Positions 1 through 64,000 of a DNA stretch of 64,000 nucleotides are shown here, piece after piece (position 1 is the first letter of the stretch; the number at the start of each line of letters is the position of its first letter). Below the pieces are notes generated by a model, which had not been told where the DNA came from, did no database searches, and saw only the letters and a program-made list of their open reading frames with translations. This DNA comes from Paracoccaceae bacterium (GTDB lineage: Bacteria; Pseudomonadota; Alphaproteobacteria; Rhodobacterales; Rhodobacteraceae): positions 172,546-236,545 of the forward strand of contig CACPBQ010000001.1 in the NCBI GenBank assembly GCA_902632125.1, in the 5' to 3' direction. The position numbers and the translations under genes are program-made.

Positions 1-68
1 GCCTGGCTCAAACAAAACGGTCCATCGCTACATCGTTATAAATTTGAAAGTTGACGTCGAGCTTTTTA

Positions 69-78
69 TGTGATCACA
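69..78. promoter_or_regulatory. Perfect palindrome TGTGATCACA, candidate operator
   Basis: This 10-base perfect palindrome lies 8 bases before the ATG at 87 of the GntR-type regulator gene. The same 10-mer occurs twice more in the window, at 30086 and 30127. A repressor bound here would cover the translation-start region, so autoregulation is a reasonable inference. The inner GTGATCAC loosely resembles the GT..AC half-sites of FadR-type regulators. A CRP-like factor is less likely because the arms have no spacer. Confidence 0.45.
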
Positions 79-86
79 AATTCTAC

Positions 87-734
87 ATGAACACTACAAA
101 AATTAAAGAACCTAACCAGGCAGCTCATGATTATGTCTATAGAGGCCTACGAGCCAGAATAATGCATGGAGAAATTCTACCCGCCACATCTATGACTTTG
201 AGAGGAATAGGGAAAGATTATGCCGTCTCGATGACCCCAGCGCGAGAAGCGGTGCGTCGCTTAATAGCTGAAGGTGCCTTAATGCTTTCTCCATCTGGTC
301 GAGTTTCTACAGCAGAGCTTACCCAAGATCGAATTGAGGAACTAGCAGTAATGCGCTCTTTGATAGAGGTAGAGCTTGCCAGTAGAGCGCTACCAAGAGC
401 CCACATAGCGCTAATAGATAGGTTAAAATCTATCAACGCCTCAGTATCGCAGGCTATAGCAGCTCATGATCCTGTTGCATATATAAAAACAAACTTAGAA
501 TTTCATAGGATGTTGTATTTACGAGCTCAAGCTCCTGCGATGTTGGCCATAGCTGAAACGGTTTGGCTTCAATTGGGGCCAACAATGCGATCATTATACG
601 ATAAATTAAATCGCAAAGAACCCCCACATATGCACACTACAATTATAGCGGCACTTTCAGCTGGAGATGAGCCTAGTCTTCGATTAGCTGTAAGATCAGA
701 TGTTACACAGGGGTTACGGCATTTACTTAAATAA
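87..734 (+). CDS. GntR family transcriptional regulator, FCD (FadR-like) type
   Basis: A DNA-binding transcription factor of about 215 residues. The N-terminal winged helix-turn-helix covers about residues 15-75 (VYRGLRARIMHGEILP, then MTPAREAVRRLIAEGAL). An all-helical FCD ligand domain follows, with EFHRMLY as part of the usual metal or effector pocket; members normally sense small organic acids. The track starts at TTG 51, but that extension reads through the TGTGATCACA palindrome, so ATG 87 is preferred. The stop lies one base from the convergent accA stop, so it shares no operon on the right. Its target is unknown; mcl1 or the D-amino-acid genes are nearby possibilities, not evidence. 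Confidence 0.9.
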   Translation: MNTTKIKEPNQAAHDYVYRGLRARIMHGEILPATSMTLRGIGKDYAVSMTPAREAVRRLIAEGALMLSPSGRVSTAELTQDRIEELAVMRSLIEVELASRALPRAHIALIDRLKSINASVSQAIAAHDPVAYIKTNLEFHRMLYLRAQAPAMLAIAETVWLQLGPTMRSLYDKLNRKEPPHMHTTIIAALSAGDEPSLRLAVRSDVTQGLRHLLK

Positions 735-735
735 G

Positions 736-1698
736 CTATGCCACCAGTCCCTTGCTACCCAATTTCAAGAACTTTTTACGACGTTGATTTATAAGTTCTT
801 TTGGTTTTTTTGAATTTAATGCCGATAGCATTGAACTAATAGCTGATTTGACCGACTCAATAGTCCGGTCAGGGTCTCTATGCGCACCGCCAACAGGTTC
901 GTCTATAATTTGATCGCTTATCCCTAAACGGTGTAAATCGTCGGCTGTCAATCGCAAGGCTTCCGCTGCTTCCCGCATTTTTTCTGCATCTTTCCATAAA
1001 ATTGATGCGCAACCTTCTGGGCTAATAACTGAATATATGGAATGCTCAAGCATCGCGACTTTATTGGCAGTTGCAAAGGCTACCGCTCCTCCAGAACCTC
1101 CCTCTCCAATTATAATGCTTATTATCGGCACTCCGATCTGCAGGCATTTCTCAGTGGATCTGGCGATTGCTTCAGATTGACCCCTTTCCTCTGCACCTTT
1201 TCCTGGGTAGGCACCAGGAGTGTCAACCAACGTTATTACTGGCAAACCAAACTTATCAGCTAAGTCCATCAATCGGATTGCTTTTCTATAGCCTTCAGGT
1301 CTGGCCATACCAAAATTACGCTCTATCCGGCTTTTAGTGTCACTACCTTTTTCATGTCCAATCACCACTACAGGTTGGTCAGAAAACCGGGCAAGGCCTC
1401 CAATCACCGCTTGGTCGTCGGCAAAATTTCTGTCTCCAGCTAGAGGAATAAATTCAGAAAACAAAACTTTGACATAATCTCTGCAATGTGGTCTTTCGGG
1501 ATGCCTAGCTATTTGACACTTCCGCCATGGAGTTAAATTCTTATATAAATTAACTAATAATTCTTGAGCTTTTAAATCCAAGTTTTCAGCTTCTTTTTCG
1601 ACATTCATCTCGTCATTTTGACGCGCCATAGCCCTCAATTCCTCAGCTTTACCCTCAATTTCAGCCAAGGGCTTTTCAAAGTCTAAATAATGAACCAT
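736..1698 (-). CDS. accA: Acetyl-CoA carboxylase carboxyltransferase subunit alpha
   Basis: The alpha subunit of the cytoplasmic carboxyltransferase moves the carboxyl group from biotin-BCCP to acetyl-CoA, making malonyl-CoA in the first committed step of fatty acid synthesis with AccD. The crotonase-like core shows [19 protein letters not shown] and [16 protein letters not shown], the conserved oxyanion and biotin-site region. Length, about 320 residues, is normal. The track begins at TTG 1710, but GGAGA lies inside that extension and [17 protein letters not shown] matches the usual N-terminus, so ATG 1698 is chosen. mcl1 lies 105 bases upstream on the same strand and may be co-transcribed. 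Complete and apparently intact. Confidence 0.97.
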
Positions 1699-1803
1699 TA
1701 GCGTCTCCAATACTGCGAGAAATCTCTTGCTTCTGTTAAATATATTTTAATTCAATCCTTCCAACAGATTTCAGATAATTTTGCCATAGTTAATTTTCTA
1801 AAT

Positions 1804-2766
1804 TTATTTGTCATTTTCGATCAAGTTTGCAAGCTTAACTAGGACATGAGCCTGTTTAATCGATGCAATATCAACCATTCGACCCTTGAAAACTGTTGCA
1901 CCCTCACCATTTTCAGCAGCTTTATTCATAGCTTCAATAATTTCCTTAGCTTCTTCAATTGCATCAGGTGAAGGTGTAAAAACTTTATTAGCAGATGCAA
2001 CTTGATTTGGATGAATTACCCATTTACCAACCATACCTAAAGTTGATGCCCGTTTTGCCTCAGCAAAAAATCCTTCAGTGTCGTTAAAATCACCAAACGG
2101 CCCATCTACTGGCAGTACACCATGACTGCGACAAGCGGCGACCAACGAAGCCTGAGCCCAGTGCCATGGATTTGACCAATACTTTTTACCAGCACGATGC
2201 ATATAATAACTGTCCTGAGTACCACCAATACCAGTTGTTACCATTCCCATAGAGGCAGCAAAATCAGCAGCTCCTAAGGCCATTGACTCTATTCGACTGC
2301 TCGAATTTGCGATCTCATTCACATTACTAATACCTGCAGCACTTTCTATAAGTATTTCGAACCCGATATTTTTTGACCGGGCCATTGCTTGCTCAACGGA
2401 TGAAACCAGTGCATCGACAGCGTAGACATCAGCAGCACAACCAACTTTTGGAATAGTTAGATTGTCTAATCTCTCAGAGCAATTTTCCAATAAATCTATC
2501 ACATCCCGATACCAAAAAGGTGTATCTAAACTATTGATGCGAACTGAAACCGTTTTATTTTTCCATTCAAGATTGTTTATGGCTTTGATCACATTCGAGC
2601 GAGCTTTTTCTTTATCGGCGGGAGCAACAGAATCTTCTAAATCAAGATTAATGACATCTGCTTCACTTTTTGCCATTTTTTCAAAAATTTCTGGGCGCGA
2701 ACCTGGACCAAACAACTGACTTCGATTTAAGCGAGCAACAGGAGCTGGTTGGATTTTAAAAGACAT
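1804..2766 (-). CDS. mcl1: L-malyl-CoA / beta-methylmalyl-CoA lyase
   Basis: A CitE-like TIM-barrel lyase that cleaves L-malyl-CoA to acetyl-CoA and glyoxylate and beta-methylmalyl-CoA to propionyl-CoA and glyoxylate; in Rhodobacterales it serves the ethylmalonyl-CoA pathway. Visible are the N-terminal RLNRSQLFGPGSRPEIFEK, the CoA-contact INLDLEDSVAP, and acidic metal ligands in FEILIESAAGI and LGAADFAASMG. The length of 320 residues matches the family (about 318). It is divergent from the dgcN operon across about 280 AT-rich bases that must hold both promoters. Glyoxylate made here links to the glycine metabolism encoded nearby. Confidence 0.93.
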   Translation of the reverse strand: MSFKIQPAPVARLNRSQLFGPGSRPEIFEKMAKSEADVINLDLEDSVAPADKEKARSNVIKAINNLEWKNKTVSVRINSLDTPFWYRDVIDLLENCSERLDNLTIPKVGCAADVYAVDALVSSVEQAMARSKNIGFEILIESAAGISNVNEIANSSSRIESMALGAADFAASMGMVTTGIGGTQDSYYMHRAGKKYWSNPWHWAQASLVAACRSHGVLPVDGPFGDFNDTEGFFAEAKRASTLGMVGKWVIHPNQVASANKVFTPSPDAIEEAKEIIEAMNKAAENGEGATVFKGRMVDIASIKQAHVLVKLANLIENDK

Positions 2767-3050
2767 AATTTATTCGAGTACCCCAGTTTCAAATCCATAA
2801 CAACTAGCAATTTAACATTAAACTGGCAATTTTTTTAATAAATCTTCTCCCAAAAAAAACGCTCTTTATGAGCTTTTTAAACAAAACTCAAAGATCTATA
2901 TTTTTTTAAATATGGTATAAAACAAAATATTCTTTACTTAAAAGAAAAATTTTTAAAAGAACCTTGCAATATTTGATAGTTTTTAACACAAAAAGAAAAA
3001 CATTTAAAAATCAGTCCGATATTCTGCTTTTAGCAATAGGAGATAAAAAA

Positions 3051-4055
3051 GTGATTCCAACACCATACCTGCTTTTTCTAGGCGATGCCCCCGATCAATT
3101 ATCTGCAAAAGTAGCCCAAGGCATAAAAGATTGGCGACCAGAGCATGCGGTCGGGCAGATCAGAATGCCCGGTTGCAATGCCGATCTTGGCTTAGAAGAT
3201 CTTACTCTAGAGCAGGCTTTTGAAAAAGGCGCCCGGACTATGGTAATTGGCGTAGCAAATAGAGGAGGTTATATCTCAGAGGCATGGAAAGCTGTACTAA
3301 TAGAAGCTTTAAACACTGGATTTGATCTTGCCAGTGGTTTGCACAATCTCTTACGTGATGAACGAGATCTGGTCGAGCTTGCCGAGCAAAATGGTAGGAA
3401 GCTACATGATGTCCGAGTGCCAACCGTAGAATATCCCATTGCAAATGGAAAAAACCGGACAGGTAAAAGATGCCTTGCCGTTGGAACAGATTGCTCAGCA
3501 GGAAAAATGTATACTGCACTGGCAATCGATAAATTAATGCAAGCCAGAGGTATGAAATCGACCTTTCGTGCAACTGGCCAAACAGGAATTCTAATTACCG
3601 GTGATGGTGTGCCGTTAGATGCAGTAATTGCCGATTTTATGGCTGGATCAATAGAATATCTGACTCCTCATAATGATCCAGATCATTGGGATTTAATTGA
3701 AGGCCAAGGAAGTTTGTTCCATGTATCCTATTCTGGTGTAACAATGGCTCTCATACACGGTGGTCAACCAGACGCTTTAATCCTTTGTCATGAGCCAACC
3801 AGAAAACATATGAGAGGATTACCCGAGTATAGTCTTCCGGGCCTTAAAGATCTCAATGATACAGCCCTGCATTTAGCAAAAGTTGCTAACCCAAATTGCA
3901 AAGTTATAGGCATTTCAATAAACACCAAAAATATGAAGGAAGAAGAAGCTAAATCCTATCTCTTGTCACAAGAAAAGGAATTAAATTTACCTGCAACAGA
4001 TCCTTTCCGTTTTGGTGCAGATAAGCTTGTAGATGCTTTAAAAGATCTAAATTAA
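3051..4055 (+). CDS. dgcN: DUF1611 protein, probable D-glutamate N-acetyltransferase DgcN
   Basis: A DUF1611-family protein with an N-terminal domain (LFLGDAPDQLSAKVAQG) and a C-terminal P-loop-like domain (AVGTDCSAGKMYTALAI). In marine Proteobacteria DgcN acetylates D-glutamate, and its neighbour DgcA then racemises N-acetyl-D-glutamate, opening a D-glutamate degradation route. The assignment rests on the DUF1611 fold plus the adjacent DgcA-type enolase and D-amino-acid aminotransferase. The track's TTG 2964 start is rejected: AGGAGA at 3038-3043 precedes GTG 3051, where the family-like VIPTPYLLFLGDAP begins, giving 334 residues. Some DUF1611 proteins are annotated differently, so the acetyltransferase role is inferred. 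Confidence 0.82.
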   Translation: MIPTPYLLFLGDAPDQLSAKVAQGIKDWRPEHAVGQIRMPGCNADLGLEDLTLEQAFEKGARTMVIGVANRGGYISEAWKAVLIEALNTGFDLASGLHNLLRDERDLVELAEQNGRKLHDVRVPTVEYPIANGKNRTGKRCLAVGTDCSAGKMYTALAIDKLMQARGMKSTFRATGQTGILITGDGVPLDAVIADFMAGSIEYLTPHNDPDHWDLIEGQGSLFHVSYSGVTMALIHGGQPDALILCHEPTRKHMRGLPEYSLPGLKDLNDTALHLAKVANPNCKVIGISINTKNMKEEEAKSYLLSQEKELNLPATDPFRFGADKLVDALKDLN

Positions 4056-4084
4056 AATTGTAACCAAATTTGGGATGACGCATT

Positions 4085-5047
4085 TTGATTCAGGCTAAAG
4101 TCGAAATATTTCCGCTGGCTCAAGTCTTTAGAATATCAAGAGGAGCAAGGACGCAAGCTGAAGTTGTGAGCGTTGAAATTAATCGAAACCATTTTACAGG
4201 GCACGGCGAGTGCGTTCCTTATGCACGATATAACGAGACATTGGGGAGCGTAATTCAACAAATAGAAAGCTTACCAGCTGATATTGATAGAAAAACTTTA
4301 CAAACCAAGTTGCCAGCTGGAGCAGCCCGCAACGCCGTAGATTGTGCATTATGGGATCTAGAGTCCAAAATGCTCAACCAACCAATTTGGCAGTTAGCAG
4401 GCATGCAGATGCCCAAAAAAGCACTTACTGCTTTTACACTATCGTTAGATGAACCTGAGAATATGTTGAAACAGGCAAAATATAATTCAAACAGACCTCT
4501 ACTGAAAATAAAATTGGGGACCCCCAACGATATGCCACGACTGGAAGCAGTTAGGTTAGGAGCTCCAAATTCCGAGATAATAGTCGATGCAAATGAAGGC
4601 TGGAATGCTGAAACATATACAAAACTAGCACCAGATTTGGTCCGCCTTGGCGTTAAATTAGTGGAACAACCTCTTCCTGCAAACCAAGACGACGCTCTTA
4701 TTGGACTTCCACGCCCACTGCCAATTTGCGCCGATGAAAGTTGCCATGATCGAAGTAGTCTGCGGCAGTTAGTCGGAAAATACGACTATGTTAATATTAA
4801 ATTAGATAAAACTGGGGGTTTGACTGAAGCATTATTATTAAAAAATAAAGCATTAGAGGATGGCTTCAAAATTATGGTTGGCTGTATGGTTGGAAGCTCT
4901 CTAGCCATGGCACCGGCAACACTGATCGCGCAGAATGCGACATTTGTGGACCTGGACGGCCCGTTGTTACTATCGCAAGACAGACATCATGGTCTTTTGT
5001 ATGAAGAAAGTTGGGTATATCCCCCAGTAAGAGAGCTATGGGGCTAA
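4085..5047 (+). CDS. dgcA: Enolase-superfamily racemase, probable N-acetyl-D-glutamate racemase DgcA
   Basis: A dipeptide-epimerase-like enolase superfamily member. The C-terminal barrel shows the catalytic KxK (LLKIKLG), three metal ligands (IIVDANEGW, LVEQPLP, ICADESCHD) and the opposing lysine (NIKLDKTGG), so both general bases for 1,1-proton transfer are present. By sequence alone it could be an L-Ala-D/L-Glu epimerase acting on murein peptides; its place 29 bases after the DUF1611 gene points to the D-glutamate pathway. The start is TTG 4085, with no strong ribosome site, which suggests coupling to dgcN translation. The length of 320 residues is normal. Confidence 0.82.
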   Translation: MIQAKVEIFPLAQVFRISRGARTQAEVVSVEINRNHFTGHGECVPYARYNETLGSVIQQIESLPADIDRKTLQTKLPAGAARNAVDCALWDLESKMLNQPIWQLAGMQMPKKALTAFTLSLDEPENMLKQAKYNSNRPLLKIKLGTPNDMPRLEAVRLGAPNSEIIVDANEGWNAETYTKLAPDLVRLGVKLVEQPLPANQDDALIGLPRPLPICADESCHDRSSLRQLVGKYDYVNIKLDKTGGLTEALLLKNKALEDGFKIMVGCMVGSSLAMAPATLIAQNATFVDLDGPLLLSQDRHHGLLYEESWVYPPVRELWG

Positions 5048-5061
5048 TAAAGGAGCATTAA

Positions 5062-5925
5062 ATGGCCAGAACAGTTTATTTAAACGGCGAATACCTTTTA
5101 GAAAATGAGGCAAAAATCTCAATCTTTGATAGAGGCTTTTTGATGGCTGACGCAGTATATGAAGTTACATCCGTATTAGATGGAAAACTTATTGACTTTA
5201 ATGGCCATACAGATCGATTAAGGAGATCTTTAGACGAGTTAGATATGAAAAATCCTATCTCGTATAAAGAGCTTCTAGAAATTCACAGAGAACTTGTCCT
5301 TTTAAATAACATTAATGAGGGTTTGGTCTATCTCCAGATTTCTCGTGGCGCGCCATCCGATAGAGATTTCGTATTTCCCAACCCAGATGAAACTGATCCA
5401 ACGGTTGTTTTATTTACACAAAACAAACCAGGTTTAGCAAATAGCCCAGCTGCAAAAAAAGGATTAAAAATTGTAAGTATTGATGACGAAAGATGGGGGA
5501 GACGCGATATTAAGACCGTCCAACTTTTATACCCTTCAATGGGCAAAATGATGGCGAAAAAGGTAGGCGCTGACGATGCATGGATGGTTCAAGACGGACA
5601 CGTGACTGAAGGAACTTCCAACAACGCATACATTATCAAAAAAAATAAAATAATTACTCGTGGCATCTCAAATAGTATATTACACGGGATCACTCGAGCC
5701 GCTGTTTTAAGATTTGCAAAGGAAGGTCAAATGCAAGTTGAGGAGCGTAATTTTACAATTGATGAGGCCTACAAAGCTGACGAAGCATTTATTACTTCTG
5801 CCAGTACTTTTGTTATGCCCGTGGTTGAAATTGATGGAAATAAGATTGGTCATGGAAAACCGGGATCCAATACTTCTCGTTTGAGAGAAATTTATCTCGA
5901 AGAGAGCAAAAAAGCCGCAATTTAG
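5062..5925 (+). CDS. dat: D-amino acid aminotransferase (PLP fold type IV)
   Basis: A D-alanine/D-amino-acid transaminase that interconverts D-alanine and 2-oxoglutarate with pyruvate and D-glutamate. It shows YLNGEYLLENEAKISIFDRGF at the N-terminus, the PLP lysine in RRDIKTVQLLYPS, and the cofactor-phosphate segment TEGTSNNAYIIK. AAGGAG precedes ATG 5062, 15 bases after dgcA, so it is the third gene of the operon. Together the three genes could pass amino groups from many D-amino acids to D-glutamate and then convert D-glutamate to the L form. A branched-chain aminotransferase has the same fold, but the sequence and context favour Dat. Confidence 0.88.
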   Translation: MARTVYLNGEYLLENEAKISIFDRGFLMADAVYEVTSVLDGKLIDFNGHTDRLRRSLDELDMKNPISYKELLEIHRELVLLNNINEGLVYLQISRGAPSDRDFVFPNPDETDPTVVLFTQNKPGLANSPAAKKGLKIVSIDDERWGRRDIKTVQLLYPSMGKMMAKKVGADDAWMVQDGHVTEGTSNNAYIIKKNKIITRGISNSILHGITRAAVLRFAKEGQMQVEERNFTIDEAYKADEAFITSASTFVMPVVEIDGNKIGHGKPGSNTSRLREIYLEESKKAAI

Positions 5926-5993
5926 CATAAAAAAAGACGTATCAAAGTTTCAGTTCTTGTAAGAAAGAAAAAGGTATACTAAACTTTTAATGA

Positions 5994-6150
5994 CATGATG
6001 GGAGAACTGTACAGCAGTGCCGAAGGAGCAACCGCCCCCGGAAACTCTCAGGCAAAAGGACCGTCGTGACTAATAACTCTGGAGAGTGATGTTGTTAACA
6101 TCCGCCGAAGGGATAACGATCTCAGGCAAAAGGACAGAGGGGGCATCTAA
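5994..6150 (+). promoter_or_regulatory. Tandem glycine riboswitch upstream of gcvTHP
   Basis: Two glycine aptamers lie in tandem. The first closes with a 7-pair P1 (CATGATG at 5994-6000 with CGTCGTG at 6062-6068) and carries the signature GCCGAAGGAGCAACC and CTCAGGCAAAAGGACCG. The second repeats CCGCCGAAGGGATAACGATCTCAGGCAAAAGGACAGAG, closed by CTCT (about 6077) with AGAG. A TATACT -10-like hexamer sits at 5975-5980. Downstream are two small hairpins (CTTGCAC/GTGCAAG at 6154-6171; GCCGG/CCGGC at 6181-6202) that may form the expression platform. In known cases glycine binding turns on gcv expression. Confidence 0.95.
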
Positions 6151-6217
6151 GTGCTTGCACAACAGTGCAAGGAAATAGATGCCGGGTTTTCGGAATTCCG
6201 GCTAAAGGAAAAACGAA

Positions 6218-7345
6218 ATGGCCCAAGCCCTTAGAAAAACTCCGCTTTATGACTTGCATCGAGATCTTGGAGCAAAACTAACTGAATTTGCAGGTTATGA
6301 AATGCCAGTTCAGTACGGGTTAGGGATCTTGGGCGAACATCAACACACTAGAACAAAGGCTGGTCTTTTTGATGTCAGTCACATGGGCCAAGTTATTCTA
6401 CGTGGCAGATCATATCAGGAAACGGCTCTTGCCCTAGAAAAACTTTTACCTACAGATGTGCTGGGCCTGGAAGCTGGGCGCCAGCGATATGGTTTCCTTA
6501 CAACCAATTCCGGCGGCATTTTTGACGATCTAATGTTTAGCAATAGGGGTGATCATATTTTTATTGTTTTAAATGCCGCATGCAAAAATTCTGATATTAA
6601 ACACCTAAAATCTCTTCTAGAGCCAGAAATTTTAGTGGAAGAAGTCTTAAACCGGGCGCTAATTGCTTTACAAGGTCCAGCATCTGAGACCGTTCTAGGT
6701 GAGCTGAATCCTCAGGTTAAAAATATGAAATTCATGGATGTAGAAACCTTACTTGTTTCCGGAGTTGAATGCTGGATCTCCAGATCAGGATATACCGGCG
6801 AAGATGGTTTTGAAATATCGATCCCCGCTACAGACGCAGAGTCAGTAACAAGAAACATTTTATTAAATGAAAACGTTGAGCTTATTGGTCTCGGAGCCCG
6901 TGACAGTCTTCGTTTGGAGGCAGGTTTGTGCCTTTATGGGCATGATATTAATCAAGCAACCACTCCAGTTGAAGCCTCTTTGAACTGGGCAATCCAGAAA
7001 GTAAGAAGAGCAAATGGCGAAAGGGCGGGTGGCTTTATTGGTAGCAAAATTATCTTGAAACAGCTTGATGAAGGAACTGAAAGAAAAAGAGTGGGATTTT
7101 TGCCACAAACTCGAGCCCCAATGAGGGAAGGCGTAGAAGTTTTTGAAACTGAAAGGTCTAAGGACAGAATCGGGATAATAACATCGGGTGGGTACGGGCC
7201 AACTGTCGGTCATCCCGTTGCAATGGGATATATTGATAGCAAATACGCACAAAATAAAAATAATTTATTCGGCGAACTTCGAGGTAAACGGGTACCAGTA
7301 AAAGTTTCAAAAATTCCTTTTGTCCCATTGAATTTCAAACGATAA
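6218..7345 (+). CDS. gcvT: Glycine cleavage system T protein (aminomethyltransferase)
   Basis: The T protein takes the aminomethyl group from lipoyl-GcvH and passes the one-carbon unit to tetrahydrofolate, releasing ammonia. The folate-binding GcvT domain (GLFDVSHMGQ, RSGYTGEDGFEISIP, LGARDSLRLEAGLCLYGHD) is followed by the C-terminal beta-barrel (GYGPTVGHPVAMGYI). At 375 residues it has the usual length. AAAGGAA precedes the ATG, and it is the first gene behind the glycine riboswitch. Confidence 0.97.
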   Translation: MAQALRKTPLYDLHRDLGAKLTEFAGYEMPVQYGLGILGEHQHTRTKAGLFDVSHMGQVILRGRSYQETALALEKLLPTDVLGLEAGRQRYGFLTTNSGGIFDDLMFSNRGDHIFIVLNAACKNSDIKHLKSLLEPEILVEEVLNRALIALQGPASETVLGELNPQVKNMKFMDVETLLVSGVECWISRSGYTGEDGFEISIPATDAESVTRNILLNENVELIGLGARDSLRLEAGLCLYGHDINQATTPVEASLNWAIQKVRRANGERAGGFIGSKIILKQLDEGTERKRVGFLPQTRAPMREGVEVFETERSKDRIGIITSGGYGPTVGHPVAMGYIDSKYAQNKNNLFGELRGKRVPVKVSKIPFVPLNFKR

Positions 7346-7361
7346 AAATAGGAGAACTAAA

Positions 7362-7721
7362 ATGAAATTTACAGAAGAGCACGAATGGCTTCGAATTGAG
7401 GGTGATATAGTTGTCGTGGGCATTACTGAACATGCAAGCACACAACTTGGCGATGTAGTTTTCGTTGAATTACCCGAAGAAGGATTAATGGTTTCTAAAG
7501 ATGATGAAATCGTGGTTATCGAAAGTGTTAAAGCCGCATCAGATATTCTGGCACCGTTGGACGGAGAGATTATTGAAATAAATGAAGCGTTATCTGATGA
7601 ACCAAGCAAAGTTAATGAAGATCCAATGGGTGATGCATGGTTTTTCAAAATGAAACCATCAGACCCATCACAAGTCGAAGATTACATGACTGAAGACGAA
7701 TATAATAAACTAATTAGCTAA
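7362..7721 (+). CDS. gcvH: Glycine cleavage system H protein (lipoyl carrier)
   Basis: A small lipoyl carrier that shuttles the aminomethyl intermediate between GcvP, GcvT and dihydrolipoamide dehydrogenase. The lipoylation site is the lysine in VIESVKAASD. The 119-residue length and the start MKFTEEHEWLR are typical. AGGAG lies before the ATG, 16 bases after gcvT. Confidence 0.97.
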   Translation: MKFTEEHEWLRIEGDIVVVGITEHASTQLGDVVFVELPEEGLMVSKDDEIVVIESVKAASDILAPLDGEIIEINEALSDEPSKVNEDPMGDAWFFKMKPSDPSQVEDYMTEDEYNKLIS

Positions 7722-7751
7722 TAAAACATTAAAGAAATTAAGGAAGAATTC

Positions 7752-10601
7752 ATGCCATTTACACCAACAGATTATTTACCTTACGATTTCGCAAATCGAA
7801 GGCATATTGGCCCCTCACCAGCTGAGATGGCGCATATGCTGGAAACACTTGGCCTATCCGATCTGGATAGCCTTATTGATGAAACTCTTCCAAAATCAAT
7901 ACGCCAAAAGAAACCTTTAAATTTTGGGAAGCCAAAATCTGAGAGAGCTCTTTTAAATCATATGCGTATAACTGCATCTAAGAATAAAGTTCTTACCAGT
8001 CTTATCGGACAAGGCTATCATGGAACGGTTACGCCTCCAGTGATCCAAAGAAATATTTTAGAAAACCCAGCGTGGTATACAGCCTACACACCCTATCAAC
8101 CTGAGATAAGCCAAGGAAGATTAGAAGCTCTCTTAAATTATCAGACGATGATCTCTGACCTTACTGGGCTAGAAATTGCCAATGCGTCTCTGTTAGATGA
8201 AGCTACTGCTTGTGCAGAAGCGATGACCATGGCTGAACGAGTCGCAAAGTCAAAAGAAAAAGCTTTTTTTATCGATGAAAATTGTCATGCTCAAAATATT
8301 GCAGTGATGAAAACAAGAGCTCGTCCTTTAAGCATAGAAATTATTGTTGGTAACCCTGACGATCTCAATCCCTCTGAAGTATTTGGAGCAATTTTTCAAT
8401 ACCCTGGCACATTGGGTCATGTAAAAGATTTTACAAGCCACATTGAGAAACTCCATCAAAATAAAGCTATTGCTGTGATCGCAGCTGATCCTCTTTCTCT
8501 TACTTTATTGAAGGAACCTGGTGCAATGGGAGCAGACATTGCAATTGGTAGCACCCAACGATTTGGAGTCCCAGTAGGCTACGGTGGTCCCCATGCTGCT
8601 TACATGGCGACAAAGGATGCTTACAAAAGATCTATGCCCGGAAGGTTAGTAGGGATTTCGATTGATGCCCAAAATAGAGCAGCATACCGGTTATCGTTAC
8701 AAACACGTGAACAACATATTAGACGTGAAAAAGCGACCTCCAATGTTTGCACGGCGCAAGCGCTTTTAGCAGTTATGGCCTCTTTTTATGCTGTATTTCA
8801 TGGACCAGAAGGGCTTAAAGCTATTGCACAAAGAATACATAGAAAAACAGTTAGACTAGCCAAGGGTTTGGAGTCTGCAGGATTTAAAGTTGAACCCGCC
8901 GCATTTTTTGACACAATTACCGTTGAGGTTGGCCTCATGCAAAAAACTGTCATGGATGCAGCCGTTCGTGAAGGCATTAATCTTCGTGCTGTTGGCAAAA
9001 CAAAAATTGGTATTACGTTGGACGAACGCAGTCGACGAAAAGTTACAGAAGCAGTTTGGCGGGCATTTGGAATAGATCGTAGTGATGATGATCTTTCCCA
9101 CGATTATCGCGTGCCTGATAGCCTGCATCGTAAATCAAAATACCTGGAACACGATGTATTTCATATGAATCGTGCTGAAACTGAAATGATGCGCTACATG
9201 CGTAGATTAGCAGATCGAGATTTGGCGTTAGATCGAGCCATGATTCCTCTTGGCTCCTGTACTATGAAGCTAAACTCTGCAGCCGAGATGATGCCTGTAA
9301 GTTGGCGAGAGTTTTCACTTCTTCATCCTTTTGCCCCAAAAGATCAAGCTCAGGGTTATGAAGAAATGATTTCAGACTTATCATCAAAGCTATGTGAAAT
9401 AACAGGTTACGATGCAATTTCTATGCAACCAAATTCTGGTGCACAAGGTGAATATGCAGGACTGTTAACTATAGCAGAGTTTCATAGGGCAAATGGAAAT
9501 GAGCACAGAAATGTATGTTTAATTCCCACTTCAGCTCATGGAACTAACCCGGCAAGTGCACAAATGGTTGGTTGGAAAGTTATTCCTATTCAGTCTGCTA
9601 AAAACGGTGATATCGACGTAGATGACTTCAGAGAAAAAGCCGAAATATATAAAAATGAGTTGGCTGGCTGTATGATTACTTATCCCTCAACTCATGGGGT
9701 ATTTGAAGAAACAGTGCATGAAGTATGTGCAATCACCCATGAATATGGAGGACAGGTCTATATTGATGGTGCTAATATGAATGCGATGGTGGGATTAAGT
9801 CGACCAGGTGATATTGGCGGTGATGTTAGTCATCTTAATTTACACAAAACATTTTGTATTCCACACGGAGGAGGAGGACCAGGAATGGGTCCTATCGGCG
9901 TGAAAGGCCACCTAAAGCCTCACTTGCCAGGACATCTCGACTTCGGAGGTGGTGCCGGTCCAGTATCTGCTGCTCCTTTTGGTTCCCCTTCATTATTACC
10001 AATTTCATGGGCTTACTGTCTAATGATGGGTGGTGAGGGACTAACCCAAGCCACCAGAGTAGCAATTTTAAATGCAAATTATATAGCCAAGCGATTAGAA
10101 GGATCGTTTGATGTTCTTTATCGAGGGGCAAACGGAAGGGTTGCTCACGAATGTATAATCGACACACGCCCATTTGCCGAAACAGCCGGTGTGAGTGTTG
10201 ATGATATAGCAAAGCGATTAATCGATAGTGGATTTCATGCTCCAACAATGAGCTGGCCAGTAGCAGGAACTCTAATGATTGAGCCCACTGAGTCCGAAAC
10301 AAAAGCAGAATTAGATCGATTTTGTGATGCCATGCTGTCTATCAGAAATGAGATACGATTAATTGAAGAGGGTAAATATCCTAAAGATAATAATCCACTT
10401 TGTAATGCCCCGCATACTGTTCAGGATCTTGTTGGCGCTTGGGAAAGACCTTACTCACGCGAACAGGGATGTTTCCCACCTGGCGCTTTTAAAGTTGATA
10501 AATATTGGCCTCCAGTAAATAGAATTGATAATGTTCATGGAGATCGCCATCTTATCTGTACTTGTCCACCAATGTCAGAATATGCAGAGGCGGCTGAGTA
10601 G
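7752..10601 (+). CDS. gcvP: Glycine dehydrogenase (decarboxylating), single-chain P protein
   Basis: The PLP enzyme that decarboxylates glycine and loads the aminomethyl group on lipoyl-GcvH. It is the fused homodimer type (949 residues, not split GcvPA/GcvPB). The N-terminal half carries [15 protein letters not shown], and the C-terminal half carries the cofactor lysine in [24 protein letters not shown] precedes the ATG. It is the last gene of the riboswitch-controlled operon and ends just before a strong palindromic terminator. The lpd (L protein) gene is not in the window. Confidence 0.98.
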
Positions 10602-10604
10602 AGT

Positions 10605-10634
10605 TTTGCTCAAGACAAATTTGTCTTGAGCAAA
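10605..10634. terminator. 30-base perfect palindrome, bidirectional terminator
   Basis: TTTGCTCAAGACAAA is followed directly by its exact complement and flanked by TTTT on one side and A-rich sequence on the other. It lies between the convergent gcvP and the MetE-like gene, so it can end transcription from both sides. Confidence 0.85.
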
Positions 10635-10653
10635 TTTTAAAACCACTAAAATT

Positions 10654-11781
10654 TTAGTGCAGAACTAAAGCAGCGCCTTGCGAAAGTGAGTTTAATTTCG
10701 CATAGGCTATTTCTGGGTCGACTGCTCCAAATCCCGCAAACGTTCCAAAACCACAATCACTTCCAGCAATAACTCTATTTCCACCAACTATATCAACAAA
10801 CTTTCTGATTCTTTGCGCGACTAATTCAGGATGCTCCACAAAATTTGTTGTGGTATCCACAACTCCTGGTACGAGTATTTTATCATTTGGTATGTCATGT
10901 TTTCTATCTTGAAAGACAGTCCACTCATGGCCGTGGCGAGGATTTGAAGTTTCAAATAACAAATATTTAGCCTTAGCTGCCATCAGTGTATCAAACATTT
11001 TTGACATTGGTATATCGCAGATATGAGGTCCTTCATAATTTCCCCAACAAATATGTATTCGTACTTTTTCTGAAGGAATTTCTGATAACGCAAAATTTAG
11101 GGCATCAATATGCAGACCGGCCACCTTAATAAATTCTTTATCGGTTAAATCATTAAAAAGCATGTGCCGTGAAAGAGCTAAGTCGGGACAATCGAGCTGA
11201 AGATCCAAACCAGATGAAACTATCGTTTCATACTCATCTTTCATAGCGTAGGCTAAAGCCTCTAAGTAAAGCTCTCGAGTTTTGTAAAAATCGTTTTGAA
11301 GAAACAAGGAAATAACTCCAGGAGATGCTGCGTTCATAAAACCTCGAGTAATTTTGTGTTCATCCATAGCTGCCTTGAGGTTATTAATGTCCTTTTCTAA
11401 CTCACCTTGACCCTTTGATTTCACTTCTCCAACGCACATCGGCCTAGAGTAAGTAGGCGTACCTCCATCATTGGCTAAACGTTCAAGAAAACTTGGAAAT
11501 TTTTTTAAATCTGCTGGAGCATTTCTAGGACTATCACCGTCAAATCCAGTATACCTATCTTTTACATACGTCGCATAGCTTATTTTTGACGTTTCTCCAT
11601 CACTTACAATGTCTACTCCAACTTCTTTCTGGCGCCTCACAGTTTCGGAAACTGATCGGGTCATACATTCATCAAATGCACCTTGGTCAAATTCATTTCC
11701 TTTCTCCCGGGCAAATATAAAATCTACAACTGCTTGTGAGCGCGGCAGAGAACCGACATGTGAAGTGAGTATTTTATCCAT
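10654..11781 (-). CDS. Cobalamin-independent methionine synthase (MetE C-terminal)-like protein
   Basis: A 375-residue protein resembling only the C-terminal catalytic barrel of MetE (UROD/MetE-like fold). It keeps the zinc-ligand pattern: His-x-Cys in RIHICWGNYEG, Glu in LLFETSNPRH and Cys in IAGSDCGFGTFAG. It lacks the N-terminal folate-binding half of full MetE (about 750 residues), so it probably moves a methyl or alkyl group, or cleaves a thioether, on another substrate. It is the last gene of the long LacI-containing minus-strand run, 33 bases after the bicupin gene. Actual substrate unknown. Confidence 0.85.
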   Translation of the reverse strand: MDKILTSHVGSLPRSQAVVDFIFAREKGNEFDQGAFDECMTRSVSETVRRQKEVGVDIVSDGETSKISYATYVKDRYTGFDGDSPRNAPADLKKFPSFLERLANDGGTPTYSRPMCVGEVKSKGQGELEKDINNLKAAMDEHKITRGFMNAASPGVISLFLQNDFYKTRELYLEALAYAMKDEYETIVSSGLDLQLDCPDLALSRHMLFNDLTDKEFIKVAGLHIDALNFALSEIPSEKVRIHICWGNYEGPHICDIPMSKMFDTLMAAKAKYLLFETSNPRHGHEWTVFQDRKHDIPNDKILVPGVVDTTTNFVEHPELVAQRIRKFVDIVGGNRVIAGSDCGFGTFAGFGAVDPEIAYAKLNSLSQGAALVLH

Positions 11782-11814
11782 TTGTAAGCATCCCCCATTT
11801 AAATGAAAAAATTT

Positions 11815-12780
11815 TTAGCCTTTCCAGGTGTGGCCAGCTGGATCATTGTTTCCTTTGATTTGATACAATGCAGCTTCACCAGTAACTGCAGGTACAATGG
11901 AATGCTTCAAATCTGCCGGGATAGACATTGTATCGCCTGGCGCCAAAACGGCTGAATCTGCATCCCAAGAAATACGCCAATGACCACGTACTGGCATAAG
12001 TACGGATGGAAATTTGTGACTTTTCTGTTTCTCATTGGCAGATCCTCGAGTAATAAAATTAACTTCAAAACCGGGTTTGTCCCTAAGTAATCCATTTTCT
12101 CCTATTACATTTACTGGTTTCTTATCTGACAACGAAAACATATCCCAATATCGAGCCACATGATTTGGAACTACGTCTAGCGTTGTTAACTCTGGCCTCT
12201 TAGCGAGTTCGTCACTTTTCATTACTGGCATAGGACCTATGCCATCTGGTAACTTTTCACCCTTCTTTTGGTCATATAGTTTTCCATTTTCACCAAGAAT
12301 TAAACCGTGTTCTGCCGCATCTTCAATAACTTGAGGAGCCCAGTGAACCCCACCCCCAGCATCATCGCCACCTAGAATAGCCATAATCATGCCGTACTCG
12401 GTACCTATATTTTCAAAGCCCCTGAAGATACCCGTGGGAATATTAATAATATCGCCTTGCTCAAGCACTACTTCTCCTGCATTACCCCACCTCCCCCAAA
12501 AGAACCGCCACCGACCTGAAAGCACAAAGAAAACCTCGGCAGTATTATGGTCATGAAGAGAATTCCGGCACTTTGGTGGTTGACCCGCCGCACCAATATT
12601 GAAGCCATGTGGAATAGCGATGTGAACATGTTGATCTGGGCTTTCTGAAACACCCCCACCAATTATAGTAAAATTTTCTTTTTGATTACTTCCTGGCGTA
12701 TGCGCATCAATAAATGCGGTTTTGCATGGAACTAATTCACCGTAGCGGACGATACGATCAGCCATTGTATATTGCGTCAT
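11815..12780 (-). CDS. Bicupin-domain protein
   Basis: Two cupin barrels lie in 321 residues. The first has a metal-type motif (LHDHNTAEVFFVLSGRWRFF, then GDIINIPTGIFRGFEN). The second (about residues 220-320, LMPVRGHWRISWD and PGDTMSIPADLKHSI) has lost most of its histidines. Bicupins of this kind are often small-molecule dioxygenases or isomerases, but no substrate can be named. GGGAG precedes the ATG. It sits between a SnoaL-like protein and the MetE-like protein in the LacI operon, so it probably belongs to the same catabolic pathway. Confidence 0.8.
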   Translation of the reverse strand: MTQYTMADRIVRYGELVPCKTAFIDAHTPGSNQKENFTIIGGGVSESPDQHVHIAIPHGFNIGAAGQPPKCRNSLHDHNTAEVFFVLSGRWRFFWGRWGNAGEVVLEQGDIINIPTGIFRGFENIGTEYGMIMAILGGDDAGGGVHWAPQVIEDAAEHGLILGENGKLYDQKKGEKLPDGIGPMPVMKSDELAKRPELTTLDVVPNHVARYWDMFSLSDKKPVNVIGENGLLRDKPGFEVNFITRGSANEKQKSHKFPSVLMPVRGHWRISWDADSAVLAPGDTMSIPADLKHSIVPAVTGEAALYQIKGNNDPAGHTWKG

Positions 12781-12817
12781 TTATTTACTCCCAAAATCTA
12801 CGATTGTGATAAAAAAT

Positions 12818-13804
12818 TTAAACCCCATGTTTTAGAAAGATTTGTTTCCAAACTGCAGTTTCATCAAACAAAGTCCATTCGCGACGGATCTTTGGGGTAT
12901 TGCCTGAAACGGCTCCAAATTCGACGTGTGTTGCACCAAAGATATAAACTTCAGCACCAGTTGGAGCGCCAAAACTACCCCAACCTGCATGTTTGCCATA
13001 TAGAGACCATCGAAGTGCAGCACGGGGTGGCATAAATGGGTCTTCTCTACCAATTTGGTGATGAATTTCAAATTTTGCATCGGGAAATGAAGCACGAAGC
13101 CCCATCCAGAACTGATCCGCGCCGTCATGAGATAAAGAACTTATGCCTCCCGGATATTCTAAATTCGCCGCTCGATCATATTCGCTAGGAATAGCTGCAA
13201 AATCTGCATTCATAATTCGACTAAGGATATCAGCAAATTTTTGTCCCCATTCATTATCATTTCCTGAACCAATATAAGGACCCTTAACATCATCCTTTGG
13301 TACAAATGGCTTAACACAATTTTCTACGCCACCTTCTTTTTCTATCAAACTTCGAGCATAATCTTTAGGTAGAATACCAAGTTGTCGCACTATTGCACCC
13401 TGATCACGGATTAACCATTCATCATCAATTTGATTATTACGTGCATGGCAATCTGCAACAATTCTGTAATTAAGTTTTTTGCCGGTAGGCTCTCCATAAA
13501 TGCCCGGACGAGAATGCGTAGCCGTTGAGTGCAATCTATGAGAACTCAACATTCCTTCTTCTGGAGTGCCTGACCAGATTACGTCCTCCCCATAAAGTGT
13601 ACGGTCGGGAAATTCGGCTAAGGTTGCCATGGTCGCGGCGATTACTTTTTCATTTCCAATCACAATCGATCCAGGTGACCTTACAATAATATTTGGTGCG
13701 TAGTACTCATGGAGTGTGGAAATACCACGCTCCTCCCAAATTTCTTTTGTAATTCCAATAATATATTCAGGAAAACTTTTATATTTATCGCTAAAACCAT
13801 ACAT
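12818..13804 (-). CDS. SnoaL/NTF2-fold protein, double domain
   Basis: A 328-residue protein with two SnoaL-like (NTF2-fold, polyketide-cyclase-type) halves: about 15-150 (IWEERGISTLHEYYAPNI) and about 190-320 (ADFAAIPSEYDRAANLEYPGG, DQFWMGLRASFPDAKFEI). It is the most divergent of the four SnoaL proteins in this locus. SnoaL proteins act as cyclases, isomerases or hydrolases on small hydrophobic or sugar-like substrates; no substrate is shown here. AGGAGA precedes ATG 13804, and the gene follows the LacI gene by 10 bases. Confidence 0.8.
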   Translation of the reverse strand: MYGFSDKYKSFPEYIIGITKEIWEERGISTLHEYYAPNIIVRSPGSIVIGNEKVIAATMATLAEFPDRTLYGEDVIWSGTPEEGMLSSHRLHSTATHSRPGIYGEPTGKKLNYRIVADCHARNNQIDDEWLIRDQGAIVRQLGILPKDYARSLIEKEGGVENCVKPFVPKDDVKGPYIGSGNDNEWGQKFADILSRIMNADFAAIPSEYDRAANLEYPGGISSLSHDGADQFWMGLRASFPDAKFEIHHQIGREDPFMPPRAALRWSLYGKHAGWGSFGAPTGAEVYIFGATHVEFGAVSGNTPKIRREWTLFDETAVWKQIFLKHGV

Positions 13805-13814
13805 TAAAATTCTC

Positions 13815-14834
13815 CTAGATCGATTTCTGGCAAGTGGATGACCTAATAACTAACGGGCTATCAATTTGAAGTTTGACTGGATCAGAGGAATTTGGATTCT
13901 CTATCCGGTTCAAAATTGTGTTCACAGTTTCTCGAACCATCAAGTTCGCACGCTGTCTTACTGTTGTAAGATCATAGGACCTCCATGAAGCCGGTGGAAC
14001 ATCATCATATCCTATGACTGAAACGTCCTTGGGAATACTTAATCCGATTTCATATCTTAAAATATCCATGACGATGAACGCCATATGGTCATTTGCTACA
14101 AAAACAGCGTCCGGGCGTTCAACTTTAGATTTATCAAACATTTCGAAAGTAGCTGCCTTGGTTCTTTCCGCTCTGAAATTTCCAACCTTCCGAGAGAACA
14201 CTGAAAGACCACTATCTGAAATTTCTTTGTTGAAACCTGCTTCCCTATCTCGCTGGGTTGATGCACCTTCCCAGCCAGCTATGTAACCGATCTTCTGGTG
14301 GCCTAAATCAATTAATAATCGAGCAGCCTTTCGCCCTCCCTCAAAATTATTCGATGTAATTGACGAAATATCATCCATATCTTGTGAGCGATTAAACAAA
14401 ACAACAGGTACTCCAGCTGCTTGACATCGTGAACCAACTTCTGATGAAAGCGCTACAGAGGCCATCACAATACCGTCAACTTGATAATCTAAGATTTCTT
14501 CGACCACTGAGCTAACATTACCAGCCGTTTGTGAAGCCATAAAAATTAAAACGTGATAGCCACGTTCTTGAAAGGCATTAGAAAGTTTTTCCAGTGCTTC
14601 AGGATAAAAATAGTTTTCAAGATATGCAACGACTAAACCAATAATTCGGCTTTTTCCGGACACCATTGCACGAGCTAAAATATTAGGTCGATACCCTAGC
14701 TCACTTGCTGCAATTTTCACTTTTTCAGCTGTTTTTGCAGAAACGGACGCTCCTGGAGTGTAAAATCGACTGACTGCAGATTGCGAAACACCAGCTCTCT
14801 TTGCCACTTGAGATGAAGTTATTCGATCGACCAT
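13815..14834 (-). CDS. LacI family transcriptional regulator
   Basis: A repressor of 339 residues. The N-terminal LacI helix-turn-helix and hinge (TSSQVAKRAGVSQSAVSRFY ... ASELGYRPNILARAM) is followed by a periplasmic-binding-protein-like sensor domain (IIGLVVAYLENYFYPEAL, VFVANDHMAF, SVIGYDDVPPA) that binds a sugar or sugar-like inducer. It is embedded mid-operon, one base after the upstream SnoaL stop, so it is translationally coupled and made with its targets. The best candidate operator is the near-palindrome at 22150-22169 in the divergent promoter region; such negative feedback is common for LacI catabolic regulators. Confidence 0.93.
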   Translation of the reverse strand: MVDRITSSQVAKRAGVSQSAVSRFYTPGASVSAKTAEKVKIAASELGYRPNILARAMVSGKSRIIGLVVAYLENYFYPEALEKLSNAFQERGYHVLIFMASQTAGNVSSVVEEILDYQVDGIVMASVALSSEVGSRCQAAGVPVVLFNRSQDMDDISSITSNNFEGGRKAARLLIDLGHQKIGYIAGWEGASTQRDREAGFNKEISDSGLSVFSRKVGNFRAERTKAATFEMFDKSKVERPDAVFVANDHMAFIVMDILRYEIGLSIPKDVSVIGYDDVPPASWRSYDLTTVRQRANLMVRETVNTILNRIENPNSSDPVKLQIDSPLVIRSSTCQKSI

Positions 14835-14835
14835 T

Positions 14836-15888
14836 CTAAGTCACCGCCTCTGAAAGAGAAACTCTGCCTAATATGCGTGCTTTATTAAACTCCTTAAGGC
14901 GTTTAAAAACATCCACTCCAAGTTGGAAGTAAACGTCAAGCAAATCGATTAGAACCCAGTTTTCACGTATTAGACCATCTTCAATTCGCCAAAAATCTAG
15001 GGAGCACATGGTTATTTTTTTGCCAGTTGGCGCTATACCCATCCAGCCATCATTGATTACTGTCTGGATCATATCTGGCCAGCCTGTTACAGCAACATAT
15101 TCAGCATCCCCAAAAAAATGAAAGATAATTTCATCATTATACATACCACGATCGGGCATCGCATTTAAAAATGGAATTTGATGCCAATTCCTAAAACCTG
15201 CAATGCCACGCCCAGTACCTATACCAGCGGGCCCATACCAGTTCATTCTAGGATGCCAAAACTTTGCCATTTGCATAACTTCTGGGGCACCTTGGCTGGG
15301 GTGGCGTTTCATATGGTCCAGCATTTCAATAACTAAATTACAAGATTTTTTAGACTTTTTTTCATCCCATGGGCCTTTAACTTGGCCGTCGAGAGAAGCA
15401 GGGCCTGGAATATGATATTCTAACCCAAGAGACGGAGACATCGGCCAAGCATTGGCTTGAATCATAAGCTCGGGGATGTCCCATAATGCTTGGATCTCCA
15501 CAATTTTTTCTTCTTCAAACCTAAAGAATTCATGAAACCGCATGTGCGCAAGATGCCCAGTTGCTGGAATATCAAGCCAAGGCGCAACAAATGTCCCCGA
15601 GTAGTGACCACCACATCCAACCCAGTGATTACTCTGTTCTGTCTCTCCCCCCATAACAATCCAATCTCTTCTTTCAAGATCTGGGAAAGCATCTATTAAA
15701 GGGGTATAACAACTATTAAAAAAAGATTGTGGGCCAGTTATATCTTTAAATGGAAATGGCATCCTGATTTTTGCATCGGGATCAATCAGTTTTTCTAATT
15801 CAAATCTGACTAACTCTTCGTCAAAATTATACATCGCCGCCCTGAGGGGGGAAAGTAGCTCCTTATTTTTTGAATGGATACAATTCAT
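14836..15888 (-). CDS. SnoaL/NTF2-fold protein, double domain
   Basis: A 350-residue protein with two SnoaL-like domains: about 10-155 (ATGHLAHMRFHEFFRFEEEKI) and about 190-340 (MNWYGPAGIGTGRGIAGF, APTGKKITMCSLDFWRIEDG). It shares blocks with the 22234 protein (MVWWGPSGIGA, LPATGKVGEFRVIDIYRR) and the 17230 protein ([20 protein letters not shown]), so these three are paralogues. The order between the HisD-like enzyme and LacI places it in the same pathway. Catalytic residues cannot be named with confidence. The start lacks a clear ribosome site, 29 bases after the HisD-like stop. Confidence 0.82.
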   Translation of the reverse strand: MNCIHSKNKELLSPLRAAMYNFDEELVRFELEKLIDPDAKIRMPFPFKDITGPQSFFNSCYTPLIDAFPDLERRDWIVMGGETEQSNHWVGCGGHYSGTFVAPWLDIPATGHLAHMRFHEFFRFEEEKIVEIQALWDIPELMIQANAWPMSPSLGLEYHIPGPASLDGQVKGPWDEKKSKKSCNLVIEMLDHMKRHPSQGAPEVMQMAKFWHPRMNWYGPAGIGTGRGIAGFRNWHQIPFLNAMPDRGMYNDEIIFHFFGDAEYVAVTGWPDMIQTVINDGWMGIAPTGKKITMCSLDFWRIEDGLIRENWVLIDLLDVYFQLGVDVFKRLKEFNKARILGRVSLSEAVT

Positions 15889-15917
15889 TTTTAACCCATT
15901 TTCATTAATCTGCTAAG

Positions 15918-17228
15918 TTACTCTGCAGCTGTTCCATAAGGGATATTTTTGCCGCCATAACGTCTGACACGAATGTTGCATTGTTCAGCATGACCGACAA
16001 AGCCTTCAAGCATGCATAGTCGGGAACCATATTCACCAACTAACTTTGCGGCTTCATCAGTCTCGATCTTCTGATAACTGTGAGTTTTAAGAAACTTCCC
16101 TACCCACAGCCCACCTGTGTACCGACCGGCTTTTTTTGTTGGAAGAGTATGGTTTGTACCAATTACTTTATCACCATTTGCAACATTGGTTCGCGGCCCT
16201 AAAAATAAAGCACCGTACGAATGCATATTTTCAAGGTACCAATCATCACGATCAGTCATAATTTGAACATGTTCATATGCCATATCGTTTGCAACTGACA
16301 GCATCTCTTCGTGTGTATCGCAAAGAATCATGTCTCCATAATTCTCCCAACTGGCAGATGCTGTTTCAGAAGTAGGAAGAATTTCTAAAATTCGCTCTAT
16401 CTCAACTAATGTTTCGCGAGCTAGTTTTTCACTGCAAGTTATCATCGCGGCAGGTGAATTATAGCCGTGCTCTGCTTGACCTAATAAATCTGTTGCACAT
16501 ATTTCAGCATCAACTGTTTCGTCTGCAATCACCATTGTCTCAGTTGGCCCAGCAAATAAATCAATGCCAACTCGCCCATAGAGTTGACGTTTTGCCTCAG
16601 CGACAAACGCATTTCCAGGGCCGACCAACATGTGAACCGGTTCAATAGTTTCTGTTCCAATTGCCATAGCTCCGACTGCTTGAATTCCGCCCATAACATA
16701 AATTTCATGTGCACCACCCATATGCATAGCAGCCACAATAGCAGGGTGAGGCTCTCCATTTACCGGTGGTGCTGATGCAATAATTCGAGGGACACCAGCG
16801 ACAGACGCAGTCAAAACTGACATATGCGCTGAAGCAACCATTGGAAATTTTCCCCCAGGAACATAGCATCCAACGGATTGAACAGGGATATTGCGATGAC
16901 CTAGAATAACACCAGGCATAGTTTCAATTTCGATGTCGGTCATGGAGGCACGCTGCGCCTTGGCAAAGTTTTTGATCTGCAGCTGTGCAAATTTTATATC
17001 ATCCATATCACGCGCAGAAACCTTCTGCATGGCTGCATCAATTTCGCTTTTAGTTAATTTAAATTTAATTGGGGCATAGTTGTCGAATTTCTTACTTAAT
17101 TGACGAACAGCCGCATCTCCATTTTTTTCAATTTCGAAAAGTGTTGCCTCCACAACTTCTCGAACTTTTGCATCCTCTGCAGCTTTTTCGATTTCTGTTT
17201 TTGATTTCTTAAGAACATTAATAGCCAT
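15918..17228 (-). CDS. Histidinol-dehydrogenase-family NAD-dependent alcohol dehydrogenase
   Basis: A HisD-fold enzyme of 436 residues. All expected catalytic elements are present: Gln and His zinc ligands in [12 protein letters not shown], the Glu-His pair in MAYEHVQIM, Asp in [14 protein letters not shown] and the C-terminal His in [25 protein letters not shown] replaces the FAGPSE of many true HisDs, and no his genes are nearby, so a catabolic role is likelier. HisD relatives include sulfopropanediol 3-dehydrogenase HpsN, making DHPS-like diols one possible substrate class. GAGGAG precedes MAINVLKK; the longer track start at 17315 overlaps the upstream gene and is rejected. One base separates it from that gene. 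Confidence 0.85.
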
Positions 17229-17229
17229 A

Positions 17230-17769
17230 TCAACTACTCCTCGTACCTGGCCGAGGTGCATTTTTTTCACCCCGATCATAAACTTCCCAACCGCGTCCAT
17301 TGAACAAATCAACACCTAGTTGCGACGCAACGTGCGCGAAATCAACGTTGACCCAATTGTCTACTATTTTCCCATCTACAACCTTCCAAAAATCCATATA
17401 GCGAATTTCTACTCGCTTACCGGTTGCAGCAATTCCAAGAAACTCCCCACTGTGAGTGGCTTCTTGACGTCCAAATGCTGCACCCCACTCGCCCATAAAT
17501 ATACGCCCCTCATCAATACAAATTTTATCTGAAAACGCTGCCTGAAAGGGCCTTTGCCAATTATCCTGAAATTCTTTCAAGCCAACTTTGGTTCCACAAC
17601 CTTGGTTACCAATCCAACGGAAACCTTCAGAAAAAAATTCCCCGATGTCGTCAATTCTGTGGTCATTTAACCCATCTACCATACTCTCAATAACCCGTCG
17701 TGTTTCATCAGTTTTTGAAAGATCAGTATTCCTTGTCAGTGCAGCTTGTTCTGGGCGCGATCCCTTCAT
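17230..17769 (-). CDS. SnoaL/NTF2-fold protein, single domain
   Basis: A 179-residue, single-domain SnoaL-like protein. It matches the C-terminal half of the two-domain paralogues at 14836 and 22234 ([18 protein letters not shown] ... [17 protein letters not shown] ... [17 protein letters not shown]). GGGAGG precedes the ATG. It lies between the ABC permease gene and the HisD-like gene. A ketosteroid-isomerase-like or cyclase-like activity is possible; nothing in the sequence fixes the substrate. Confidence 0.82.
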
Positions 17770-17812
17770 TTGTTACGCCTCCCTAAGAAAAGAAATTTAA
17801 TAAAATGTCCTC

Positions 17813-18694
17813 TCATCCTTTTACTGCTCCAGCCGTAAGACCACTCACTATTTGTCTTTGAAAAAACATAACCAAAACAAACAAAGGGGCTGCAGCTGAA
17901 ACAACGGCCGCAACAGCAAACATTACGTTACCTTCAGTATAGGTTGTACCTAAAAATGCAGCAATTTGGGGCACCATGGTACGGTTTTCCTCAGACAATA
18001 ACATGGACGTTATTGCAAAGTCATTATAAGCTAAAAGAAAGCTAAAGAGTCCTGTTGTGATTACCCCAGGCCACATTACAGGAATTATCACTAGTCGGAA
18101 TGCCTTGAATTGAGAACAGCCATCTACTTTCGCACTTTCATCAAGCTCTTTTGGTATATTTTGAAAAAAGGAATGTAACATCCAGAGAGTAAAAGGCTGA
18201 TTTATCGCAACTAATACTATGATGGTAGTTGGCAAAATACCCCAAACATTCCACTCAAAAAATGGTAACATATAACCTGAAACTAAAGTAATCGGTGGCA
18301 TTGCTCGGAAAATTAAAGCTGCAATGAGCAAAATGAGCGTATAACGATAACCTGAGCGAGATAATGCATACCCACCTAGAGTTCCAATTGTCAAAGATGT
18401 ACAGACGACAAAAAAACAAACAATAAATGTGTTTATCACGTTTCGCCAAAATTCCTCTTTAATCCAAGCACCCTCATAACCAGCATCCGTAAAAGGCTGC
18501 CCGTACTCGGCGATCGTCCGCTCGCCTGTCAATGCATCCGTCCAATTAGCAACTGAAAAAAAGTCAAGTTCTACTTTAAAACTTCCCCAAAAAGTCCAAA
18601 CAAAAGGAAAGGCTGCAACTAATAACCAAAGAGCAGCAAAAATATATATAATTATACGAAGACTTAACGACCGTCTTTTAGAGGCAAGTGTCAT
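17813..18694 (-). CDS. Carbohydrate ABC transporter permease (MalG/UgpE type)
   Basis: An inner-membrane permease with six predicted transmembrane segments and the EAA-type ATPase contact loop (PKELDESAKVDGCSQFKAFRLVIIP). The usual MalG start MTLASKRR at 18694 is chosen over the track start: its ATG overlaps the upstream permease stop as ATGA. It pairs with the 18691-19722 permease, the 19777 binding protein and the 21080 ATPase as a CUT1-type importer for a sugar, polyol or similar solute. Confidence 0.9.
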   Translation of the reverse strand: MTLASKRRSLSLRIIIYIFAALWLLVAAFPFVWTFWGSFKVELDFFSVANWTDALTGERTIAEYGQPFTDAGYEGAWIKEEFWRNVINTFIVCFFVVCTSLTIGTLGGYALSRSGYRYTLILLIAALIFRAMPPITLVSGYMLPFFEWNVWGILPTTIIVLVAINQPFTLWMLHSFFQNIPKELDESAKVDGCSQFKAFRLVIIPVMWPGVITTGLFSFLLAYNDFAITSMLLSEENRTMVPQIAAFLGTTYTEGNVMFAVAAVVSAAAPLFVLVMFFQRQIVSGLTAGAVKG

Positions 18695-19722
18695 GTAGAT
18701 TTCTCCATAAAATCTCGCCATGTTCTTCTCAAGACCGGTAGAAGCAAAATAGTAACACCAATTATCGTCAGCACTGACGTTGCCGATGCCGAGGAAAATT
18801 GACGAGTTTCCCCACCCAGATCATTAAAAATAAACCAACTTAGACTTTGTGCATGTGCATCCGCATTAAACCCCACTATTGGCTCAAAAACACGGAAATT
18901 GTCCATTAATTGAATAAGTGCAACAAAAGAAACAAGGGGCATCAGGTGAGGAAGAACGACATACCGCACTTGCTGAGTGCGTGTTGCCCCATCGATCTGA
19001 GCAGCCTCTAGCTGATCAGTAGGTAAAGTTTGCAAACCAGCATAAAAAATTACAAAAGCAAACGGTGCTGCATGCCACACACCATAAACTATGAGAGAAA
19101 TCCACATCAAACCTGTAGAGGCTTTCAAAGACAAGTTTGGATCTGAAAAAATCCACTGTATCGCAGAGCCCAAAACTCCGCGGCTATCTATCATCCAAAA
19201 TAATACAAGAGCGCCAATTAAGGGAGTTATTACAAAAGGCAAAAGTGAAAAGAAAACAACTATACCTTTAATTTTTTCATGCAGTGCGTTCACGTTAAGC
19301 GCCACCAGGAAACCAACGATTACAACAAGCGGTGTAACTATAAAGGTAAATGTCAAGGTAAAAGCCATTGCTCTGTAAAAAGGTAAATTGCCAATTTTCT
19401 TAAAAAATTCCTTAAAATTTTTAGAGCCCGACCAGATCTCTTTAACTTCCGATATTGCTAAGTGGCCTCGATCACTAAAAATCTCCAAACCAATAAACCG
19501 ACCTAGGGGTTTTTGTTCCCGTAATTCTCTCGTGGCCTCTTGATCGATCGAAGTTTCTTTTGTGCACCCAACCAAAGGAGTACATGTTTCCACTTCAACC
19601 AACACAGCTTTATGAGGGGCGTGAACAGATTGAACCAGCACAGATACAATTGGAAAAGCAATAAACAAAACCATCGCAAGCGCAGTCGGTGTGAAGAATA
19701 ATATAAAAGTAGAATGCTTCAT
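18691..19722 (-). CDS. Carbohydrate ABC transporter permease (MalF/UgpA type)
   Basis: A 343-residue permease. After the first membrane segment there is an unusually long loop of about 70 residues holding two cysteines (CTPLVGCTKETSIDQE), probably periplasmic. Five more membrane segments follow, with the EAA loop (LPTDQLEAAQIDGATRTQQV). It partners with the MalG-type permease by an ATGA overlap. No substrate can be named. Confidence 0.9.
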   Translation of the reverse strand: MKHSTFILFFTPTALAMVLFIAFPIVSVLVQSVHAPHKAVLVEVETCTPLVGCTKETSIDQEATRELREQKPLGRFIGLEIFSDRGHLAISEVKEIWSGSKNFKEFFKKIGNLPFYRAMAFTLTFTFIVTPLVVIVGFLVALNVNALHEKIKGIVVFFSLLPFVITPLIGALVLFWMIDSRGVLGSAIQWIFSDPNLSLKASTGLMWISLIVYGVWHAAPFAFVIFYAGLQTLPTDQLEAAQIDGATRTQQVRYVVLPHLMPLVSFVALIQLMDNFRVFEPIVGFNADAHAQSLSWFIFNDLGGETRQFSSASATSVLTIIGVTILLLPVLRRTWRDFMEKST

Positions 19723-19745
19723 TAAAAGAGGCTCAAGTTTAAAAA

Positions 19746-19763
19746 GGGGCGCTTGCGCGCCCC
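19746..19763 (-). terminator. GC-rich hairpin after the binding-protein gene
   Basis: On the minus strand GGGGCGC-GCAA-GCGCCCC is followed by TTTTT, a compact intrinsic-terminator shape, 14 bases after the binding-protein stop and before the permease genes. Such hairpins commonly make the binding protein more abundant than the permeases through partial termination or mRNA protection. Confidence 0.8.
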
Positions 19764-19776
19764 ATATTAATTTCAG

Positions 19777-21006
19777 TTAATTCAAGTAGCCTTTTTCCTT
19801 AGCTGCTGCTATGTAAGCTGCCTCTACATCAGCCAAAGCCTGCTCAGCGCTTTCCTTACCTTGCATAAAGTCAGGTAATTCGGCTCCCAGTGCTGTATGC
19901 ATTAGTCCCATGTAAGGTAGCATTGGATAAGGTGTAGTCCCCATTTTAGCAGCTTCGAAAACTCCAATAGCTGCGTCAGTTGGAGTATAACCATCAATCA
20001 ACCAAACAGCTTGTGTTCGAATGTTTTCATCACTCATCATAGACGGGCTTATGCCATTCATCATTGCTATAAATGTTGCCTCTGCTTCTGCATCTGAAAT
20101 ATTTTTGGCAACAGTCCAACCGTCCCACCAAAGAGTAGAAGCTGCAGTTGATCCACCTCCAACTGTCATCGGCCCAGCAATTGCGTGACCGTTCTTCACC
20201 GCATCTGTTACACCCTCAGCTGTTGTTTGCGAAGAAGCTCTTGAACCCCACATATTTAATAATGCAATATTTCCAGCTCTGTATTCTGCATTAGTTACGT
20301 TAGAGTCGTGTGTTAAAAAGTCAGGGTTCATATACTCAGAAAGAGCTTTCATCATGTTAAGCGCATTCACCCCAGCTTCTGAATTTATTGAAGGATTTGC
20401 TGAACCTGATTCAAAATGTGAACCTCCATAACCTAGAAACATGTTATTAAATTCCTGGGCTAAATTCCAACCAGCTTTATAAGCTCCACCAACTGGATTT
20501 TGCATTTTACCCGATGCACGAATTTTTTCAGCAGCAGCTAACATTTCTTCGTAAGTTTTTGGAACGCTAATACCCAAATCAGCCAGTACGTCTTTGCGAT
20601 ACATTAAGTGTTGAGCGTTAGCCATAAAAGCAACGGCCATTATTTTTCCATTAACTTTTATCAACTGACTAGACTGGAGATCGCCACCGTATTTCGCAAC
20701 TAAATCGTCCAAAGGACGAATTACGTCTTCATTCATCAAAGCAACAATTGATGAATTTGCAACAATCGCAGATGTATACTCTGCTGGATTGCCTTGCATC
20801 CCAGGAACATTAATTTTTTGATGATCGGCCGTAAGGTTAGTTGAAACTTCAGCGCCTGTACAAGCTGCTGCGCCCGCTCCTACTGTTTGAATAGCTGGAA
20901 ATTCATTACCAACCACGCTCACACGAGCTCCAATTTCACATGCCTGCGCAGCACTAAAAGCAGTAAGTGAAAGTGCACCTACTATCGAAAATATTTTTGA
21001 GTTCAT
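19777..21006 (-). CDS. Extracellular solute-binding protein, family 1 (sugar ABC importer)
   Basis: A periplasmic receptor of 409 residues. A signal peptide (MNSKIFSIVGALSLTAFSAAQA) is followed by a family-1 binding-protein fold: DVLADLGISVPKTYEEMLAAAEKI and IALLNMWGSRAS are typical of maltose/glycerol-phosphate-type receptors. GGGAGA precedes the ATG. It is the second gene after the LacI-type promoter, between the ATPase and the permeases. The ligand is unknown; the surrounding enzymes suggest a sugar, polyol or related alcohol. Confidence 0.92.
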   Translation of the reverse strand: MNSKIFSIVGALSLTAFSAAQACEIGARVSVVGNEFPAIQTVGAGAAACTGAEVSTNLTADHQKINVPGMQGNPAEYTSAIVANSSIVALMNEDVIRPLDDLVAKYGGDLQSSQLIKVNGKIMAVAFMANAQHLMYRKDVLADLGISVPKTYEEMLAAAEKIRASGKMQNPVGGAYKAGWNLAQEFNNMFLGYGGSHFESGSANPSINSEAGVNALNMMKALSEYMNPDFLTHDSNVTNAEYRAGNIALLNMWGSRASSQTTAEGVTDAVKNGHAIAGPMTVGGGSTAASTLWWDGWTVAKNISDAEAEATFIAMMNGISPSMMSDENIRTQAVWLIDGYTPTDAAIGVFEAAKMGTTPYPMLPYMGLMHTALGAELPDFMQGKESAEQALADVEAAYIAAAKEKGYLN

Positions 21007-21079
21007 ATTAAAGGTCTCCCTAGTTTGAGTGATGTCTTAAAATTACACCAAGTGATCCACACGAGTGGTTTTGTCCGGG

Positions 21080-22129
21080 TCATCCCGAAAGTCGTGCCCC
21101 TGTTTTTGCATCAAACAGATGGCAAATTTGCGCAGGAACTGAAAAGTTAATCTCATCTCCAATTTCTGCACGAAAATTTTTGTCAGCCTTCACGCTAATA
21201 AGTTTATCATTTATTCTAATAGTTATCATTGTAGCGTCACCAAGTAATTCCATTGCATATACACTCGAACCAATTTCTGATTTGCGTTTCGAAATTTCCG
21301 CATCTTCCGCTCTGAAACCCAACGTTACCGGACCATCTCCGGCTTTCAGCCCACTAATCTTTGTATTTTTAGCCTCAAAGCATCCATTGGATATTGTGCC
21401 TTCGAGTAGGTTCATAGCTGGACTACCAATGAAACCTGCAACAAATGTATTTAATGGTAAATTATATATCTCTGTTGGTGTTCCAACTTGCTGAACTACA
21501 CCATGATTCATTACGACAACTCTGTCAGCCAGTGTCATCGCTTCAACTTGATCATGAGTAACGTAAATAGTGGTTATAGCTAATTCATGCGAAAGGTTCT
21601 TAATTTGTGCTCGGGTTGATATTCTTAGTTTAGCGTCCAAATTCGATAAAGGTTCATCCATTAGAAAAACGTTGGGCTCACGTACTATCGCCCTGGCAAG
21701 TGCAACTCTCTGTCGTTGGCCACCTGAGAGCTCGGCAGGTTTTCGATGCAAAAAATCATCGAGCTCAACCATAGAGGATGCCCGCTTTACTTTAGCATCG
21801 TGAGTTTCACTAGGCGTTCCTCTGACTTTCAAAGGAAAACGAATATTTTCATAAACATTCATATTGGGATAAAGCGCATAACTCTGAAAAACCATCGCAA
21901 CATCGCGATCTTTAGGCTCGACGTTATTTACTACGTTACCATCGATGACCACATTGCCTTCGGTAGGATCTTCGAGACCAGCAATCATCCTCATCGTGGT
22001 GGTTTTCCCACACCCTGAAGGGCCTAAAAGTACAAGGAACTCTTTATCAGGAATTGTAAGGTTAAATTTATCAACGCCAACAAAACTACCCCAACGCTTA
22101 GATACGTTGTTAAGCTCTACTTCCGCCAT
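21080..22129 (-). CDS. Carbohydrate ABC transporter ATP-binding protein (MalK/UgpC type)
   Basis: The cytoplasmic ATPase of the CUT1 importer. It shows Walker A GPSGCGKTT, signature LSGGQRQRVALARAI, Walker B VFLMDEPLSNLDAK, and a C-terminal OB-like domain from about residue 240 (TLGFRAEDAEIS). ATG 22129 (MAEVELNNVSKRWG) is the family-like start; the track adds a TTG-coded methionine. It is the first gene of the roughly 11.5 kb minus-strand operon, directly downstream of the candidate LacI operator. Confidence 0.93.
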   Translation of the reverse strand: MAEVELNNVSKRWGSFVGVDKFNLTIPDKEFLVLLGPSGCGKTTTMRMIAGLEDPTEGNVVIDGNVVNNVEPKDRDVAMVFQSYALYPNMNVYENIRFPLKVRGTPSETHDAKVKRASSMVELDDFLHRKPAELSGGQRQRVALARAIVREPNVFLMDEPLSNLDAKLRISTRAQIKNLSHELAITTIYVTHDQVEAMTLADRVVVMNHGVVQQVGTPTEIYNLPLNTFVAGFIGSPAMNLLEGTISNGCFEAKNTKISGLKAGDGPVTLGFRAEDAEISKRKSEIGSSVYAMELLGDATMITIRINDKLISVKADKNFRAEIGDEINFSVPAQICHLFDAKTGARLSG

Positions 22130-22149
22130 CAAACCCCCCGCGGCTTCGC

Positions 22150-22169
22150 TTTTGCATACGCATGCAAAA
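22150..22169. promoter_or_regulatory. LacI-type operator, near-perfect palindrome
   Basis: TTTTGCATACGCATGCAAAA has two 8-base perfect arms around ACGC, keeping the central CG typical of LacI-family operators. It lies in the 104-base divergent gap between the ATPase gene and the plus-strand SnoaL gene, immediately downstream of a -10-like hexamer for the minus-strand operon. The LacI gene is in that operon, so this is its most likely site. The cognate pairing is inferred. Confidence 0.8.
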
Positions 22170-22170
22170 A

Positions 22171-22200
22171 ATAGTAGACTCGGTTTAAGCTATTTGGCAA
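22171..22200 (-). promoter_or_regulatory. Candidate promoter of the LacI-controlled operon
   Basis: On the minus strand TTGCCA (-35 like, 22195-22200) and TACTAT (-10 like, 22171-22176) are 18 bases apart. The operator starts right after the -10, so a bound repressor would cover the transcription start. The plus-strand promoter toward 22234 was not recognised. Confidence 0.5.
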
Positions 22201-22233
22201 GTATTTTTTGAGGATTACGGAAAGAAATTTTTA

Positions 22234-23241
22234 ATGGATCATCATGACCTCCGAAAAGCGAAAAAGCTTATCTGGGATTTTTACCAAAAGCTTGACAATG
22301 CCCAGATTTCTGAAATCGAAGGAATAATTGAAGCTCATACATCTGAACAACATGTTTGGTATGGCTATCACCCATTCGCGGAAATCAAAGGTAGCAAAGA
22401 AATCGCAAATCTATTTTGGGCTCCGTTTCGTAGTTCAGTAAATAATTTACAAAGACGCGTTGACATTTTTATAGCCGGCAAAAATGAAATAGATAATTTC
22501 AAATCTACTTGGGTCGTCTCCATGGGTCATCTTATGGGGCTCTTTGATTTCCCGTGGCTTGAAATAAAGCCAACTAAGAAAATCATTTTTTTGCGATATT
22601 GCGAATTCAACAAAATAGAAAATGGAAAGATTGCTGAAACGGCAATGTACTTTGATATCCCTAGTTTCATGATACAGGCAGGTTATAATCCTTTCTCAAT
22701 TGCTACCGCTGCCCATCTCATTCAACCCGGGCCTATTACTCATGATGGTTTACTTTTTGATCAACAAGATCCAAAAGAAGGAAAAAAAACTCTCAGTTTA
22801 ATAAATTCGATGATCAATTATCTTGGCCAATGGAAAAGTGGTTTACCGTTGGAGGATGAGTTAAGAAAGACATGGTGTGAAGATATGGTCTGGTGGGGGC
22901 CTTCCGGAATAGGAGCAACCTTCACAATTGAACGATACGCTAAACAACATGCTGGACCGTTTCGCAAAGCCTTTTCGGAAAGAAGTGAGACTAACCACAT
23001 CTGTCGCCTAGCTGAAGGACAGTTTGGAGGGTTCTTTGGTTGGCCAAACTTTACTGCAAAGCTCACGAATGACTTTATGGGATTACCAGCAACGGGAAAA
23101 GTTGGCGAATTCCGCGTAATTGATATTTATCGACGGTCAGAAAATAAATTGGCAGAAAACTGGATCTTTATTGATCTTTTGCATTTTTGGAAACAACAAG
23201 ACTTAGATATTTTAGCTCAAATATCGAGCAGAAAGAGTTAA
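22234..23241 (+). CDS. SnoaL/NTF2-fold protein, double domain
   Basis: A 335-residue paralogue of the 14836 protein, read divergently. It contains two SnoaL-like halves (MGHLMGLFDFPWLEIKPT in the first; MVWWGPSGIGATFTIERY and GLPATGKVGEFRVIDIYRR in the second). The second halves of the paralogues also share the ending NWxxIDLL. The stop is one base before the amidohydrolase ATG, so the two are co-translated. It is likely in the same LacI regulon through the shared intergenic operator. Function unknown beyond the fold. Confidence 0.82.
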   Translation: MDHHDLRKAKKLIWDFYQKLDNAQISEIEGIIEAHTSEQHVWYGYHPFAEIKGSKEIANLFWAPFRSSVNNLQRRVDIFIAGKNEIDNFKSTWVVSMGHLMGLFDFPWLEIKPTKKIIFLRYCEFNKIENGKIAETAMYFDIPSFMIQAGYNPFSIATAAHLIQPGPITHDGLLFDQQDPKEGKKTLSLINSMINYLGQWKSGLPLEDELRKTWCEDMVWWGPSGIGATFTIERYAKQHAGPFRKAFSERSETNHICRLAEGQFGGFFGWPNFTAKLTNDFMGLPATGKVGEFRVIDIYRRSENKLAENWIFIDLLHFWKQQDLDILAQISSRKS

Positions 23242-23242
23242 A

Positions 23243-24124
23243 ATGATTGATGCTCATCATCACTTGTGGGATTTGAATGCAGTTAACTATCCCTGGTTAA
23301 TGGAAAAAGGAAAAAGACGCTTTTTTGGCGACCCAACTTCAATACAACGCAACTACCTGATTGATGAACATATTAAATTGGCTAACGAACTAGGCTTTAA
23401 AGGTTCAGTCCATATTCAGGTTGGCGCTGCAGATGGTTTAGAAGAAGCACAATGGATAAATAGAGTAGTAAATGAAAATCAATCATGGCCAATGGTGCAG
23501 GTCGCTTTTTGTGATTTATCATCAGATCAACGAGAAGTACATTTAGACAAACTTCAAAAACTCTCCTCCGTTGTCGGAGTAAGACAAATAATTGGAAGAT
23601 CGCCAGCAGAGGACGCGAATAGCAAAACAAATGATCTTTTAACTTCCGATAACTTTATGCAAGGACTTCAATCTATTTCTGACAGAGGCCTTACATTCGA
23701 TTTACAGATTATTCCGGAATTATTGAAGACATGCGCTTCGGTGTTCTCGCAATTTCCAAACCTACAGGTGATTTTGTGCCATGCTGGTTCTCCTTATAAT
23801 AGGACTTTAGAGGGAATTAAATCTTGGGCTAACGACTTGACCCATTTATCGAACCTGTCAAATGTCAGTTGTAAATTATCGGGCCTTGGAATGTTTGACC
23901 ACAACTGGACAGGATCGACTGTGGCTCCAATTGTAACAACCGTAATAGATCAATTTGGTTCAAAGCGAGTAATGTTTGGATCCAATTTTCCTGTAGATAG
24001 CTTATCAAGTTCCTTTGAACAGCTTTTCACCAGACTAAGCAGTAATGTTGATGACAAAGATTTTGAAGATGTATTTTCTAAAACAGCTCAGCGGATTTAT
24101 TTTTCGAATTTTTCAGCTTTTTGA
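23243..24124 (+). CDS. Amidohydrolase family 2 (lactonase-like metal hydrolase)
   Basis: A TIM-barrel metal-dependent hydrolase of 293 residues. The N-terminal DAHHHLWD gives the HxH metal motif, VILCHAGSP a third histidine and VMFGSNFPVD the catalytic aspartate. The closest recognised subgroup includes L-fuconolactonase and 2-pyrone-4,6-dicarboxylate lactonase-like enzymes, suggesting opening of a sugar lactone or related ring. Its position between a SnoaL protein and an inositol-dehydrogenase-like enzyme fits a sugar or polyol oxidation route: dehydrogenase makes a lactone, lactonase opens it. Confidence 0.85.
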   Translation: MIDAHHHLWDLNAVNYPWLMEKGKRRFFGDPTSIQRNYLIDEHIKLANELGFKGSVHIQVGAADGLEEAQWINRVVNENQSWPMVQVAFCDLSSDQREVHLDKLQKLSSVVGVRQIIGRSPAEDANSKTNDLLTSDNFMQGLQSISDRGLTFDLQIIPELLKTCASVFSQFPNLQVILCHAGSPYNRTLEGIKSWANDLTHLSNLSNVSCKLSGLGMFDHNWTGSTVAPIVTTVIDQFGSKRVMFGSNFPVDSLSSSFEQLFTRLSSNVDDKDFEDVFSKTAQRIYFSNFSAF

Positions 24125-24137
24125 AATGACAATAAAT

Positions 24138-24160
24138 CTTGTTTCAAAACAAGTTATTTT
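24138..24160 (+). terminator. Weak intrinsic terminator after the amidohydrolase gene
   Basis: CTTGTT-TCAA-AACAAG is followed by TTATTTTT, 13 bases past the stop. The stem is short and AT-rich, so readthrough to iolG is possible. Confidence 0.45.
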
Positions 24161-24220
24161 TAACTTGATACTAATTCAAGAGCCATTAGATTTGCGATAA
24201 AATTTTGGGAATCAATCGTT

Positions 24221-25219
24221 ATGATGAGAGTTGGTCTACTTGGGACCGGTAGAATAGGAAGTCTACACGCTGAAACTATTGCCGCTCATCCTGCAAGTGT
24301 TCTGCATTCTGTTTCAGATATTGATAGTGAATCGGCCAATATCCTTGCCGCCAAACATAATGTTGATGCAAAACCAGCAGACGAAGTTATTTCAGATCCA
24401 AACATTGATGCAATTTTGATCGCAACTTCTACCGATACTCATTCAGATTTCATTGAAAAGGCGACATCTGAGGGTAAAGCTATTCTCTGCGAAAAACCAG
24501 TCGACCTAAGCCTTAACAGGGCTAAAGAATGCCTTTTTAACGTACGAGCATCAAAAGATCGAATAATGATTGGGTTTAATAGGCGTTTCGATCCAAACTT
24601 TGCCCAGTTAAAAAAATCATTAGACAGTGATGATATTGGAAAGCGTGAATTACTAACCATAACATCATTCGATCCTACTCCCCCTCCAATTTCATATGTG
24701 AAGAAATCTGGTGGGTTGTATCGAGATATGATGATACATGATTTCGACCTATCAAATTTTATTATGGATGAGTTGCCAGAAACGATTTCAGCTGTAGGCC
24801 ACTCTTTAATTAATCCAGAAATTGGCTTAGAAGGAGATGTTGATACTGCAGTCGTTACAATGGTTTATGCCGATGGAAAAATTGCTGTCATTAAAAATTC
24901 GCGAAGAGCCGTATACGGTTACGATCAAAGAATTGAAATTTTAGGCTCTGAAGGTTTGCTTCAAGCCGAAAATATTACAGAAAATAGTGTGGTTAAATCA
25001 ACTAAGGCTGGTGTTTTAAGTGCCAAACCTAAGTACTTTTTCCTTGAACGGTATATTGATGCATTTAAAGCCGAGTGGGATGCGTTCGTAAGATCTATTC
25101 ATTATGATAAACCAGTACCTGTGACTTTAGAGGATGGAGTTGCGGCTCTCGCCTTAGCCGAAGCAGCAACCCAATCTCAAAAAACAGGCAAATCAGTTCA
25201 ACTAAAGGAGATATTTTAA
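24221..25219 (+). CDS. iolG: Gfo/Idh/MocA oxidoreductase, inositol 2-dehydrogenase-like
   Basis: An NAD-dependent dehydrogenase of 332 residues. The Rossmann motif GLLGTGRIGSLHAE, the nicotinamide-site CEKPVDLS and the catalytic Asp-His region DMMIHDFDLSNF are present, along with NSRRAVYGYDQRIEILGSEG and FFLERYIDAF, characteristic of inositol 2-dehydrogenases. The expected reaction is myo-inositol to scyllo-inosose. Other iol genes are absent from the window, so a related polyol or sugar is possible. It stands between the LacI-locus plus-strand genes and the ribose/inositol-type ABC importer. The first two codons are both ATG; the second may be the true start. Confidence 0.82.
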   Translation: MMRVGLLGTGRIGSLHAETIAAHPASVLHSVSDIDSESANILAAKHNVDAKPADEVISDPNIDAILIATSTDTHSDFIEKATSEGKAILCEKPVDLSLNRAKECLFNVRASKDRIMIGFNRRFDPNFAQLKKSLDSDDIGKRELLTITSFDPTPPPISYVKKSGGLYRDMMIHDFDLSNFIMDELPETISAVGHSLINPEIGLEGDVDTAVVTMVYADGKIAVIKNSRRAVYGYDQRIEILGSEGLLQAENITENSVVKSTKAGVLSAKPKYFFLERYIDAFKAEWDAFVRSIHYDKPVPVTLEDGVAALALAEAATQSQKTGKSVQLKEIF

Positions 25220-25299
25220 ATTAAAAAAGTTTTAAAATTTAAGGCTTTTATATTTATGCTTGCCCTGCTAGAAAAATGGAAAGTTAATGTCCGAGATAG

Positions 25300-25402
25300 C
25301 TGTGGGGGTGAACACTGCTTTACTGGGTAAAACCAGTATGTCCAAAGCTCACCACCATAGTCTTAATTGCGGAGGAATCCGCGCAAACCCGGCCTCTTCG
25401 GC
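25300..25402 (+). ncRNA. Structured 5' leader of the sugar-binding-protein mRNA (candidate cis-RNA)
   Basis: Between iolG and the binding-protein gene lies a comparatively GC-rich leader with nested pairings: CTGTGGGGGTGA (25300-25311) with TCACCACCATAG (25349-25360), then GCTTT (25317) with AAAGC (25344), then ACTGG/CCAGT (25322-25337). Separate hairpins GCGGA-GGAA-TCCGC (25369-25382) and GCC-TCTTC-GGC (25392-25402) precede the ribosome site. I do not recognise a named riboswitch. It could be a metabolite-sensing leader or an mRNA-stability structure. The track's ORF start at 25287 reads through it, which is unlikely to be coding. Confidence 0.5.
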
Positions 25403-25424
25403 TAAAACTCTTTGGGAGGAAAAT

Positions 25425-26336
25425 ATGAAGAAACTATTGGCTACAGTTGCAGCACTCGCAACAATGTCAACTATGGCAATGGCAGAACGCTATGTCATGA
25501 TCACACACACACAGGGTACAGATCCGTTCTGGCCTGTTGTTGAAAAAGGCGGCCGCGATGCAGCAGCTGCTATTGGAGCTGACTTTGAGTATAACTTTGA
25601 CCCATCAGGTGATATGTCTGGCATGGCAAAGCTAATTGAAGCAGCAGCAGCTTCAAACCCAGATGGTATCATTGTTTCACTACCAGACGCTGATGCATTG
25701 GGTGGAGCAATTAAAGCAGCAGCAGACGCAGGCATTCCTGTTATTACTATGAACTCTGGCCTTGAATCATCTGCAGCTGTTGGAGCACTGATGCACGTTG
25801 GTCAGCCTGAGCGTCTTGCCGGTGAAAAAGCTGGGGCTCGCGCTAAAGCTGAAGGTGTTACAAACGGACTTTGTTTGAACCAAGAAGCCTTCAACACAGC
25901 TCTTGTTGACCGTTGCGAAGGATATTTCGCTGGTTTAGGCGGAGACCTTAACATGATTGACGTATCGAACGACGTTACTCAGATCGAAACTCGTACTGCG
26001 GCCGCTCTTTCAGCCGATCCATCAATCGACGGTGTATTAGCAGTGGGACCACACGTTTGTGCGGCAGCTAACAAAGCAATTAAAGACGTGGGTGCAGACG
26101 TACATCTAGGGTGCTTTGACCTTTCACCAGAAGTTATGGACATGATTAAAGCAGGTGATGCATCATTCACAATCGATCAGCAGCAGCGTCTGCAAGGGTA
26201 TATGCCAGTAATTGTGCTTCACCTTTACAACACTAATGCCGGAATGTTGCCTGGCGCAAATATCCCGTCAGGACCAGGATTTGTTGACAAGTCAAACGCT
26301 GACTCAGTTGCTAGCCAAGCGGGTGTAAACCGATAA
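25425..26336 (+). CDS. Periplasmic sugar-binding protein, ribose/inositol (CUT2) type
   Basis: A receptor of 303 residues. The signal peptide MKKLLATVAALATMSTMAMA is followed by a periplasmic-binding-protein type 1 fold (MITHTQGTDPFWPVVEKG, NPDGIIVSLPDADALGGAI, GVLAVGPHVCAAANKAI). GGGAGG precedes ATG 25425; the track start 138 bases upstream reads through the structured leader. Codon choice is visibly more GC-rich and regular than in its neighbours, suggesting high expression. It is followed by a permease and a single-domain ATPase, the layout of fructose (Frc) and inositol (Iat) importers. The neighbouring iolG makes inositol a candidate ligand; not proven. Confidence 0.92.
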   Translation: MKKLLATVAALATMSTMAMAERYVMITHTQGTDPFWPVVEKGGRDAAAAIGADFEYNFDPSGDMSGMAKLIEAAAASNPDGIIVSLPDADALGGAIKAAADAGIPVITMNSGLESSAAVGALMHVGQPERLAGEKAGARAKAEGVTNGLCLNQEAFNTALVDRCEGYFAGLGGDLNMIDVSNDVTQIETRTAAALSADPSIDGVLAVGPHVCAAANKAIKDVGADVHLGCFDLSPEVMDMIKAGDASFTIDQQQRLQGYMPVIVLHLYNTNAGMLPGANIPSGPGFVDKSNADSVASQAGVNR

Positions 26337-26361
26337 GCTTTGTTATAATAAGATAAGTACT

Positions 26362-26384
26362 ACAGGCGGGGTTTCCCCGCCTGT
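26362..26384 (+). terminator. GC-rich hairpin after the CUT2 binding-protein gene
   Basis: ACAGGCGGGG-TTT-CCCCGCCTGT is a 10-pair perfect stem followed by only TTTC, 26 bases after the stop. The short T-run suggests partial termination or 3'-end protection that favours the binding protein over the permease and ATPase. Confidence 0.75.
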
Positions 26385-26421
26385 TTCACTAGAAACATCA
26401 TAATCGTACAGCGAGATAGAT

Positions 26422-27615
26422 ATGACAGATCGAAGTGAATCTGATAGACTCCAGCAGGAAAATTGGTTGCAACGAACAGTGAGAAGGCCTGAAATCGGAG
26501 CTTTCATCGTAATGATGATTATCATTGTGGCACTTGCCATGGCATCCGGTGGCAAGGCATTTAATGCACTAGGTTTAAAAAACAATATAGCAATCATTGC
26601 ACAACTTGGAATAATAGCAACTGGAGCGGCATTATTGATGATAGCTGGGGAGTTTGACCTATCAATTGGTCCGATGATCGCCTTTGCTGGCATGTCGATT
26701 GCAATCATGATGAAATGGGGCCTTCCCTTTGGATTGGGCGAAGCCACACCATTCCTAGCCTTTTTGATTACTCTTATTATGACATTAGCATTCGGGTGGC
26801 TAATAGGCACAATTGTGGTAAAATCGGGTTTATCGAGTTTCATAGTCACCTTAGCATTTTGGTTTTTCTTACGTGGTCTAACCGAAGTTTGCTTTAGACT
26901 TATTAACCAAAATACAAACGTCTCCGGCTTGCCCGACTTTAAAAAAGAAAGTTGGTTTGCTGAGCAAATGGGTGGTGAAGTTTTTGGTTGGTTTTATGAC
27001 GCCTGGTATTGGATTGGGACTAAAATAGCTGCTGGTGTTGAATTCACTGGCGACATGACCAAGTCCGAGAAAATAGACTTAATAAATTATTTAAGCTTTT
27101 TAAACATAAATAGAAAAATGGAGCAGTGGGTGACTGGCTTTGATGCAAGGCTATTCTGGTTCATAGTTATTGCAGGGGCTGCTTGGTACGTTTTAGCCCG
27201 AACACAGCTTGGAAGTTGGATTTATGCAACGGGTGATAATAAAGAGAGCGCTCGCGCAAATGGTGTCCCAGTAAATCGAGTTAAGGTTGGACTTTTTATG
27301 TTCTCCGCATTTTGTGCTACCATTTTCGCGACCTGCCAAGTTTTCGATACAAATTCATCGGATGCTGCAAAGGGTATGTTTAAAGAGCTAGAAGCTATTG
27401 CGATAGCCGTCGTTGGGGGCATCCTCATGACGGGAGGCTTCGGAACCATTGTTGGTGTAGTTTTTGGAGCTGTAACATTTGGACTTGTTGCAAACGCTGT
27501 GTTTTTCATACCTTGGATTGATGGTGCGTGGTTCAGAGTTTTCGTTGGAACAGTACTTCTTGCAGCCGTTTTTGCTAATGAACGAATTCGTAAACGTATT
27601 ACTGGAGGAATTTAG
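26422..27615 (+). CDS. Sugar ABC transporter permease, CUT2 (RbsC/FrcC-like)
   Basis: An inner-membrane permease of 397 residues with about ten membrane segments. The family motifs LLMIAGEFDLSIGPMIAFAG and YATGDNKESARANGVPVNRVK are clear. A stretch of about 65 hydrophilic or amphipathic residues (about 165-235, ESWFAEQMGGEVFGWFYDAW on) is inserted, making it longer than RbsC (about 320) but similar to FrcC-like members. It is the second gene of the importer operon, two bases before the ATPase gene. Confidence 0.92.
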   Translation: MTDRSESDRLQQENWLQRTVRRPEIGAFIVMMIIIVALAMASGGKAFNALGLKNNIAIIAQLGIIATGAALLMIAGEFDLSIGPMIAFAGMSIAIMMKWGLPFGLGEATPFLAFLITLIMTLAFGWLIGTIVVKSGLSSFIVTLAFWFFLRGLTEVCFRLINQNTNVSGLPDFKKESWFAEQMGGEVFGWFYDAWYWIGTKIAAGVEFTGDMTKSEKIDLINYLSFLNINRKMEQWVTGFDARLFWFIVIAGAAWYVLARTQLGSWIYATGDNKESARANGVPVNRVKVGLFMFSAFCATIFATCQVFDTNSSDAAKGMFKELEAIAIAVVGGILMTGGFGTIVGVVFGAVTFGLVANAVFFIPWIDGAWFRVFVGTVLLAAVFANERIRKRITGGI

Positions 27616-27617
27616 AC

Positions 27618-28391
27618 ATGGCAGAAAAAAGCTATATGCGCGTTGAGAATGTGGTCAAGAAATTTGGCCCATTCACAGCCCTTGATGGTGTTGATTTGGA
27701 CGTTACTCCTGGTGAAATTCACGCCCTATTGGGCGATAATGGTGCTGGAAAATCCACTTTAATTAAAATCTTATCAGGCGTACACCAACCCACTAGTGGT
27801 ACTATTTACGTTGACGAAAAAAAGGTTTTCTTTCGCAACCCCAGAGACGCAGCTGCAGCAGGTATCGGCACTGTTTACCAAGACCTAGCTATTAATCAGC
27901 TCATGAGTGTGACCCGCAATTTCTTTATGGGGCGCGAGCTAACTTCAACATTTGGCGTTCTTCGCATGGACGATATGGATAAAATAGCACACGAAGAGAT
28001 GAAGAAGATTGGTATTGATTTCTCTGACCCAAGTCAGGCAGTTGGGACAATGTCAGGGGGTCAGAGACAAACTCTTGCAATTGCCCGCGCGATTTATTTT
28101 GGAGCTAAAGTTTTGATATTAGACGAGCCAACCTCTGCTTTAGGTCAAAAACAACAAATGGAAGTTTTAAAAACTATTAAAAGAGTTCGTGCACGTGGTG
28201 ATATCGCGATTATTTTTATTACCCATAACGAAATTCACTCCAAACTTATTGCTGATCGATATACATTTCTGGCCCTCGGTAAAGTGATAGGTGCTGGCAC
28301 TAAAAAAGAGCTTGCAGGTGAAGATATACGCCGGTTAATGGCAGGTGGTGCCGAGATATCTGACTTGGAGCAAGAGTTAAGCGTAATTTAA
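27618..28391 (+). CDS. Sugar ABC transporter ATP-binding protein, single-domain CUT2 type
   Basis: An ATPase of 257 residues. Walker A GDNGAGKSTLIK, signature MSGGQRQTLAIARAI and Walker B KVLILDEPTSALG are visible. Unlike RbsA/XylG (about 500 residues, two ATPase domains) it has one domain, as in FrcA and the rhizobial-type importers. GGAGG precedes the ATG. It completes the binding protein-permease-ATPase operon. Confidence 0.93.
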   Translation: MAEKSYMRVENVVKKFGPFTALDGVDLDVTPGEIHALLGDNGAGKSTLIKILSGVHQPTSGTIYVDEKKVFFRNPRDAAAAGIGTVYQDLAINQLMSVTRNFFMGRELTSTFGVLRMDDMDKIAHEEMKKIGIDFSDPSQAVGTMSGGQRQTLAIARAIYFGAKVLILDEPTSALGQKQQMEVLKTIKRVRARGDIAIIFITHNEIHSKLIADRYTFLALGKVIGAGTKKELAGEDIRRLMAGGAEISDLEQELSVI

Positions 28392-28517
28392 TAAGGTTAA
28401 TAGCTTTTGATTTTAAAACCAAAAAGACATCCACAAAAACTATTTAGTCGTCATTAGAATTCTGAAATTGAGAAAATTATTTATCTCATTTAGCCTTAAA
28501 ACCTTTAGCAAATTGAT

Positions 28518-29735
28518 ATGAAAAAGTTCAATAAAAAGCCGTCACTTGATAAGTATGATGTAATTATTATGGGTGGGGCCATTATGGGCTCATCAACAGC
28601 ATGGTTTTTAAGTCAGAATCCTGACTTCAATGGAACCGTTTTAGTTGTCGAAAAAGACCAAAAATATGAATTTTGCTCTACGGCTCATACTACGTCGTGT
28701 ATCCGGCAACAATTTAGCACCAAGCTAAATGTTGAAATATCACAATTCTCTGCAAACTTTATAAATAATTTTCAAGAATATATGGGTAACGATCCACGAG
28801 TACCCAAATTATCAATTAATTCCTTCGGCTATATGTATCTCGCGGCTGATGATGATTTTGCCCAAAATCTTATAGATAATCAAAAAGTTCAATTAGAAGC
28901 AGGAGCCGCTACGGAATTACTTACGCCGAAGCAAATCAAATCAAGGTACCCTTTTTATAATATTGAGGATATAAAACTGGGGTCGATAAACTTAATTAAC
29001 GAAGGATACTGGGACAGCATTACGGCTTTTGAGTGGTTGAAAAAAAAAGCATACGAAAATGGTGTTGAATACGTTGAGAATGAAATTGTTGAAATTACCA
29101 GTAACAAATCAGGAGATCGTATTATTAGCGTAAAACTTGCCTCTGGAGAGACAGTTACTGGTGAAAGGTTTGTAAATGCAACTGGGCCTAGAGCCGCTGC
29201 AATCTCAAAAATGGCAGGCATCGAAATCCCGGTTGAACCAAGAAAAAGATATTCGTGGATATTTAAAGCAGAGAAGCCTTTAGATCAGGACCTACCTCTT
29301 ACAATTGATCCATCCGGGTTTCATGTACGAGAAAACGGTGGGGGTACGTATCAAGCAGGTGGTCACGGAAGTAGTGACCCAGCAGTAGGGTTTGATGACT
29401 TTGAAATGGATTTTGATTTATGGGAGAATTCAGTATGGCCGGTACTTTTTAAGCGGATACCACAATTTGAATCTTTGAAATTGATCAGTCAATGGGCAGG
29501 TCACTATGCTATGAATACTGTGGACCAAAATGCCATTTTAGGGCCACACAATATCATTCAAAATTTCTTTTTTCTAAACGGATTTTCGGGACACGGAACT
29601 CAGCAAGCACCTGCAATGGGAAGGGCAACATCGGAGATTTTAACCTATGGGTCATACAAAACTATAGATATGTCGGCCTTTCACTATGAAAGACTTCTTA
29701 GAGGACATAAAATAGTTGAAAAAGCTATCATTTAA
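28518..29735 (+). CDS. FAD-dependent oxidoreductase (DAO family)
   Basis: A flavoenzyme of 405 residues of the glycine-oxidase/sarcosine-oxidase-like DAO fold. The FAD dinucleotide motif IIMGGAIMGSSTAWFLSQ sits near residue 17, with FVNATGPRAAAISKMAG and the C-terminal GFSGHGTQQAPAMGRATSE. It probably oxidises a secondary or D-amine to an imine with peroxide or an electron acceptor. It follows the importer operon by 126 bases on the same strand without a clear terminator. A FOXRED1-like role is an alternative. No strong ribosome site precedes the ATG. Confidence 0.85.
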   Translation: MKKFNKKPSLDKYDVIIMGGAIMGSSTAWFLSQNPDFNGTVLVVEKDQKYEFCSTAHTTSCIRQQFSTKLNVEISQFSANFINNFQEYMGNDPRVPKLSINSFGYMYLAADDDFAQNLIDNQKVQLEAGAATELLTPKQIKSRYPFYNIEDIKLGSINLINEGYWDSITAFEWLKKKAYENGVEYVENEIVEITSNKSGDRIISVKLASGETVTGERFVNATGPRAAAISKMAGIEIPVEPRKRYSWIFKAEKPLDQDLPLTIDPSGFHVRENGGGTYQAGGHGSSDPAVGFDDFEMDFDLWENSVWPVLFKRIPQFESLKLISQWAGHYAMNTVDQNAILGPHNIIQNFFFLNGFSGHGTQQAPAMGRATSEILTYGSYKTIDMSAFHYERLLRGHKIVEKAII

Positions 29736-29761
29736 TTAAACATATGAACATTTAGAGTGTT

Positions 29762-30004
29762 TCATTTATAAAACTCTCGACGGTTGGAAAAAGTTTTTAC
29801 TCTTTTCCGCCACGCTCGATAGGAGCCCGTTTTAAGGTTCTTTCTCATTAATTCTTTTATTTGATCCTCTTTTAATCCGTATTGTTTATGGATTTCAGAG
29901 AACGATGTTTTATCGCAAAGCGCCATTTCAATAATAGCACTCAGCTCTGCCTGAGATAAACTTTGTATGATATTTTTTTTACTAATTTTCAATATCTCAG
30001 CCAT
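29762..30004 (-). CDS. DUF2805 / TIGR03643 family small protein
   Basis: An 80-residue protein with the family pattern QAELSAIIEMALCDKTSF ... KEDQIKELMRKNLKTGSYR ... WRKRV, a helix-turn-helix-like all-helical fold. Its function is unknown; the fold and basic tail suggest nucleic-acid binding. Upstream (30086-30136) lie two copies of the TGTGATCACA palindrome, so it is probably regulated by a dedicated factor. Confidence 0.8.
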   Translation of the reverse strand: MAEILKISKKNIIQSLSQAELSAIIEMALCDKTSFSEIHKQYGLKEDQIKELMRKNLKTGSYRAWRKRVKTFSNRREFYK

Positions 30005-30085
30005 TTATAATTTTGTTCAATTTCAACAGTTAAATTAGTGCCCAAGACAGCTATTACAAATAAAAAATAAAAAGTTTTTTACTTT

Positions 30086-30136
30086 TGTGATCACATATTG
30101 TGATTATTCTATAACTATAAATTTTATGTGATCACA
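30086..30136. promoter_or_regulatory. Paired TGTGATCACA operators, 41 bases apart
   Basis: Two perfect copies of TGTGATCACA (30086-30095 and 30127-30136) are 41 bases apart, close to four helical turns, with an extra half-site TTGTGAT at 30098-30104. They lie about 80-130 bases upstream of the minus-strand DUF2805 gene. The spacing suggests cooperative or looped binding by one dimeric factor. Confidence 0.55.
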
Positions 30137-30162
30137 TTTAAAAATGGCATTTACCCTCAATT

Positions 30163-30495
30163 TTAAGATTTATAATTTTGCTGATCGGCAAATATTGGAG
30201 TTTGTAGATTACGCCACACTTTTGCCTCATCATCTGTCAAAAAATCATATATTTTTTTGGCAAGCGTAGTGTTAAATCCCTGGTCTTCGTTGCACGCTAT
30301 ATAACAAGCGTGAATTTTTCTTTGATCTACCGCCTCTATACCCAACTTTCTTTCCATTTTTGTTTGAATAATAAGCGGAGGGATATGATCTGAGTTTAAA
30401 ACTTCATCTAGAGAATTTAGAGCATCTTTTGGCCAATTTTTAGCTAAAAGAGCTGAAAGTTGGGCTGTTTTTGAGGACTTTTTATTATCCGACAT
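30163..30495 (-). CDS. Hypothetical 110-residue protein
   Basis: Not recognised. A charged, soluble, helix-rich protein (SKTAQLSALLAKNWPKDALN ... LAKKIYDFLTDDEAKVWRN) without signal peptide or membrane segment. It is followed about 160 bases later by the DUF2805 gene on the same strand, with the TGTGATCACA pair between them. The start context is AT-rich. It may be a small accessory gene of this poorly conserved region. Confidence 0.6.
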   Translation of the reverse strand: MSDNKKSSKTAQLSALLAKNWPKDALNSLDEVLNSDHIPPLIIQTKMERKLGIEAVDQRKIHACYIACNEDQGFNTTLAKKIYDFLTDDEAKVWRNLQTPIFADQQNYKS

Positions 30496-30730
30496 TTAAT
30501 TGAGTTCCTTCAATAGATGCAAAGCAGCGTTAAAAACTCGAACAAGAGAAGCGTAAATCTAACAACATAAAGCAAAAACACAGAAATAAAGATAAATAAA
30601 TATCGTAAAGCTCTGCGATTTACTATTTTTACTTCTTTTTTATGATTAGATGACTAGGAAGAAAAGATAACACTTAAAGTAACAACTTTAGTTGATTGTA
30701 TAAAGCAAAAGAAGTGGCCTTCTCAAGATC

Positions 30731-32032
30731 TTAGCTAGACGATCCTTGAATTCGTATTTTATCTAAAGGACTTAAATGTACTGTTAGTGCTAGATCTAAA
30801 TCGAATTCAGGTAATTGGTTGCGTTTCTGAAAAGACGATACGTAGTCTCTAAAGGTTCTCTTCAAAGTTTCTACTGCATCAAACTCGTTACCCAGTCTTA
30901 CAATTACAGTGTCATGTACTGGGTAAGCCACAACATCAATCTCCTTTAGGCGCAAAATAGTTTCAGTCATTATATAAGCCTCATGATAGGATAAATCATT
31001 AGTAAAATTGAAGTGTTTGTTATCCAGAAATTTTAAAGCAGGATAGGTTTGTAGGCAGATATCACGAATACGAATAAATTCACTGACATCGTCTAGTATT
31101 CCGCTTTCTGGAAATGGATTTTCTTTAAAAGCATTACCCGAACCAGCAAGCTCCATAATAACTCGTTTCACTTTATCCCGCGAGTTAGCAATGTCCGGAA
31201 TTTGAAAAACCACAGGTTCGTAGACATCATGAAACGTACCAATCATATTCATTGGTTTGCCTGTTAAAGATGAAAGTAAGCATAAAATCATGCCACTTAC
31301 ATCAACTTGCACAACAGGATGATTATTTATTGTGAAGTTGCAGCGTTGGTCTGAATTGAATTCAGTCCAGCCTCCATACCATTGTCCACCTGATCTGGTA
31401 GATCCATTATAAAAAATGCGTTTTGCAGAGGAATAAAACTCTTTAGTTAGTGGGTTATAAAGCGGATACTCCGACCAATAGGCATTCATTTCTGATACTT
31501 GTTCGTAAGCTAAAACGTAATCGGCACTAAACTTTTGCTTCACTTTTGTAAAACTAAGCTTCGGAGCAGAAATATAATCATTTTTATTAGCTAGTTTAGC
31601 GTCATATGTCTCAGAGTCATTAACCAAAACGAAAGGAAGATTTGACTCGATAAAAGTAGCCTCTTCGAGAAAATGTTTTGGTAAGTGTTGGGCTTTAATC
31701 CAGTTTGGTTTTCTAAAGACCACACTTTCAATTACTGAGGCTGTAAAACTTGTTATAACTTTAATATACCCATATTTTTTAAGTAAACTATAAACTTCTT
31801 CGACAGATTGATTATTTACATCAGGAAATAAACTCCAAATCCAAGAAGTTTCTTTGTTATCGTCTATCGACCAATCGAAAGCTTTTCCGTTTACTTTTTT
31901 TGCTACTGCGAGAAACGAAGCTAATATAACCTGATATTTTTTAATCGGCGAAAGCCCAAGTTCTCGGATTAGTTCTCTAACCAAAATATTAGCAGCGCCA
32001 TTTGAAGGGAGATATGAAGGTTTGAAATACAT
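30731..32032 (-). CDS. Uncharacterised protein with family-A-polymerase-like palm motifs
   Basis: A 433-residue protein with no standard name that I recognise. The C-terminal half carries three blocks in the order of a DNA polymerase I palm: VVQVDVSGMILCLLSSLTG (compare motif A DYSQIELR), SRDKVKRVIMELAGSGNAF (compare motif B) and YPVHDTVIVRLGNEF (compare motif C QVHDE). The preceding GGQWYGGWTEFNSDQR is shared with a scattered group of bacterial hypothetical proteins I recall. The N-terminal 150 residues look like helical, possibly winged-helix, sequence. The motif A tyrosine is Val. It may be a mobile-element polymerase or primase relative; enzymatic activity is unproven. Upstream are several palindromes. 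Confidence 0.6.
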   Translation of the reverse strand: MYFKPSYLPSNGAANILVRELIRELGLSPIKKYQVILASFLAVAKKVNGKAFDWSIDDNKETSWIWSLFPDVNNQSVEEVYSLLKKYGYIKVITSFTASVIESVVFRKPNWIKAQHLPKHFLEEATFIESNLPFVLVNDSETYDAKLANKNDYISAPKLSFTKVKQKFSADYVLAYEQVSEMNAYWSEYPLYNPLTKEFYSSAKRIFYNGSTRSGGQWYGGWTEFNSDQRCNFTINNHPVVQVDVSGMILCLLSSLTGKPMNMIGTFHDVYEPVVFQIPDIANSRDKVKRVIMELAGSGNAFKENPFPESGILDDVSEFIRIRDICLQTYPALKFLDNKHFNFTNDLSYHEAYIMTETILRLKEIDVVAYPVHDTVIVRLGNEFDAVETLKRTFRDYVSSFQKRNQLPEFDLDLALTVHLSPLDKIRIQGSSS

Positions 32033-32109
32033 AGACTGTCATGGGTGCAAGTTTCATGCCTAAATATAAAATGCAGATTTTCAACAAAAGATATTGCCGC
32101 GATTTATGT

Positions 32110-32167
32110 GCCGGACTTTGGTTCGGCAAAGTGCGAACCCACTTTAGCATTATGTAACTTTACATAA
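32110..32167. promoter_or_regulatory. Cluster of three palindromes in a divergent intergenic region
   Basis: In order: hairpin GCCGGAC-TTTG-GTTCGGC (32110-32127), hairpin AAAGTG-CGAACC-CACTTT (32128-32145), and TTATGTAA-CT-TTACATAA (32150-32167, 8-base perfect arms). They fill the gap between the polymerase-like gene (minus) and the 32236 gene (plus). Operators, attenuators or an initiation site are all possible. Confidence 0.45.
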
Positions 32168-32235
32168 CGGTTATTTTTAGGAAGGATGTTTAATAAGAAT
32201 ACAATCTTTCAGCAATTGATAAAGGAGCACAGCCC

Positions 32236-32586
32236 TTGAACAAAAATTGTACTCAAAAACAAATAAAGAAATTATGTCAAACCTATTCAAAAGAAACCGG
32301 AACTGAATTTACAAATTATTACGATACAAAATTTTTAGAATGGCTTGAGAAATCAAACCCTACACAGGAAGAAAATAAGCCGATATTTTATACTTTTATT
32401 GAATCTAACAAATTTGCCCAAGCAATTATGGACGCATACATGGCCTCAATGAATCAAGTATCTCAGAAACTAGATAATCAAGTATCAAAGAAAGCATATA
32501 CTAAACAAGAAGTTATCGACATTGTCTTCCAAGCATTCGATTCAGCAAAAACAATAGGTGAAGGGCAAATTCGAAATTTAAAATAA
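32236..32586 (+). CDS. Hypothetical 116-residue protein
   Basis: Not recognised. A hydrophilic, Lys/Gln-rich soluble protein (QKQIKKLCQTYSKETGTEFT ... AYTKQEVIDIVFQAFDSAK). AAAGGAG stands 9 bases before the TTG start, which supports translation. It is divergent from the polymerase-like gene across the palindrome cluster, and upstream of the minus-strand tRNA-Cys. Strongly AT-rich. Confidence 0.55.
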   Translation: MNKNCTQKQIKKLCQTYSKETGTEFTNYYDTKFLEWLEKSNPTQEENKPIFYTFIESNKFAQAIMDAYMASMNQVSQKLDNQVSKKAYTKQEVIDIVFQAFDSAKTIGEGQIRNLK

Positions 32587-32693
32587 TTTTTTATATTTTT
32601 AAAATTTGCTAGTCATAAATTTGGAACTTAACCAAAAATCCTACAAATTAACTGTTGTAGTTATAACATTATAATTAAGAAAAATATAAAATC

Positions 32694-32767
32694 TGGAGGC
32701 GAGTACCGGAATCGAACCGGTGTACACGGATTTGCAATCCGCTGCGTCACCACTCCGCCAACTCGCC
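32694..32767 (-). tRNA. tRNA-Cys (anticodon GCA)
   Basis: On the minus strand the acceptor GGCGAGT pairs with ACTCGCC. The anticodon loop is TTGCAAA, the T arm CCGGTTCGATTCCGG, and the sequence ends TCCA, so discriminator U and CCA are encoded. All four arms are seen. No repeat of its 3' end was spotted nearby, so there is no evidence of a tRNA-integrated island. Confidence 0.97.
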
Positions 32768-32922
32768 CCACAATCTGGTTGTGCTAGCCTATGATTAAAG
32801 CAGAAGCAAGCAATTTAATGTCAGTTAATCATTGAATGCGAGTTTAAGAAATAAAAGAAAATGATAAATTCTTTATGAAACTTGCAAAAATTCTTAGATA
32901 AAAATTTATTTTGTATGAATAA

Positions 32923-33342
32923 CTAAATATCTGCAATGCTGGGAACCATGGTACCCAGCATTGTTGCTACTAGTTTTTCTTTCTTATCGCTGACTGAATA
33001 TACATCAGACTTGACAACTAAAAGCCTTCTTCCTGCTTTTATCACCGATCCAATAGCTTTTAACATGCTGCCGTCAGACGGTGAAAGTAATTGAATTTTC
33101 ATTTCAGAAGTCAAAACCTCTTGACGGTTTTCCATTTTTGTAAGCGCTGCATACCCAGCTGCACTATCACCTATTGAAAAAGTTACTCCTGCATGCCCAA
33201 AACCATGTTGCTGCATTAGGCTGGAATTAAGTTTTAAGGAGATAATAACTTTTCCCTGTTCGACTGAAATAAGTTCAGCTCCTATTGTTTTCATAAAGGC
33301 TTGGCTCTCAAAGCTTTGCGCAACTCTGTCAAAAATATCCAT
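32923..33342 (-). CDS. PaaI-family thioesterase (hotdog fold)
   Basis: A cytoplasmic acyl-CoA thioesterase of 139 residues. The hotdog signature MQQHGFGHAGVTFSIGDSAAGYAAL contains the HGG-like helix start, and VLTSEMKIQLLSPSDGSMLKAIG forms the central strands. Members hydrolyse aryl- or acyl-CoA esters; PaaI itself acts in phenylacetate degradation, but no paa genes are here. A monocistronic position is likely, with a terminator just upstream. Confidence 0.85.
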   Translation of the reverse strand: MDIFDRVAQSFESQAFMKTIGAELISVEQGKVIISLKLNSSLMQQHGFGHAGVTFSIGDSAAGYAALTKMENRQEVLTSEMKIQLLSPSDGSMLKAIGSVIKAGRRLLVVKSDVYSVSDKKEKLVATMLGTMVPSIADI

Positions 33343-33360
33343 ACAAGCTCTTATAAATGA

Positions 33361-33395
33361 ATAAAGAGCGCTTGCCGAAGGTAAGCGCTCTTTAT
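33361..33395 (-). terminator. Strong hairpin after the small lipoprotein genes
   Basis: AAAGAGCGCTT pairs with AAGCGCTCTTT (11 pairs, extended by T-A and A-T), with an inner GCC/GGT and GAA loop. It lies between the lipoprotein gene and the thioesterase gene, both on the minus strand, so it ends the lipoprotein transcript. Confidence 0.8.
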
Positions 33396-33447
33396 TTGGA
33401 ATTTTAAAACTAAGTACCTACACACAAGCAAGTACCATGAAATAAAT

Positions 33448-33558
33448 CTAAAGTTTATTCGAACTAGCTTCCGGTGCCACCATAGTTGAAGATGTTCCGG
33501 GTGCATCACAAGCTGCTAGAAAACCCAATAAGCCCATTAAAATTACGATTTTTTTCAT
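33448..33558 (-). CDS. Small lipoprotein, 36 residues (absent from ORF track)
   Basis: The minus strand reads MKKIVILMGLLGFLAAC followed by DAPGTSSTMVAPEASSNKL and a stop. A basic N-terminus, hydrophobic core and lipobox FLAAC predict a lipid-anchored peptide with a mature tail of about 20 residues. AGGG stands before the ATG, with weak spacing. Tiny lipoproteins of this shape are common in Alphaproteobacteria; function unknown. It sits directly after a second, similar gene. Confidence 0.7.
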   Translation of the reverse strand: MKKIVILMGLLGFLAACDAPGTSSTMVAPEASSNKL

Positions 33559-33600
33559 ACCAATATTTTCCCTTTAGATATAAAGTTATTAAAACAAGAT

Positions 33601-33717
33601 TTAGTTAGCTGCCTCTTCAGATGCAAACCAATCCAGTGGATTCAAATTATACTCGCCTAAGGTAGAACATCCCGATAGGAAAGTCACCAATAAAAGACTT
33701 ACTACAAACGATTTCAT
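33601..33717 (-). CDS. Small lipoprotein, 38 residues (absent from ORF track)
   Basis: The minus strand reads MKSFVVSLLLVTFLSGCSTL followed by GEYNLNPLDWFASEEAAN and a stop. The lipobox FLSGCS is clear. GGAGA lies 5 bases before the ATG, which strongly supports expression. The mature tail is about 22 residues and acidic. It forms a tandem with the 33448 gene, 42 bases apart, and the two probably share one transcript ending at the 33361 hairpin. Confidence 0.75.
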   Translation of the reverse strand: MKSFVVSLLLVTFLSGCSTLGEYNLNPLDWFASEEAAN

Positions 33718-33814
33718 GAACATCTCCTTTCAAACCAACATCAAAAAAACTTTGCCGTAAGTCAATAACTATAATTCAAAGATTCAACTTTATAATTTGA
33801 AAAACAACGCTTCT

Positions 33815-33841
33815 AAAGCTTTTTTAACCTAAAAAAGCTTT
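33815..33841. terminator. AT-rich perfect hairpin (12-pair arms)
   Basis: AAAGCTTTTTTA-ACC-TAAAAAAGCTTT is followed by TTGTACCCTTTTT. It lies upstream of both the lipoprotein pair (minus) and the MBL gene (plus), so it is not behind any recognised gene. It may insulate transcription or be part of a promoter region. Confidence 0.45.
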
Positions 33842-33963
33842 TTGTACCCTTTTTACATATAGAGACCAAAATTATTATTAACCCGTTTTTTGCTAATCAT
33901 ATCGTTAGACGCGAATTTAAAAATACTATAACATCAGGTTAAAACACAGGGTTCACAGCAGAA

Positions 33964-34749
33964 ATGAAACTTTCTATTCACGGGTGTAGGGGCTCGATAG
34001 CCACCTCTTCTCATTCAACTCAAAAATATGGAGGCAATACATCCTGTTTTGAAGTAATAAGCAATAGTCAGCAGATAATCCTTGATGCCGGTTCTGGTTT
34101 TAAAAATGTTAAATTTTTAAAAACACGAGAGACTTTTTTATTACTAAGCCATTTTCATCATGACCACATACAAGGCCTACCCTTCAATCCTCAACTTTTT
34201 GACCCAAATAACGAAATTATAATTTCAAGTGACTTATACGATATAGAACTTGTAGAACAGACCATTCAAAAGTATTTTTCGCCGCCTTACTTTCCAATTG
34301 ATATCATATCGTCACTATCGAATATAAAGTTCTTACCTTTTAAAACGGTTCAGGAAAATCTTAAGAACCATATAGATTTGAATTCGATGCTTCTCAAACA
34401 TCCAGGCGGCAGCATTGGTTACAAATTAACAGATAAAAATAGCTCACTTGTTTATCTTTGTGATAACGAATTTGAGGAGGATCAAAGAAAAAACTTATCT
34501 AGTTTTTCAAAAAATGCGGACCTATTAGTATGGGACGGTATGTTTACTCAAAAAGAACTTGTCGACAAAAAGGGTTGGGGCCACTCGTCTATAGAACAAG
34601 CTATTGACTTCAACACACTGGCAAAATGTAAAAAAATCCTAATTACTCACCACGCCCCAAGCAGAAGCGACAAAGAACTCGACCAAATAGCAAAAGATTT
34701 ACCAGATTTTTTCACGATCGCCAGAGATGGATTAGAAATGGAGGTGTGA
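33964..34749 (+). CDS. Metallo-beta-lactamase-fold hydrolase
   Basis: A soluble 261-residue MBL-fold enzyme. MKLSIHGCRGSIAT is the start seen in PhnP/class II phosphodiesterase-like members, the HxHxDH metal motif is HFHHDHIQGL, and later ligands are in YLCDNEFEED and ITHHAPSRSD. It probably hydrolyses a phosphoester or cyclic phosphodiester. It is the first gene of a three-gene run with a cyclic-nucleotide-binding protein and an adenylate cyclase, so a phosphodiesterase that degrades cAMP is an attractive but unproven role. Confidence 0.85.
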   Translation: MKLSIHGCRGSIATSSHSTQKYGGNTSCFEVISNSQQIILDAGSGFKNVKFLKTRETFLLLSHFHHDHIQGLPFNPQLFDPNNEIIISSDLYDIELVEQTIQKYFSPPYFPIDIISSLSNIKFLPFKTVQENLKNHIDLNSMLLKHPGGSIGYKLTDKNSSLVYLCDNEFEEDQRKNLSSFSKNADLLVWDGMFTQKELVDKKGWGHSSIEQAIDFNTLAKCKKILITHHAPSRSDKELDQIAKDLPDFFTIARDGLEMEV

Positions 34750-34750
34750 A

Positions 34751-35092
34751 ATGAAAAAAATGGAATTAAATGCTGGAACTACTCTTTTTAAAAAAGGTGA
34801 CCCAGCTGATGGTTTATATATCGTAGGGAAGGGCTCTGTTGGAATTTATTTTCCTACTAACCACACAATGGAAAAGCCGGATATTGTATTAAAAGCAAAC
34901 GAGATAATTGGTGAGATGGGCGTCATTGATACGGCACCTCGCATGGCAACGGCCAAAGCAATGGAAGAAAGTATTATTATTTTTGTATCAATTAAGGAAT
35001 TTGAAAAAAAATTAGAAAATTCTGATATGATAATTCGTGGCGTCATGGCAATCCTATCCGAACGCCTGCGTGACCTCCAAAAACGACGATAA
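34751..35092 (+). CDS. Stand-alone cyclic-nucleotide-binding domain protein
   Basis: 113 residues forming little more than one cNMP-binding domain. The phosphate-binding cassette IIGEMGVIDTAPRMATAKA keeps the key Glu and Arg, so cAMP/cGMP binding is likely. There is no DNA-binding helix-turn-helix after it (the tail is just LSERLRDLQKRR), so it is not a CRP-type factor. It starts one base after the MBL stop and is followed 15 bases later by the cyclase. It may act as a cAMP-sensing adaptor or allosteric subunit. Confidence 0.88.
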   Translation: MKKMELNAGTTLFKKGDPADGLYIVGKGSVGIYFPTNHTMEKPDIVLKANEIIGEMGVIDTAPRMATAKAMEESIIIFVSIKEFEKKLENSDMIIRGVMAILSERLRDLQKRR

Positions 35093-35106
35093 AGGCATTA
35101 GTTATT

Positions 35107-36396
35107 ATGGATATTGCAGAGATCCTAGACTCAGATTTTTTGCATCGTCTTAGTTTTTTCAATTTCGAAAATGCCATAACTGCAGCTTTTTACGCAGATA
35201 AAAATCTTAATTTGTTAAATGCCAACAAAAATTTCGAAAACTTATTTAGCAAGGGTATTGAAACGAAATCGCAAAATCTTTTGACGCTTTTGGCAAACCT
35301 TGGCGTTGAACAAAAAACTATCACTGATTTTAAAACAACTTTGCATAAAGATGGTAAAGTTTTAATTCCTCAAATCAAAGTCAAACTCAACGATGAAAAT
35401 CGTTACTTTTCATTGCTCTCCACAATGACAAAAAGCTCCATAACGGATAGTTTAAATGGTGTCCAAGGTCAGTTAATCGACCGAACCGCTGAGACGATTT
35501 TAAAAGAAGAAAATGAAAAATTGATGAGCTTAAACAAAGAAGCTTATGACAGTCTAAAAGAAAAAAATACGAAACTGGAAAAAATTTCCAATAGGCTTGC
35601 AAAATATTTATCTCCCCAAATTTATAAAAATATTTTTGAAGCAGAAACTGAGCAGACGAATGACTATAAACGAAAAAAACTGACTGTATTTTTTTCGGAT
35701 ATAAAAGGTTTCACTGATCTTTCAGATTCACTCGACCCTGATCTTCTTGCAGAACTTATAAATGACTACCTTTCTGCAATGACAGAAATTGCATTAAAAT
35801 ATGGTGGAACAATTGATAAATTCATTGGCGATGCCATCTTGATTTTTTTTGGTGACCCTGAAAGTGACGGATTAAAGAACGATGCTTCAAAGTGTCTAAG
35901 TATGGCTATTGCTATGCAAAATAAAGTAGCTGAATTAGATAGACATTGGCGAGAAGATCAGGGAATCACAGAAGGTTTAAAAGTAAGAATGGGCATTTCA
36001 ACTGGCTTTTGTACAGTTGGAAACTTTGGTTCAGTGCAGCGTGTAGATTATACGGTTCTGGGAAGTACAGTAAATTTAGCCTCGCGGTTAGAATCTGTAT
36101 GCCAGCCCAACAAAATATTAGTTGCTCCTGAGACAAAGACACTTTTGGAAAAAGAATTTAAATTTGAGGCTCAAGATACTGTAGAGTTAAAAGGACTAAA
36201 TCTGCCTGTCACTCCATATCAATATTTAGATTTGGAAAAAACAACCCCACCAGAAATACTTGAGGGCGAAGTAGTAGATATAATCGTAAAACAGCCAAGC
36301 GATATAGAAAGAATCTTACATGAGTTAAAATCTCTTCAGAGGGATTATGAAGAAAAGTTATTTCAAACCGTATCGCACAAAAAAAATAAAAAATAA
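35107..36396 (+). CDS. Class III adenylate cyclase with N-terminal sensor and coiled coil
   Basis: 429 residues: a PAS-like N-terminal domain (about 1-130), a coiled coil (about 135-165, EENEKLMSLNKEAYDSLKEK), then a class III catalytic domain (about 190-375). Metal aspartates are in FFSDIKGFTDL and FIGDAILIFFGDP, the purine-specifying Lys and Asp in DKFIGD and VDYTVLG, and the transition-state Asn/Arg in NLASRLES, favouring ATP as substrate. No membrane segments, so cytoplasmic. It ends the MBL-CNBD-cyclase run; an extra helical tail of about 45 residues follows the catalytic domain. Confidence 0.92.
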   Translation: MDIAEILDSDFLHRLSFFNFENAITAAFYADKNLNLLNANKNFENLFSKGIETKSQNLLTLLANLGVEQKTITDFKTTLHKDGKVLIPQIKVKLNDENRYFSLLSTMTKSSITDSLNGVQGQLIDRTAETILKEENEKLMSLNKEAYDSLKEKNTKLEKISNRLAKYLSPQIYKNIFEAETEQTNDYKRKKLTVFFSDIKGFTDLSDSLDPDLLAELINDYLSAMTEIALKYGGTIDKFIGDAILIFFGDPESDGLKNDASKCLSMAIAMQNKVAELDRHWREDQGITEGLKVRMGISTGFCTVGNFGSVQRVDYTVLGSTVNLASRLESVCQPNKILVAPETKTLLEKEFKFEAQDTVELKGLNLPVTPYQYLDLEKTTPPEILEGEVVDIIVKQPSDIERILHELKSLQRDYEEKLFQTVSHKKNKK

Positions 36397-36419
36397 TTTA
36401 TATCTAGATTGAGCAGAGC

Positions 36420-37928
36420 ATGAGCCGTAAGAGAAGAAAGCCCAAAACCGAAACGTCAACAACAAAAATCAATTTAACAAAATTGGTAAATGAGAAAATA
36501 TTTTCCCCAATAGACATCAGTAATGTAAAAAAAATTGCCGATGCTTCGATAAAAATTCTTGCTGAAATAGGGATGTCAGATGCACCAGAAGAATTGTGCG
36601 AGCTTGTTCTAGAACACGGCGGTAAGTTAGAGGGATCCAGATTACTTTACCCTCCAGCGTTAATTAAAAATGCAATAGAAAATCATAAACGGGTTGTACT
36701 TTTGGCTGGCCAAACTATCGAAAATGACCTGCTTGTCGGGGGTAATTCTGTCTATGCGGGAACAGGTGGGGCGGCGCCAAATTTGCAAAAACTTGAAACA
36801 AATGAATATGTTGCATCTAAATTAAAAGACCTGTATGACGCTGCGCGGTTAGCAGATAGCTTAGGTAATATTAGTTTTTTTTCTCGGTCCCTAGTTGCTG
36901 GTGATATTGAAGATCCACTAGAATTCGACCTTTCTACTGCAGCAGCAAGTTTAGCTGGCACTTCGAAACATGTTATGGTGCAAGCCTCACATTGGTCTCA
37001 CGTGGTCGCAATAGCTAATCTATGTTACAAACTTGCAAGAGGTGAAAAGAACTTTAAAGCCAGGCCATTTCTCTCATTACATGTAAATCATGCGGTGCCG
37101 CCACTAAGATTTGATCCAGAGAGTATTAAAGTAATGATGGAAGCTGTAAAACGAGGTATCCCTGTTCACTGTAATGTTTTTGGCCAACTTGGAGCTTCTA
37201 GCCCTGTTACAATTGCTGGCTCTGTTGCTCAAACTTTAGCTGAAAACCTAGCAGGTTTAGTGGCAATACACATACTGGATCCAAACGCTTCAAGTATCGC
37301 AGGACCACGCCCAATGATAACAGATCTAAGAACCGGTGGGATGGCTGGAGGAGCCCCAGAGCAATCAATGGCAACTGCAGCAGCAGTTCAAGTTATGCGT
37401 TTCTGGGGGATACCCTGTTCTGTTATAGCAGGAGCCACAGATAGCAAATTAGTCGATTTTCAATCTGGTTACGAAAAAGCGCTGACGATTAACAGCGCTG
37501 TCCAAACCGGAGCTAATTTGATTACTCAAGCAGCGGGTTCTCAGGCCAGTTTAATGGCAGTTAATTTTGGTGCAATGGTAGCAGACAACGAATTAATTGG
37601 TGTTTTATTCAGGTCAAATATAATCCCCAAAATTAACAATGAAACATTAATGCACGAAAGTATAAAAGAGGTAGTCAACAATGAAGGACATTATCTAGGG
37701 CATCCCGAAACTTACAGGCGAATGAAAAGTGATTTTTATTATCCAAAAATTGCAGATCGTAAATCTATAGAAGAATGGGCAAATAGTGAGCAAATGGATA
37801 TGGGAAAACGAGCAGAGGTTGAGGCTTTAGCAATATTAAAAAATTATTGGCCAAGTCACTTACCAAAGAAAATAGTAGATGAATTAAATAATAGATTTCA
37901 ACTCGACTTAAAAAGGCCTGACCAATGA
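36420..37928 (+). CDS. MttB-family (trimethylamine methyltransferase-like) protein, non-pyrrolysine
   Basis: A 502-residue barrel of the trimethylamine/betaine methyltransferase superfamily (AGTGGAAPNLQ, GPRPMITDLRTGGMAGGAPEQ, ITQAAGSQASLMAVNFGAM). No in-frame TAG is read through, so it is the non-pyrrolysine type, a group that includes glycine betaine and other quaternary-amine demethylases. Such enzymes pass a methyl to a corrinoid protein, but none is adjacent. The start is 24 bases after the cyclase stop. It overlaps the next gene as ATGA, implying a shared pathway with the reductase. Confidence 0.88.
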   Translation: MSRKRRKPKTETSTTKINLTKLVNEKIFSPIDISNVKKIADASIKILAEIGMSDAPEELCELVLEHGGKLEGSRLLYPPALIKNAIENHKRVVLLAGQTIENDLLVGGNSVYAGTGGAAPNLQKLETNEYVASKLKDLYDAARLADSLGNISFFSRSLVAGDIEDPLEFDLSTAAASLAGTSKHVMVQASHWSHVVAIANLCYKLARGEKNFKARPFLSLHVNHAVPPLRFDPESIKVMMEAVKRGIPVHCNVFGQLGASSPVTIAGSVAQTLAENLAGLVAIHILDPNASSIAGPRPMITDLRTGGMAGGAPEQSMATAAAVQVMRFWGIPCSVIAGATDSKLVDFQSGYEKALTINSAVQTGANLITQAAGSQASLMAVNFGAMVADNELIGVLFRSNIIPKINNETLMHESIKEVVNNEGHYLGHPETYRRMKSDFYYPKIADRKSIEEWANSEQMDMGKRAEVEALAILKNYWPSHLPKKIVDELNNRFQLDLKRPDQ

Positions 37929-38854
37929 AAATTGCAGTAATTGGTACTGGTGCGATGGGATCAATCTACGCTGCAAGATTTTCAAGAGCTGGGCATGAAG
38001 TCATTGCAATCGACATTTGGCAGGATCACGTCAATTATATAAATCGAAACGGTCTATTTATTGATGGGCCTGATGGTCAGATTATCGCAAAAAATATAAA
38101 AGCAAGTACAAAGTTTTCAGACTTGAAAGAATGTCATTTCTACATCGTTGCAACCAAAGCTATGAATTTAGAAGAAAGTATCAAAAACCTTAAAGATTGG
38201 ATAAATCTTAACTCACCGATAATTACAATTCAAAATGGACTGGGCGCTGGCGATATAATTTTGAGGCATATGCCAGAAAATAACATTATTTTAGGAGTTG
38301 CTGAAGGCTTTGGAGCAAGTTTACAAAAACCTGGTCACGTTACGCATACAGCAAACAAACAAATAAGGATTGGTTCTATTTCAAAAATATCGAGCGAAAA
38401 AGAACTTAAAAATATAGTTGATGCTTGGCGTTCCGGGGGGTTGAAAACTGAAATATACAAGAATATTGAGCAGTTAATTTGGGAAAAATTACTTTGTAAC
38501 GTAACCCTGTCCGGCCCATGTTCTATTTTTGGCTGCAATGTAAGTGAATTATTCAATAATAAAGAATATTGGAACTTTGCTTTAAATTGTATGCAAGAAG
38601 CATATTCTGTTGGCTTATCGATCGGTGTTCCATTCTCATTTAAAGATCCTGTTGCTTATGTCAGTGATTTTGCGAAAAGGGTTGGTTCCGCCAAACCCTC
38701 AATGTTACAAGATTACGAAAATAAGAAAAAAACAGAAATAGACTTTATTAATGGTGCTATTCCACCTCTTGCAGCAAAGTCCAAAATACCCACACCATTC
38801 AACGATCACGTTTGCAGAATTATTCGTGAGGCAGAAAGAGAAATAAAATCGTGA
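37925..38854 (+). CDS. Ketopantoate reductase-family (PanE/ApbA) oxidoreductase
   Basis: A 309-residue NAD(P)-dependent reductase. It shows the Rossmann motif IGTGAMGSIYAARFSRAGHEV, the mid-domain TIQNGLGAGDIILRH, the catalytic-lysine region EQLIWEKLLCNVTLS and a C-terminal helical ApbA domain. Biosynthetic PanE is usually unlinked to MttB, and here the ATG overlaps the methyltransferase stop (ATGA), so a catabolic 2-oxo/hydroxy acid reduction in the same pathway is likelier than pantothenate synthesis. Substrate unknown. Confidence 0.85.
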   Translation: MKIAVIGTGAMGSIYAARFSRAGHEVIAIDIWQDHVNYINRNGLFIDGPDGQIIAKNIKASTKFSDLKECHFYIVATKAMNLEESIKNLKDWINLNSPIITIQNGLGAGDIILRHMPENNIILGVAEGFGASLQKPGHVTHTANKQIRIGSISKISSEKELKNIVDAWRSGGLKTEIYKNIEQLIWEKLLCNVTLSGPCSIFGCNVSELFNNKEYWNFALNCMQEAYSVGLSIGVPFSFKDPVAYVSDFAKRVGSAKPSMLQDYENKKKTEIDFINGAIPPLAAKSKIPTPFNDHVCRIIREAEREIKS

Positions 38855-38902
38855 TCGGATAAATTTATTTTATTATACATTCAAAGATACTAATCTGATG
38901 TT

Positions 38903-40186
38903 ATGAAATCGAACATTCAAAATTTAGATGGCATACTCGATCAAAGTCTTAAAATAGCTGCCCGGGTCATCGCGATTGTCGCATTCCCCGCGCTGTTAAT
39001 AGTTGGTTATAGAAATTTATTTCTCGATTTTGTACCCTACCACCAAGTATTCTTAACTATCTGTTATGGACTTTTTGTATTTCTAGGGTTCGGCAGAATA
39101 AAATCTAATCAAATCCGTTTTTATTCACTAATATTGATTTTTTTTTCTTTGTTCATTATGGCTGGGCTGAGAAACAGCTCAATCATTTTTGTTGACGTTT
39201 TTCTAATATTAGCATGCGGACTAATGGCTTTTAAATTCAAAGGCCTTATTGTTATCGTCGCAGGCGTTTTAGCCACAGGTTGTCTGTTACTTTTGGTGCC
39301 AGAGACCTTTCTTCCAGATGATGCAATCTATTCAAGCATTATTGGAGTTCATATTTCATGCTTAACACTTTCTTTTGTTCTTATTTTTGCCATTCGTAAT
39401 GTGGTTGACCAGTATCAAAGTTTTTATCTTAAAGAAATTGAACAGAACAAATCTCTTATCGAAAAAAACAAAACTTCCTATGATCTAGTCGCCGAGGCCC
39501 AGGAAAGTTCTGAAGCCGAAAAAACAAAACTAAAAATAGCAGCATATAGCTTGGCTTCACAAATGGATTTAACAAGGGGATTATTGGAGAGAACAGATAA
39601 AAAGACAAATCACTCTCAAGTCGAATACATTCGAGATCGTGTTAATGATGTTTCATTTAATTTGAAAAAAATTAGTGAAACAGGAAATTATATCTCAAAC
39701 GATACAGCGTCTTTGAGGCTTCAAGACCTAACCCACATATTGAAAGAGTTCACACAGGCTTACGAGCTCTTTTCTGATGTTAAAGGTCTGGAAGTACAGG
39801 TAGAAACAAGCTCTGTATCAGAGGTGGAATATGGTATTCCTCTGAGCTCTCTCAAGGTAATGCTGCATCATCTTATTTCATATTGTCAAGACACATATGA
39901 GCCAAAAGAACTTAAGTTAGAGATAAGTGAAGGAAGACAGTCTCAAACAATGAGAGAAGTTCAATTGACAATTTCAGCTTCGACAAAAGTAAATTTAGAA
40001 GAGTTAAAATTGGCACGCTTTAACAAAGTAATGGAAAGTAAAATAAATTTTGAGACCGGTTCACTTCATACTAACCTCATAAAGGCCGTTTTAAGCAGTT
40101 TACCGGGCTCAATAAAAGCGACATTAATTGGGAATAAAGTTAGATTAGATATAACATTTTGGGTTGAGTCAGGCCAAGCCTCTTAG
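38903..40186 (+). CDS. Membrane protein with degenerate histidine-kinase-like C-terminus
   Basis: 427 residues: about six transmembrane segments (25-185), then a coiled-coil linker (about 190-230, KSLIEKNKTSYDLVAEAQES), a DHp-like helical region and a C-terminal ATPase-like part. The usual H-box phospho-His and the N, G1 and G2 ATP-binding boxes are not evident, so it is probably a pseudokinase or sensory scaffold. No response regulator is adjacent. A terminator-poor gap of about 85 bases leads to the next gene. Confidence 0.55.
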   Translation: MKSNIQNLDGILDQSLKIAARVIAIVAFPALLIVGYRNLFLDFVPYHQVFLTICYGLFVFLGFGRIKSNQIRFYSLILIFFSLFIMAGLRNSSIIFVDVFLILACGLMAFKFKGLIVIVAGVLATGCLLLLVPETFLPDDAIYSSIIGVHISCLTLSFVLIFAIRNVVDQYQSFYLKEIEQNKSLIEKNKTSYDLVAEAQESSEAEKTKLKIAAYSLASQMDLTRGLLERTDKKTNHSQVEYIRDRVNDVSFNLKKISETGNYISNDTASLRLQDLTHILKEFTQAYELFSDVKGLEVQVETSSVSEVEYGIPLSSLKVMLHHLISYCQDTYEPKELKLEISEGRQSQTMREVQLTISASTKVNLEELKLARFNKVMESKINFETGSLHTNLIKAVLSSLPGSIKATLIGNKVRLDITFWVESGQAS

Positions 40187-40270
40187 CTACCAAAGAGCCA
40201 ATAAAATTTATTTTTATGCTATAGCGGAAATCTGTGATATTTTTTTCTTACCTAAAAGTGGAGATAAAAT

Positions 40271-40648
40271 ATGCAACAGAAGATGATGCTTTTTACGCCT
40301 ATAGTAGGCGTTATATATGGTCTTTGGTTTTTTCTGGCACCTAATTCGTATTGGTCAGTAATGACAGTACCGCCAGATTTAATTTCAGAACTCGCAAGCA
40401 ATCAATTACAAAATACTGGACTGGCACTGCTAGTGATAGCATATGTTCTTGTCGCAACAAGGAAATACATTAGCTTGGAAAATATTTCAGAATTTATGAT
40501 GATACATGCAATAGGCTGGGCAATATTCGCAGTAGGTGGACTTTATCTTATTTTCAGCAGTGGCGATCCCATAGGAAATAATCCATTTTTTTATCAGGCA
40601 TTGATATTTCTAGTTATCGCAGCAGGATTTTATGCGAAGCGCAGTTAA
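40271..40648 (+). CDS. Small four-helix membrane protein
   Basis: 125 residues with about four hydrophobic segments (FTPIVGVIYGLWFFLAP, GLALLVIAYVLVAT, HAIGWAIFAVGGLYLIF, YQALIFLVIAAGFYAK). Family not recognised. It precedes a bidirectional terminator. No catalytic motif is visible. Confidence 0.7.
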   Translation: MQQKMMLFTPIVGVIYGLWFFLAPNSYWSVMTVPPDLISELASNQLQNTGLALLVIAYVLVATRKYISLENISEFMMIHAIGWAIFAVGGLYLIFSSGDPIGNNPFFYQALIFLVIAAGFYAKRS

Positions 40649-40660
40649 AATTTAAAACTG

Positions 40661-40693
40661 ATCAAAGGGTCCTACAAATTTGGACCCTTTGAT
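40661..40693. terminator. Bidirectional terminator
   Basis: ATCAAAGGGTCC-(9-base loop)-GGACCCTTTGAT is a 12-pair perfect stem between convergent membrane-protein genes. Confidence 0.85.
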
Positions 40694-40701
40694 AAAGTAT
40701 T

Positions 40702-41055
40702 TTAGTAAATAGCTGTTAACTGAACCAGGGCAATAATTACAAAAACGGCTGCAAAAATCAATTTTAGAATAGAGAAAGGTATTCCCGATACACCAGCACC
40801 ATAAGCAGTAGCTTTCATTTTTTCGTCCATATCACTCACTAGGTAACTCATGTTCGTTAACAACCTTATAATTCCGAAAGCTCCAAGAAGTGCAGGCCCA
40901 ATTACCGAAGCTGCAACTACATTCTCTTTTCCAGAAATATCGCCGAAAGTAATCACCGTCATTGTTGTTAACTGACTAATTGTGGTGAGTACCATCACAA
41001 TCATAAAATAGTAAAAAGTACTCGTCTGAATACTTGCTCTCAAAGTTTGATCCAT
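40702..41055 (-). CDS. Small membrane protein, 117 residues
   Basis: About three hydrophobic segments (FYYFMIVMVLTTISQL, VIGPALLGAFGIIRLL, ILKLIFAAVFVIIALVQL) with a short loop containing SDMDEKMKATAYG. No family recognised. A ribosome-site-like GGAGG (GGGAGGAAGAG on the minus strand) precedes the ATG. It stands alone between the terminator and an AT-rich gap. Confidence 0.7.
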   Translation of the reverse strand: MDQTLRASIQTSTFYYFMIVMVLTTISQLTTMTVITFGDISGKENVVAASVIGPALLGAFGIIRLLTNMSYLVSDMDEKMKATAYGAGVSGIPFSILKLIFAAVFVIIALVQLTAIY

Positions 41056-41271
41056 AACTCTTCCTCCCTTTCAATGCTTACAACTATAAAGATTGTGAAA
41101 AATAGATCATAGAAAAAATTAATAAAACGTTAGGTAACCTGCTTAAAACTTTGCAGAAAAAAACTTTAGGTCACTTTTAATAACGCAAATAAAAATAAAT
41201 CTTTTTTTTTGACGCGAGGAAAAACTTGTATTATTTGAATGATTTCTGGAAGAATAGGTGTGGAAGTGGTT

Positions 41272-41679
41272 ATGTGTAAGTTGTTAACATGGATAACTAT
41301 AAGCTTCGCATTGCTGGGTACATCTATTTATGCAGGTGGTGCTGAAGAAGAAAAACTCATGAATACAAATTCTTGTGTGGGTTGTGACCTTAGTAATGCG
41401 TGGTTAGAAAAAGCTGACCTCAAGAAGGCAGATTTCAGCGGCGCAAATCTATATCGCGCAAATTTGGAATATGCAGATTTAAGGGGCGCAAACTTTACTG
41501 GTGCGGACTTAAGCAATGTCAGACTGCGCGGCGCTAATTTAACGAATGCAATTCTTGACAATGCCATTTTACGTTACACTAATTTGGGTGAAGCAAATTT
41601 AAGTGGAGCGAGTCTTAAAGGAACCAAACTGAAAGATGCGAGATTTTACAACACAAAGACAGACGGAATTCGTTTCTGA
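41272..41679 (+). CDS. Secreted pentapeptide-repeat protein
   Basis: A 135-residue protein. The signal peptide MCKLLTWITISFALLGTSIYAGG is followed by about 16 A(D/N)LxX pentapeptides (LKKADFSGANLYRANLEYAD ...) that would form a right-handed quadrilateral beta-helix. The start at ATG 41272 gives a clean signal peptide; the track start 33 bases earlier adds MISGRIGVEVV in front of it. A short Cys pair (SCVGCDL) precedes the repeats, a common motif in such exported proteins. Its role may be structural. Confidence 0.85.
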   Translation: MCKLLTWITISFALLGTSIYAGGAEEEKLMNTNSCVGCDLSNAWLEKADLKKADFSGANLYRANLEYADLRGANFTGADLSNVRLRGANLTNAILDNAILRYTNLGEANLSGASLKGTKLKDARFYNTKTDGIRF

Positions 41680-41699
41680 CCCTATTGAATAATATTTTT

Positions 41700-41933
41700 C
41701 TACCCATCTATCAAAAGAGGTCCCTCTAAAAGCGTCATTTTGCTACCCTTTGCAATCTCCCTAAGTTCTTCCTTCATCAGTGACATTATTTTATCTGCAG
41801 TAGCTTTGTCCTCGAATCTAGACACCGTAAAAACTTCGGATTGGCTGATCGAAAAAACCTCACCTGATATTTGTCCAGCACCCAAATTACGTGGAAACAT
41901 CGTTGTTTCGATGTAAGCAATAATCATTTTCAT
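41700..41933 (-). CDS. Small ABM-like protein of unknown function
   Basis: About 77 residues (MKMIIAYIETTMFPRNLGAG ...). It has alternating strands and helices (EVFTVSRFEDKATADKIMSL) reminiscent of dimeric alpha-beta-barrel (ABM-type) proteins. The track start 45 bases upstream gives an untypical N-terminus, so the internal ATG is preferred. It converges with the pentapeptide gene; function unknown. Confidence 0.5.
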   Translation of the reverse strand: MKMIIAYIETTMFPRNLGAGQISGEVFSISQSEVFTVSRFEDKATADKIMSLMKEELREIAKGSKMTLLEGPLLIDG

Positions 41934-42030
41934 CTGTAATTCAGAAAGCGCTTTCAAATGCACAACTCGACAATACAATTTGTTCTCCAGATTCTTAGTT
42001 ATCGCTTACCTAATATCATTTTTATTTTTA

Positions 42031-43278
42031 CTAAGTTTCCTGTGAGCCTGCTGCAATAAACTCTTGATCGATTTTAGGGAGCGGTTGGTCACTTATTGCA
42101 GCTTCGAATGCCTGAAGCCTTTTATATATTGAAATTAACTCAATGATGGTTGTCCATGATGATACCAAAAATTGAAACGAGGAAGCAACTTGTCCGAATG
42201 CCCTTAAAATCTGATTCATTATACCAAGAGTAATACGCCCTGATACAATTGTTGGTACTAAAAATATATACGCAACAACGTTATCAGCCTGAATATACAT
42301 ATACCTAAAAAGATTAAAGTAAGTATAATGCCAATAAATTCTAAAATAATTTCGGCGAACATTTGAAAAAAGATCGCTCAAAGTTCCAGGATTTGCACTC
42401 TGTTCGTTTTCTTCACCAAGAACTAACTCTTTTCGAAACGCTGCTTCAACCCTTTGATTTTTAAATTCCAATCCTGGCAGCTTAATGCCAGCTAAAATAA
42501 GCACCAAAGTTCCAAAAATAGACCAGACGATGGATAAAGAAACTAAAGGGTAAGGTATGGCTCCAAGTATTGGCAAAGTTTCAACATGAACTGAAAGAGC
42601 AGCTAAAACTGGTAAAAACGCAATCAAAGTCATTATGGAGTCCACAAACGCAACTCCTAAACCTTCCATAATGGCAGCGAACCGCATGGTGTCTTCTTGT
42701 ATACGTTGTGACGCTCCTTCGATGTTACGAACTTGCTTCCATCTATCAACATAATAGTTATTCATAGCAGTACGCCAACGAAATATGTAGTGAGCGGTGA
42801 AAAATCTATTTAGAATTATGAACAAAATGTAAGGGAAAGCTATCGTACAAAATACTAAAAAGTGTCCGTATAGATCGCTCGCCGTAATTCCCCCATCGCC
42901 TGTGAGGGCTGTTTGGATATCGTTGTAAAATGGTCCATACCAAGCATTTATCACTACTGAGACCTGCACTGAAGCATACGATAAATAAATCAGAAGTGCC
43001 GAACCTAAAACCGACCATATTTGCCACTCGTGTGGACTGCGAGAGCGCCAAACAAAAAAGAATACTAGCGCACCAAAAGCAAAAAATGCATCAAACCATA
43101 GAAACTCTGATGTAATAAAATGACCCAGGCCAATAACAGTCTCTGGTTCCGCTAAATCAAAACCAAGAGTTTCTCCGATTGTCTTGCCAAAAGAATACCA
43201 TACTAAGATTAAGAACCCACTCCATATCGCCAATGAAGAAAAAAATAGTTTAGGTTGCGGGAAAAACGACTGAAACAT
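42031..43278 (-). CDS. sbmA: SbmA/BacA-type peptide transporter
   Basis: An inner-membrane, proton-driven importer of peptides (microcins, proline-rich antimicrobial peptides) of about 415 residues. MFQSFFPQPKLFFSSLAIW is the usual start, so ATG 43278 is chosen over the track start. NAWYGPFYNDIQTALT and the ABC-exporter-like membrane domain (YIFRWRTAMNNYYVDRWKQV) are diagnostic. It lacks an ATPase domain. BacA matters in rhizobial symbiosis; here it probably takes up peptides. It stands alone. Confidence 0.92.
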   Translation of the reverse strand: MFQSFFPQPKLFFSSLAIWSGFLILVWYSFGKTIGETLGFDLAEPETVIGLGHFITSEFLWFDAFFAFGALVFFFVWRSRSPHEWQIWSVLGSALLIYLSYASVQVSVVINAWYGPFYNDIQTALTGDGGITASDLYGHFLVFCTIAFPYILFIILNRFFTAHYIFRWRTAMNNYYVDRWKQVRNIEGASQRIQEDTMRFAAIMEGLGVAFVDSIMTLIAFLPVLAALSVHVETLPILGAIPYPLVSLSIVWSIFGTLVLILAGIKLPGLEFKNQRVEAAFRKELVLGEENEQSANPGTLSDLFSNVRRNYFRIYWHYTYFNLFRYMYIQADNVVAYIFLVPTIVSGRITLGIMNQILRAFGQVASSFQFLVSSWTTIIELISIYKRLQAFEAAISDQPLPKIDQEFIAAGSQET

Positions 43279-43395
43279 TTTTAAAATACCTGCTAAGTTA
43301 TTATGCGTAGGTTGAAAAACTCTTATAACTAGTAGATCTAGTGCTATCATAATAATTTCTACTTAAAATGACTAATTGAAGGAAAAGGAACCAAG

Positions 43396-43809
43396 ATGTC
43401 TAACTGGCTCTACCAAATAAGGATAAAAGTTTCTAAAAAGCTTTCGGAAGATTTGCGAGGCGGCAATGATTTAGAGCTAACGAAGGAAATTTTAAAAATT
43501 GCTACTGATAATAATGCGCAACTTGTTTGTACGTTCGACGCCTTTTCAGACTACTGTGATGAGGCCGAGAGAGTGGGTATCGAAAAGTACGAGCTATATC
43601 ACTGGACTAAATCCACGATTGATAATCCTGAAAAGAAAGCCAAGCATTTAAGGTCTTTTGCTTTCTATGAAGGTAACAATCAAGTCTATAGTAAAGAATT
43701 GGCCTGTACGATTGAACAGCGTTTGAAAGAGTTAGAAACCGACAATGATATAGTTGAAATCAATTTGATAGACTCAAATCCAAAAAATAATCCACAGCCA
43801 CCAAAGTGA
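43396..43809 (+). CDS. Hypothetical 137-residue protein
   Basis: Not recognised. A soluble, acidic protein with beta-alpha character (WLYQIRIKVSKKLSEDLRGG ... ELACTIEQRLKELETDND). AAGGAA precedes the ATG. It is divergent from sbmA and lies just before the inverted-repeat region starting at 43841. Confidence 0.65.
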   Translation: MSNWLYQIRIKVSKKLSEDLRGGNDLELTKEILKIATDNNAQLVCTFDAFSDYCDEAERVGIEKYELYHWTKSTIDNPEKKAKHLRSFAFYEGNNQVYSKELACTIEQRLKELETDNDIVEINLIDSNPKNNPQPPK

Positions 43810-43840
43810 CTTGATTAGGCGATTCCATGACTGAAATGAT

Positions 43841-43919
43841 TGTATACTACTGAGCACAAAATTAACCTATTAATTTCATTTAAAAAATTATGTATACTAT
43901 TGTATTTGTTGACTTTTTA
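43841..43919 (+). repeat. Inverted regulatory repeat, left copy
   Basis: This 79-base segment is matched in inverted orientation by 44603-44681. The inner 29 bases are identical (TGTATACTATTGTATTTGTTGACTTTTTA; 30 counting one flanking base), and the outer 18 agree at 15 positions (TGTATACTACTGAGCACA). In both copies two GTATAC boxes are exactly 50 bases apart. It holds a TATACT -10-like hexamer and a TTGACT -35-like hexamer ahead of the gene at 43978. Confidence 0.85.
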
Positions 43920-43977
43920 TTCAGTTCTTTTGTATGACTTTAATCATTATTCGATAAATTTTTTAAAAGAAATTCAA

Positions 43978-44235
43978 ATGTCAAAACCAAATACTGAATT
44001 TACTTTAGGATTGCGCGATATTGATCTTATTGAAGAGGCTATTAATTGTGTTATAGCTCGTAGATCTTCCGAATTAGCTCAATTGGCAGCGGCATCCTCC
44101 AAAGAACCGACAGACATGGCTGGATACCGTGAAACACGAAAAGAAGTTGATGAACTTCGCGATTTGTTAGGCCGTCTACACAATCAGAAAAATTGGTATC
44201 GCCCAAAAAGTGAAGCTGTGTACGTTAGCGGATAA
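43978..44235 (+). CDS. Small soluble hypothetical protein under the inverted-repeat promoter
   Basis: 85 residues from MSKPNTEFTLGLRDIDLIEE. Mostly helical (INCVIARRSSELAQLAAA, ETRKEVDELRDLLGRLH). The ORF track starts 138 bases earlier, inside the repeat, which is unlikely; AAAAGAAA before ATG 43978 is a weak ribosome site. No family recognised. It converges with the zinc-ribbon gene pair on the other strand, which has the same upstream sequence. Confidence 0.7.
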   Translation: MSKPNTEFTLGLRDIDLIEEAINCVIARRSSELAQLAAASSKEPTDMAGYRETRKEVDELRDLLGRLHNQKNWYRPKSEAVYVSG

Positions 44236-44245
44236 CTTAATCTGT

Positions 44246-44389
44246 CTATAGATCGTCTGCCAATTGGTTGTACAAGTATAATAGAACAAAAATAGCTAGA
44301 CAAATAGAACCGAAAGCTCCGACTAACAAAAGAGTTTCGATTTGGGCTACACTAAAATTTGGGCCAAAAATTTGTTTCCAAGTGACCAT
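44246..44389 (-). CDS. 47-residue single-span membrane protein (absent from ORF track)
   Basis: The minus strand reads MVTWKQIFGPNFSVAQIETL followed by LLVGAFGSICLAIFVLLYLY and a short charged tail. Its ATG begins one base after the stop of the zinc-ribbon gene (TAGCATG), so translation is probably coupled. One transmembrane helix; function unknown. Confidence 0.6.
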   Translation of the reverse strand: MVTWKQIFGPNFSVAQIETLLLVGAFGSICLAIFVLLYLYNQLADDL

Positions 44390-44390
44390 G

Positions 44391-44579
44391 CTAAGTTCCA
44401 AATAACAGGTTTATGTTTAAGATTACCACGCTAAGCGACAAAAAAGTAGTTGCCAGTAAGGTCGGCATGCCAACAGAAATATCTTTCACATTAAAGCTTT
44501 TAAAAGCCTCTCCGCAGCTGAAACATTTTTCAGCCAACGCACTATGAACTACTTTGCATTTTTCACATTCTTTAGACAT
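44391..44579 (-). CDS. Small zinc-ribbon membrane protein
   Basis: 62 residues. An N-terminal CxxC...CxxC zinc ribbon (CEKCKVVHSALAEKCFSCGE) is followed by a single hydrophobic helix (PTLLATTFLSLSVVILNINLLF). Zinc-ribbon plus membrane-anchor proteins of this size are often regulators or assembly factors; none is identified here. Its upstream region is the inverted twin of that of the 43978 gene. Confidence 0.7.
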   Translation of the reverse strand: MSKECEKCKVVHSALAEKCFSCGEAFKSFNVKDISVGMPTLLATTFLSLSVVILNINLLFGT

Positions 44580-44602
44580 TACTCTTATTTAATTGTGTTT
44601 TC

Positions 44603-44681
44603 TAAAAAGTCAACAAATACAATAGTATACATTAATTTACTCGAAAAAATAAGCACTTACAGATGTGTTCATTGGTATACA
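44603..44681 (-). repeat. Inverted regulatory repeat, right copy
   Basis: The inverted counterpart of 43841-43919. The inner 29 bases are identical; the middle has diverged but kept its exact length, and the outer TGTATACCAATGAACACA is similar. It is placed 23 bases before the ATG of the 44391-44579 gene on the minus strand. Conservation of length and ends with a drifted middle argues for selected protein-binding sites rather than a recent duplication. Confidence 0.85.
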
Positions 44682-44733
44682 ACTATTTATCTTTTCTATT
44701 GTTCATTTTTAATAGGAAAAAATTGGCAAAAAA

Positions 44734-44779
44734 GGGTCTCTAATCGGCTCAACAGGGAGGAAAAAGCTATTAGAGACCC
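44734..44779. other. Long-stem hairpin with GGGAGGA in its loop
   Basis: GGGTCTCTAAT (44734-44744) pairs exactly with ATTAGAGACCC (44769-44779). The loop holds CAACAGGGAGGAAAAA, and the palindrome CCCGCGGG follows nearby. It is not behind a recognised gene. It may be a small RNA or a terminator for an unseen transcript. From here to 44990 I see no gene. Confidence 0.4.
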
Positions 44780-44990
44780 AGTACCCGCGGGGTTAATATC
44801 CTAGTAAAGGCATTTTTTATGCCAACTTGAAATTTTATTGCCTTTTCATAAGTAAGATATCTTGCAAACTTTAAATAATTTAAATTAAAATTATTCCAAA
44901 ATTATTGCCACGTAGACGCTTTCAATCAGATTTATAAATTGATTATTTGACAATTAAAGAATACTCGATCTCTCCAGAAATTCTATAAAT

Positions 44991-45470
44991 TCATAAGTAA
45001 TCACGCATGGCTTGATAAACTACTGCCGTTGCTGCATTTGATAAATTTAAAGATTTCACTGCTTTATTTCTTATTGGTATTGAAAAAGTTCTATCTTTAA
45101 CGCTTTCTCGAAGTGATATGGGAAGGCCTTTTGACTCACAACCAAAAACTAAATATGCCTCCGGATGATAGCTTGGCTCGTAAATACTTTTTAATCCATC
45201 TTCCTCAAAAAAATAAAGTTGCTCTTCGAGCGGCGAACGTTTGACTAGAAATTCATTCCAACTTTCATAAAGATTTATTTCCACAAATTTCCAATAGCGG
45301 GTCCCCGATCGCGCCACCAACGGTGACTCGAGAGAAAAACCAAGTTGCCCAATTAAAATCAATTCTAAATTAAGGGCTACGCAGGTTCTTCCAATTGAAC
45401 CGGTATTAAATGGTATTTCGGGTTCAATAAGCACAACTTTCATTTTTGGCTGCATCATTTTAAACGCCAC
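44991..45470 (-). CDS. trmL: tRNA (cytidine/uridine-34 2'-O)-methyltransferase
   Basis: A SPOUT-fold methyltransferase of about 150 residues that uses SAM to 2'-O-methylate the wobble base of certain leucine tRNAs. The trefoil-knot motifs are clear: IEPEIPFNTGSIGRTC at the start, AYLVFGCESKGLP and IPIRNKAVKSLNLSNAATAV. The true start may be the internal ATG giving MKVVLIEPEIPFN rather than the GTG at 45470. It is flanked by the nitroreductase gene upstream on the same strand. Confidence 0.93.
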   Translation of the reverse strand: MAFKMMQPKMKVVLIEPEIPFNTGSIGRTCVALNLELILIGQLGFSLESPLVARSGTRYWKFVEINLYESWNEFLVKRSPLEEQLYFFEEDGLKSIYEPSYHPEAYLVFGCESKGLPISLRESVKDRTFSIPIRNKAVKSLNLSNAATAVVYQAMRDYL

Positions 45471-45547
45471 CTAGTCATTATAAAACTAACAATTTTAAAA
45501 GCAGAAAGCCTTTTTCCAATATATCTCTGACCTAAATGTTTCCTACT

Positions 45548-46219
45548 TTAGAATACTGTCATAATTTCATTTAACGGTTTTTTCAATTTTGCAGCTTTTG
45601 GAACAGTCGCACTGGCACTTGGATTGCCAATCGGTATGATCATAATCGGTTTTTCGTTGCTAGGCCGTTCACACAAATTATTTAGAAATTTCATTGGATT
45701 GGGTGTATGTTCAAGACAAACCAAACCGGCGTTGTGAATTGCAGCAATCAGAAATCCCATAGCTATTCCAACACTCTCCGGAACATAATAGTTTTTGCTT
45801 CTGGATCCATCAGATTTTATTCCGTGACGTTCAGCAAATACTACGATTAACCAGGGAGCTTTTGTCAGATGGGGTTTTGATATTCCAGTTCCAATAGGTT
45901 CTAGGGCAGAAATCCACTCATCGCTTGCTCCACCCAAATAGAAATTTTTCTCCTCTTTTTCGGCGGCCTCACGTATTTTTTTTTTCATAGTTAGGTTCTT
46001 GATGGCAACAAAGTGCCAAGGTTGCTGATTGGCTCCAGAGGGAGCTCGACCAGCTGCGGCTACAATATTTTCAATAATCTGCTGTGGAATTGGCCTACTG
46101 CTGAAATCCCTGACTGAGTGCCGTTTACGCATATATTCCAAAAAAATTTGGGATTTTTGAATGGCTTCATCCTCTGATAGCTGAATTCGATCTGGTAATT
46201 TTATTGGCTCGTAAGGCAT
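45548..46219 (-). CDS. Nitroreductase family FMN oxidoreductase
   Basis: About 223 residues. The FMN-binding RKRHSVRDFSSRPIP near the N-terminus and the conserved AAGRAPSGANQQPWHFVAI define the family. NAD(P)H-dependent reduction of nitro, quinone or other electron acceptors is expected; BluB-like flavin destruction is a less likely alternative. The start MPYEPIKLPD is preferred over the GTG four codons earlier. The trmL gene follows on the same strand, 77 bases downstream. Confidence 0.88.
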   Translation of the reverse strand: MPYEPIKLPDRIQLSEDEAIQKSQIFLEYMRKRHSVRDFSSRPIPQQIIENIVAAAGRAPSGANQQPWHFVAIKNLTMKKKIREAAEKEEKNFYLGGASDEWISALEPIGTGISKPHLTKAPWLIVVFAERHGIKSDGSRSKNYYVPESVGIAMGFLIAAIHNAGLVCLEHTPNPMKFLNNLCERPSNEKPIMIIPIGNPSASATVPKAAKLKKPLNEIMTVF

Positions 46220-46387
46220 TTTTGATCTCACAATGAGTGATTTTAAAATACAAATCTGTTAAAAATATTAATCCAATTATGCTAATTGATCTTTTGAATA
46301 TATGTAAATAAATAAATATGATTTAAGTTTGTGTTCAGGTTTTATGGCATAAAAATTGCAAATTACTCCTATTGATGGAGAGTAATT

Positions 46388-46576
46388 ATGAACAAATCAG
46401 ATCAAGATGAAGGGTTTATTGGTCCAATTAAACCGTTGATGAGTATGAGTTATCGTGACTATCTTCGTATGATTAATACGGGATTGGGCTTGCCAAGATT
46501 TCCAAGGCAAAAAGCTCCAATCATTAAAAAAGACGAAGATTATTTGTTTCCGCCCACAGACTACAAACTGAATTAA
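46388..46576 (+). CDS. Small hypothetical protein, 62 residues
   Basis: Not recognised. GGAGAG stands 7 bases before the ATG and a clean terminator follows the gene, so it is probably real. The sequence has GFIGPIKPLMSMSYRDYLRM and ends in a basic and then acidic stretch, with no membrane segment or signal peptide. It is a single transcription unit. Confidence 0.65.
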   Translation: MNKSDQDEGFIGPIKPLMSMSYRDYLRMINTGLGLPRFPRQKAPIIKKDEDYLFPPTDYKLN

Positions 46577-46608
46577 AAACTAGACTTTTATACTTAATTT
46601 TAAACTGC

Positions 46609-46638
46609 GGCTGGGTTCTCCTCCCAAAGAACCCAGCC
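46609..46638 (+). terminator. Intrinsic terminator after the 62-residue gene
   Basis: GGCTGGGTTCT-(8-base loop)-AGAACCCAGCC (11 pairs) is followed by TCTTTCCTC. It stands 32 bases after the stop. Confidence 0.8.
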
Positions 46639-46639
46639 T

Positions 46640-47438
46640 CTTTCCTCAAGCTCATTATGCTTCGGCAAATGGCGAGGACATTGTCTTTTACTGCAATTGA
46701 TTTTCTTTTTAAAAACGTCAAAGTGCCGCACTATAATTTAAAATTATCTTTGAAAGATTTTTCCTCTCATAAAGGATCGTAACTGGAAAACCTTTAAGGT
46801 AGGAAATTCTTTTCTACACTAAAAAGACAAATGTTGTATATGTAGGTAGTACAAGATTAAGTGATTTATATTTCCATTTACCAGTAGAGCGAAACAAGAC
46901 GTAATAGCAAAAATTGACATAGAATAGCCTTACCTTGTGATATTTTTTCGGTATTTGAGACTTGGGTATTGTAATGACGGGAATAAATACAGCAGACAAT
47001 CATGACGAATGAAAATTAATTGGAGCAACAAGGGGGCGAGACCTTTACTCTGAATTCACAATAGCAATTTTTAGTAACCTAACTACCATTTATACTATTT
47101 CCCCAAGGAGAAGAACTACCTCAGTTTGCAATTACAGTTGCTATTGTTGGCATGTTTATATTTATAATGAAAAATTAATTTGCTTTTATGGATGCTTTGA
47201 AAACTAAAATAGATGACCTCAACTATGATTAAGCCGAAACAAACTTTGTAATAATTCAAACCAGCACTGTGGGGCCTTTTTAAGGTCGTAATCACACTTA
47301 TTTTTGGCGCTATTGCATTCACCCAAATATTGGAAATTTGGTAAATAATATATAGAAAATAAGCTTTAAGCTTTCCAAGTTATTATGTGCAAAGCAAATC
47401 AATATGTGTAAGTGCGCAGCTTTTAAGGGAGGAATATA
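46640..47438. other. 800-base gap with probable gene remnants
   Basis: No credible intact gene. Plus-strand fragments read like membrane-protein pieces broken by stops: QFAITVAIVGMFIFIMKN (ending near 47178) and KPALWGLFKVVITLIFGAIA (ending near 47344). They have no start codon or ribosome site. A decayed membrane-protein gene is the best guess. The rest is AT-rich; two minus-strand track ORFs here have no coding character. The end holds the GGGAGGA ribosome site of the next gene. Confidence 0.35.
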
Positions 47439-49844
47439 GTGAAATCTCATTATAGAGTTGTTGTTGTCGGTGGGGGCGTTGTAGGAGCCTCAGTAATTTA
47501 CCATCTAGCAAAATTTGGTTGGTCGGATGTTTGCATGCTGGAAAGATCGGTACTTACCGCTGGTTCAAGCTGGCATGCAGCTGGCGGCATACATGCTCTG
47601 AATGCTGATCCAAATATTTCTGCCCTCCAGGCCTACACTATTGATTTATTACAAGAGATCGAAGCTGAAAGTGGACAAGATATTGGTCTACATATGACCG
47701 GTGGGCTGACAATGGCTGGCACGCCTGATCGATGGGAATGGTTACAATCAGCATATAGAGTATATCAATCAATAGGGATCTCCGATTGCAGACTTGTAAC
47801 GCCAGATGAGGCACGCGAACTGAACCCCATTATGTCTACCGAAGGTTTACTTGGTGGTATGTGGGCTGATCGAGAGGGTTATTTAGATACGACAGGGACT
47901 GTTCATGCCTATGCCAAAGCCGCACGAAAGCGAGGCGCAGAGTATTTTGAACATACAAAAGTAGAGGCTTTGGAGCAAACTGGAGATGGATGGCGTGTTC
48001 AAACGGATAAAGGGACAATTTCTTGTGAACATGTAGTAAATGCAGGAGGATTATGGGCTAAGCAAATTGGACGGATGGCAGGAGTTGAGTTACCCGTATC
48101 CCCTTTAAAACATCATTATTTAATATCAGACACAATTGATGAACTTGAAACATTAAGTTTTGAAGTGCCCATGACCGTTGATCTAGAGGGCTTTACATAT
48201 TTGAGGCAGGATCAAAAGGGAGTGCTGCTGGGTATTTATGAAATAAACCATGAGCACTGGGCTATGGACGGCGCACCATGGGATTATGGGATGGAGCTAT
48301 TTCAGGAGCAAACAGATAGAATAGAAAATGAATTAATACTTGGGTTTGAACGCTATCCAGCATTACAAAATGTTGGTATTAAAACCTGGGTAAATGGTGC
48401 TTTTACTTTTTCACCTGATGGTAATCCTCTTGTAGGTCCAGTCCCAGGCAAACGAGGATATTGGTGCGCTTGCGCAGTTATGGCGGGTTTCCTCCAAGGT
48501 GGGGGTGTTGGTAAGTCTCTTGCTGAATGGATGATCCACGGCGAACCAGAAGCTGATGTTTATGGAATGGACGTCGCCAGATATGGCAAGTTTGCTGAAA
48601 ATAGGGAATTTATTAAACAAACTACAGGCCAGTTTTACTCCCGGCGCTTTGTTATGACCTATCCAAATGAACAGCTTCCAGCGGGGCGTCCATTAAAGAT
48701 GTCCCCAGCACACGACGCGATGACAGAAGTGGGTTGTCAGTGGGGCAATAGTTGGGATCTTGAAGTACCTTTATACTTTGCAACTAAAGAATTTAAGGAA
48801 AGTCCGTCACTAAAACGTTCCAATGCATTTTCTTTAGTTGGTGAGGAATGTAGAGCTGTCCGCTCAGACGTCGGCTTACTTGATATAACTGGCTTCTCTC
48901 GATTTGAGGTTTCAGGACCTAATGCTGAGGCTTGGCTCAATAATATAATGGCTTCAAAGCTTCCCAAGCCTGGCCGGGCTGGCTTAGCCCCTATGCTTAG
49001 CGAAGAAGGCAAACTGAAGGGAGATTTAACATTATTTAATTGGGGAGACGGAACTTGGTGGATAATGGGGTCTTATTATCTACGGGCTTGGCATATGCGA
49101 TGGTTCAGTGACCACCTCACTAAAGGTGTTTTCATTAAAGACCTTGGTGAAGACTGGGCTGGGTTTTCTCTTTCTGGCCCAAATTCTAAAGAAGTAATGT
49201 CTAAGATTACTGACTTTCCCATTAATGAATTAAAATTTATGGGCTGCGCCTCTATGGATATAGGTTTAATAAGTGCTAAAGTTGGTCGGCTTTCAGTCAC
49301 TGGTGAACTGGGCTACGAAATCCACTGCCGAATGGGCGATCACATAGCATTACGCCGGTTACTACTCAAAGCAGGCGCTGAATGTGGTATTAGAGAATTT
49401 GGCTTTAACGCTTTATTATCTTTAAGGTTAGAAAAAGGCTTTGGGATCTGGTCTGCGGAATTCACACAAGGTTACACTCCAGGAATGACAGGGATGGACC
49501 GTTGGATTGATTGGAAGAAAGAGCAGTTTATTGGCCAGGCTGCCGCTATTAAGGAAAGGGACGGAAATGGACCTTCCCAGAAACTTGTTATGTTAGAAAT
49601 TGATGCAGACGACGCCGACGCCAGTGGGTATGAACCCATTTGGAATAATGACAATTTAGTTGGTTTTGTAACATCGGGAGGATATGGCCATACCATAAAC
49701 AAATCGCTTGCTATGGCTTTAGTAAACAACGACCTCACAAACGAAAATCAGAAACTCAAAGTCCATATCGTTGGCGTTGAAAAAGATGCGAAAGTAATCC
49801 AAATGTCGCCCTACGACCCTGAAGGACTAGTAATGCGTGTCTAA
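47439..49844 (+). CDS. Dimethylglycine/sarcosine dehydrogenase-family flavoprotein with GcvT-like half
   Basis: An 801-residue enzyme. The N-terminal DAO flavin domain (about 1-400) has the FAD motif VVVVGGGVVGASVIYHLAK and GSSWHAAGG, whose His is the covalent FAD site in dimethylglycine and sarcosine dehydrogenases. The C-terminal half (about 430-800) is GcvT-like (VTGELGYEIH, LSLRLEKGFG, GFVTSGGYGHTINKSLAM) and binds folate. It should demethylate an N-methylated glycine and load the methyl group on tetrahydrofolate. GTG start with GGGAGGA ahead. Its one-carbon product could enter the same pool as the glycine cleavage system. Confidence 0.9.
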   Translation: MKSHYRVVVVGGGVVGASVIYHLAKFGWSDVCMLERSVLTAGSSWHAAGGIHALNADPNISALQAYTIDLLQEIEAESGQDIGLHMTGGLTMAGTPDRWEWLQSAYRVYQSIGISDCRLVTPDEARELNPIMSTEGLLGGMWADREGYLDTTGTVHAYAKAARKRGAEYFEHTKVEALEQTGDGWRVQTDKGTISCEHVVNAGGLWAKQIGRMAGVELPVSPLKHHYLISDTIDELETLSFEVPMTVDLEGFTYLRQDQKGVLLGIYEINHEHWAMDGAPWDYGMELFQEQTDRIENELILGFERYPALQNVGIKTWVNGAFTFSPDGNPLVGPVPGKRGYWCACAVMAGFLQGGGVGKSLAEWMIHGEPEADVYGMDVARYGKFAENREFIKQTTGQFYSRRFVMTYPNEQLPAGRPLKMSPAHDAMTEVGCQWGNSWDLEVPLYFATKEFKESPSLKRSNAFSLVGEECRAVRSDVGLLDITGFSRFEVSGPNAEAWLNNIMASKLPKPGRAGLAPMLSEEGKLKGDLTLFNWGDGTWWIMGSYYLRAWHMRWFSDHLTKGVFIKDLGEDWAGFSLSGPNSKEVMSKITDFPINELKFMGCASMDIGLISAKVGRLSVTGELGYEIHCRMGDHIALRRLLLKAGAECGIREFGFNALLSLRLEKGFGIWSAEFTQGYTPGMTGMDRWIDWKKEQFIGQAAAIKERDGNGPSQKLVMLEIDADDADASGYEPIWNNDNLVGFVTSGGYGHTINKSLAMALVNNDLTNENQKLKVHIVGVEKDAKVIQMSPYDPEGLVMRV

Positions 49845-49888
49845 AAACAAGGATTTTCCAAAAAGTAAAATTCAAAAAGCGGACACTC

Positions 49889-50353
49889 TTATTGACTGTC
49901 TGCTTCCAAATTAAGTCTCCAAACAGAGGCATTTAACGCTCCAGCTATGGAAACCCAAACTAAGTAAGGAAGAAACAGTAGGCCCGACAACCAATCTACC
50001 TGCCACAACGCCAGCGTAGTACACGCAACCGACAACCAAAGAGCTACCAACACTATAAGGCCCAACTTAACATTTTTTAACCCAAAAAATACTGGAGACC
50101 AAAGCGTATTAAGCGCAATTTGAAGAGACCAAAGAGCCATCGCTAAGCCATTATCGGGTGCGATAGCGGCTCTAGCTCCCGCTAATGACATAAAAAAGTA
50201 AAGTGAGGTCCATGCTACTGGAAACAACCAATTGGGAGGCGTCCAAGCTGGTTTTTTTAAATCAGAATACCAGGATCCAGGCGGAAAAAGACCGCCTGTT
50301 GCTCCAGCAGAAAAACAGGCAAACAAAAAAATTAGAAATAATAGCCAAAACAT
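49889..50353 (-). CDS. tspO: TspO/MBR family tryptophan-rich sensory protein
   Basis: A 154-residue membrane protein with five transmembrane helices. WYSDLKKPAWTPPNWLFPVAWT and ALNTLWSPVFFGLKN are the family signatures. TspO binds tetrapyrroles and, in Rhodobacter, tunes photosynthesis-gene expression. No photosynthesis genes are in the window, so its role here is open. Convergent with the dimethylglycine-dehydrogenase-like gene. Confidence 0.92.
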   Translation of the reverse strand: MFWLLFLIFLFACFSAGATGGLFPPGSWYSDLKKPAWTPPNWLFPVAWTSLYFFMSLAGARAAIAPDNGLAMALWSLQIALNTLWSPVFFGLKNVKLGLIVLVALWLSVACTTLALWQVDWLSGLLFLPYLVWVSIAGALNASVWRLNLEADSQ

Positions 50354-50394
50354 AATTAGAAATTAAACTTTCATACAATCATATCAAGTTAAAT

Positions 50395-51252
50395 TTATTT
50401 CGGCCTATCTCCTTTAATTGTCACCCTTCGACCTTTTCTTTCTTCTGGCCAGTAATCCCAGATTGCACGGTGCATACAACAGCGGTTATCCCAAAACGCC
50501 ATATCATTGATCGACCACCTAAAACGAATTTGATGGTTAATATTTTCAGCTTGATCAAAAAGCAAATTTAAGATGGTACTACTTTCATCTGGTGATAATC
50601 CATTAATTTTTGTTGTAAAAGTACGGTTTACGAATAACGCCCTCCTTCCCGTTTCAGGATGTATCCTCACAATAGGGTGATCAGCTGCTGGGAAAGTTGA
50701 ATTAGTGTCATCCACACCCCGATCTGCATAACGGCCCCTATAAAGATGTTCGGACTCATGCTTGGCACTCAATCCGTTTATCAATTTTTTGATTGGCTTT
50801 GAAAGAGCGTCGTAGGCTGAATACATATCACTAAACATTGTATCACCACCACATAGCGGCGCTATATGGATTTGAAGCATAGTTCCCAGTGGCGGCTGTT
50901 CATCACATGAAACATCCGAGTGCCAAAATTCACCATTTGCAATCTTTGAATTTTCATTTGCATGGATTTCAAAAATTTCAGGATAACCTTCCATTGTTGG
51001 CGCTGCAGGATGGGCGTGTAATTTCCCAAATCTTTTTCCAAAAGCAATATGAACATCCGGAGGAATTTCTTTTTGGTCTTTAAAGAATAATACCTGGTGA
51101 TCCAAAAATGCCTGACAGATATCTTCAAATTGTTCGTCGGAAACGGGTTTGCTGAGATCGACACCATATATCTCAGCTCCTAAATTTGGAGCAAAAGGTT
51201 TGGCTGATATAAATTTGTAATTATGGTTTCTTACTTTTACCAAGCTTATCAC
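50395..51252 (-). CDS. TauD/TfdA-family 2-oxoglutarate dioxygenase
   Basis: A non-heme iron oxygenase of 285 residues. The facial triad is visible: HxD in EFWHSDVSCDEQPPLGTML and the distal His in CCMHRAIWDYWPEE, with the 2-oxoglutarate Arg in RKGRRVTI. Family members oxidise taurine, alkyl sulfates, 2,4-D or similar compounds. No taurine transporter is adjacent, so the substrate is uncertain; the N-terminal AEIYGVDLSKPVSDEQF matches the taurine-dioxygenase group. Confidence 0.88.
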   Translation of the reverse strand: MISLVKVRNHNYKFISAKPFAPNLGAEIYGVDLSKPVSDEQFEDICQAFLDHQVLFFKDQKEIPPDVHIAFGKRFGKLHAHPAAPTMEGYPEIFEIHANENSKIANGEFWHSDVSCDEQPPLGTMLQIHIAPLCGGDTMFSDMYSAYDALSKPIKKLINGLSAKHESEHLYRGRYADRGVDDTNSTFPAADHPIVRIHPETGRRALFVNRTFTTKINGLSPDESSTILNLLFDQAENINHQIRFRWSINDMAFWDNRCCMHRAIWDYWPEERKGRRVTIKGDRPK

Positions 51253-51411
51253 CGTTTATAGATAGGAATAAAAAATTACTTTCAATCATAATATCAAACT
51301 TTAAATTCAGAAAAAGAAGAAAGATTTATTTTTTTCAAATGTATTACATTTAAATAACCGACCTAGACCTGTATGTTTTGATATTAATTTTATAACTATA
51401 ACTATTAAAAG

Positions 51412-52308
51412 TTATCTGGTTTGAGCAAGCCAAACTCCAAAAGCGACGATAGTTGCCCCTATAATCGCTCTTACATCCCAAGTTCCACCCAAAACAAATA
51501 GAATTAGCATAACGTAAAAAGGAGAAAAGTTTAAGTGTAGCGATGTGATCGCTATTCCTACTTTATCAATAGCAGCTATAAAAAAAACTTGAGAAACAGC
51601 CATGGCAATTATTGAATAAACTATCAAATTCAAAAACTGAACACTCGTAAGCCAAGCAGGGTTTTCAATAAAACCTAAAGCAAACATTACCATGAAACTT
51701 ATCATGCTAAAAACAGCAGCCCCAGTAAAAGTTACTGACGTACGGGCAATTGACGAAATCTCTGAAAGTCTAGTTACACTTTTATCTGAGGCCCACATGA
51801 AACAAAATCCTGAGGCCAAAGCCATCAAAATCCCCCACCCTAATTCAATTGAAATGTTTTCACTCACAGCTATGAACCCGCCTGTTATTGAAGCTGCCAA
51901 ACCAAGAATGAATTTCTTATTAAGTTTTCTTCTGCCATCCCATACCTCTAAAATAGTTGCAGAAATTGGAATTAGGGTTGCTAGCAATGCCACGGTCACT
52001 GGATCGGTATACCACTGTGCAAATAATAATAAGTTTGTTCCAAGCCCAAAACCCAAAAGGCCAATTTGTATTCCTTTTAACCAAGGTGCCTTTAGAATTG
52101 CAGATAACCCCTCAAGCAAAATCCACAGAATAATTAATGCTGACACTCCGAATAAAAGTCTGAAAAACATCAGAGTAATAGGATGCCATATTTTTAAAAG
52201 AACTTCCGCTGCCGGAAAACCTGCCGAAAACAAAAATATAGAAATTAAAGCTAACGAATTACCTGCAACAAGCCGATTGCTAGAATTTAAAAAAACTTTA
52301 CGACCCAT
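51412..52308 (-). CDS. DMT-superfamily transporter (EamA)
   Basis: A 298-residue membrane protein with ten predicted helices in two EamA repeats (LALISIFLFSAGFPAAEVLLK ... LGFGLGTNLLLFAQWYT; second half GAAVFSMISFMVMFALGF). Usual role is export of amino acids or metabolites, or uptake in some cases. A second EamA protein lies at 53549. Stand-alone gene; substrate unknown. Confidence 0.9.
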   Translation of the reverse strand: MGRKVFLNSSNRLVAGNSLALISIFLFSAGFPAAEVLLKIWHPITLMFFRLLFGVSALIILWILLEGLSAILKAPWLKGIQIGLLGFGLGTNLLLFAQWYTDPVTVALLATLIPISATILEVWDGRRKLNKKFILGLAASITGGFIAVSENISIELGWGILMALASGFCFMWASDKSVTRLSEISSIARTSVTFTGAAVFSMISFMVMFALGFIENPAWLTSVQFLNLIVYSIIAMAVSQVFFIAAIDKVGIAITSLHLNFSPFYVMLILFVLGGTWDVRAIIGATIVAFGVWLAQTR

Positions 52309-52724
52309 ATTTTTTAAACAATATTTATAATTCAGTTATTTTAAATGGCTAATCCAACTTTTAGTTGGGATTCTGCAATCTAAACGACATCGTGTCGGTA
52401 ACGAGACTGTATATTCCATAGCCTAAAAGCCTGTTTAGAAATTAAAACAACGCCAAAAAGGCGTTGTTTCAAGGGGGGTATGAACAATTAACCGTGATTG
52501 TTCGCGCATGTATTATGTCATGACACGTTAAATATACGGATGATATATGCTCTTAGATCAAAATAGTTTTAAGATTTTGATAAAAGCCTCCACGGGGTAA
52601 TGTGGAGGCTTAAAATACGGAAACGCTGAGAGAAAATGGAACCGTATAGTGTCATTATGATATTTAAATTCTTAACGCACAAGGCTATATATAATTACCT
52701 CAGGTAATTTTCTGTAAAAACCAG
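52309..52724. other. Intergenic region with several hairpins
   Basis: No gene seen in 416 bases. Hairpins found: CCAACTTTTAGTTGG (about 52352), AAACAACGCC-AAAAA-GGCGTTGTTT (52445-52469), GAACAAT-TAACCGTG-ATTGTTC (52482-52503) and AAGCCTCCAC-GGGGTAAT-GTGGAGGCTT (52584-52611). The series could be a small RNA with terminators, or simply terminators plus promoter elements. No recognised RNA family. Confidence 0.4.
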
Positions 52725-53510
52725 TTATAAGAATTCTAGTGTTAAATTTGAATTAATTACACCATCAAATTTAATCATCCAATTTTCTTTAGGAAAAATT
52801 GGCTTCGCATCTGTCATAGTACCAGTAGTGATAATATCGCCTGCTGACAACGGATCTTGATTTTTTATTTTAGACAAACCTTTATGAAGATATCGAACTG
52901 CAGAAATTGGACCTTCCAAAACATTCGATCCAATACCCGCTTCTTGAAATTTTCCATTTTTATGGAGTTCTACTTTAACATCAATAAGATCGCTTTCATT
53001 ATTGTGACCTATTTTTTGCTTCTCCCCCACAACTAAACATCCATGCAGACCGCCTGCCACAATTGCATCTGTCAATGAAAACTTCCAATTTGGGTAAATA
53101 GAGTCAACAATTTCGCAACCAGGCGCGATCCAATCTAGATATATTTCGGAGTTTTTAGCGCCATATTCTGGCTGTTGTTTTAAACAAATCACTATTTCAG
53201 GTTCAATGCGAGGTTCACAAAATTGGCTTAAGTCGACTTTCATAAAGTTTCCTTTACAAAAACTGACGCTTTTTTTCGTAATCGGGCCCCAAATTGGTTC
53301 GTCAACGTTGTACGTGCTCCAAATATTACGATTTGTAAAACCAATTTTTCTACCCAACACAGCCGATGACCCTAAATTTTTTCTCACTATATTAGCTGTA
53401 TCGTAGGCTTCCTGAAGAGAGAGAATTACACCTCTCTTTGAGAATGGTTCAACCTGCTTGGACAGAATGATTGCACTATTTATTTCTTTTGCTATTTTTT
53501 CAATATCCAT
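52725..53510 (-). CDS. FAH/2-keto-4-pentenoate hydratase-family enzyme
   Basis: A 261-residue member of the fumarylacetoacetate-hydrolase fold, hydratase/decarboxylase (MhpD/DmpH-like) branch. LGRKIGFTNRNIWSTYNVDEPIWG and the metal-binding PEIVICLKQQ with a later acidic segment are typical. It acts on 2-oxo-pent-4-enoate-type intermediates of ring-cleavage pathways. No meta-cleavage genes are adjacent, so the substrate is unclear. A paralogue of the same length sits at 57059. Confidence 0.82.
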   Translation of the reverse strand: MDIEKIAKEINSAIILSKQVEPFSKRGVILSLQEAYDTANIVRKNLGSSAVLGRKIGFTNRNIWSTYNVDEPIWGPITKKSVSFCKGNFMKVDLSQFCEPRIEPEIVICLKQQPEYGAKNSEIYLDWIAPGCEIVDSIYPNWKFSLTDAIVAGGLHGCLVVGEKQKIGHNNESDLIDVKVELHKNGKFQEAGIGSNVLEGPISAVRYLHKGLSKIKNQDPLSAGDIITTGTMTDAKPIFPKENWMIKFDGVINSNLTLEFL

Positions 53511-53548
53511 AAAACTTCTCGAATAAATGTCTGTAAAATAACGTTGTT

Positions 53549-54466
53549 TTATACTTTCACTTTACGTCTAGTTTGATATTCAAATAAGCCTATTCCCCCA
53601 AAAACCAGTGTCATGGCAGCAAGGTGAAAAAAAGCAAATGTTTCACTCAGTAAGAACACGGCCATAATTGCGGAGAAAATAGGAACTAAGTTAGCGTACA
53701 GACCTGCAGACCCAGGACCTATCAAATCGACACCGCGCATGAAAAGTATTTGAGATAAAAAAGAAGGGACAAGTGCAATATATAAGACAATCGCACAACC
53801 TTTAGCGCCCGGCACAACTGTACCATAAACAAAACTCTCTACAATCATCAGCGGAACAGTCATTAGAAATGCGGCCACCGAAAAATAAGCTAGCATAACC
53901 ATCCCGGGAATTTTCGGTCTACTTTTCAATCCTACAGTATACATAGCGTAGAAGGAACAGGCGAAGATCATTAATAAATCTCCATTATTGAAAGTTAATT
54001 GCATTAATTTTTCAATCGAACCTTGAGTAACAATTATAACAACACCCAAAAGAGTGAGTAACAGACCAGATAATTGCAGTTTATTTATACGATCTCCAAA
54101 AATCATAAACGAACCGAGCAAAATCATTCCCGGCATCGTGCTTTGAATAATACCCAAATTTACGGCCGTAGTGCTATGGGCCGCTATATAAAAAAATGCA
54201 TTAAATAAACTAAGCCCAAAACCGCCCATTATGAGCAACCACTTTAGTCTTGGTTTAATAACTGGCCATTCAACAATCATTTGCCGCCAATAAAAGCTTA
54301 ATAAAATTAAAACGACGATACCCCACCTAAAAAATATTAATAGCATTGGGGAAACTTCTCCAACTGCTAATCGACTAGCAATTGTATTGGTACCCCAGCC
54401 TAGGGTAGCCAGAAATAATAAAAGCGGCGAGCTAGAATAGACCCGTGAAAATAAATAAGATCTCAT
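53549..54466 (-). CDS. DMT-superfamily transporter (EamA)
   Basis: Ten-helix drug/metabolite transporter of about 305 residues. Two EamA repeats: LFLATLGWGTNTIASRLAVG at the start and AIVLYIALVPSFLSQILFMRG in the second half. The start MRSYLFSRVYSSSP is preferred over the track start, which adds 19 untypical residues. It follows the hydratase gene closely on its upstream side and may export a related metabolite. Confidence 0.88.
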   Translation of the reverse strand: MRSYLFSRVYSSSPLLLFLATLGWGTNTIASRLAVGEVSPMLLIFFRWGIVVLILLSFYWRQMIVEWPVIKPRLKWLLIMGGFGLSLFNAFFYIAAHSTTAVNLGIIQSTMPGMILLGSFMIFGDRINKLQLSGLLLTLLGVVIIVTQGSIEKLMQLTFNNGDLLMIFACSFYAMYTVGLKSRPKIPGMVMLAYFSVAAFLMTVPLMIVESFVYGTVVPGAKGCAIVLYIALVPSFLSQILFMRGVDLIGPGSAGLYANLVPIFSAIMAVFLLSETFAFFHLAAMTLVFGGIGLFEYQTRRKVKV

Positions 54467-54623
54467 ACAAATGGGTTTCGCTTTATTTAATATTACAACA
54501 AGGGCTGTTCTGCATAGCACCAAATTTATTACTTAATCCTAGTCAAGTTTTCGTCTAGGATAATTTCACAACTTAAGGAAACATTTTAGTTCCTTTTATA
54601 CATAAAAAAACGAAAAAGAGCTT

Positions 54624-55553
54624 ATGCACATACCTAAAATAGATATTTCGGAAATTGAAAATGAGGAGCTCAACCATTCGCTTTTAATGGATTTTTATGA
54701 TGCTTACAGTAACTATGGCTTTGGATATATTATTAACCATGGAATTGAAAAAGGTTTAGTCGATCAACTTTTCCAAGTTTCCAAAAATTTTCATGCCCAA
54801 CCACTATCGGAGAAAATGAAAATAGCCCTCAACGATAACCATCGCGGTTACATTGCAATTAATACATCCACTGATGTGAATTCAAAACTTGCAGTGGTTA
54901 AAAAACCTAATCAATCTGCGAGTTTTATGATGATGCGAGAAGATACATCCGAGCTACCAAATATCTACCTATCAGGTCCAAATCAGTGGCCAGAAATGAA
55001 GAAATTCAGAGAAGTCCTGGAAGAATACTCATCACAAATGACAAGGCTTAGCAAAAATTTAATGCGGCTAGCACTAATTTCTGCAGGGGTAAAAGATTTA
55101 AGCATAATGCGCTCATTCGAGCCTGCCACTATTTGGTTGAGGCTCCTGCACTACCCACCAATTCCTAAAAATAGTCCAAACGACCTATATAGCTCTGCAC
55201 CACACACAGATTTCGGATGTTTAACAATTCTAGCACAAGATGAAATTGGGGGCTTGCAAGTCCAAACTAAACAAGGAAAATGGATCAACGTACCAAAAAT
55301 CGAAGAAAGTTTTGTTGTAAATGTAGGAGATATGCTCTGTAGACTTACCAACGGACTTTTACGCTCCACACCCCACCGCGTTATAAATAAAAGTGGAAAA
55401 GAGCGTTTTTCCTGCCCATTTTTTTTCGACCCTCACGTAAACACCGAGATAAAACCATTAAAAGGTACTGGAAAACCAAAATTTTCTCCAATAAATTTTA
55501 GCAGTTTTTTACGCAATGAGTTGGAAGCTTCATACGAAAAACATAAACAGTAA
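54624..55553 (+). CDS. Isopenicillin-N-synthase-like 2OG-Fe(II) dioxygenase
   Basis: A 309-residue non-heme iron enzyme. It has the DIOX_N domain (IPKIDISEIENEEL, GFGYIINHGIE) and a 2OG-FeII core with His-x-Asp in APHTDFGCLTILAQD, the distal His in STPHRVINKSG and RxS in RFSCPFFFDP. Plant-type members of this group oxidise small metabolites; bacterial ones include hyoscyamine- and ethylene-forming-enzyme relatives. Substrate unknown. Divergent from the DMT gene. Confidence 0.88.
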   Translation: MHIPKIDISEIENEELNHSLLMDFYDAYSNYGFGYIINHGIEKGLVDQLFQVSKNFHAQPLSEKMKIALNDNHRGYIAINTSTDVNSKLAVVKKPNQSASFMMMREDTSELPNIYLSGPNQWPEMKKFREVLEEYSSQMTRLSKNLMRLALISAGVKDLSIMRSFEPATIWLRLLHYPPIPKNSPNDLYSSAPHTDFGCLTILAQDEIGGLQVQTKQGKWINVPKIEESFVVNVGDMLCRLTNGLLRSTPHRVINKSGKERFSCPFFFDPHVNTEIKPLKGTGKPKFSPINFSSFLRNELEASYEKHKQ

Positions 55554-55622
55554 TAAAGTAAACAAATCTCCAATAGAGACGTTAGCTTTAGTAAGACTTT
55601 TTCATAATCTCCTCAAAATACA

Positions 55623-55652
55623 ATATAGGTGGCACAAATGTGTCACCTATAT
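55623..55652 (+). terminator. Strong intrinsic terminator
   Basis: ATATAGGTGGCACA and TGTGTCACCTATAT form a 14-pair stem (one G-T wobble) with a minimal AA loop, followed by TTAAATTTTT. It lies 70 bases after the dioxygenase stop. Confidence 0.85.
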
Positions 55653-55713
55653 TTAAATTTTTAACAATAAGCTTTTGTGTTTCTAATTTTTCTAATTAAA
55701 ATCTGGTGATTAT

Positions 55714-56481
55714 ATGGATAATAGCAAAAGGCACGACATGAAACTTAAAAATAAGAAGATTTTTATAAGTGCTGCTGGAGCGGGTATGGGCCACTCTGTT
55801 GCAAAATATGCCTTGGACGCCGGCGCCGAGGTTTTTGCTACGGATCTCAAGCCCGAAGGATTAGAAGAATTAAACTCTCTGGGCGCTCAAACCGAAACTT
55901 TGGACATTACTAAAGATGATTTAATTCAAGATTATTTTTCCAGAAAACCAGATTTTAATGGAATAGTAAACATGGCTGGTTGGGTTCATCATGGAACTAT
56001 TATGGATGTTGATAAGGCTGATTGGCAAAACTCTTTTCTTATTAATGTACATAGCATGTACTTTATTATCAGGGCAGCTATTCCAGGTTTACAGCAGAAT
56101 GGTGGCGGTTCCATTGTAAATATGGCGTCTTTGGCATCTTCAGTAAAAGGTTTTCCATTCCGAGCTGCCTACAGTACCTCAAAAGCTGCCGTAATTGGGC
56201 TGACTAAGTCAGTTGCTGTCGACTTTATGAGTGATGGAATACGTTGTAACGCAGTATGTCCTGGGACTATCGAAACTCCTTCCTTGCGAGATAGAATGAA
56301 TAGTATGGCTGAAAAGCTCGGTTCCAAAAAAGCGGCCGAGGAATGGTTCGTTTCAAGACAACCGATGGGACGCCTTGGCCAACCTGATGAAATAGCATCT
56401 CTTATAATTTATTTGCTCTCAGATTCTGGTTCCTATGCTACGGGTCAACCTTTTATAGTAGATGGAGGCACAATAGCCTAA
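55714..56481 (+). CDS. Short-chain dehydrogenase/reductase
   Basis: An NAD(P)-dependent SDR of 255 residues. Cofactor motif SAAGAGMGHSV, catalytic Ser in VNMASLASSVKG and Tyr-x-x-x-Lys in AAYSTSKAAVIG; GIRCNAVCPGTIETPSL and the C-terminal GQPFIVDGGTI are also seen. The AAGAGMG form and GTIETPSL resemble DHRS6/2-keto-3-deoxy-L-fuconate dehydrogenase-type enzymes, so a sugar-acid or hydroxy-acid substrate is likely. ATG 55738 (MKLKNKKIF) is an alternative start with AGG before it. Confidence 0.88.
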   Translation: MDNSKRHDMKLKNKKIFISAAGAGMGHSVAKYALDAGAEVFATDLKPEGLEELNSLGAQTETLDITKDDLIQDYFSRKPDFNGIVNMAGWVHHGTIMDVDKADWQNSFLINVHSMYFIIRAAIPGLQQNGGGSIVNMASLASSVKGFPFRAAYSTSKAAVIGLTKSVAVDFMSDGIRCNAVCPGTIETPSLRDRMNSMAEKLGSKKAAEEWFVSRQPMGRLGQPDEIASLIIYLLSDSGSYATGQPFIVDGGTIA

Positions 56482-56610
56482 ATGAGAAATTTAATATCCA
56501 GCAGCTGAGAGTTGACATCGCAAATAAATATTAAATTTACCTAGTATTGATCTTACTGACAAAATACATTTTCTACTAAATGCAAGCATCCAGGGAGATA
56601 GATAACGAAA

Positions 56611-57036
56611 ATGAAAGTTTCTGGCTCATGCCATTGCGGTAAAATAAAAATAAACGCAAAATTGATCGAAGGTAAAGTGATCGCCTGCCACTGTACAGAT
56701 TGTCAAATATCTGCAGGTGGACCATTCCGCGTTATTGTACAGTCGAATGGAGATGACTTTGAGATAACAGGAGATGCTTCTGAATATATAAAAACTTCAG
56801 CAGACAGTGGGAACCATCGAGTCCAGGGGTTTTGTGGTAAATGTGGATCTTCTTTATATGCGTGTGATTTAGATAGAAACCTTTTTAATATTAGGGCGGG
56901 TTGCCTAGAAAATGGTTCCCTGTTTTCTCCAAAAGTTCATATTTTCGGAAAATCTGCCCCATCTTGGCTGAAGGGTATAAGCCAAAGTCCTTGGCTTGAA
57001 AAAGGACCAGGTTCTCAACCAATGAAGATGGACTAA
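56611..57036 (+). CDS. GFA (glutathione-dependent formaldehyde-activating)-family protein
   Basis: A 141-residue zinc protein. Cys pattern: GSCHCGKIKI, IACHCTDCQISAG and FCGKCGSSLYACD, giving the two zinc sites of the GFA fold. Family members bind glutathione adducts; only a few have tested activity. GGGAGA precedes the ATG. It follows the SDR gene by 130 bases. Confidence 0.88.
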   Translation: MKVSGSCHCGKIKINAKLIEGKVIACHCTDCQISAGGPFRVIVQSNGDDFEITGDASEYIKTSADSGNHRVQGFCGKCGSSLYACDLDRNLFNIRAGCLENGSLFSPKVHIFGKSAPSWLKGISQSPWLEKGPGSQPMKMD

Positions 57037-57058
57037 TAACTTTTAGAAAATAAACTTT

Positions 57059-57844
57059 CTAATTAATTTTAATTTTTACGCTGCCAACATTACACACTTC
57101 ATATTCAATAGTATCACCTTTTTCAGGAAAATATGTTGAAAATGTGGAACCCGTCATGATTATTTGTCCTTCTTTTAATTCCAAACCCCGGTTCTTCAAA
57201 AACTCAGCAATCCAAACTACTGCATTAAACGGATTTTCTAAAGCTTTGCCAGTAATTGATTTTTCAGTCTGTCCATTAACAATCTTACAAACTTCATTAT
57301 TACTAAAATCTAAATTACCAAAATTTTCTAACCTACTTCCTAAAACCGTATTTGCGTTCCAAGAATTATCGGCTGTTTGCGAAATTAAATCCACTTTGGA
57401 ATAATCTGCATTTCGATCATCAATTAATTCAAAAGCTGGAAAAACAGCTTTAGATTTTCGCATACAATCCTCAACTGTCAAATTATTAAATTTGGTACCA
57501 AAATCTTCACCAATTTCTATCGCGAGCTCAAATTCAACTCCTAGCCGGCCATAATTTGAAAGAGATATGACTTGGTTACCTTTAAGTATTGTTTTGGCAA
57601 ATAAATTTCCTTTAAAAGAGGTATTAACACCAAACATATTCTGCATTACTTTAGAAGTGAGAGCTAATTTATAGCCAGCTACATGGCCTTTGTTAGCCCA
57701 GACAGCCTCGAGGGCCTGTTGCACAAGATAGGCGTCTTCATAACTCTCTAAATTGAATATTTTATTAAAGTTTTGAAAATCTCTCTTAGCCTCTCTCTGT
57801 TCTTTTATCCAATTTGCAGCCTCAACATATTTTGACATCTTCAA
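57059..57844 (-). CDS. FAH/2-keto-4-pentenoate hydratase-family enzyme (second copy)
   Basis: 261 residues, hydratase branch of the FAH fold, strongly diverged from the 52725 protein. HVAGYKLALTSKVMQNMFGV, GVEFELAIEIGEDF (metal Glu pair) and GKALENPFNAVVWIAEFL are visible. It probably hydrates or decarboxylates a 2-oxo-enoic acid. It is convergent with the GFA gene and divergent from the sulfatase, so no operon partner defines its pathway. Confidence 0.82.
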   Translation of the reverse strand: MKMSKYVEAANWIKEQREAKRDFQNFNKIFNLESYEDAYLVQQALEAVWANKGHVAGYKLALTSKVMQNMFGVNTSFKGNLFAKTILKGNQVISLSNYGRLGVEFELAIEIGEDFGTKFNNLTVEDCMRKSKAVFPAFELIDDRNADYSKVDLISQTADNSWNANTVLGSRLENFGNLDFSNNEVCKIVNGQTEKSITGKALENPFNAVVWIAEFLKNRGLELKEGQIIMTGSTFSTYFPEKGDTIEYEVCNVGSVKIKIN

Positions 57845-57985
57845 ACTCCAAGTTTTAGTTTAAATATTTAGTCACAGACTTGGTATTTAGTACACAAATT
57901 TGCAATAACTCTTGTTTTGACATCGAGAATCCATATTAAGTCAGTGAAAATTAACTCAGAACAACAAAACGAAAATGATTACAAC

Positions 57986-59500
57986 ATGGATGCTCCTAAT
58001 ATATTATTTATCATGGCCGATGATCATGCTTCAAAAGCAATTAGTGCTTATGGTTCAGGCATAAATAATACCCCAAACATTGATCGTATTGCAAACGAAG
58101 GCGTTAGGCTTAACCACTGTTACGTTACGAATTCAATTTGCACACCAAGCCGTGCTGCTATTCTTACAGGAACATATAATCACGTGAATTGCGTAACCAC
58201 ATTAAATACGCCAATCAATAATAGGCTACCCAACGTCGCTAAACATCTTCGCTACGAAGGCTATCAAACAGCCATCGTCGGAAAGTGGCATTTAGGAGAG
58301 GGAAAGGAACATGAACCCACTGGATTTGACTATTGGTCAGTCTTGCCTGGCCAAGGTGAATATTTTGACCCTAAATTCATTGAAATGGGAAAAGAGGTGG
58401 AAGAGAAAGGATATGCTACCGATGTTATAACCAAAAAATGCCTGAGTTGGTTGTCAGCACGAAGTAAAAATCAACCTTTCTTTCTAATGTGCCACCATAA
58501 AGCTCCACACAGAGAGTGGGAGCCACATCCAAAAAATCGAGAGCTTTATTCTAATGATATAAAAATACCCGAGACGTTTGAAGATGACTATAAAAATAGA
58601 GCAAAAGCTGCAGCTGAAGCAAAAATGAGAATCAAAGATGACATGACCTATGATGATCTTGGATTGGTTCAACCGGAAGGCGGATCTGAGATCGGCGACC
58701 GATCCAGGCCAGATAGTAACAAGCGAAAAATACCAAATCCCAAAACATTAAATGGATTTGAGTTAATAGATAAACATACTGGAGAAAAATTTACTTTTAG
58801 TTCTAGGTCAGAATTAAGCCGATTTAAATATCAGCGTTATATAAAAAGATACCTTAATACCATTGCTTCTATTGATGAAAGTGTAGGATCTTTACTGGGC
58901 TATTTGGATGAAGAAAATTTGGCAAAAAATACAATTGTAATTTATACATCAGATCAAGGTTTTTTCTTAGGAGAGCATGGCTGGTTTGATAAGAGATTTA
59001 TTTATGAGCAATCTTTCCAAATGCCTTTTTTGCTAAGGTATCCAAGCTCAATTAAAGCTGGTCAGGTAAATGATGATATGTGTTGCAACGTGGACTTTGC
59101 GCCTACTTTTTTAGATTTTGCTGGATTGGATATCCCAAATTACATGCAAGGAGATAGTCTAAGACCCATTTTGGAAGGCAAAACTCCAGATAATTGGGAG
59201 CAAGTAGCATACCAAAGATATTGGATGCATCGCGACCCAGATCATAATGCCTATGCTCACTACGGATTACGAGATCAGCGATATAAAATAATTTACTGGT
59301 ATAACGACGGTTTCGATCTTCCGGGAACAAATCACGGTGGAGAGGATAAAGAGTGGGAGCTTTTTGACTGCGAAAGAGATCCTCTAGAATTGTTTAATTT
59401 AGCAAATGATAAAAACTTCAAAGAAGTGTTTTCGCGCATGAAATTTATTCTAACTCGGAAAATGATCAAAATTGGCGATATTCCTGCCCACGAATATTAA
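57986..59500 (+). CDS. Sulfatase (formylglycine type)
   Basis: An alkaline-phosphatase-superfamily sulfatase of about 504 residues. MDAPNILFIMADDHASKAIS gives the metal aspartates, ICTPSRAAILTG the Cys that becomes formylglycine, and YTSDQGFFLGEHGWFDKR the distal metal and substrate site. No signal peptide, so it probably acts in the cytoplasm. The family-typical start is ATG 57986; the track TTG start at 57917 adds 23 unusual residues. It hydrolyses a sulfate ester of a sugar or small organic molecule. A maturase is not in the window. Confidence 0.9.
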   Translation: MDAPNILFIMADDHASKAISAYGSGINNTPNIDRIANEGVRLNHCYVTNSICTPSRAAILTGTYNHVNCVTTLNTPINNRLPNVAKHLRYEGYQTAIVGKWHLGEGKEHEPTGFDYWSVLPGQGEYFDPKFIEMGKEVEEKGYATDVITKKCLSWLSARSKNQPFFLMCHHKAPHREWEPHPKNRELYSNDIKIPETFEDDYKNRAKAAAEAKMRIKDDMTYDDLGLVQPEGGSEIGDRSRPDSNKRKIPNPKTLNGFELIDKHTGEKFTFSSRSELSRFKYQRYIKRYLNTIASIDESVGSLLGYLDEENLAKNTIVIYTSDQGFFLGEHGWFDKRFIYEQSFQMPFLLRYPSSIKAGQVNDDMCCNVDFAPTFLDFAGLDIPNYMQGDSLRPILEGKTPDNWEQVAYQRYWMHRDPDHNAYAHYGLRDQRYKIIYWYNDGFDLPGTNHGGEDKEWELFDCERDPLELFNLANDKNFKEVFSRMKFILTRKMIKIGDIPAHEY

Positions 59501-59644
59501 TATTTCATTTTTTCAGCCGAATTACGTCACGTTTAAAAAATTTTCGGAATGTAATCACTAAAAAATTGTTAATGCTATCACAAGGAATGATTTGCTTTCA
59601 GAAAATGATATGTAAATTTTTTGGGTAACTTTTAGGAGGAAAAA

Positions 59645-59980
59645 ATGTCTCTTTATGAAAAATTGAAAACTGCATCGGAAAATCGCGATGTAGAAGCCTA
59701 TTTAGACTGCATTCACGACGATTTTGTTTTTGTCCGGCATCAATCTGGAGCTGAACTGAGCAAGGAGGAGTGGACTCCAATGCTTACTGCAATGATGCAG
59801 AGTGAAAAATTAGAAATTAATAACCAGCGCTGCATTTATGAGAACGAAGAAATTTTAGTTAGTCATTCAATGATGAACTTTCCAGATGGAAGTTCAGAAG
59901 CTGTAATGGTGGTAAATCAGCTCAAAGATGGAAAAATTATAAGAGTCGAAACAGGCGCGACTCCAATTACAAGTGCGTAA
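59645..59980 (+). CDS. SnoaL/NTF2-like small protein
   Basis: A 111-residue nuclear-transport-factor-2-fold protein (LYEKLKTASENRDVEAYLDCI, EEWTPMLTAMMQSEKLEI, EAVMVVNQLKDGKIIRVETG). AGGAGG lies before the ATG. It belongs to a different SnoaL subgroup from the four in the LacI locus. It starts a short run with the 60002 membrane protein and the MFS transporter. Confidence 0.8.
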   Translation: MSLYEKLKTASENRDVEAYLDCIHDDFVFVRHQSGAELSKEEWTPMLTAMMQSEKLEINNQRCIYENEEILVSHSMMNFPDGSSEAVMVVNQLKDGKIIRVETGATPITSA

Positions 59981-60001
59981 ACAAAAAAAGGAAAATCTCA
60001 A

Positions 60002-60412
60002 ATGGTAGAAAGTTTTGGTGGTTCTTTAAACCTAATTATCTGGATATTACTGACAATTGGAGCGGTATATTACAGTTTCAGATGCCTGTTTCAAACGAAA
60101 GCATTTAACGATCAGTACGGATTTGGAGATCAAGCAATTTTTATCACTAGGTTCGCTGGCTCACAAGTTGGAGCGGCCGCTTTAATTTCAATTTTCTTAC
60201 TATTTAGTGGGCCATCTGGTGCTTGGGCTTTTGTCGCTTACGGGTGGACACAGGCTCTTATTGCTGCAATTACTGGATACCTTACATTAAACAGTGAATG
60301 GTCGCAAATTGAAGGCGTTAAGCCCACTGCTGAGGGCTATATTGCTCCAATCGTATTTTTAATACTTTATTCTATTCTATTATATAATATGGGTGATATT
60401 CTTAGTGCCTAG
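60002..60412 (+). CDS. Small membrane protein, about four helices
   Basis: 136 residues with hydrophobic segments LIIWILLTIGAVYYSF, VGAAALISIFLLFSG, GWTQALIAAITGYL and PIVFLILYSILLYNM. No family name recognised. It sits 21 bases after the SnoaL-like gene and 34 bases before the MFS gene, so it is probably co-transcribed. Confidence 0.75.
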   Translation: MVESFGGSLNLIIWILLTIGAVYYSFRCLFQTKAFNDQYGFGDQAIFITRFAGSQVGAAALISIFLLFSGPSGAWAFVAYGWTQALIAAITGYLTLNSEWSQIEGVKPTAEGYIAPIVFLILYSILLYNMGDILSA

Positions 60413-60446
60413 TATTTGAGGATATATTTTTTTTTAAAACCACAAA

Positions 60447-61664
60447 ATGGATAAATCCAATAATAAGTTAAAACCAGCAATACAGCACGCAATAATTGCT
60501 GGTTGTATAATTTCATTTATTAGTTTTGGGTTTTCAGCCTCATTCAGTGTTTTTTTGCGACCAATGTCAGTAGACTTAGGTTGGGGAAGGGAAGTTTTTT
60601 CTCTTTCATTGGCTATTCAAGTATTGATGTGGGGAGTTGCACAACCGCTGGCAGGGGCATATGCCGATAAGCACGGTCCTACGCAGGTATTGGCTTTTGG
60701 TGCTATTTTTGCTGCGCTAGGTTTTGCTCTGCGCGGCATATTACTTGATGAAACTATGTTTATTTTAACTGGGTTTATTGTTGGGATAGGTACCGGCGCG
60801 TGTTCTTTTCCAGTTGTGATTGTAGCTCTGGGCAAGGTTGTGAGGGCAAAACAAAGAAGTTTTATTTTGGGTTTAGGAACAGCTGCAGCTTCTGCCGGTA
60901 TGTTCGCAGGAGCTCCGATTGCCACCATTCTTATGGACAAAATAGGCTGGGGTACAGCAATATTGATTGTGGCCGCCTCTTTTCTAGTAATCTTACCTCT
61001 TCTCTATTTTATATCTCGTGCCTCGGAAAAACCGAAGACCCACAAAGAACAGTTAAAGACGTTACAGGCTATAAAAATAGCCTTTTCTGATAGGTCATAT
61101 ACGCTACTATTTTTTGGATTTTTTGTCTGTGGTTTTCATGTCCAATTTATTCAGACCCACCTACCAGCTTACATAGCGGATGAAGGTTTAGCAACAATAA
61201 TAGGTGCTTGGTCTTTAGCTCTTATTGGACTGTTCAATATCGGCGGTTCTTTTCTTTCAGGATGGTCCGGTCAACTATATTCCAAACCAAAGTTGCTAGC
61301 AGGGATATATGCAAGTAGAGCCGCTGTCATTACTATATTCATATTTACTCCTTTAAATGAAACTAGTGTTTTAATCTTTTCAGCAGCTATGGGGATTCTT
61401 TGGTTATCAACAGTAGCTCTAACAACCGGCCTGGTTGCTCAAACGCAGGGTTTGAAATTTTTGTCAACCTTGGTGGGTTTAGTATTCTTAAGTCATCAAG
61501 TGGGTGGATTTTTGGGAGCATGGCTTGGTGGCAGACTATATGACCTCACAGGAAACTATAATGCAATGTGGATAGCAGCCATTTTATTTGGTTTGGCAGC
61601 TACGGTTATCCATATCCCAATTAAAGAGCGGCCTGGAAAATTAGCACAAGTTGAAATAATATAA
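60447..61664 (+). CDS. Major facilitator superfamily transporter
   Basis: A 405-residue, twelve-helix transporter. The cytoplasmic loop 2-3 motif appears as GAYADKHGPTQVLAFG, and a second-half counterpart is GGRLYDLTGNYNAMW. It resembles monocarboxylate/oxalate-formate antiporter-like MFS members (SVFLRPMSVDLGWGREVFS). Uptake or exchange of an organic acid is likely. The following 250 bases hold no gene. Confidence 0.9.
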   Translation: MDKSNNKLKPAIQHAIIAGCIISFISFGFSASFSVFLRPMSVDLGWGREVFSLSLAIQVLMWGVAQPLAGAYADKHGPTQVLAFGAIFAALGFALRGILLDETMFILTGFIVGIGTGACSFPVVIVALGKVVRAKQRSFILGLGTAAASAGMFAGAPIATILMDKIGWGTAILIVAASFLVILPLLYFISRASEKPKTHKEQLKTLQAIKIAFSDRSYTLLFFGFFVCGFHVQFIQTHLPAYIADEGLATIIGAWSLALIGLFNIGGSFLSGWSGQLYSKPKLLAGIYASRAAVITIFIFTPLNETSVLIFSAAMGILWLSTVALTTGLVAQTQGLKFLSTLVGLVFLSHQVGGFLGAWLGGRLYDLTGNYNAMWIAAILFGLAATVIHIPIKERPGKLAQVEII

Positions 61665-61914
61665 TTTAGGTTAATAAGGGTAAAATACTAAATCGACTTA
61701 ATCATAATTTTTCGCGAGTATTAAACCACTCCTTGCAATCATTAGGCTAGGTCAACTATTTCCAGCTAAAAATGCTACGGCTTTTTGTTTTTATGGGAGT
61801 TTTAGTATTTAGAAAAACAGTGCCAAACTGGAGACATACTCCAGCTTATGGTTTAAAATAGTTCTTCAAAAATTCGTGACCAATTAACAAAAACCATGTT
61901 TAGATGATTTTAAA

Positions 61915-62862
61915 ATGTTCTATCTTCTGTCATACGTTGTAATTTTATTATTGTTACTAATTATTCCATGTGCTTTGTTCACAACAATAATTTCCCACAA
62001 AATTAGACGTTCTATCCCAAAATTTGGTAAAATTACTCGGCTCGAGGATGCTGAAATACATTGGTATGACTCTGGCCAGGGAAGACCTATTATTATGCTA
62101 CACGGTCTTGGCGGAAATTTGAGAAACTTCACTTACGCTTTAACGGGAAGACTTAACAATGATTTTCGGGTTATTGCGATAGACAGAGCAGGATCCGGTT
62201 GGTCAAGGCGATCCAAACCTGTGATCGCAACTCTACAAGAACAAGCACGTATAATATCAGAATTTATTGAACAAGAGAGGATTGAAAAACCACTGATAGT
62301 AGGACACTCTTTAGGTGGCGCAATTGCTTTGGCGATTGCCTTGGAGCACAAAAAACAAATCTCAGGTCTCGCACTTATATGTCCAGCCACCCAACCTGTT
62401 GATAGGGTACCCGATATTTTTCGATTTCTGAATATTACCAGTCCTACTTTACGATTTTTTGTCGCATACACCTTTTCGTCTTTCATTGGAATTTTAACAC
62501 GTAAAAATACTTTTCAGATAGCATTTGCTCCCGAGCCTGTTAGCGAAAATTTTTCCATAGAAGGCGGTGGTGATTTAGCCCTTTCATCTCGAGCCTTCAT
62601 TAAAACTTCAGAAGACCTGATATTTGCTCTTTCTTCCGCTCCATTGCTTGCAGGGAGGGAAAAAGAGCTCGACGTACCTATTGCAATTTTATTTGGCGAA
62701 CAGGATAAAATTCTTGACGTAAAACTGCATGGTCAAAAGTTTGCTAAATTATCAGGTGCAAAGCTAAAGATTTTAACTGGAAAAGGACACATGTTGCCTC
62801 TCACTCAGCCTGACGAATGTTCTAATTTTATTCGTGGCATGATGGATAAAACATCATATTGA
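61915..62862 (+). CDS. Membrane-anchored alpha/beta hydrolase
   Basis: 315 residues. An N-terminal hydrophobic helix (LLSYVVILLLLLIIPCALF) is followed by an alpha/beta-hydrolase domain. Oxyanion region MLHGLGGNLRNF, nucleophile elbow VGHSLGGAIALA, catalytic Asp in ILFGEQDKILD and His in GKGHMLP. Esterase, lipase or C-C hydrolase activity is possible. It stands alone; substrate unknown. Confidence 0.88.
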   Translation: MFYLLSYVVILLLLLIIPCALFTTIISHKIRRSIPKFGKITRLEDAEIHWYDSGQGRPIIMLHGLGGNLRNFTYALTGRLNNDFRVIAIDRAGSGWSRRSKPVIATLQEQARIISEFIEQERIEKPLIVGHSLGGAIALAIALEHKKQISGLALICPATQPVDRVPDIFRFLNITSPTLRFFVAYTFSSFIGILTRKNTFQIAFAPEPVSENFSIEGGGDLALSSRAFIKTSEDLIFALSSAPLLAGREKELDVPIAILFGEQDKILDVKLHGQKFAKLSGAKLKILTGKGHMLPLTQPDECSNFIRGMMDKTSY

Positions 62863-63081
62863 ATACCAATAGTCCTATTAAAAAATAATCATTTTTTATG
62901 TTGATAATTTAGCAAAACTAGCGTTATGCCTGAACATGAAGCCACTAAGCTGTCACCACCATAACCCTCTATAATAGTAGACAAGCTAGTCTCAATAACT
63001 ATAAATAATTTGCTACTCTTGCAAAATCTTTGATACTTTAGGATTTTGAATTTTACCAAAAATCAACTCAGGAGGTTGAAA

Positions 63082-63351
63082 ATGAAAATTATATCATCAG
63101 TTGAATTATCAAAGGGATATGAACATTGGAAAAGTTTATTTCTTGCAAATGAAGATTTCAGACAAGATCATGGTATAAATGTTCTTGCTTTCGGGCATGA
63201 AGAGCAAAATAAAGATAAAGTTTGGGTATGTATGGAAGTCGAGTCTATGGAAAAAATGATGTCGACAGTTGATAAACCTGAGATGATAAAGTTGCGAGAG
63301 CAAGCAGGTGCAAAAATAGAAACGCAAACTTTTGTGAAACTTATAGAGTGA
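63082..63351 (+). CDS. Small alpha-beta-barrel-like protein, 89 residues
   Basis: MKIISSVELSKGYEHWKSLF with a later EVESMEKMMSTVDKPEMIKL; a compact soluble fold of the ferredoxin/ABM type is likely. AGGAGG lies just before ATG 63082; the track start 36 bases upstream adds an untypical tail and is rejected. It is convergent with the pirin gene, two bases apart. Function unknown. Confidence 0.65.
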   Translation: MKIISSVELSKGYEHWKSLFLANEDFRQDHGINVLAFGHEEQNKDKVWVCMEVESMEKMMSTVDKPEMIKLREQAGAKIETQTFVKLIE

Positions 63352-63353
63352 TT

Positions 63354-64000
63354 TTATAGGTCTAATGCCCATTCAGCCCCAGTTTTGACAAAATCACCAG
63401 TATTAAGTTCACGAAAAGCTTGTTGAAGCTCGGCCATTGTATTCATAACAATTGGGCCGTGCCATGCTACTGGTTCACGTAAAGGTGCCCCAGAAATTAA
63501 GAGAAAACGAACACCCTGCTCGCCTGAAGACACTTCAATTTCATCGCCATCACCAAATACAACCAAAGTACGATTTCCAGACTGATCCCTTATTTTCATC
63601 TCATGGCCATTAAACTCTTTTTCGACATTTACGCCAAAAGGACTAGACGAATTCCCAAAATGAGCGGAACCTTCAAAAATATAAGCAAATCCTTGTCGCC
63701 GTGTGTCAAATGGAAATCGCTTTTTGACATTCGGCATAAGAGTTATGTCTAAGTAGGACGGATCTGTATCGATCCCATCTACTAGTCCTTTATAACCGCG
63801 ATAGTCGCCCGCGATTACTCGGATGTGTGTTCCATCATCATCCGTGAGAGTATTAATTTCCTTGGAAGGGATATCGAGATATCTTGGTGTGCACATCTTT
63901 TGGTCGCTTGGCAAATTTGCCCAAAGCTGAAATCCATGCATTTGACCTAGCTCGTTTCCAGTAGGCATCTCTTGATGTATTATACCAGAACCCGCCGTCA
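63354..64000 (-). CDS. Pirin-family protein, truncated by the window edge
   Basis: A bicupin related to pirin/YhhW quercetin dioxygenase. Visible are TAGSGIIHQEMPTGNELG (metal ligands), the C-terminal pirin domain (APLREPVAWHGPIVMNTMAE) and DGTHIRVIAGDYRG. The ORF track starts at an internal ATG (63968), but the reading frame continues upstream through TAGSGIIHQE to the end of the window, so the true start is outside. A complete protein is about 290 residues; about 70-80 are missing. Confidence 0.9.
   Translation of the reverse strand, partial: TAGSGIIHQEMPTGNELGQMHGFQLWANLPSDQKMCTPRYLDIPSKEINTLTDDDGTHIRVIAGDYRGYKGLVDGIDTDPSYLDITLMPNVKKRFPFDTRRQGFAYIFEGSAHFGNSSSPFGVNVEKEFNGHEMKIRDQSGNRTLVVFGDGDEIEVSSGEQGVRFLLISGAPLREPVAWHGPIVMNTMAELQQAFRELNTGDFVKTGAEWALDL

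Follow-up and report, generated by a model that had tools for sequence, protein, structure and literature searches.

Organization of the locus

The window (the whole 64,000-nucleotide stretch that was analyzed) carries two inverted copies of a 79-base region at positions 43841-44681, and each copy faces inward, one toward the gene of an 85-aa protein and the other toward an operon coding for a zinc-ribbon membrane protein and its single-transmembrane (TM) partner (Table 1). The ATG of the partner gene lies 1 nt past the stop codon of the zinc-ribbon gene, and the two opposing gene sets are convergent, their stop codons lying 10 nt apart, an interval in which no terminator is listed.

The inverted relationship described in the earlier note holds on direct reading of the sequence and is far beyond chance. 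The inner 29 bases at 43891-43919 are the reverse complement of 44603-44631 at 29 of 29 positions, the outer 18 (43841-43858 against the reverse complement of 44664-44681) match at 15 of 18 with mismatches at positions 8, 10, and 14, and both copies are 79 bp long with GTATAC boxes starting 50 bp apart. A repeat search of the window returns the inner arms of the pair as 36 nt with 94% complementarity, and the 23-mer core GTATACYATTGTATTTRTTGACT occurs twice in the window against 0 occurrences expected from the shuffled window. In the source assembly (1.9 Mb, 70.6% complete), the core is present only at these two places, even with up to 3 mismatches allowed.

Table 1. Genes and predicted regulatory features of the locus, in window positions ("outside matrix" denotes the operator matrix built from other genera only)
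Feature	Position	Strand	Basis
Operator A of 85-aa gene, GTATACTACTGAGCAC	43842..43857	+	Outside matrix 10.4 bits, rank 4
Operator B of 85-aa gene, GTATACTATTGTATTT	43892..43907	+	Outside-matrix rank 2; core invariant in genus
-35 TTGACT of 85-aa gene	43909..43914	+	Separated from operator B by 1 bp; unchanged in every genus copy
Candidate -10 TATGAC of 85-aa gene	43933..43938	+	Spacer 18; inferred
85-aa protein gene, LLGRLHNQKxWYRP family, predicted helical hairpin	43978..44235	+	Orthologs in other genera
47-aa single-TM partner gene	44246..44389	-	Accompanies zinc-ribbon gene in clades 1 and 2
62-aa zinc-ribbon (CxxC...CxxC) single-TM protein gene	44391..44579	-	Alignment of homologs
Candidate -10 TAAATA of zinc-ribbon operon	44586..44591	-	Spacer 16
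-35 TTGACT of zinc-ribbon operon	44608..44613	-	Invariant
Operator B of zinc-ribbon operon, GTATACTATTGTATTT	44615..44630	-	Outside-matrix rank 2; invariant core
Operator A of zinc-ribbon operon, GTATACCAATGAACAC	44665..44680	-	Best outside-matrix match in window, 17.3 bits

None of the small proteins has a Pfam or NCBIfam family above cut-off; the 85-aa protein has no Pfam family, and the zinc-ribbon protein has only sub-threshold matches to Pfam zinc ribbons. Orthologs of the 85-aa protein are found in 46 of the 396 genera sampled (E ≤ 0.001), its model is a helical hairpin (pLDDT 74) with no significant match among PDB structures, and a composite query returned no member of the family in plasmid records.

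Read from the sequence, each 79-base copy is a promoter module with two 16-bp predicted operators exactly 50 bp apart, organized as box A, box B at +50, one base, TTGACT as the -35, and a candidate -10. In clade 1 (clades are described below), the seven further orthologs of the 85-aa gene have TATTTT, TATTCT, or TACAAT as candidate -10, also with a spacer of 18. Zinc-ribbon orthologs have a TA at spacer 16 in 12 of 12 cases and an ATG 28 to 29 nt past TTGACT in 12 of 12, which places the transcription start at or next to the ATG, and the zinc-ribbon mRNA would thus be leaderless. The right half of box B (GTATTT; TATTTR) departs from the dyad consensus and is identical and invariant at every locus, a deviation that would be left unexplained if B is a plain operator copy; our guess is that this half overlaps another function near the -35. 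The -10-like TATACY inside B was considered as a promoter and rejected, as there is no -35 at 17 bp upstream.

A separate feature at 44734-44780 is a strong minus-strand hairpin (GGGTCTCTAAT...ATTAGAGACCC) that has CCTCCC in its loop and T6 after it on that strand. The part adjoining the zinc-ribbon A box is present in all clade-1 relatives, and the hairpin could either terminate the 44991-45470 gene or be a small RNA whose loop resembles an anti-Shine-Dalgarno sequence.

Distribution of the modules within the genus

The core GTATACYATTGTATTTRTTGACT is present in 30 copies in 14 of 16 congeneric genomes, each with 0 mismatches in a search allowing up to 3 and each upstream of a gene, whereas identity over the entire locus is only 69 to 72% among relatives. 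Exact matches to the 23-mer pattern are found in 25 stretches of the GTDB 85k-species set, and where the contigs correspond, these are the same congeneric genomes, titled marine Rhodobacteraceae MAGs and SAGs. There is no match outside the genus among these 85k species, nor in 2.9 M viral contigs. One genus locus (L072; PBHH01000021.1) is on a contig labelled Gammaproteobacteria, probably a mislabelled MAG.

The modules precede three classes of targets: the 85-aa gene, the zinc-ribbon/TM operon, and, in clade 2, a gene coding for an ABC-type substrate-binding protein, a name that reflects resemblance to binding proteins for branched-chain amino acids, there being no NCBIfam match. At two clade-2 loci (L066 and L083) the module-bearing substrate-binding gene is directly 3' of a 926-aa formate-dehydrogenase-like gene, named by eye. 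The 85-aa gene and the zinc-ribbon operon converge in the eight genomes of clade 1, as they do in the window, and in clade 2 (G003, G006, G008, G009, G011, and G012) they are far apart, with differing neighbors and the same sites kept. The proposal in the earlier note that convergent transcripts are under one regulator thus stands as to shared control and fails as to any need for convergence: the arrangement is incidental, and the regulation does not hinge on overlapping transcripts.

With the matrix from other genera, a strong A box is found exactly 50 bp upstream of B in 22 of the 30 genus modules, including 12/12 zinc-ribbon, 8/8 clade-1 85-aa, and 2/5 substrate-binding modules; the clade-2 85-aa modules and three substrate-binding modules either lack A or have it in decayed form.

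A dyad common to other Rhodobacteraceae

Boxes A and B are, by sequence comparison, local forms of a predicted family-wide dyad, GTATAC-N4-GTATAC (consensus GTATACNAWTGNATAC). At 10 of 12 positions or better, this dyad lies 5' of the 85-aa gene at 24 of 46 loci, one of which is from this genus, against 0.2 expected in shuffles; at roughly half of the 85-aa orthologs no site can be recognized. The spacer peak is sharp at 4 bp, with any other spacer from 0 to 12 giving 6 loci or fewer. The distance from the dyad to TTGACT at the 85-aa genes of L130, L137, L144, and L145 is that of B in the window, and the monomeric icd of L104 and L106 has the same operator-to-TTGACT geometry. In genus G215, the one other genus recovered when the family was searched for such sites, sites within 3 mismatches are located 5' of the 85-aa homolog and of one zinc-ribbon homolog, and both of its two zinc-ribbon homologs are 3' of like sites. 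Many other genera (L130, L126, L125, L144, L145, and others) have a second dyad, approximately GTTTCCNATCGGAAAC, just 5' of the start codon of the 85-aa ortholog; it is absent in this genus and could be an operator or an RNA hairpin.

When all 64 kb of the window are scanned with a matrix trained on other genera only, the four boxes take ranks 1, 2, 2, and 4; as a caution, GTATAC as the seed was taken from the window itself, and the spacer and center were learned elsewhere. In 1.59 Mb of G288, whose own 85-aa site was excluded from training, the 85-aa gene site ranks first and gltA fourth. The best three matches in 0.4 Mb of G269, with its icd letters excluded from training, are 5' of a glyceraldehyde-3-phosphate dehydrogenase-like gene (with a 16-mer identical to a training site), monomeric icd, and gltA. 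No obvious regulator gene lies 3' of the top sites in these two scans.

Predicted TCA-cycle targets

Across 28 genomes, the consensus GTATACNAWTGNATAC with at most one mismatch has 80 matches, compared with 14 for a reversed-pattern control. A TCA-cycle gene is 3' of the site at 28 of the 65 loci examined (acnA, 10; dimeric icd, 7; monomeric icd, 3; fumC, 3; gltA, 3; sucC, 1; and acnB, 1), and three further sites are inside monomeric icd; the chance expectation is about 0.3 by our own estimate (approximately 7 genes in ∼3,500, in either direction). The loci come partly from genomes positive for the 85-aa protein, which should not bias them toward TCA genes. Seven of eight representative proteins checked against NCBIfam are the named TCA enzymes, and the icd targets are of two unrelated types, dimeric and monomeric. 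The sites at two fumC genes (L185 and L212) adjoin the start codons.

The only regulator genes seen at strong sites are three FCD-type GntR genes (L172, L199, and L210), each with a GTATCC/GGATAC variant of the site; as a search for autoregulation, this gives a weak hint that the regulator could have an FCD-type GntR fold. Strong dyads in two genera (L174 and L200) are directly followed by the gene of an undescribed 79-aa small protein (ISGCDAQFNHLL...PTPRT). The gltA-associated site of L175, L183, and G288:C14:368274 is located within the upstream neighboring open reading frame, about 0.3 kb before gltA, and that frame codes for a 464- to 467-aa tRNA-synthetase-like protein.

In the genus of the window, 5 of 5 clade-2 genomes have GTATACAATTGTGTAC (or GTGCAC) at acnA, 107 bp 5' of the matched start. 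No acnA gene was seen in clade 1, and dimeric icd was not found in this genus; the TCA link of clade 1 is therefore through monomeric icd. Monomeric icd is present in 11 genomes of both clades, and the operator-like GTATACAATTGTAGAC lies within its codons in 11 of 11, free of synonymous variation (loci L229-L239 and L197). Of its 517 codon columns 50 are invariant; six of these form a single run at the operator, and no other run exceeds two. G215 icd has identical operator letters; at this place the protein reads YTIVD, against YTKVD or YTTVD in other genera.

Proposed regulation and alternatives

We propose, with a probability of about 0.78, that the 79-base copies are modules of one regulon whose putative common regulator also acts on TCA-cycle genes. 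Relative to the shared regulator of the earlier note, which is by far the best reading, this proposal adds the two-operator module, the operator common to TCA-cycle genes, and the copy embedded in icd codons. Sites, spacing, targets, and constraint are read directly from the genomes as predicted features, and we infer from sequence that a single protein acts on all of the dyads. One dimeric DNA-binding regulator would recognize GTATAC-N4-GTATAC and would bind paired sites separated by five helical turns, at the 85-aa gene in clade 1 and at the zinc-ribbon/TM operon in both clades, with A as the strong site and B as a weaker one abutting the -35 box. The same regulator would act in this genus on acnA (clade 2) and, via the site in its codons, on icd, and elsewhere in the Rhodobacteraceae on acnA, icd, gltA, fumC, sucC, acnB, and the 85-aa gene. 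It is mildly favored as mainly a repressor, because sites are 5' of the -35, near start codons, and inside icd, and because TTGACT is near consensus; a central-carbon metabolite might relieve or tune repression, and A and B might bind cooperatively. As judged from their shared operators, the small proteins are probably under common control with central carbon metabolism, and they are probably accessory factors produced in step with TCA flux. A bolder version, which we hold tentatively and at somewhat less than even odds, is that a family-wide TCA regulator also controls both small proteins as effectors that adjust respiration or TCA enzymes, and that in this genus the icd site moved into the coding sequence and now constrains its codons.

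Repression has a close rival in activation through the same operator, with B, near -45, in the class II position and A, near -95, in the class I position of a tandem arrangement. The constant placement of B directly next to the -35 with A five turns upstream, the poor candidate -10 boxes, and the 50-bp spacing, which suits tandem activators as known in general from CRP promoters, all speak for activation, but the invariant, near-consensus -35 and the sites at fumC start codons, inside icd, and inside the gene 5' of gltA suit repression better, and we consider activation possible at roughly one chance in three. Considerably less probable is a genus-specific regulator of the 23-mer that has no relation to the TCA operator, with the resemblance to the dyad due to convergence. 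It would fit the invariant TATTTR half of B, which is off the dyad, and the restriction of the exact 23-mer to one genus; however, the A boxes score 10 to 18 bits with the outside matrix, the 85-aa orthologs of L130, L137, L144, and L145 have a canonical dyad at the same TTGACT distance, and G215 has intermediate forms.

Conservation at the RNA level, as a transcribed 5' leader or by antisense pairing, would suit the very strict sequence and the overlapping RNAs that converging genes could yield, yet B precedes the -35 box and is thus probably untranscribed, A and B fit a DNA dyad, there is no Rfam match, and the sites are retained where the genes are unlinked, making an RNA element very improbable. 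Least credible of all is a MITE-like element with the two copies as terminal inverted repeats around the two genes. The copies do enclose about 0.7 kb, but both window copies point into genes, clade 2 has single copies before unlinked genes that include the unrelated ABC substrate-binding class, and the repeat is seen in neither other GTDB species nor viral contigs. The mobile-repeat outcome that the earlier note named as contrary to its proposal is not what is found: there are 2 to 3 copies per genome, each 5' of a gene and unlinked in the sister clade, and no multicopy insertion with target duplications is seen.

Significance and comparison with known systems

An odd inverted repeat becomes a defined bait, namely, a short and strictly conserved operator with known targets, and the protein that binds it would be a TCA-cycle regulator of an abundant marine family, one that had at least one central-carbon motif without an assigned factor in 2015. 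Two orphan small-protein families gain physiological context, and the icd site is a clear predicted case of an operator embedded in the codons of an essential enzyme.

The module is reminiscent of CRP class III promoters, which have tandem activator dimer sites about 50 bp apart with the nearer one by the -35; the comparison is one of how the promoters work, as the site sequence differs from the dyad. Two known carbon regulators were considered for the operator and rejected. CceR, a LacI-type carbon regulator, likewise has a central-carbon regulon in Rhodobacteraceae, but its predicted site, [AGT]GTT-N6-8-AAC[ACT], is unlike the counted dyad consensus. AkgR, a GntR-type TCA activator of R. sphaeroides, is also a regulator of TCA genes in the same family, but its reported site contains GTGATCAC (PMC6365646), which is unlike the counted consensus, and its predicted targets are sucCD, sdh, and 2-oxoglutarate dehydrogenase rather than acn, icd, gltA, and fumC as for the dyad.

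The closest likeness is to cluster 62 of R. sphaeroides (Imam et al. 2015, PMC4344238), described in the portion of that report concerning it as a set of central-carbon genes with a predicted common inverted-repeat motif and an "as yet unidentified TF." It includes two Icd genes, citrate synthase, malyl-CoA lyase, and Nuo, and icd and gltA are also dyad targets here in several genera; that portion makes no mention of small-protein targets, an A/B pair, or an icd-internal site. Compared by target genes alone, the cluster 62 motif may be the GTATAC-N4-GTATAC operator.
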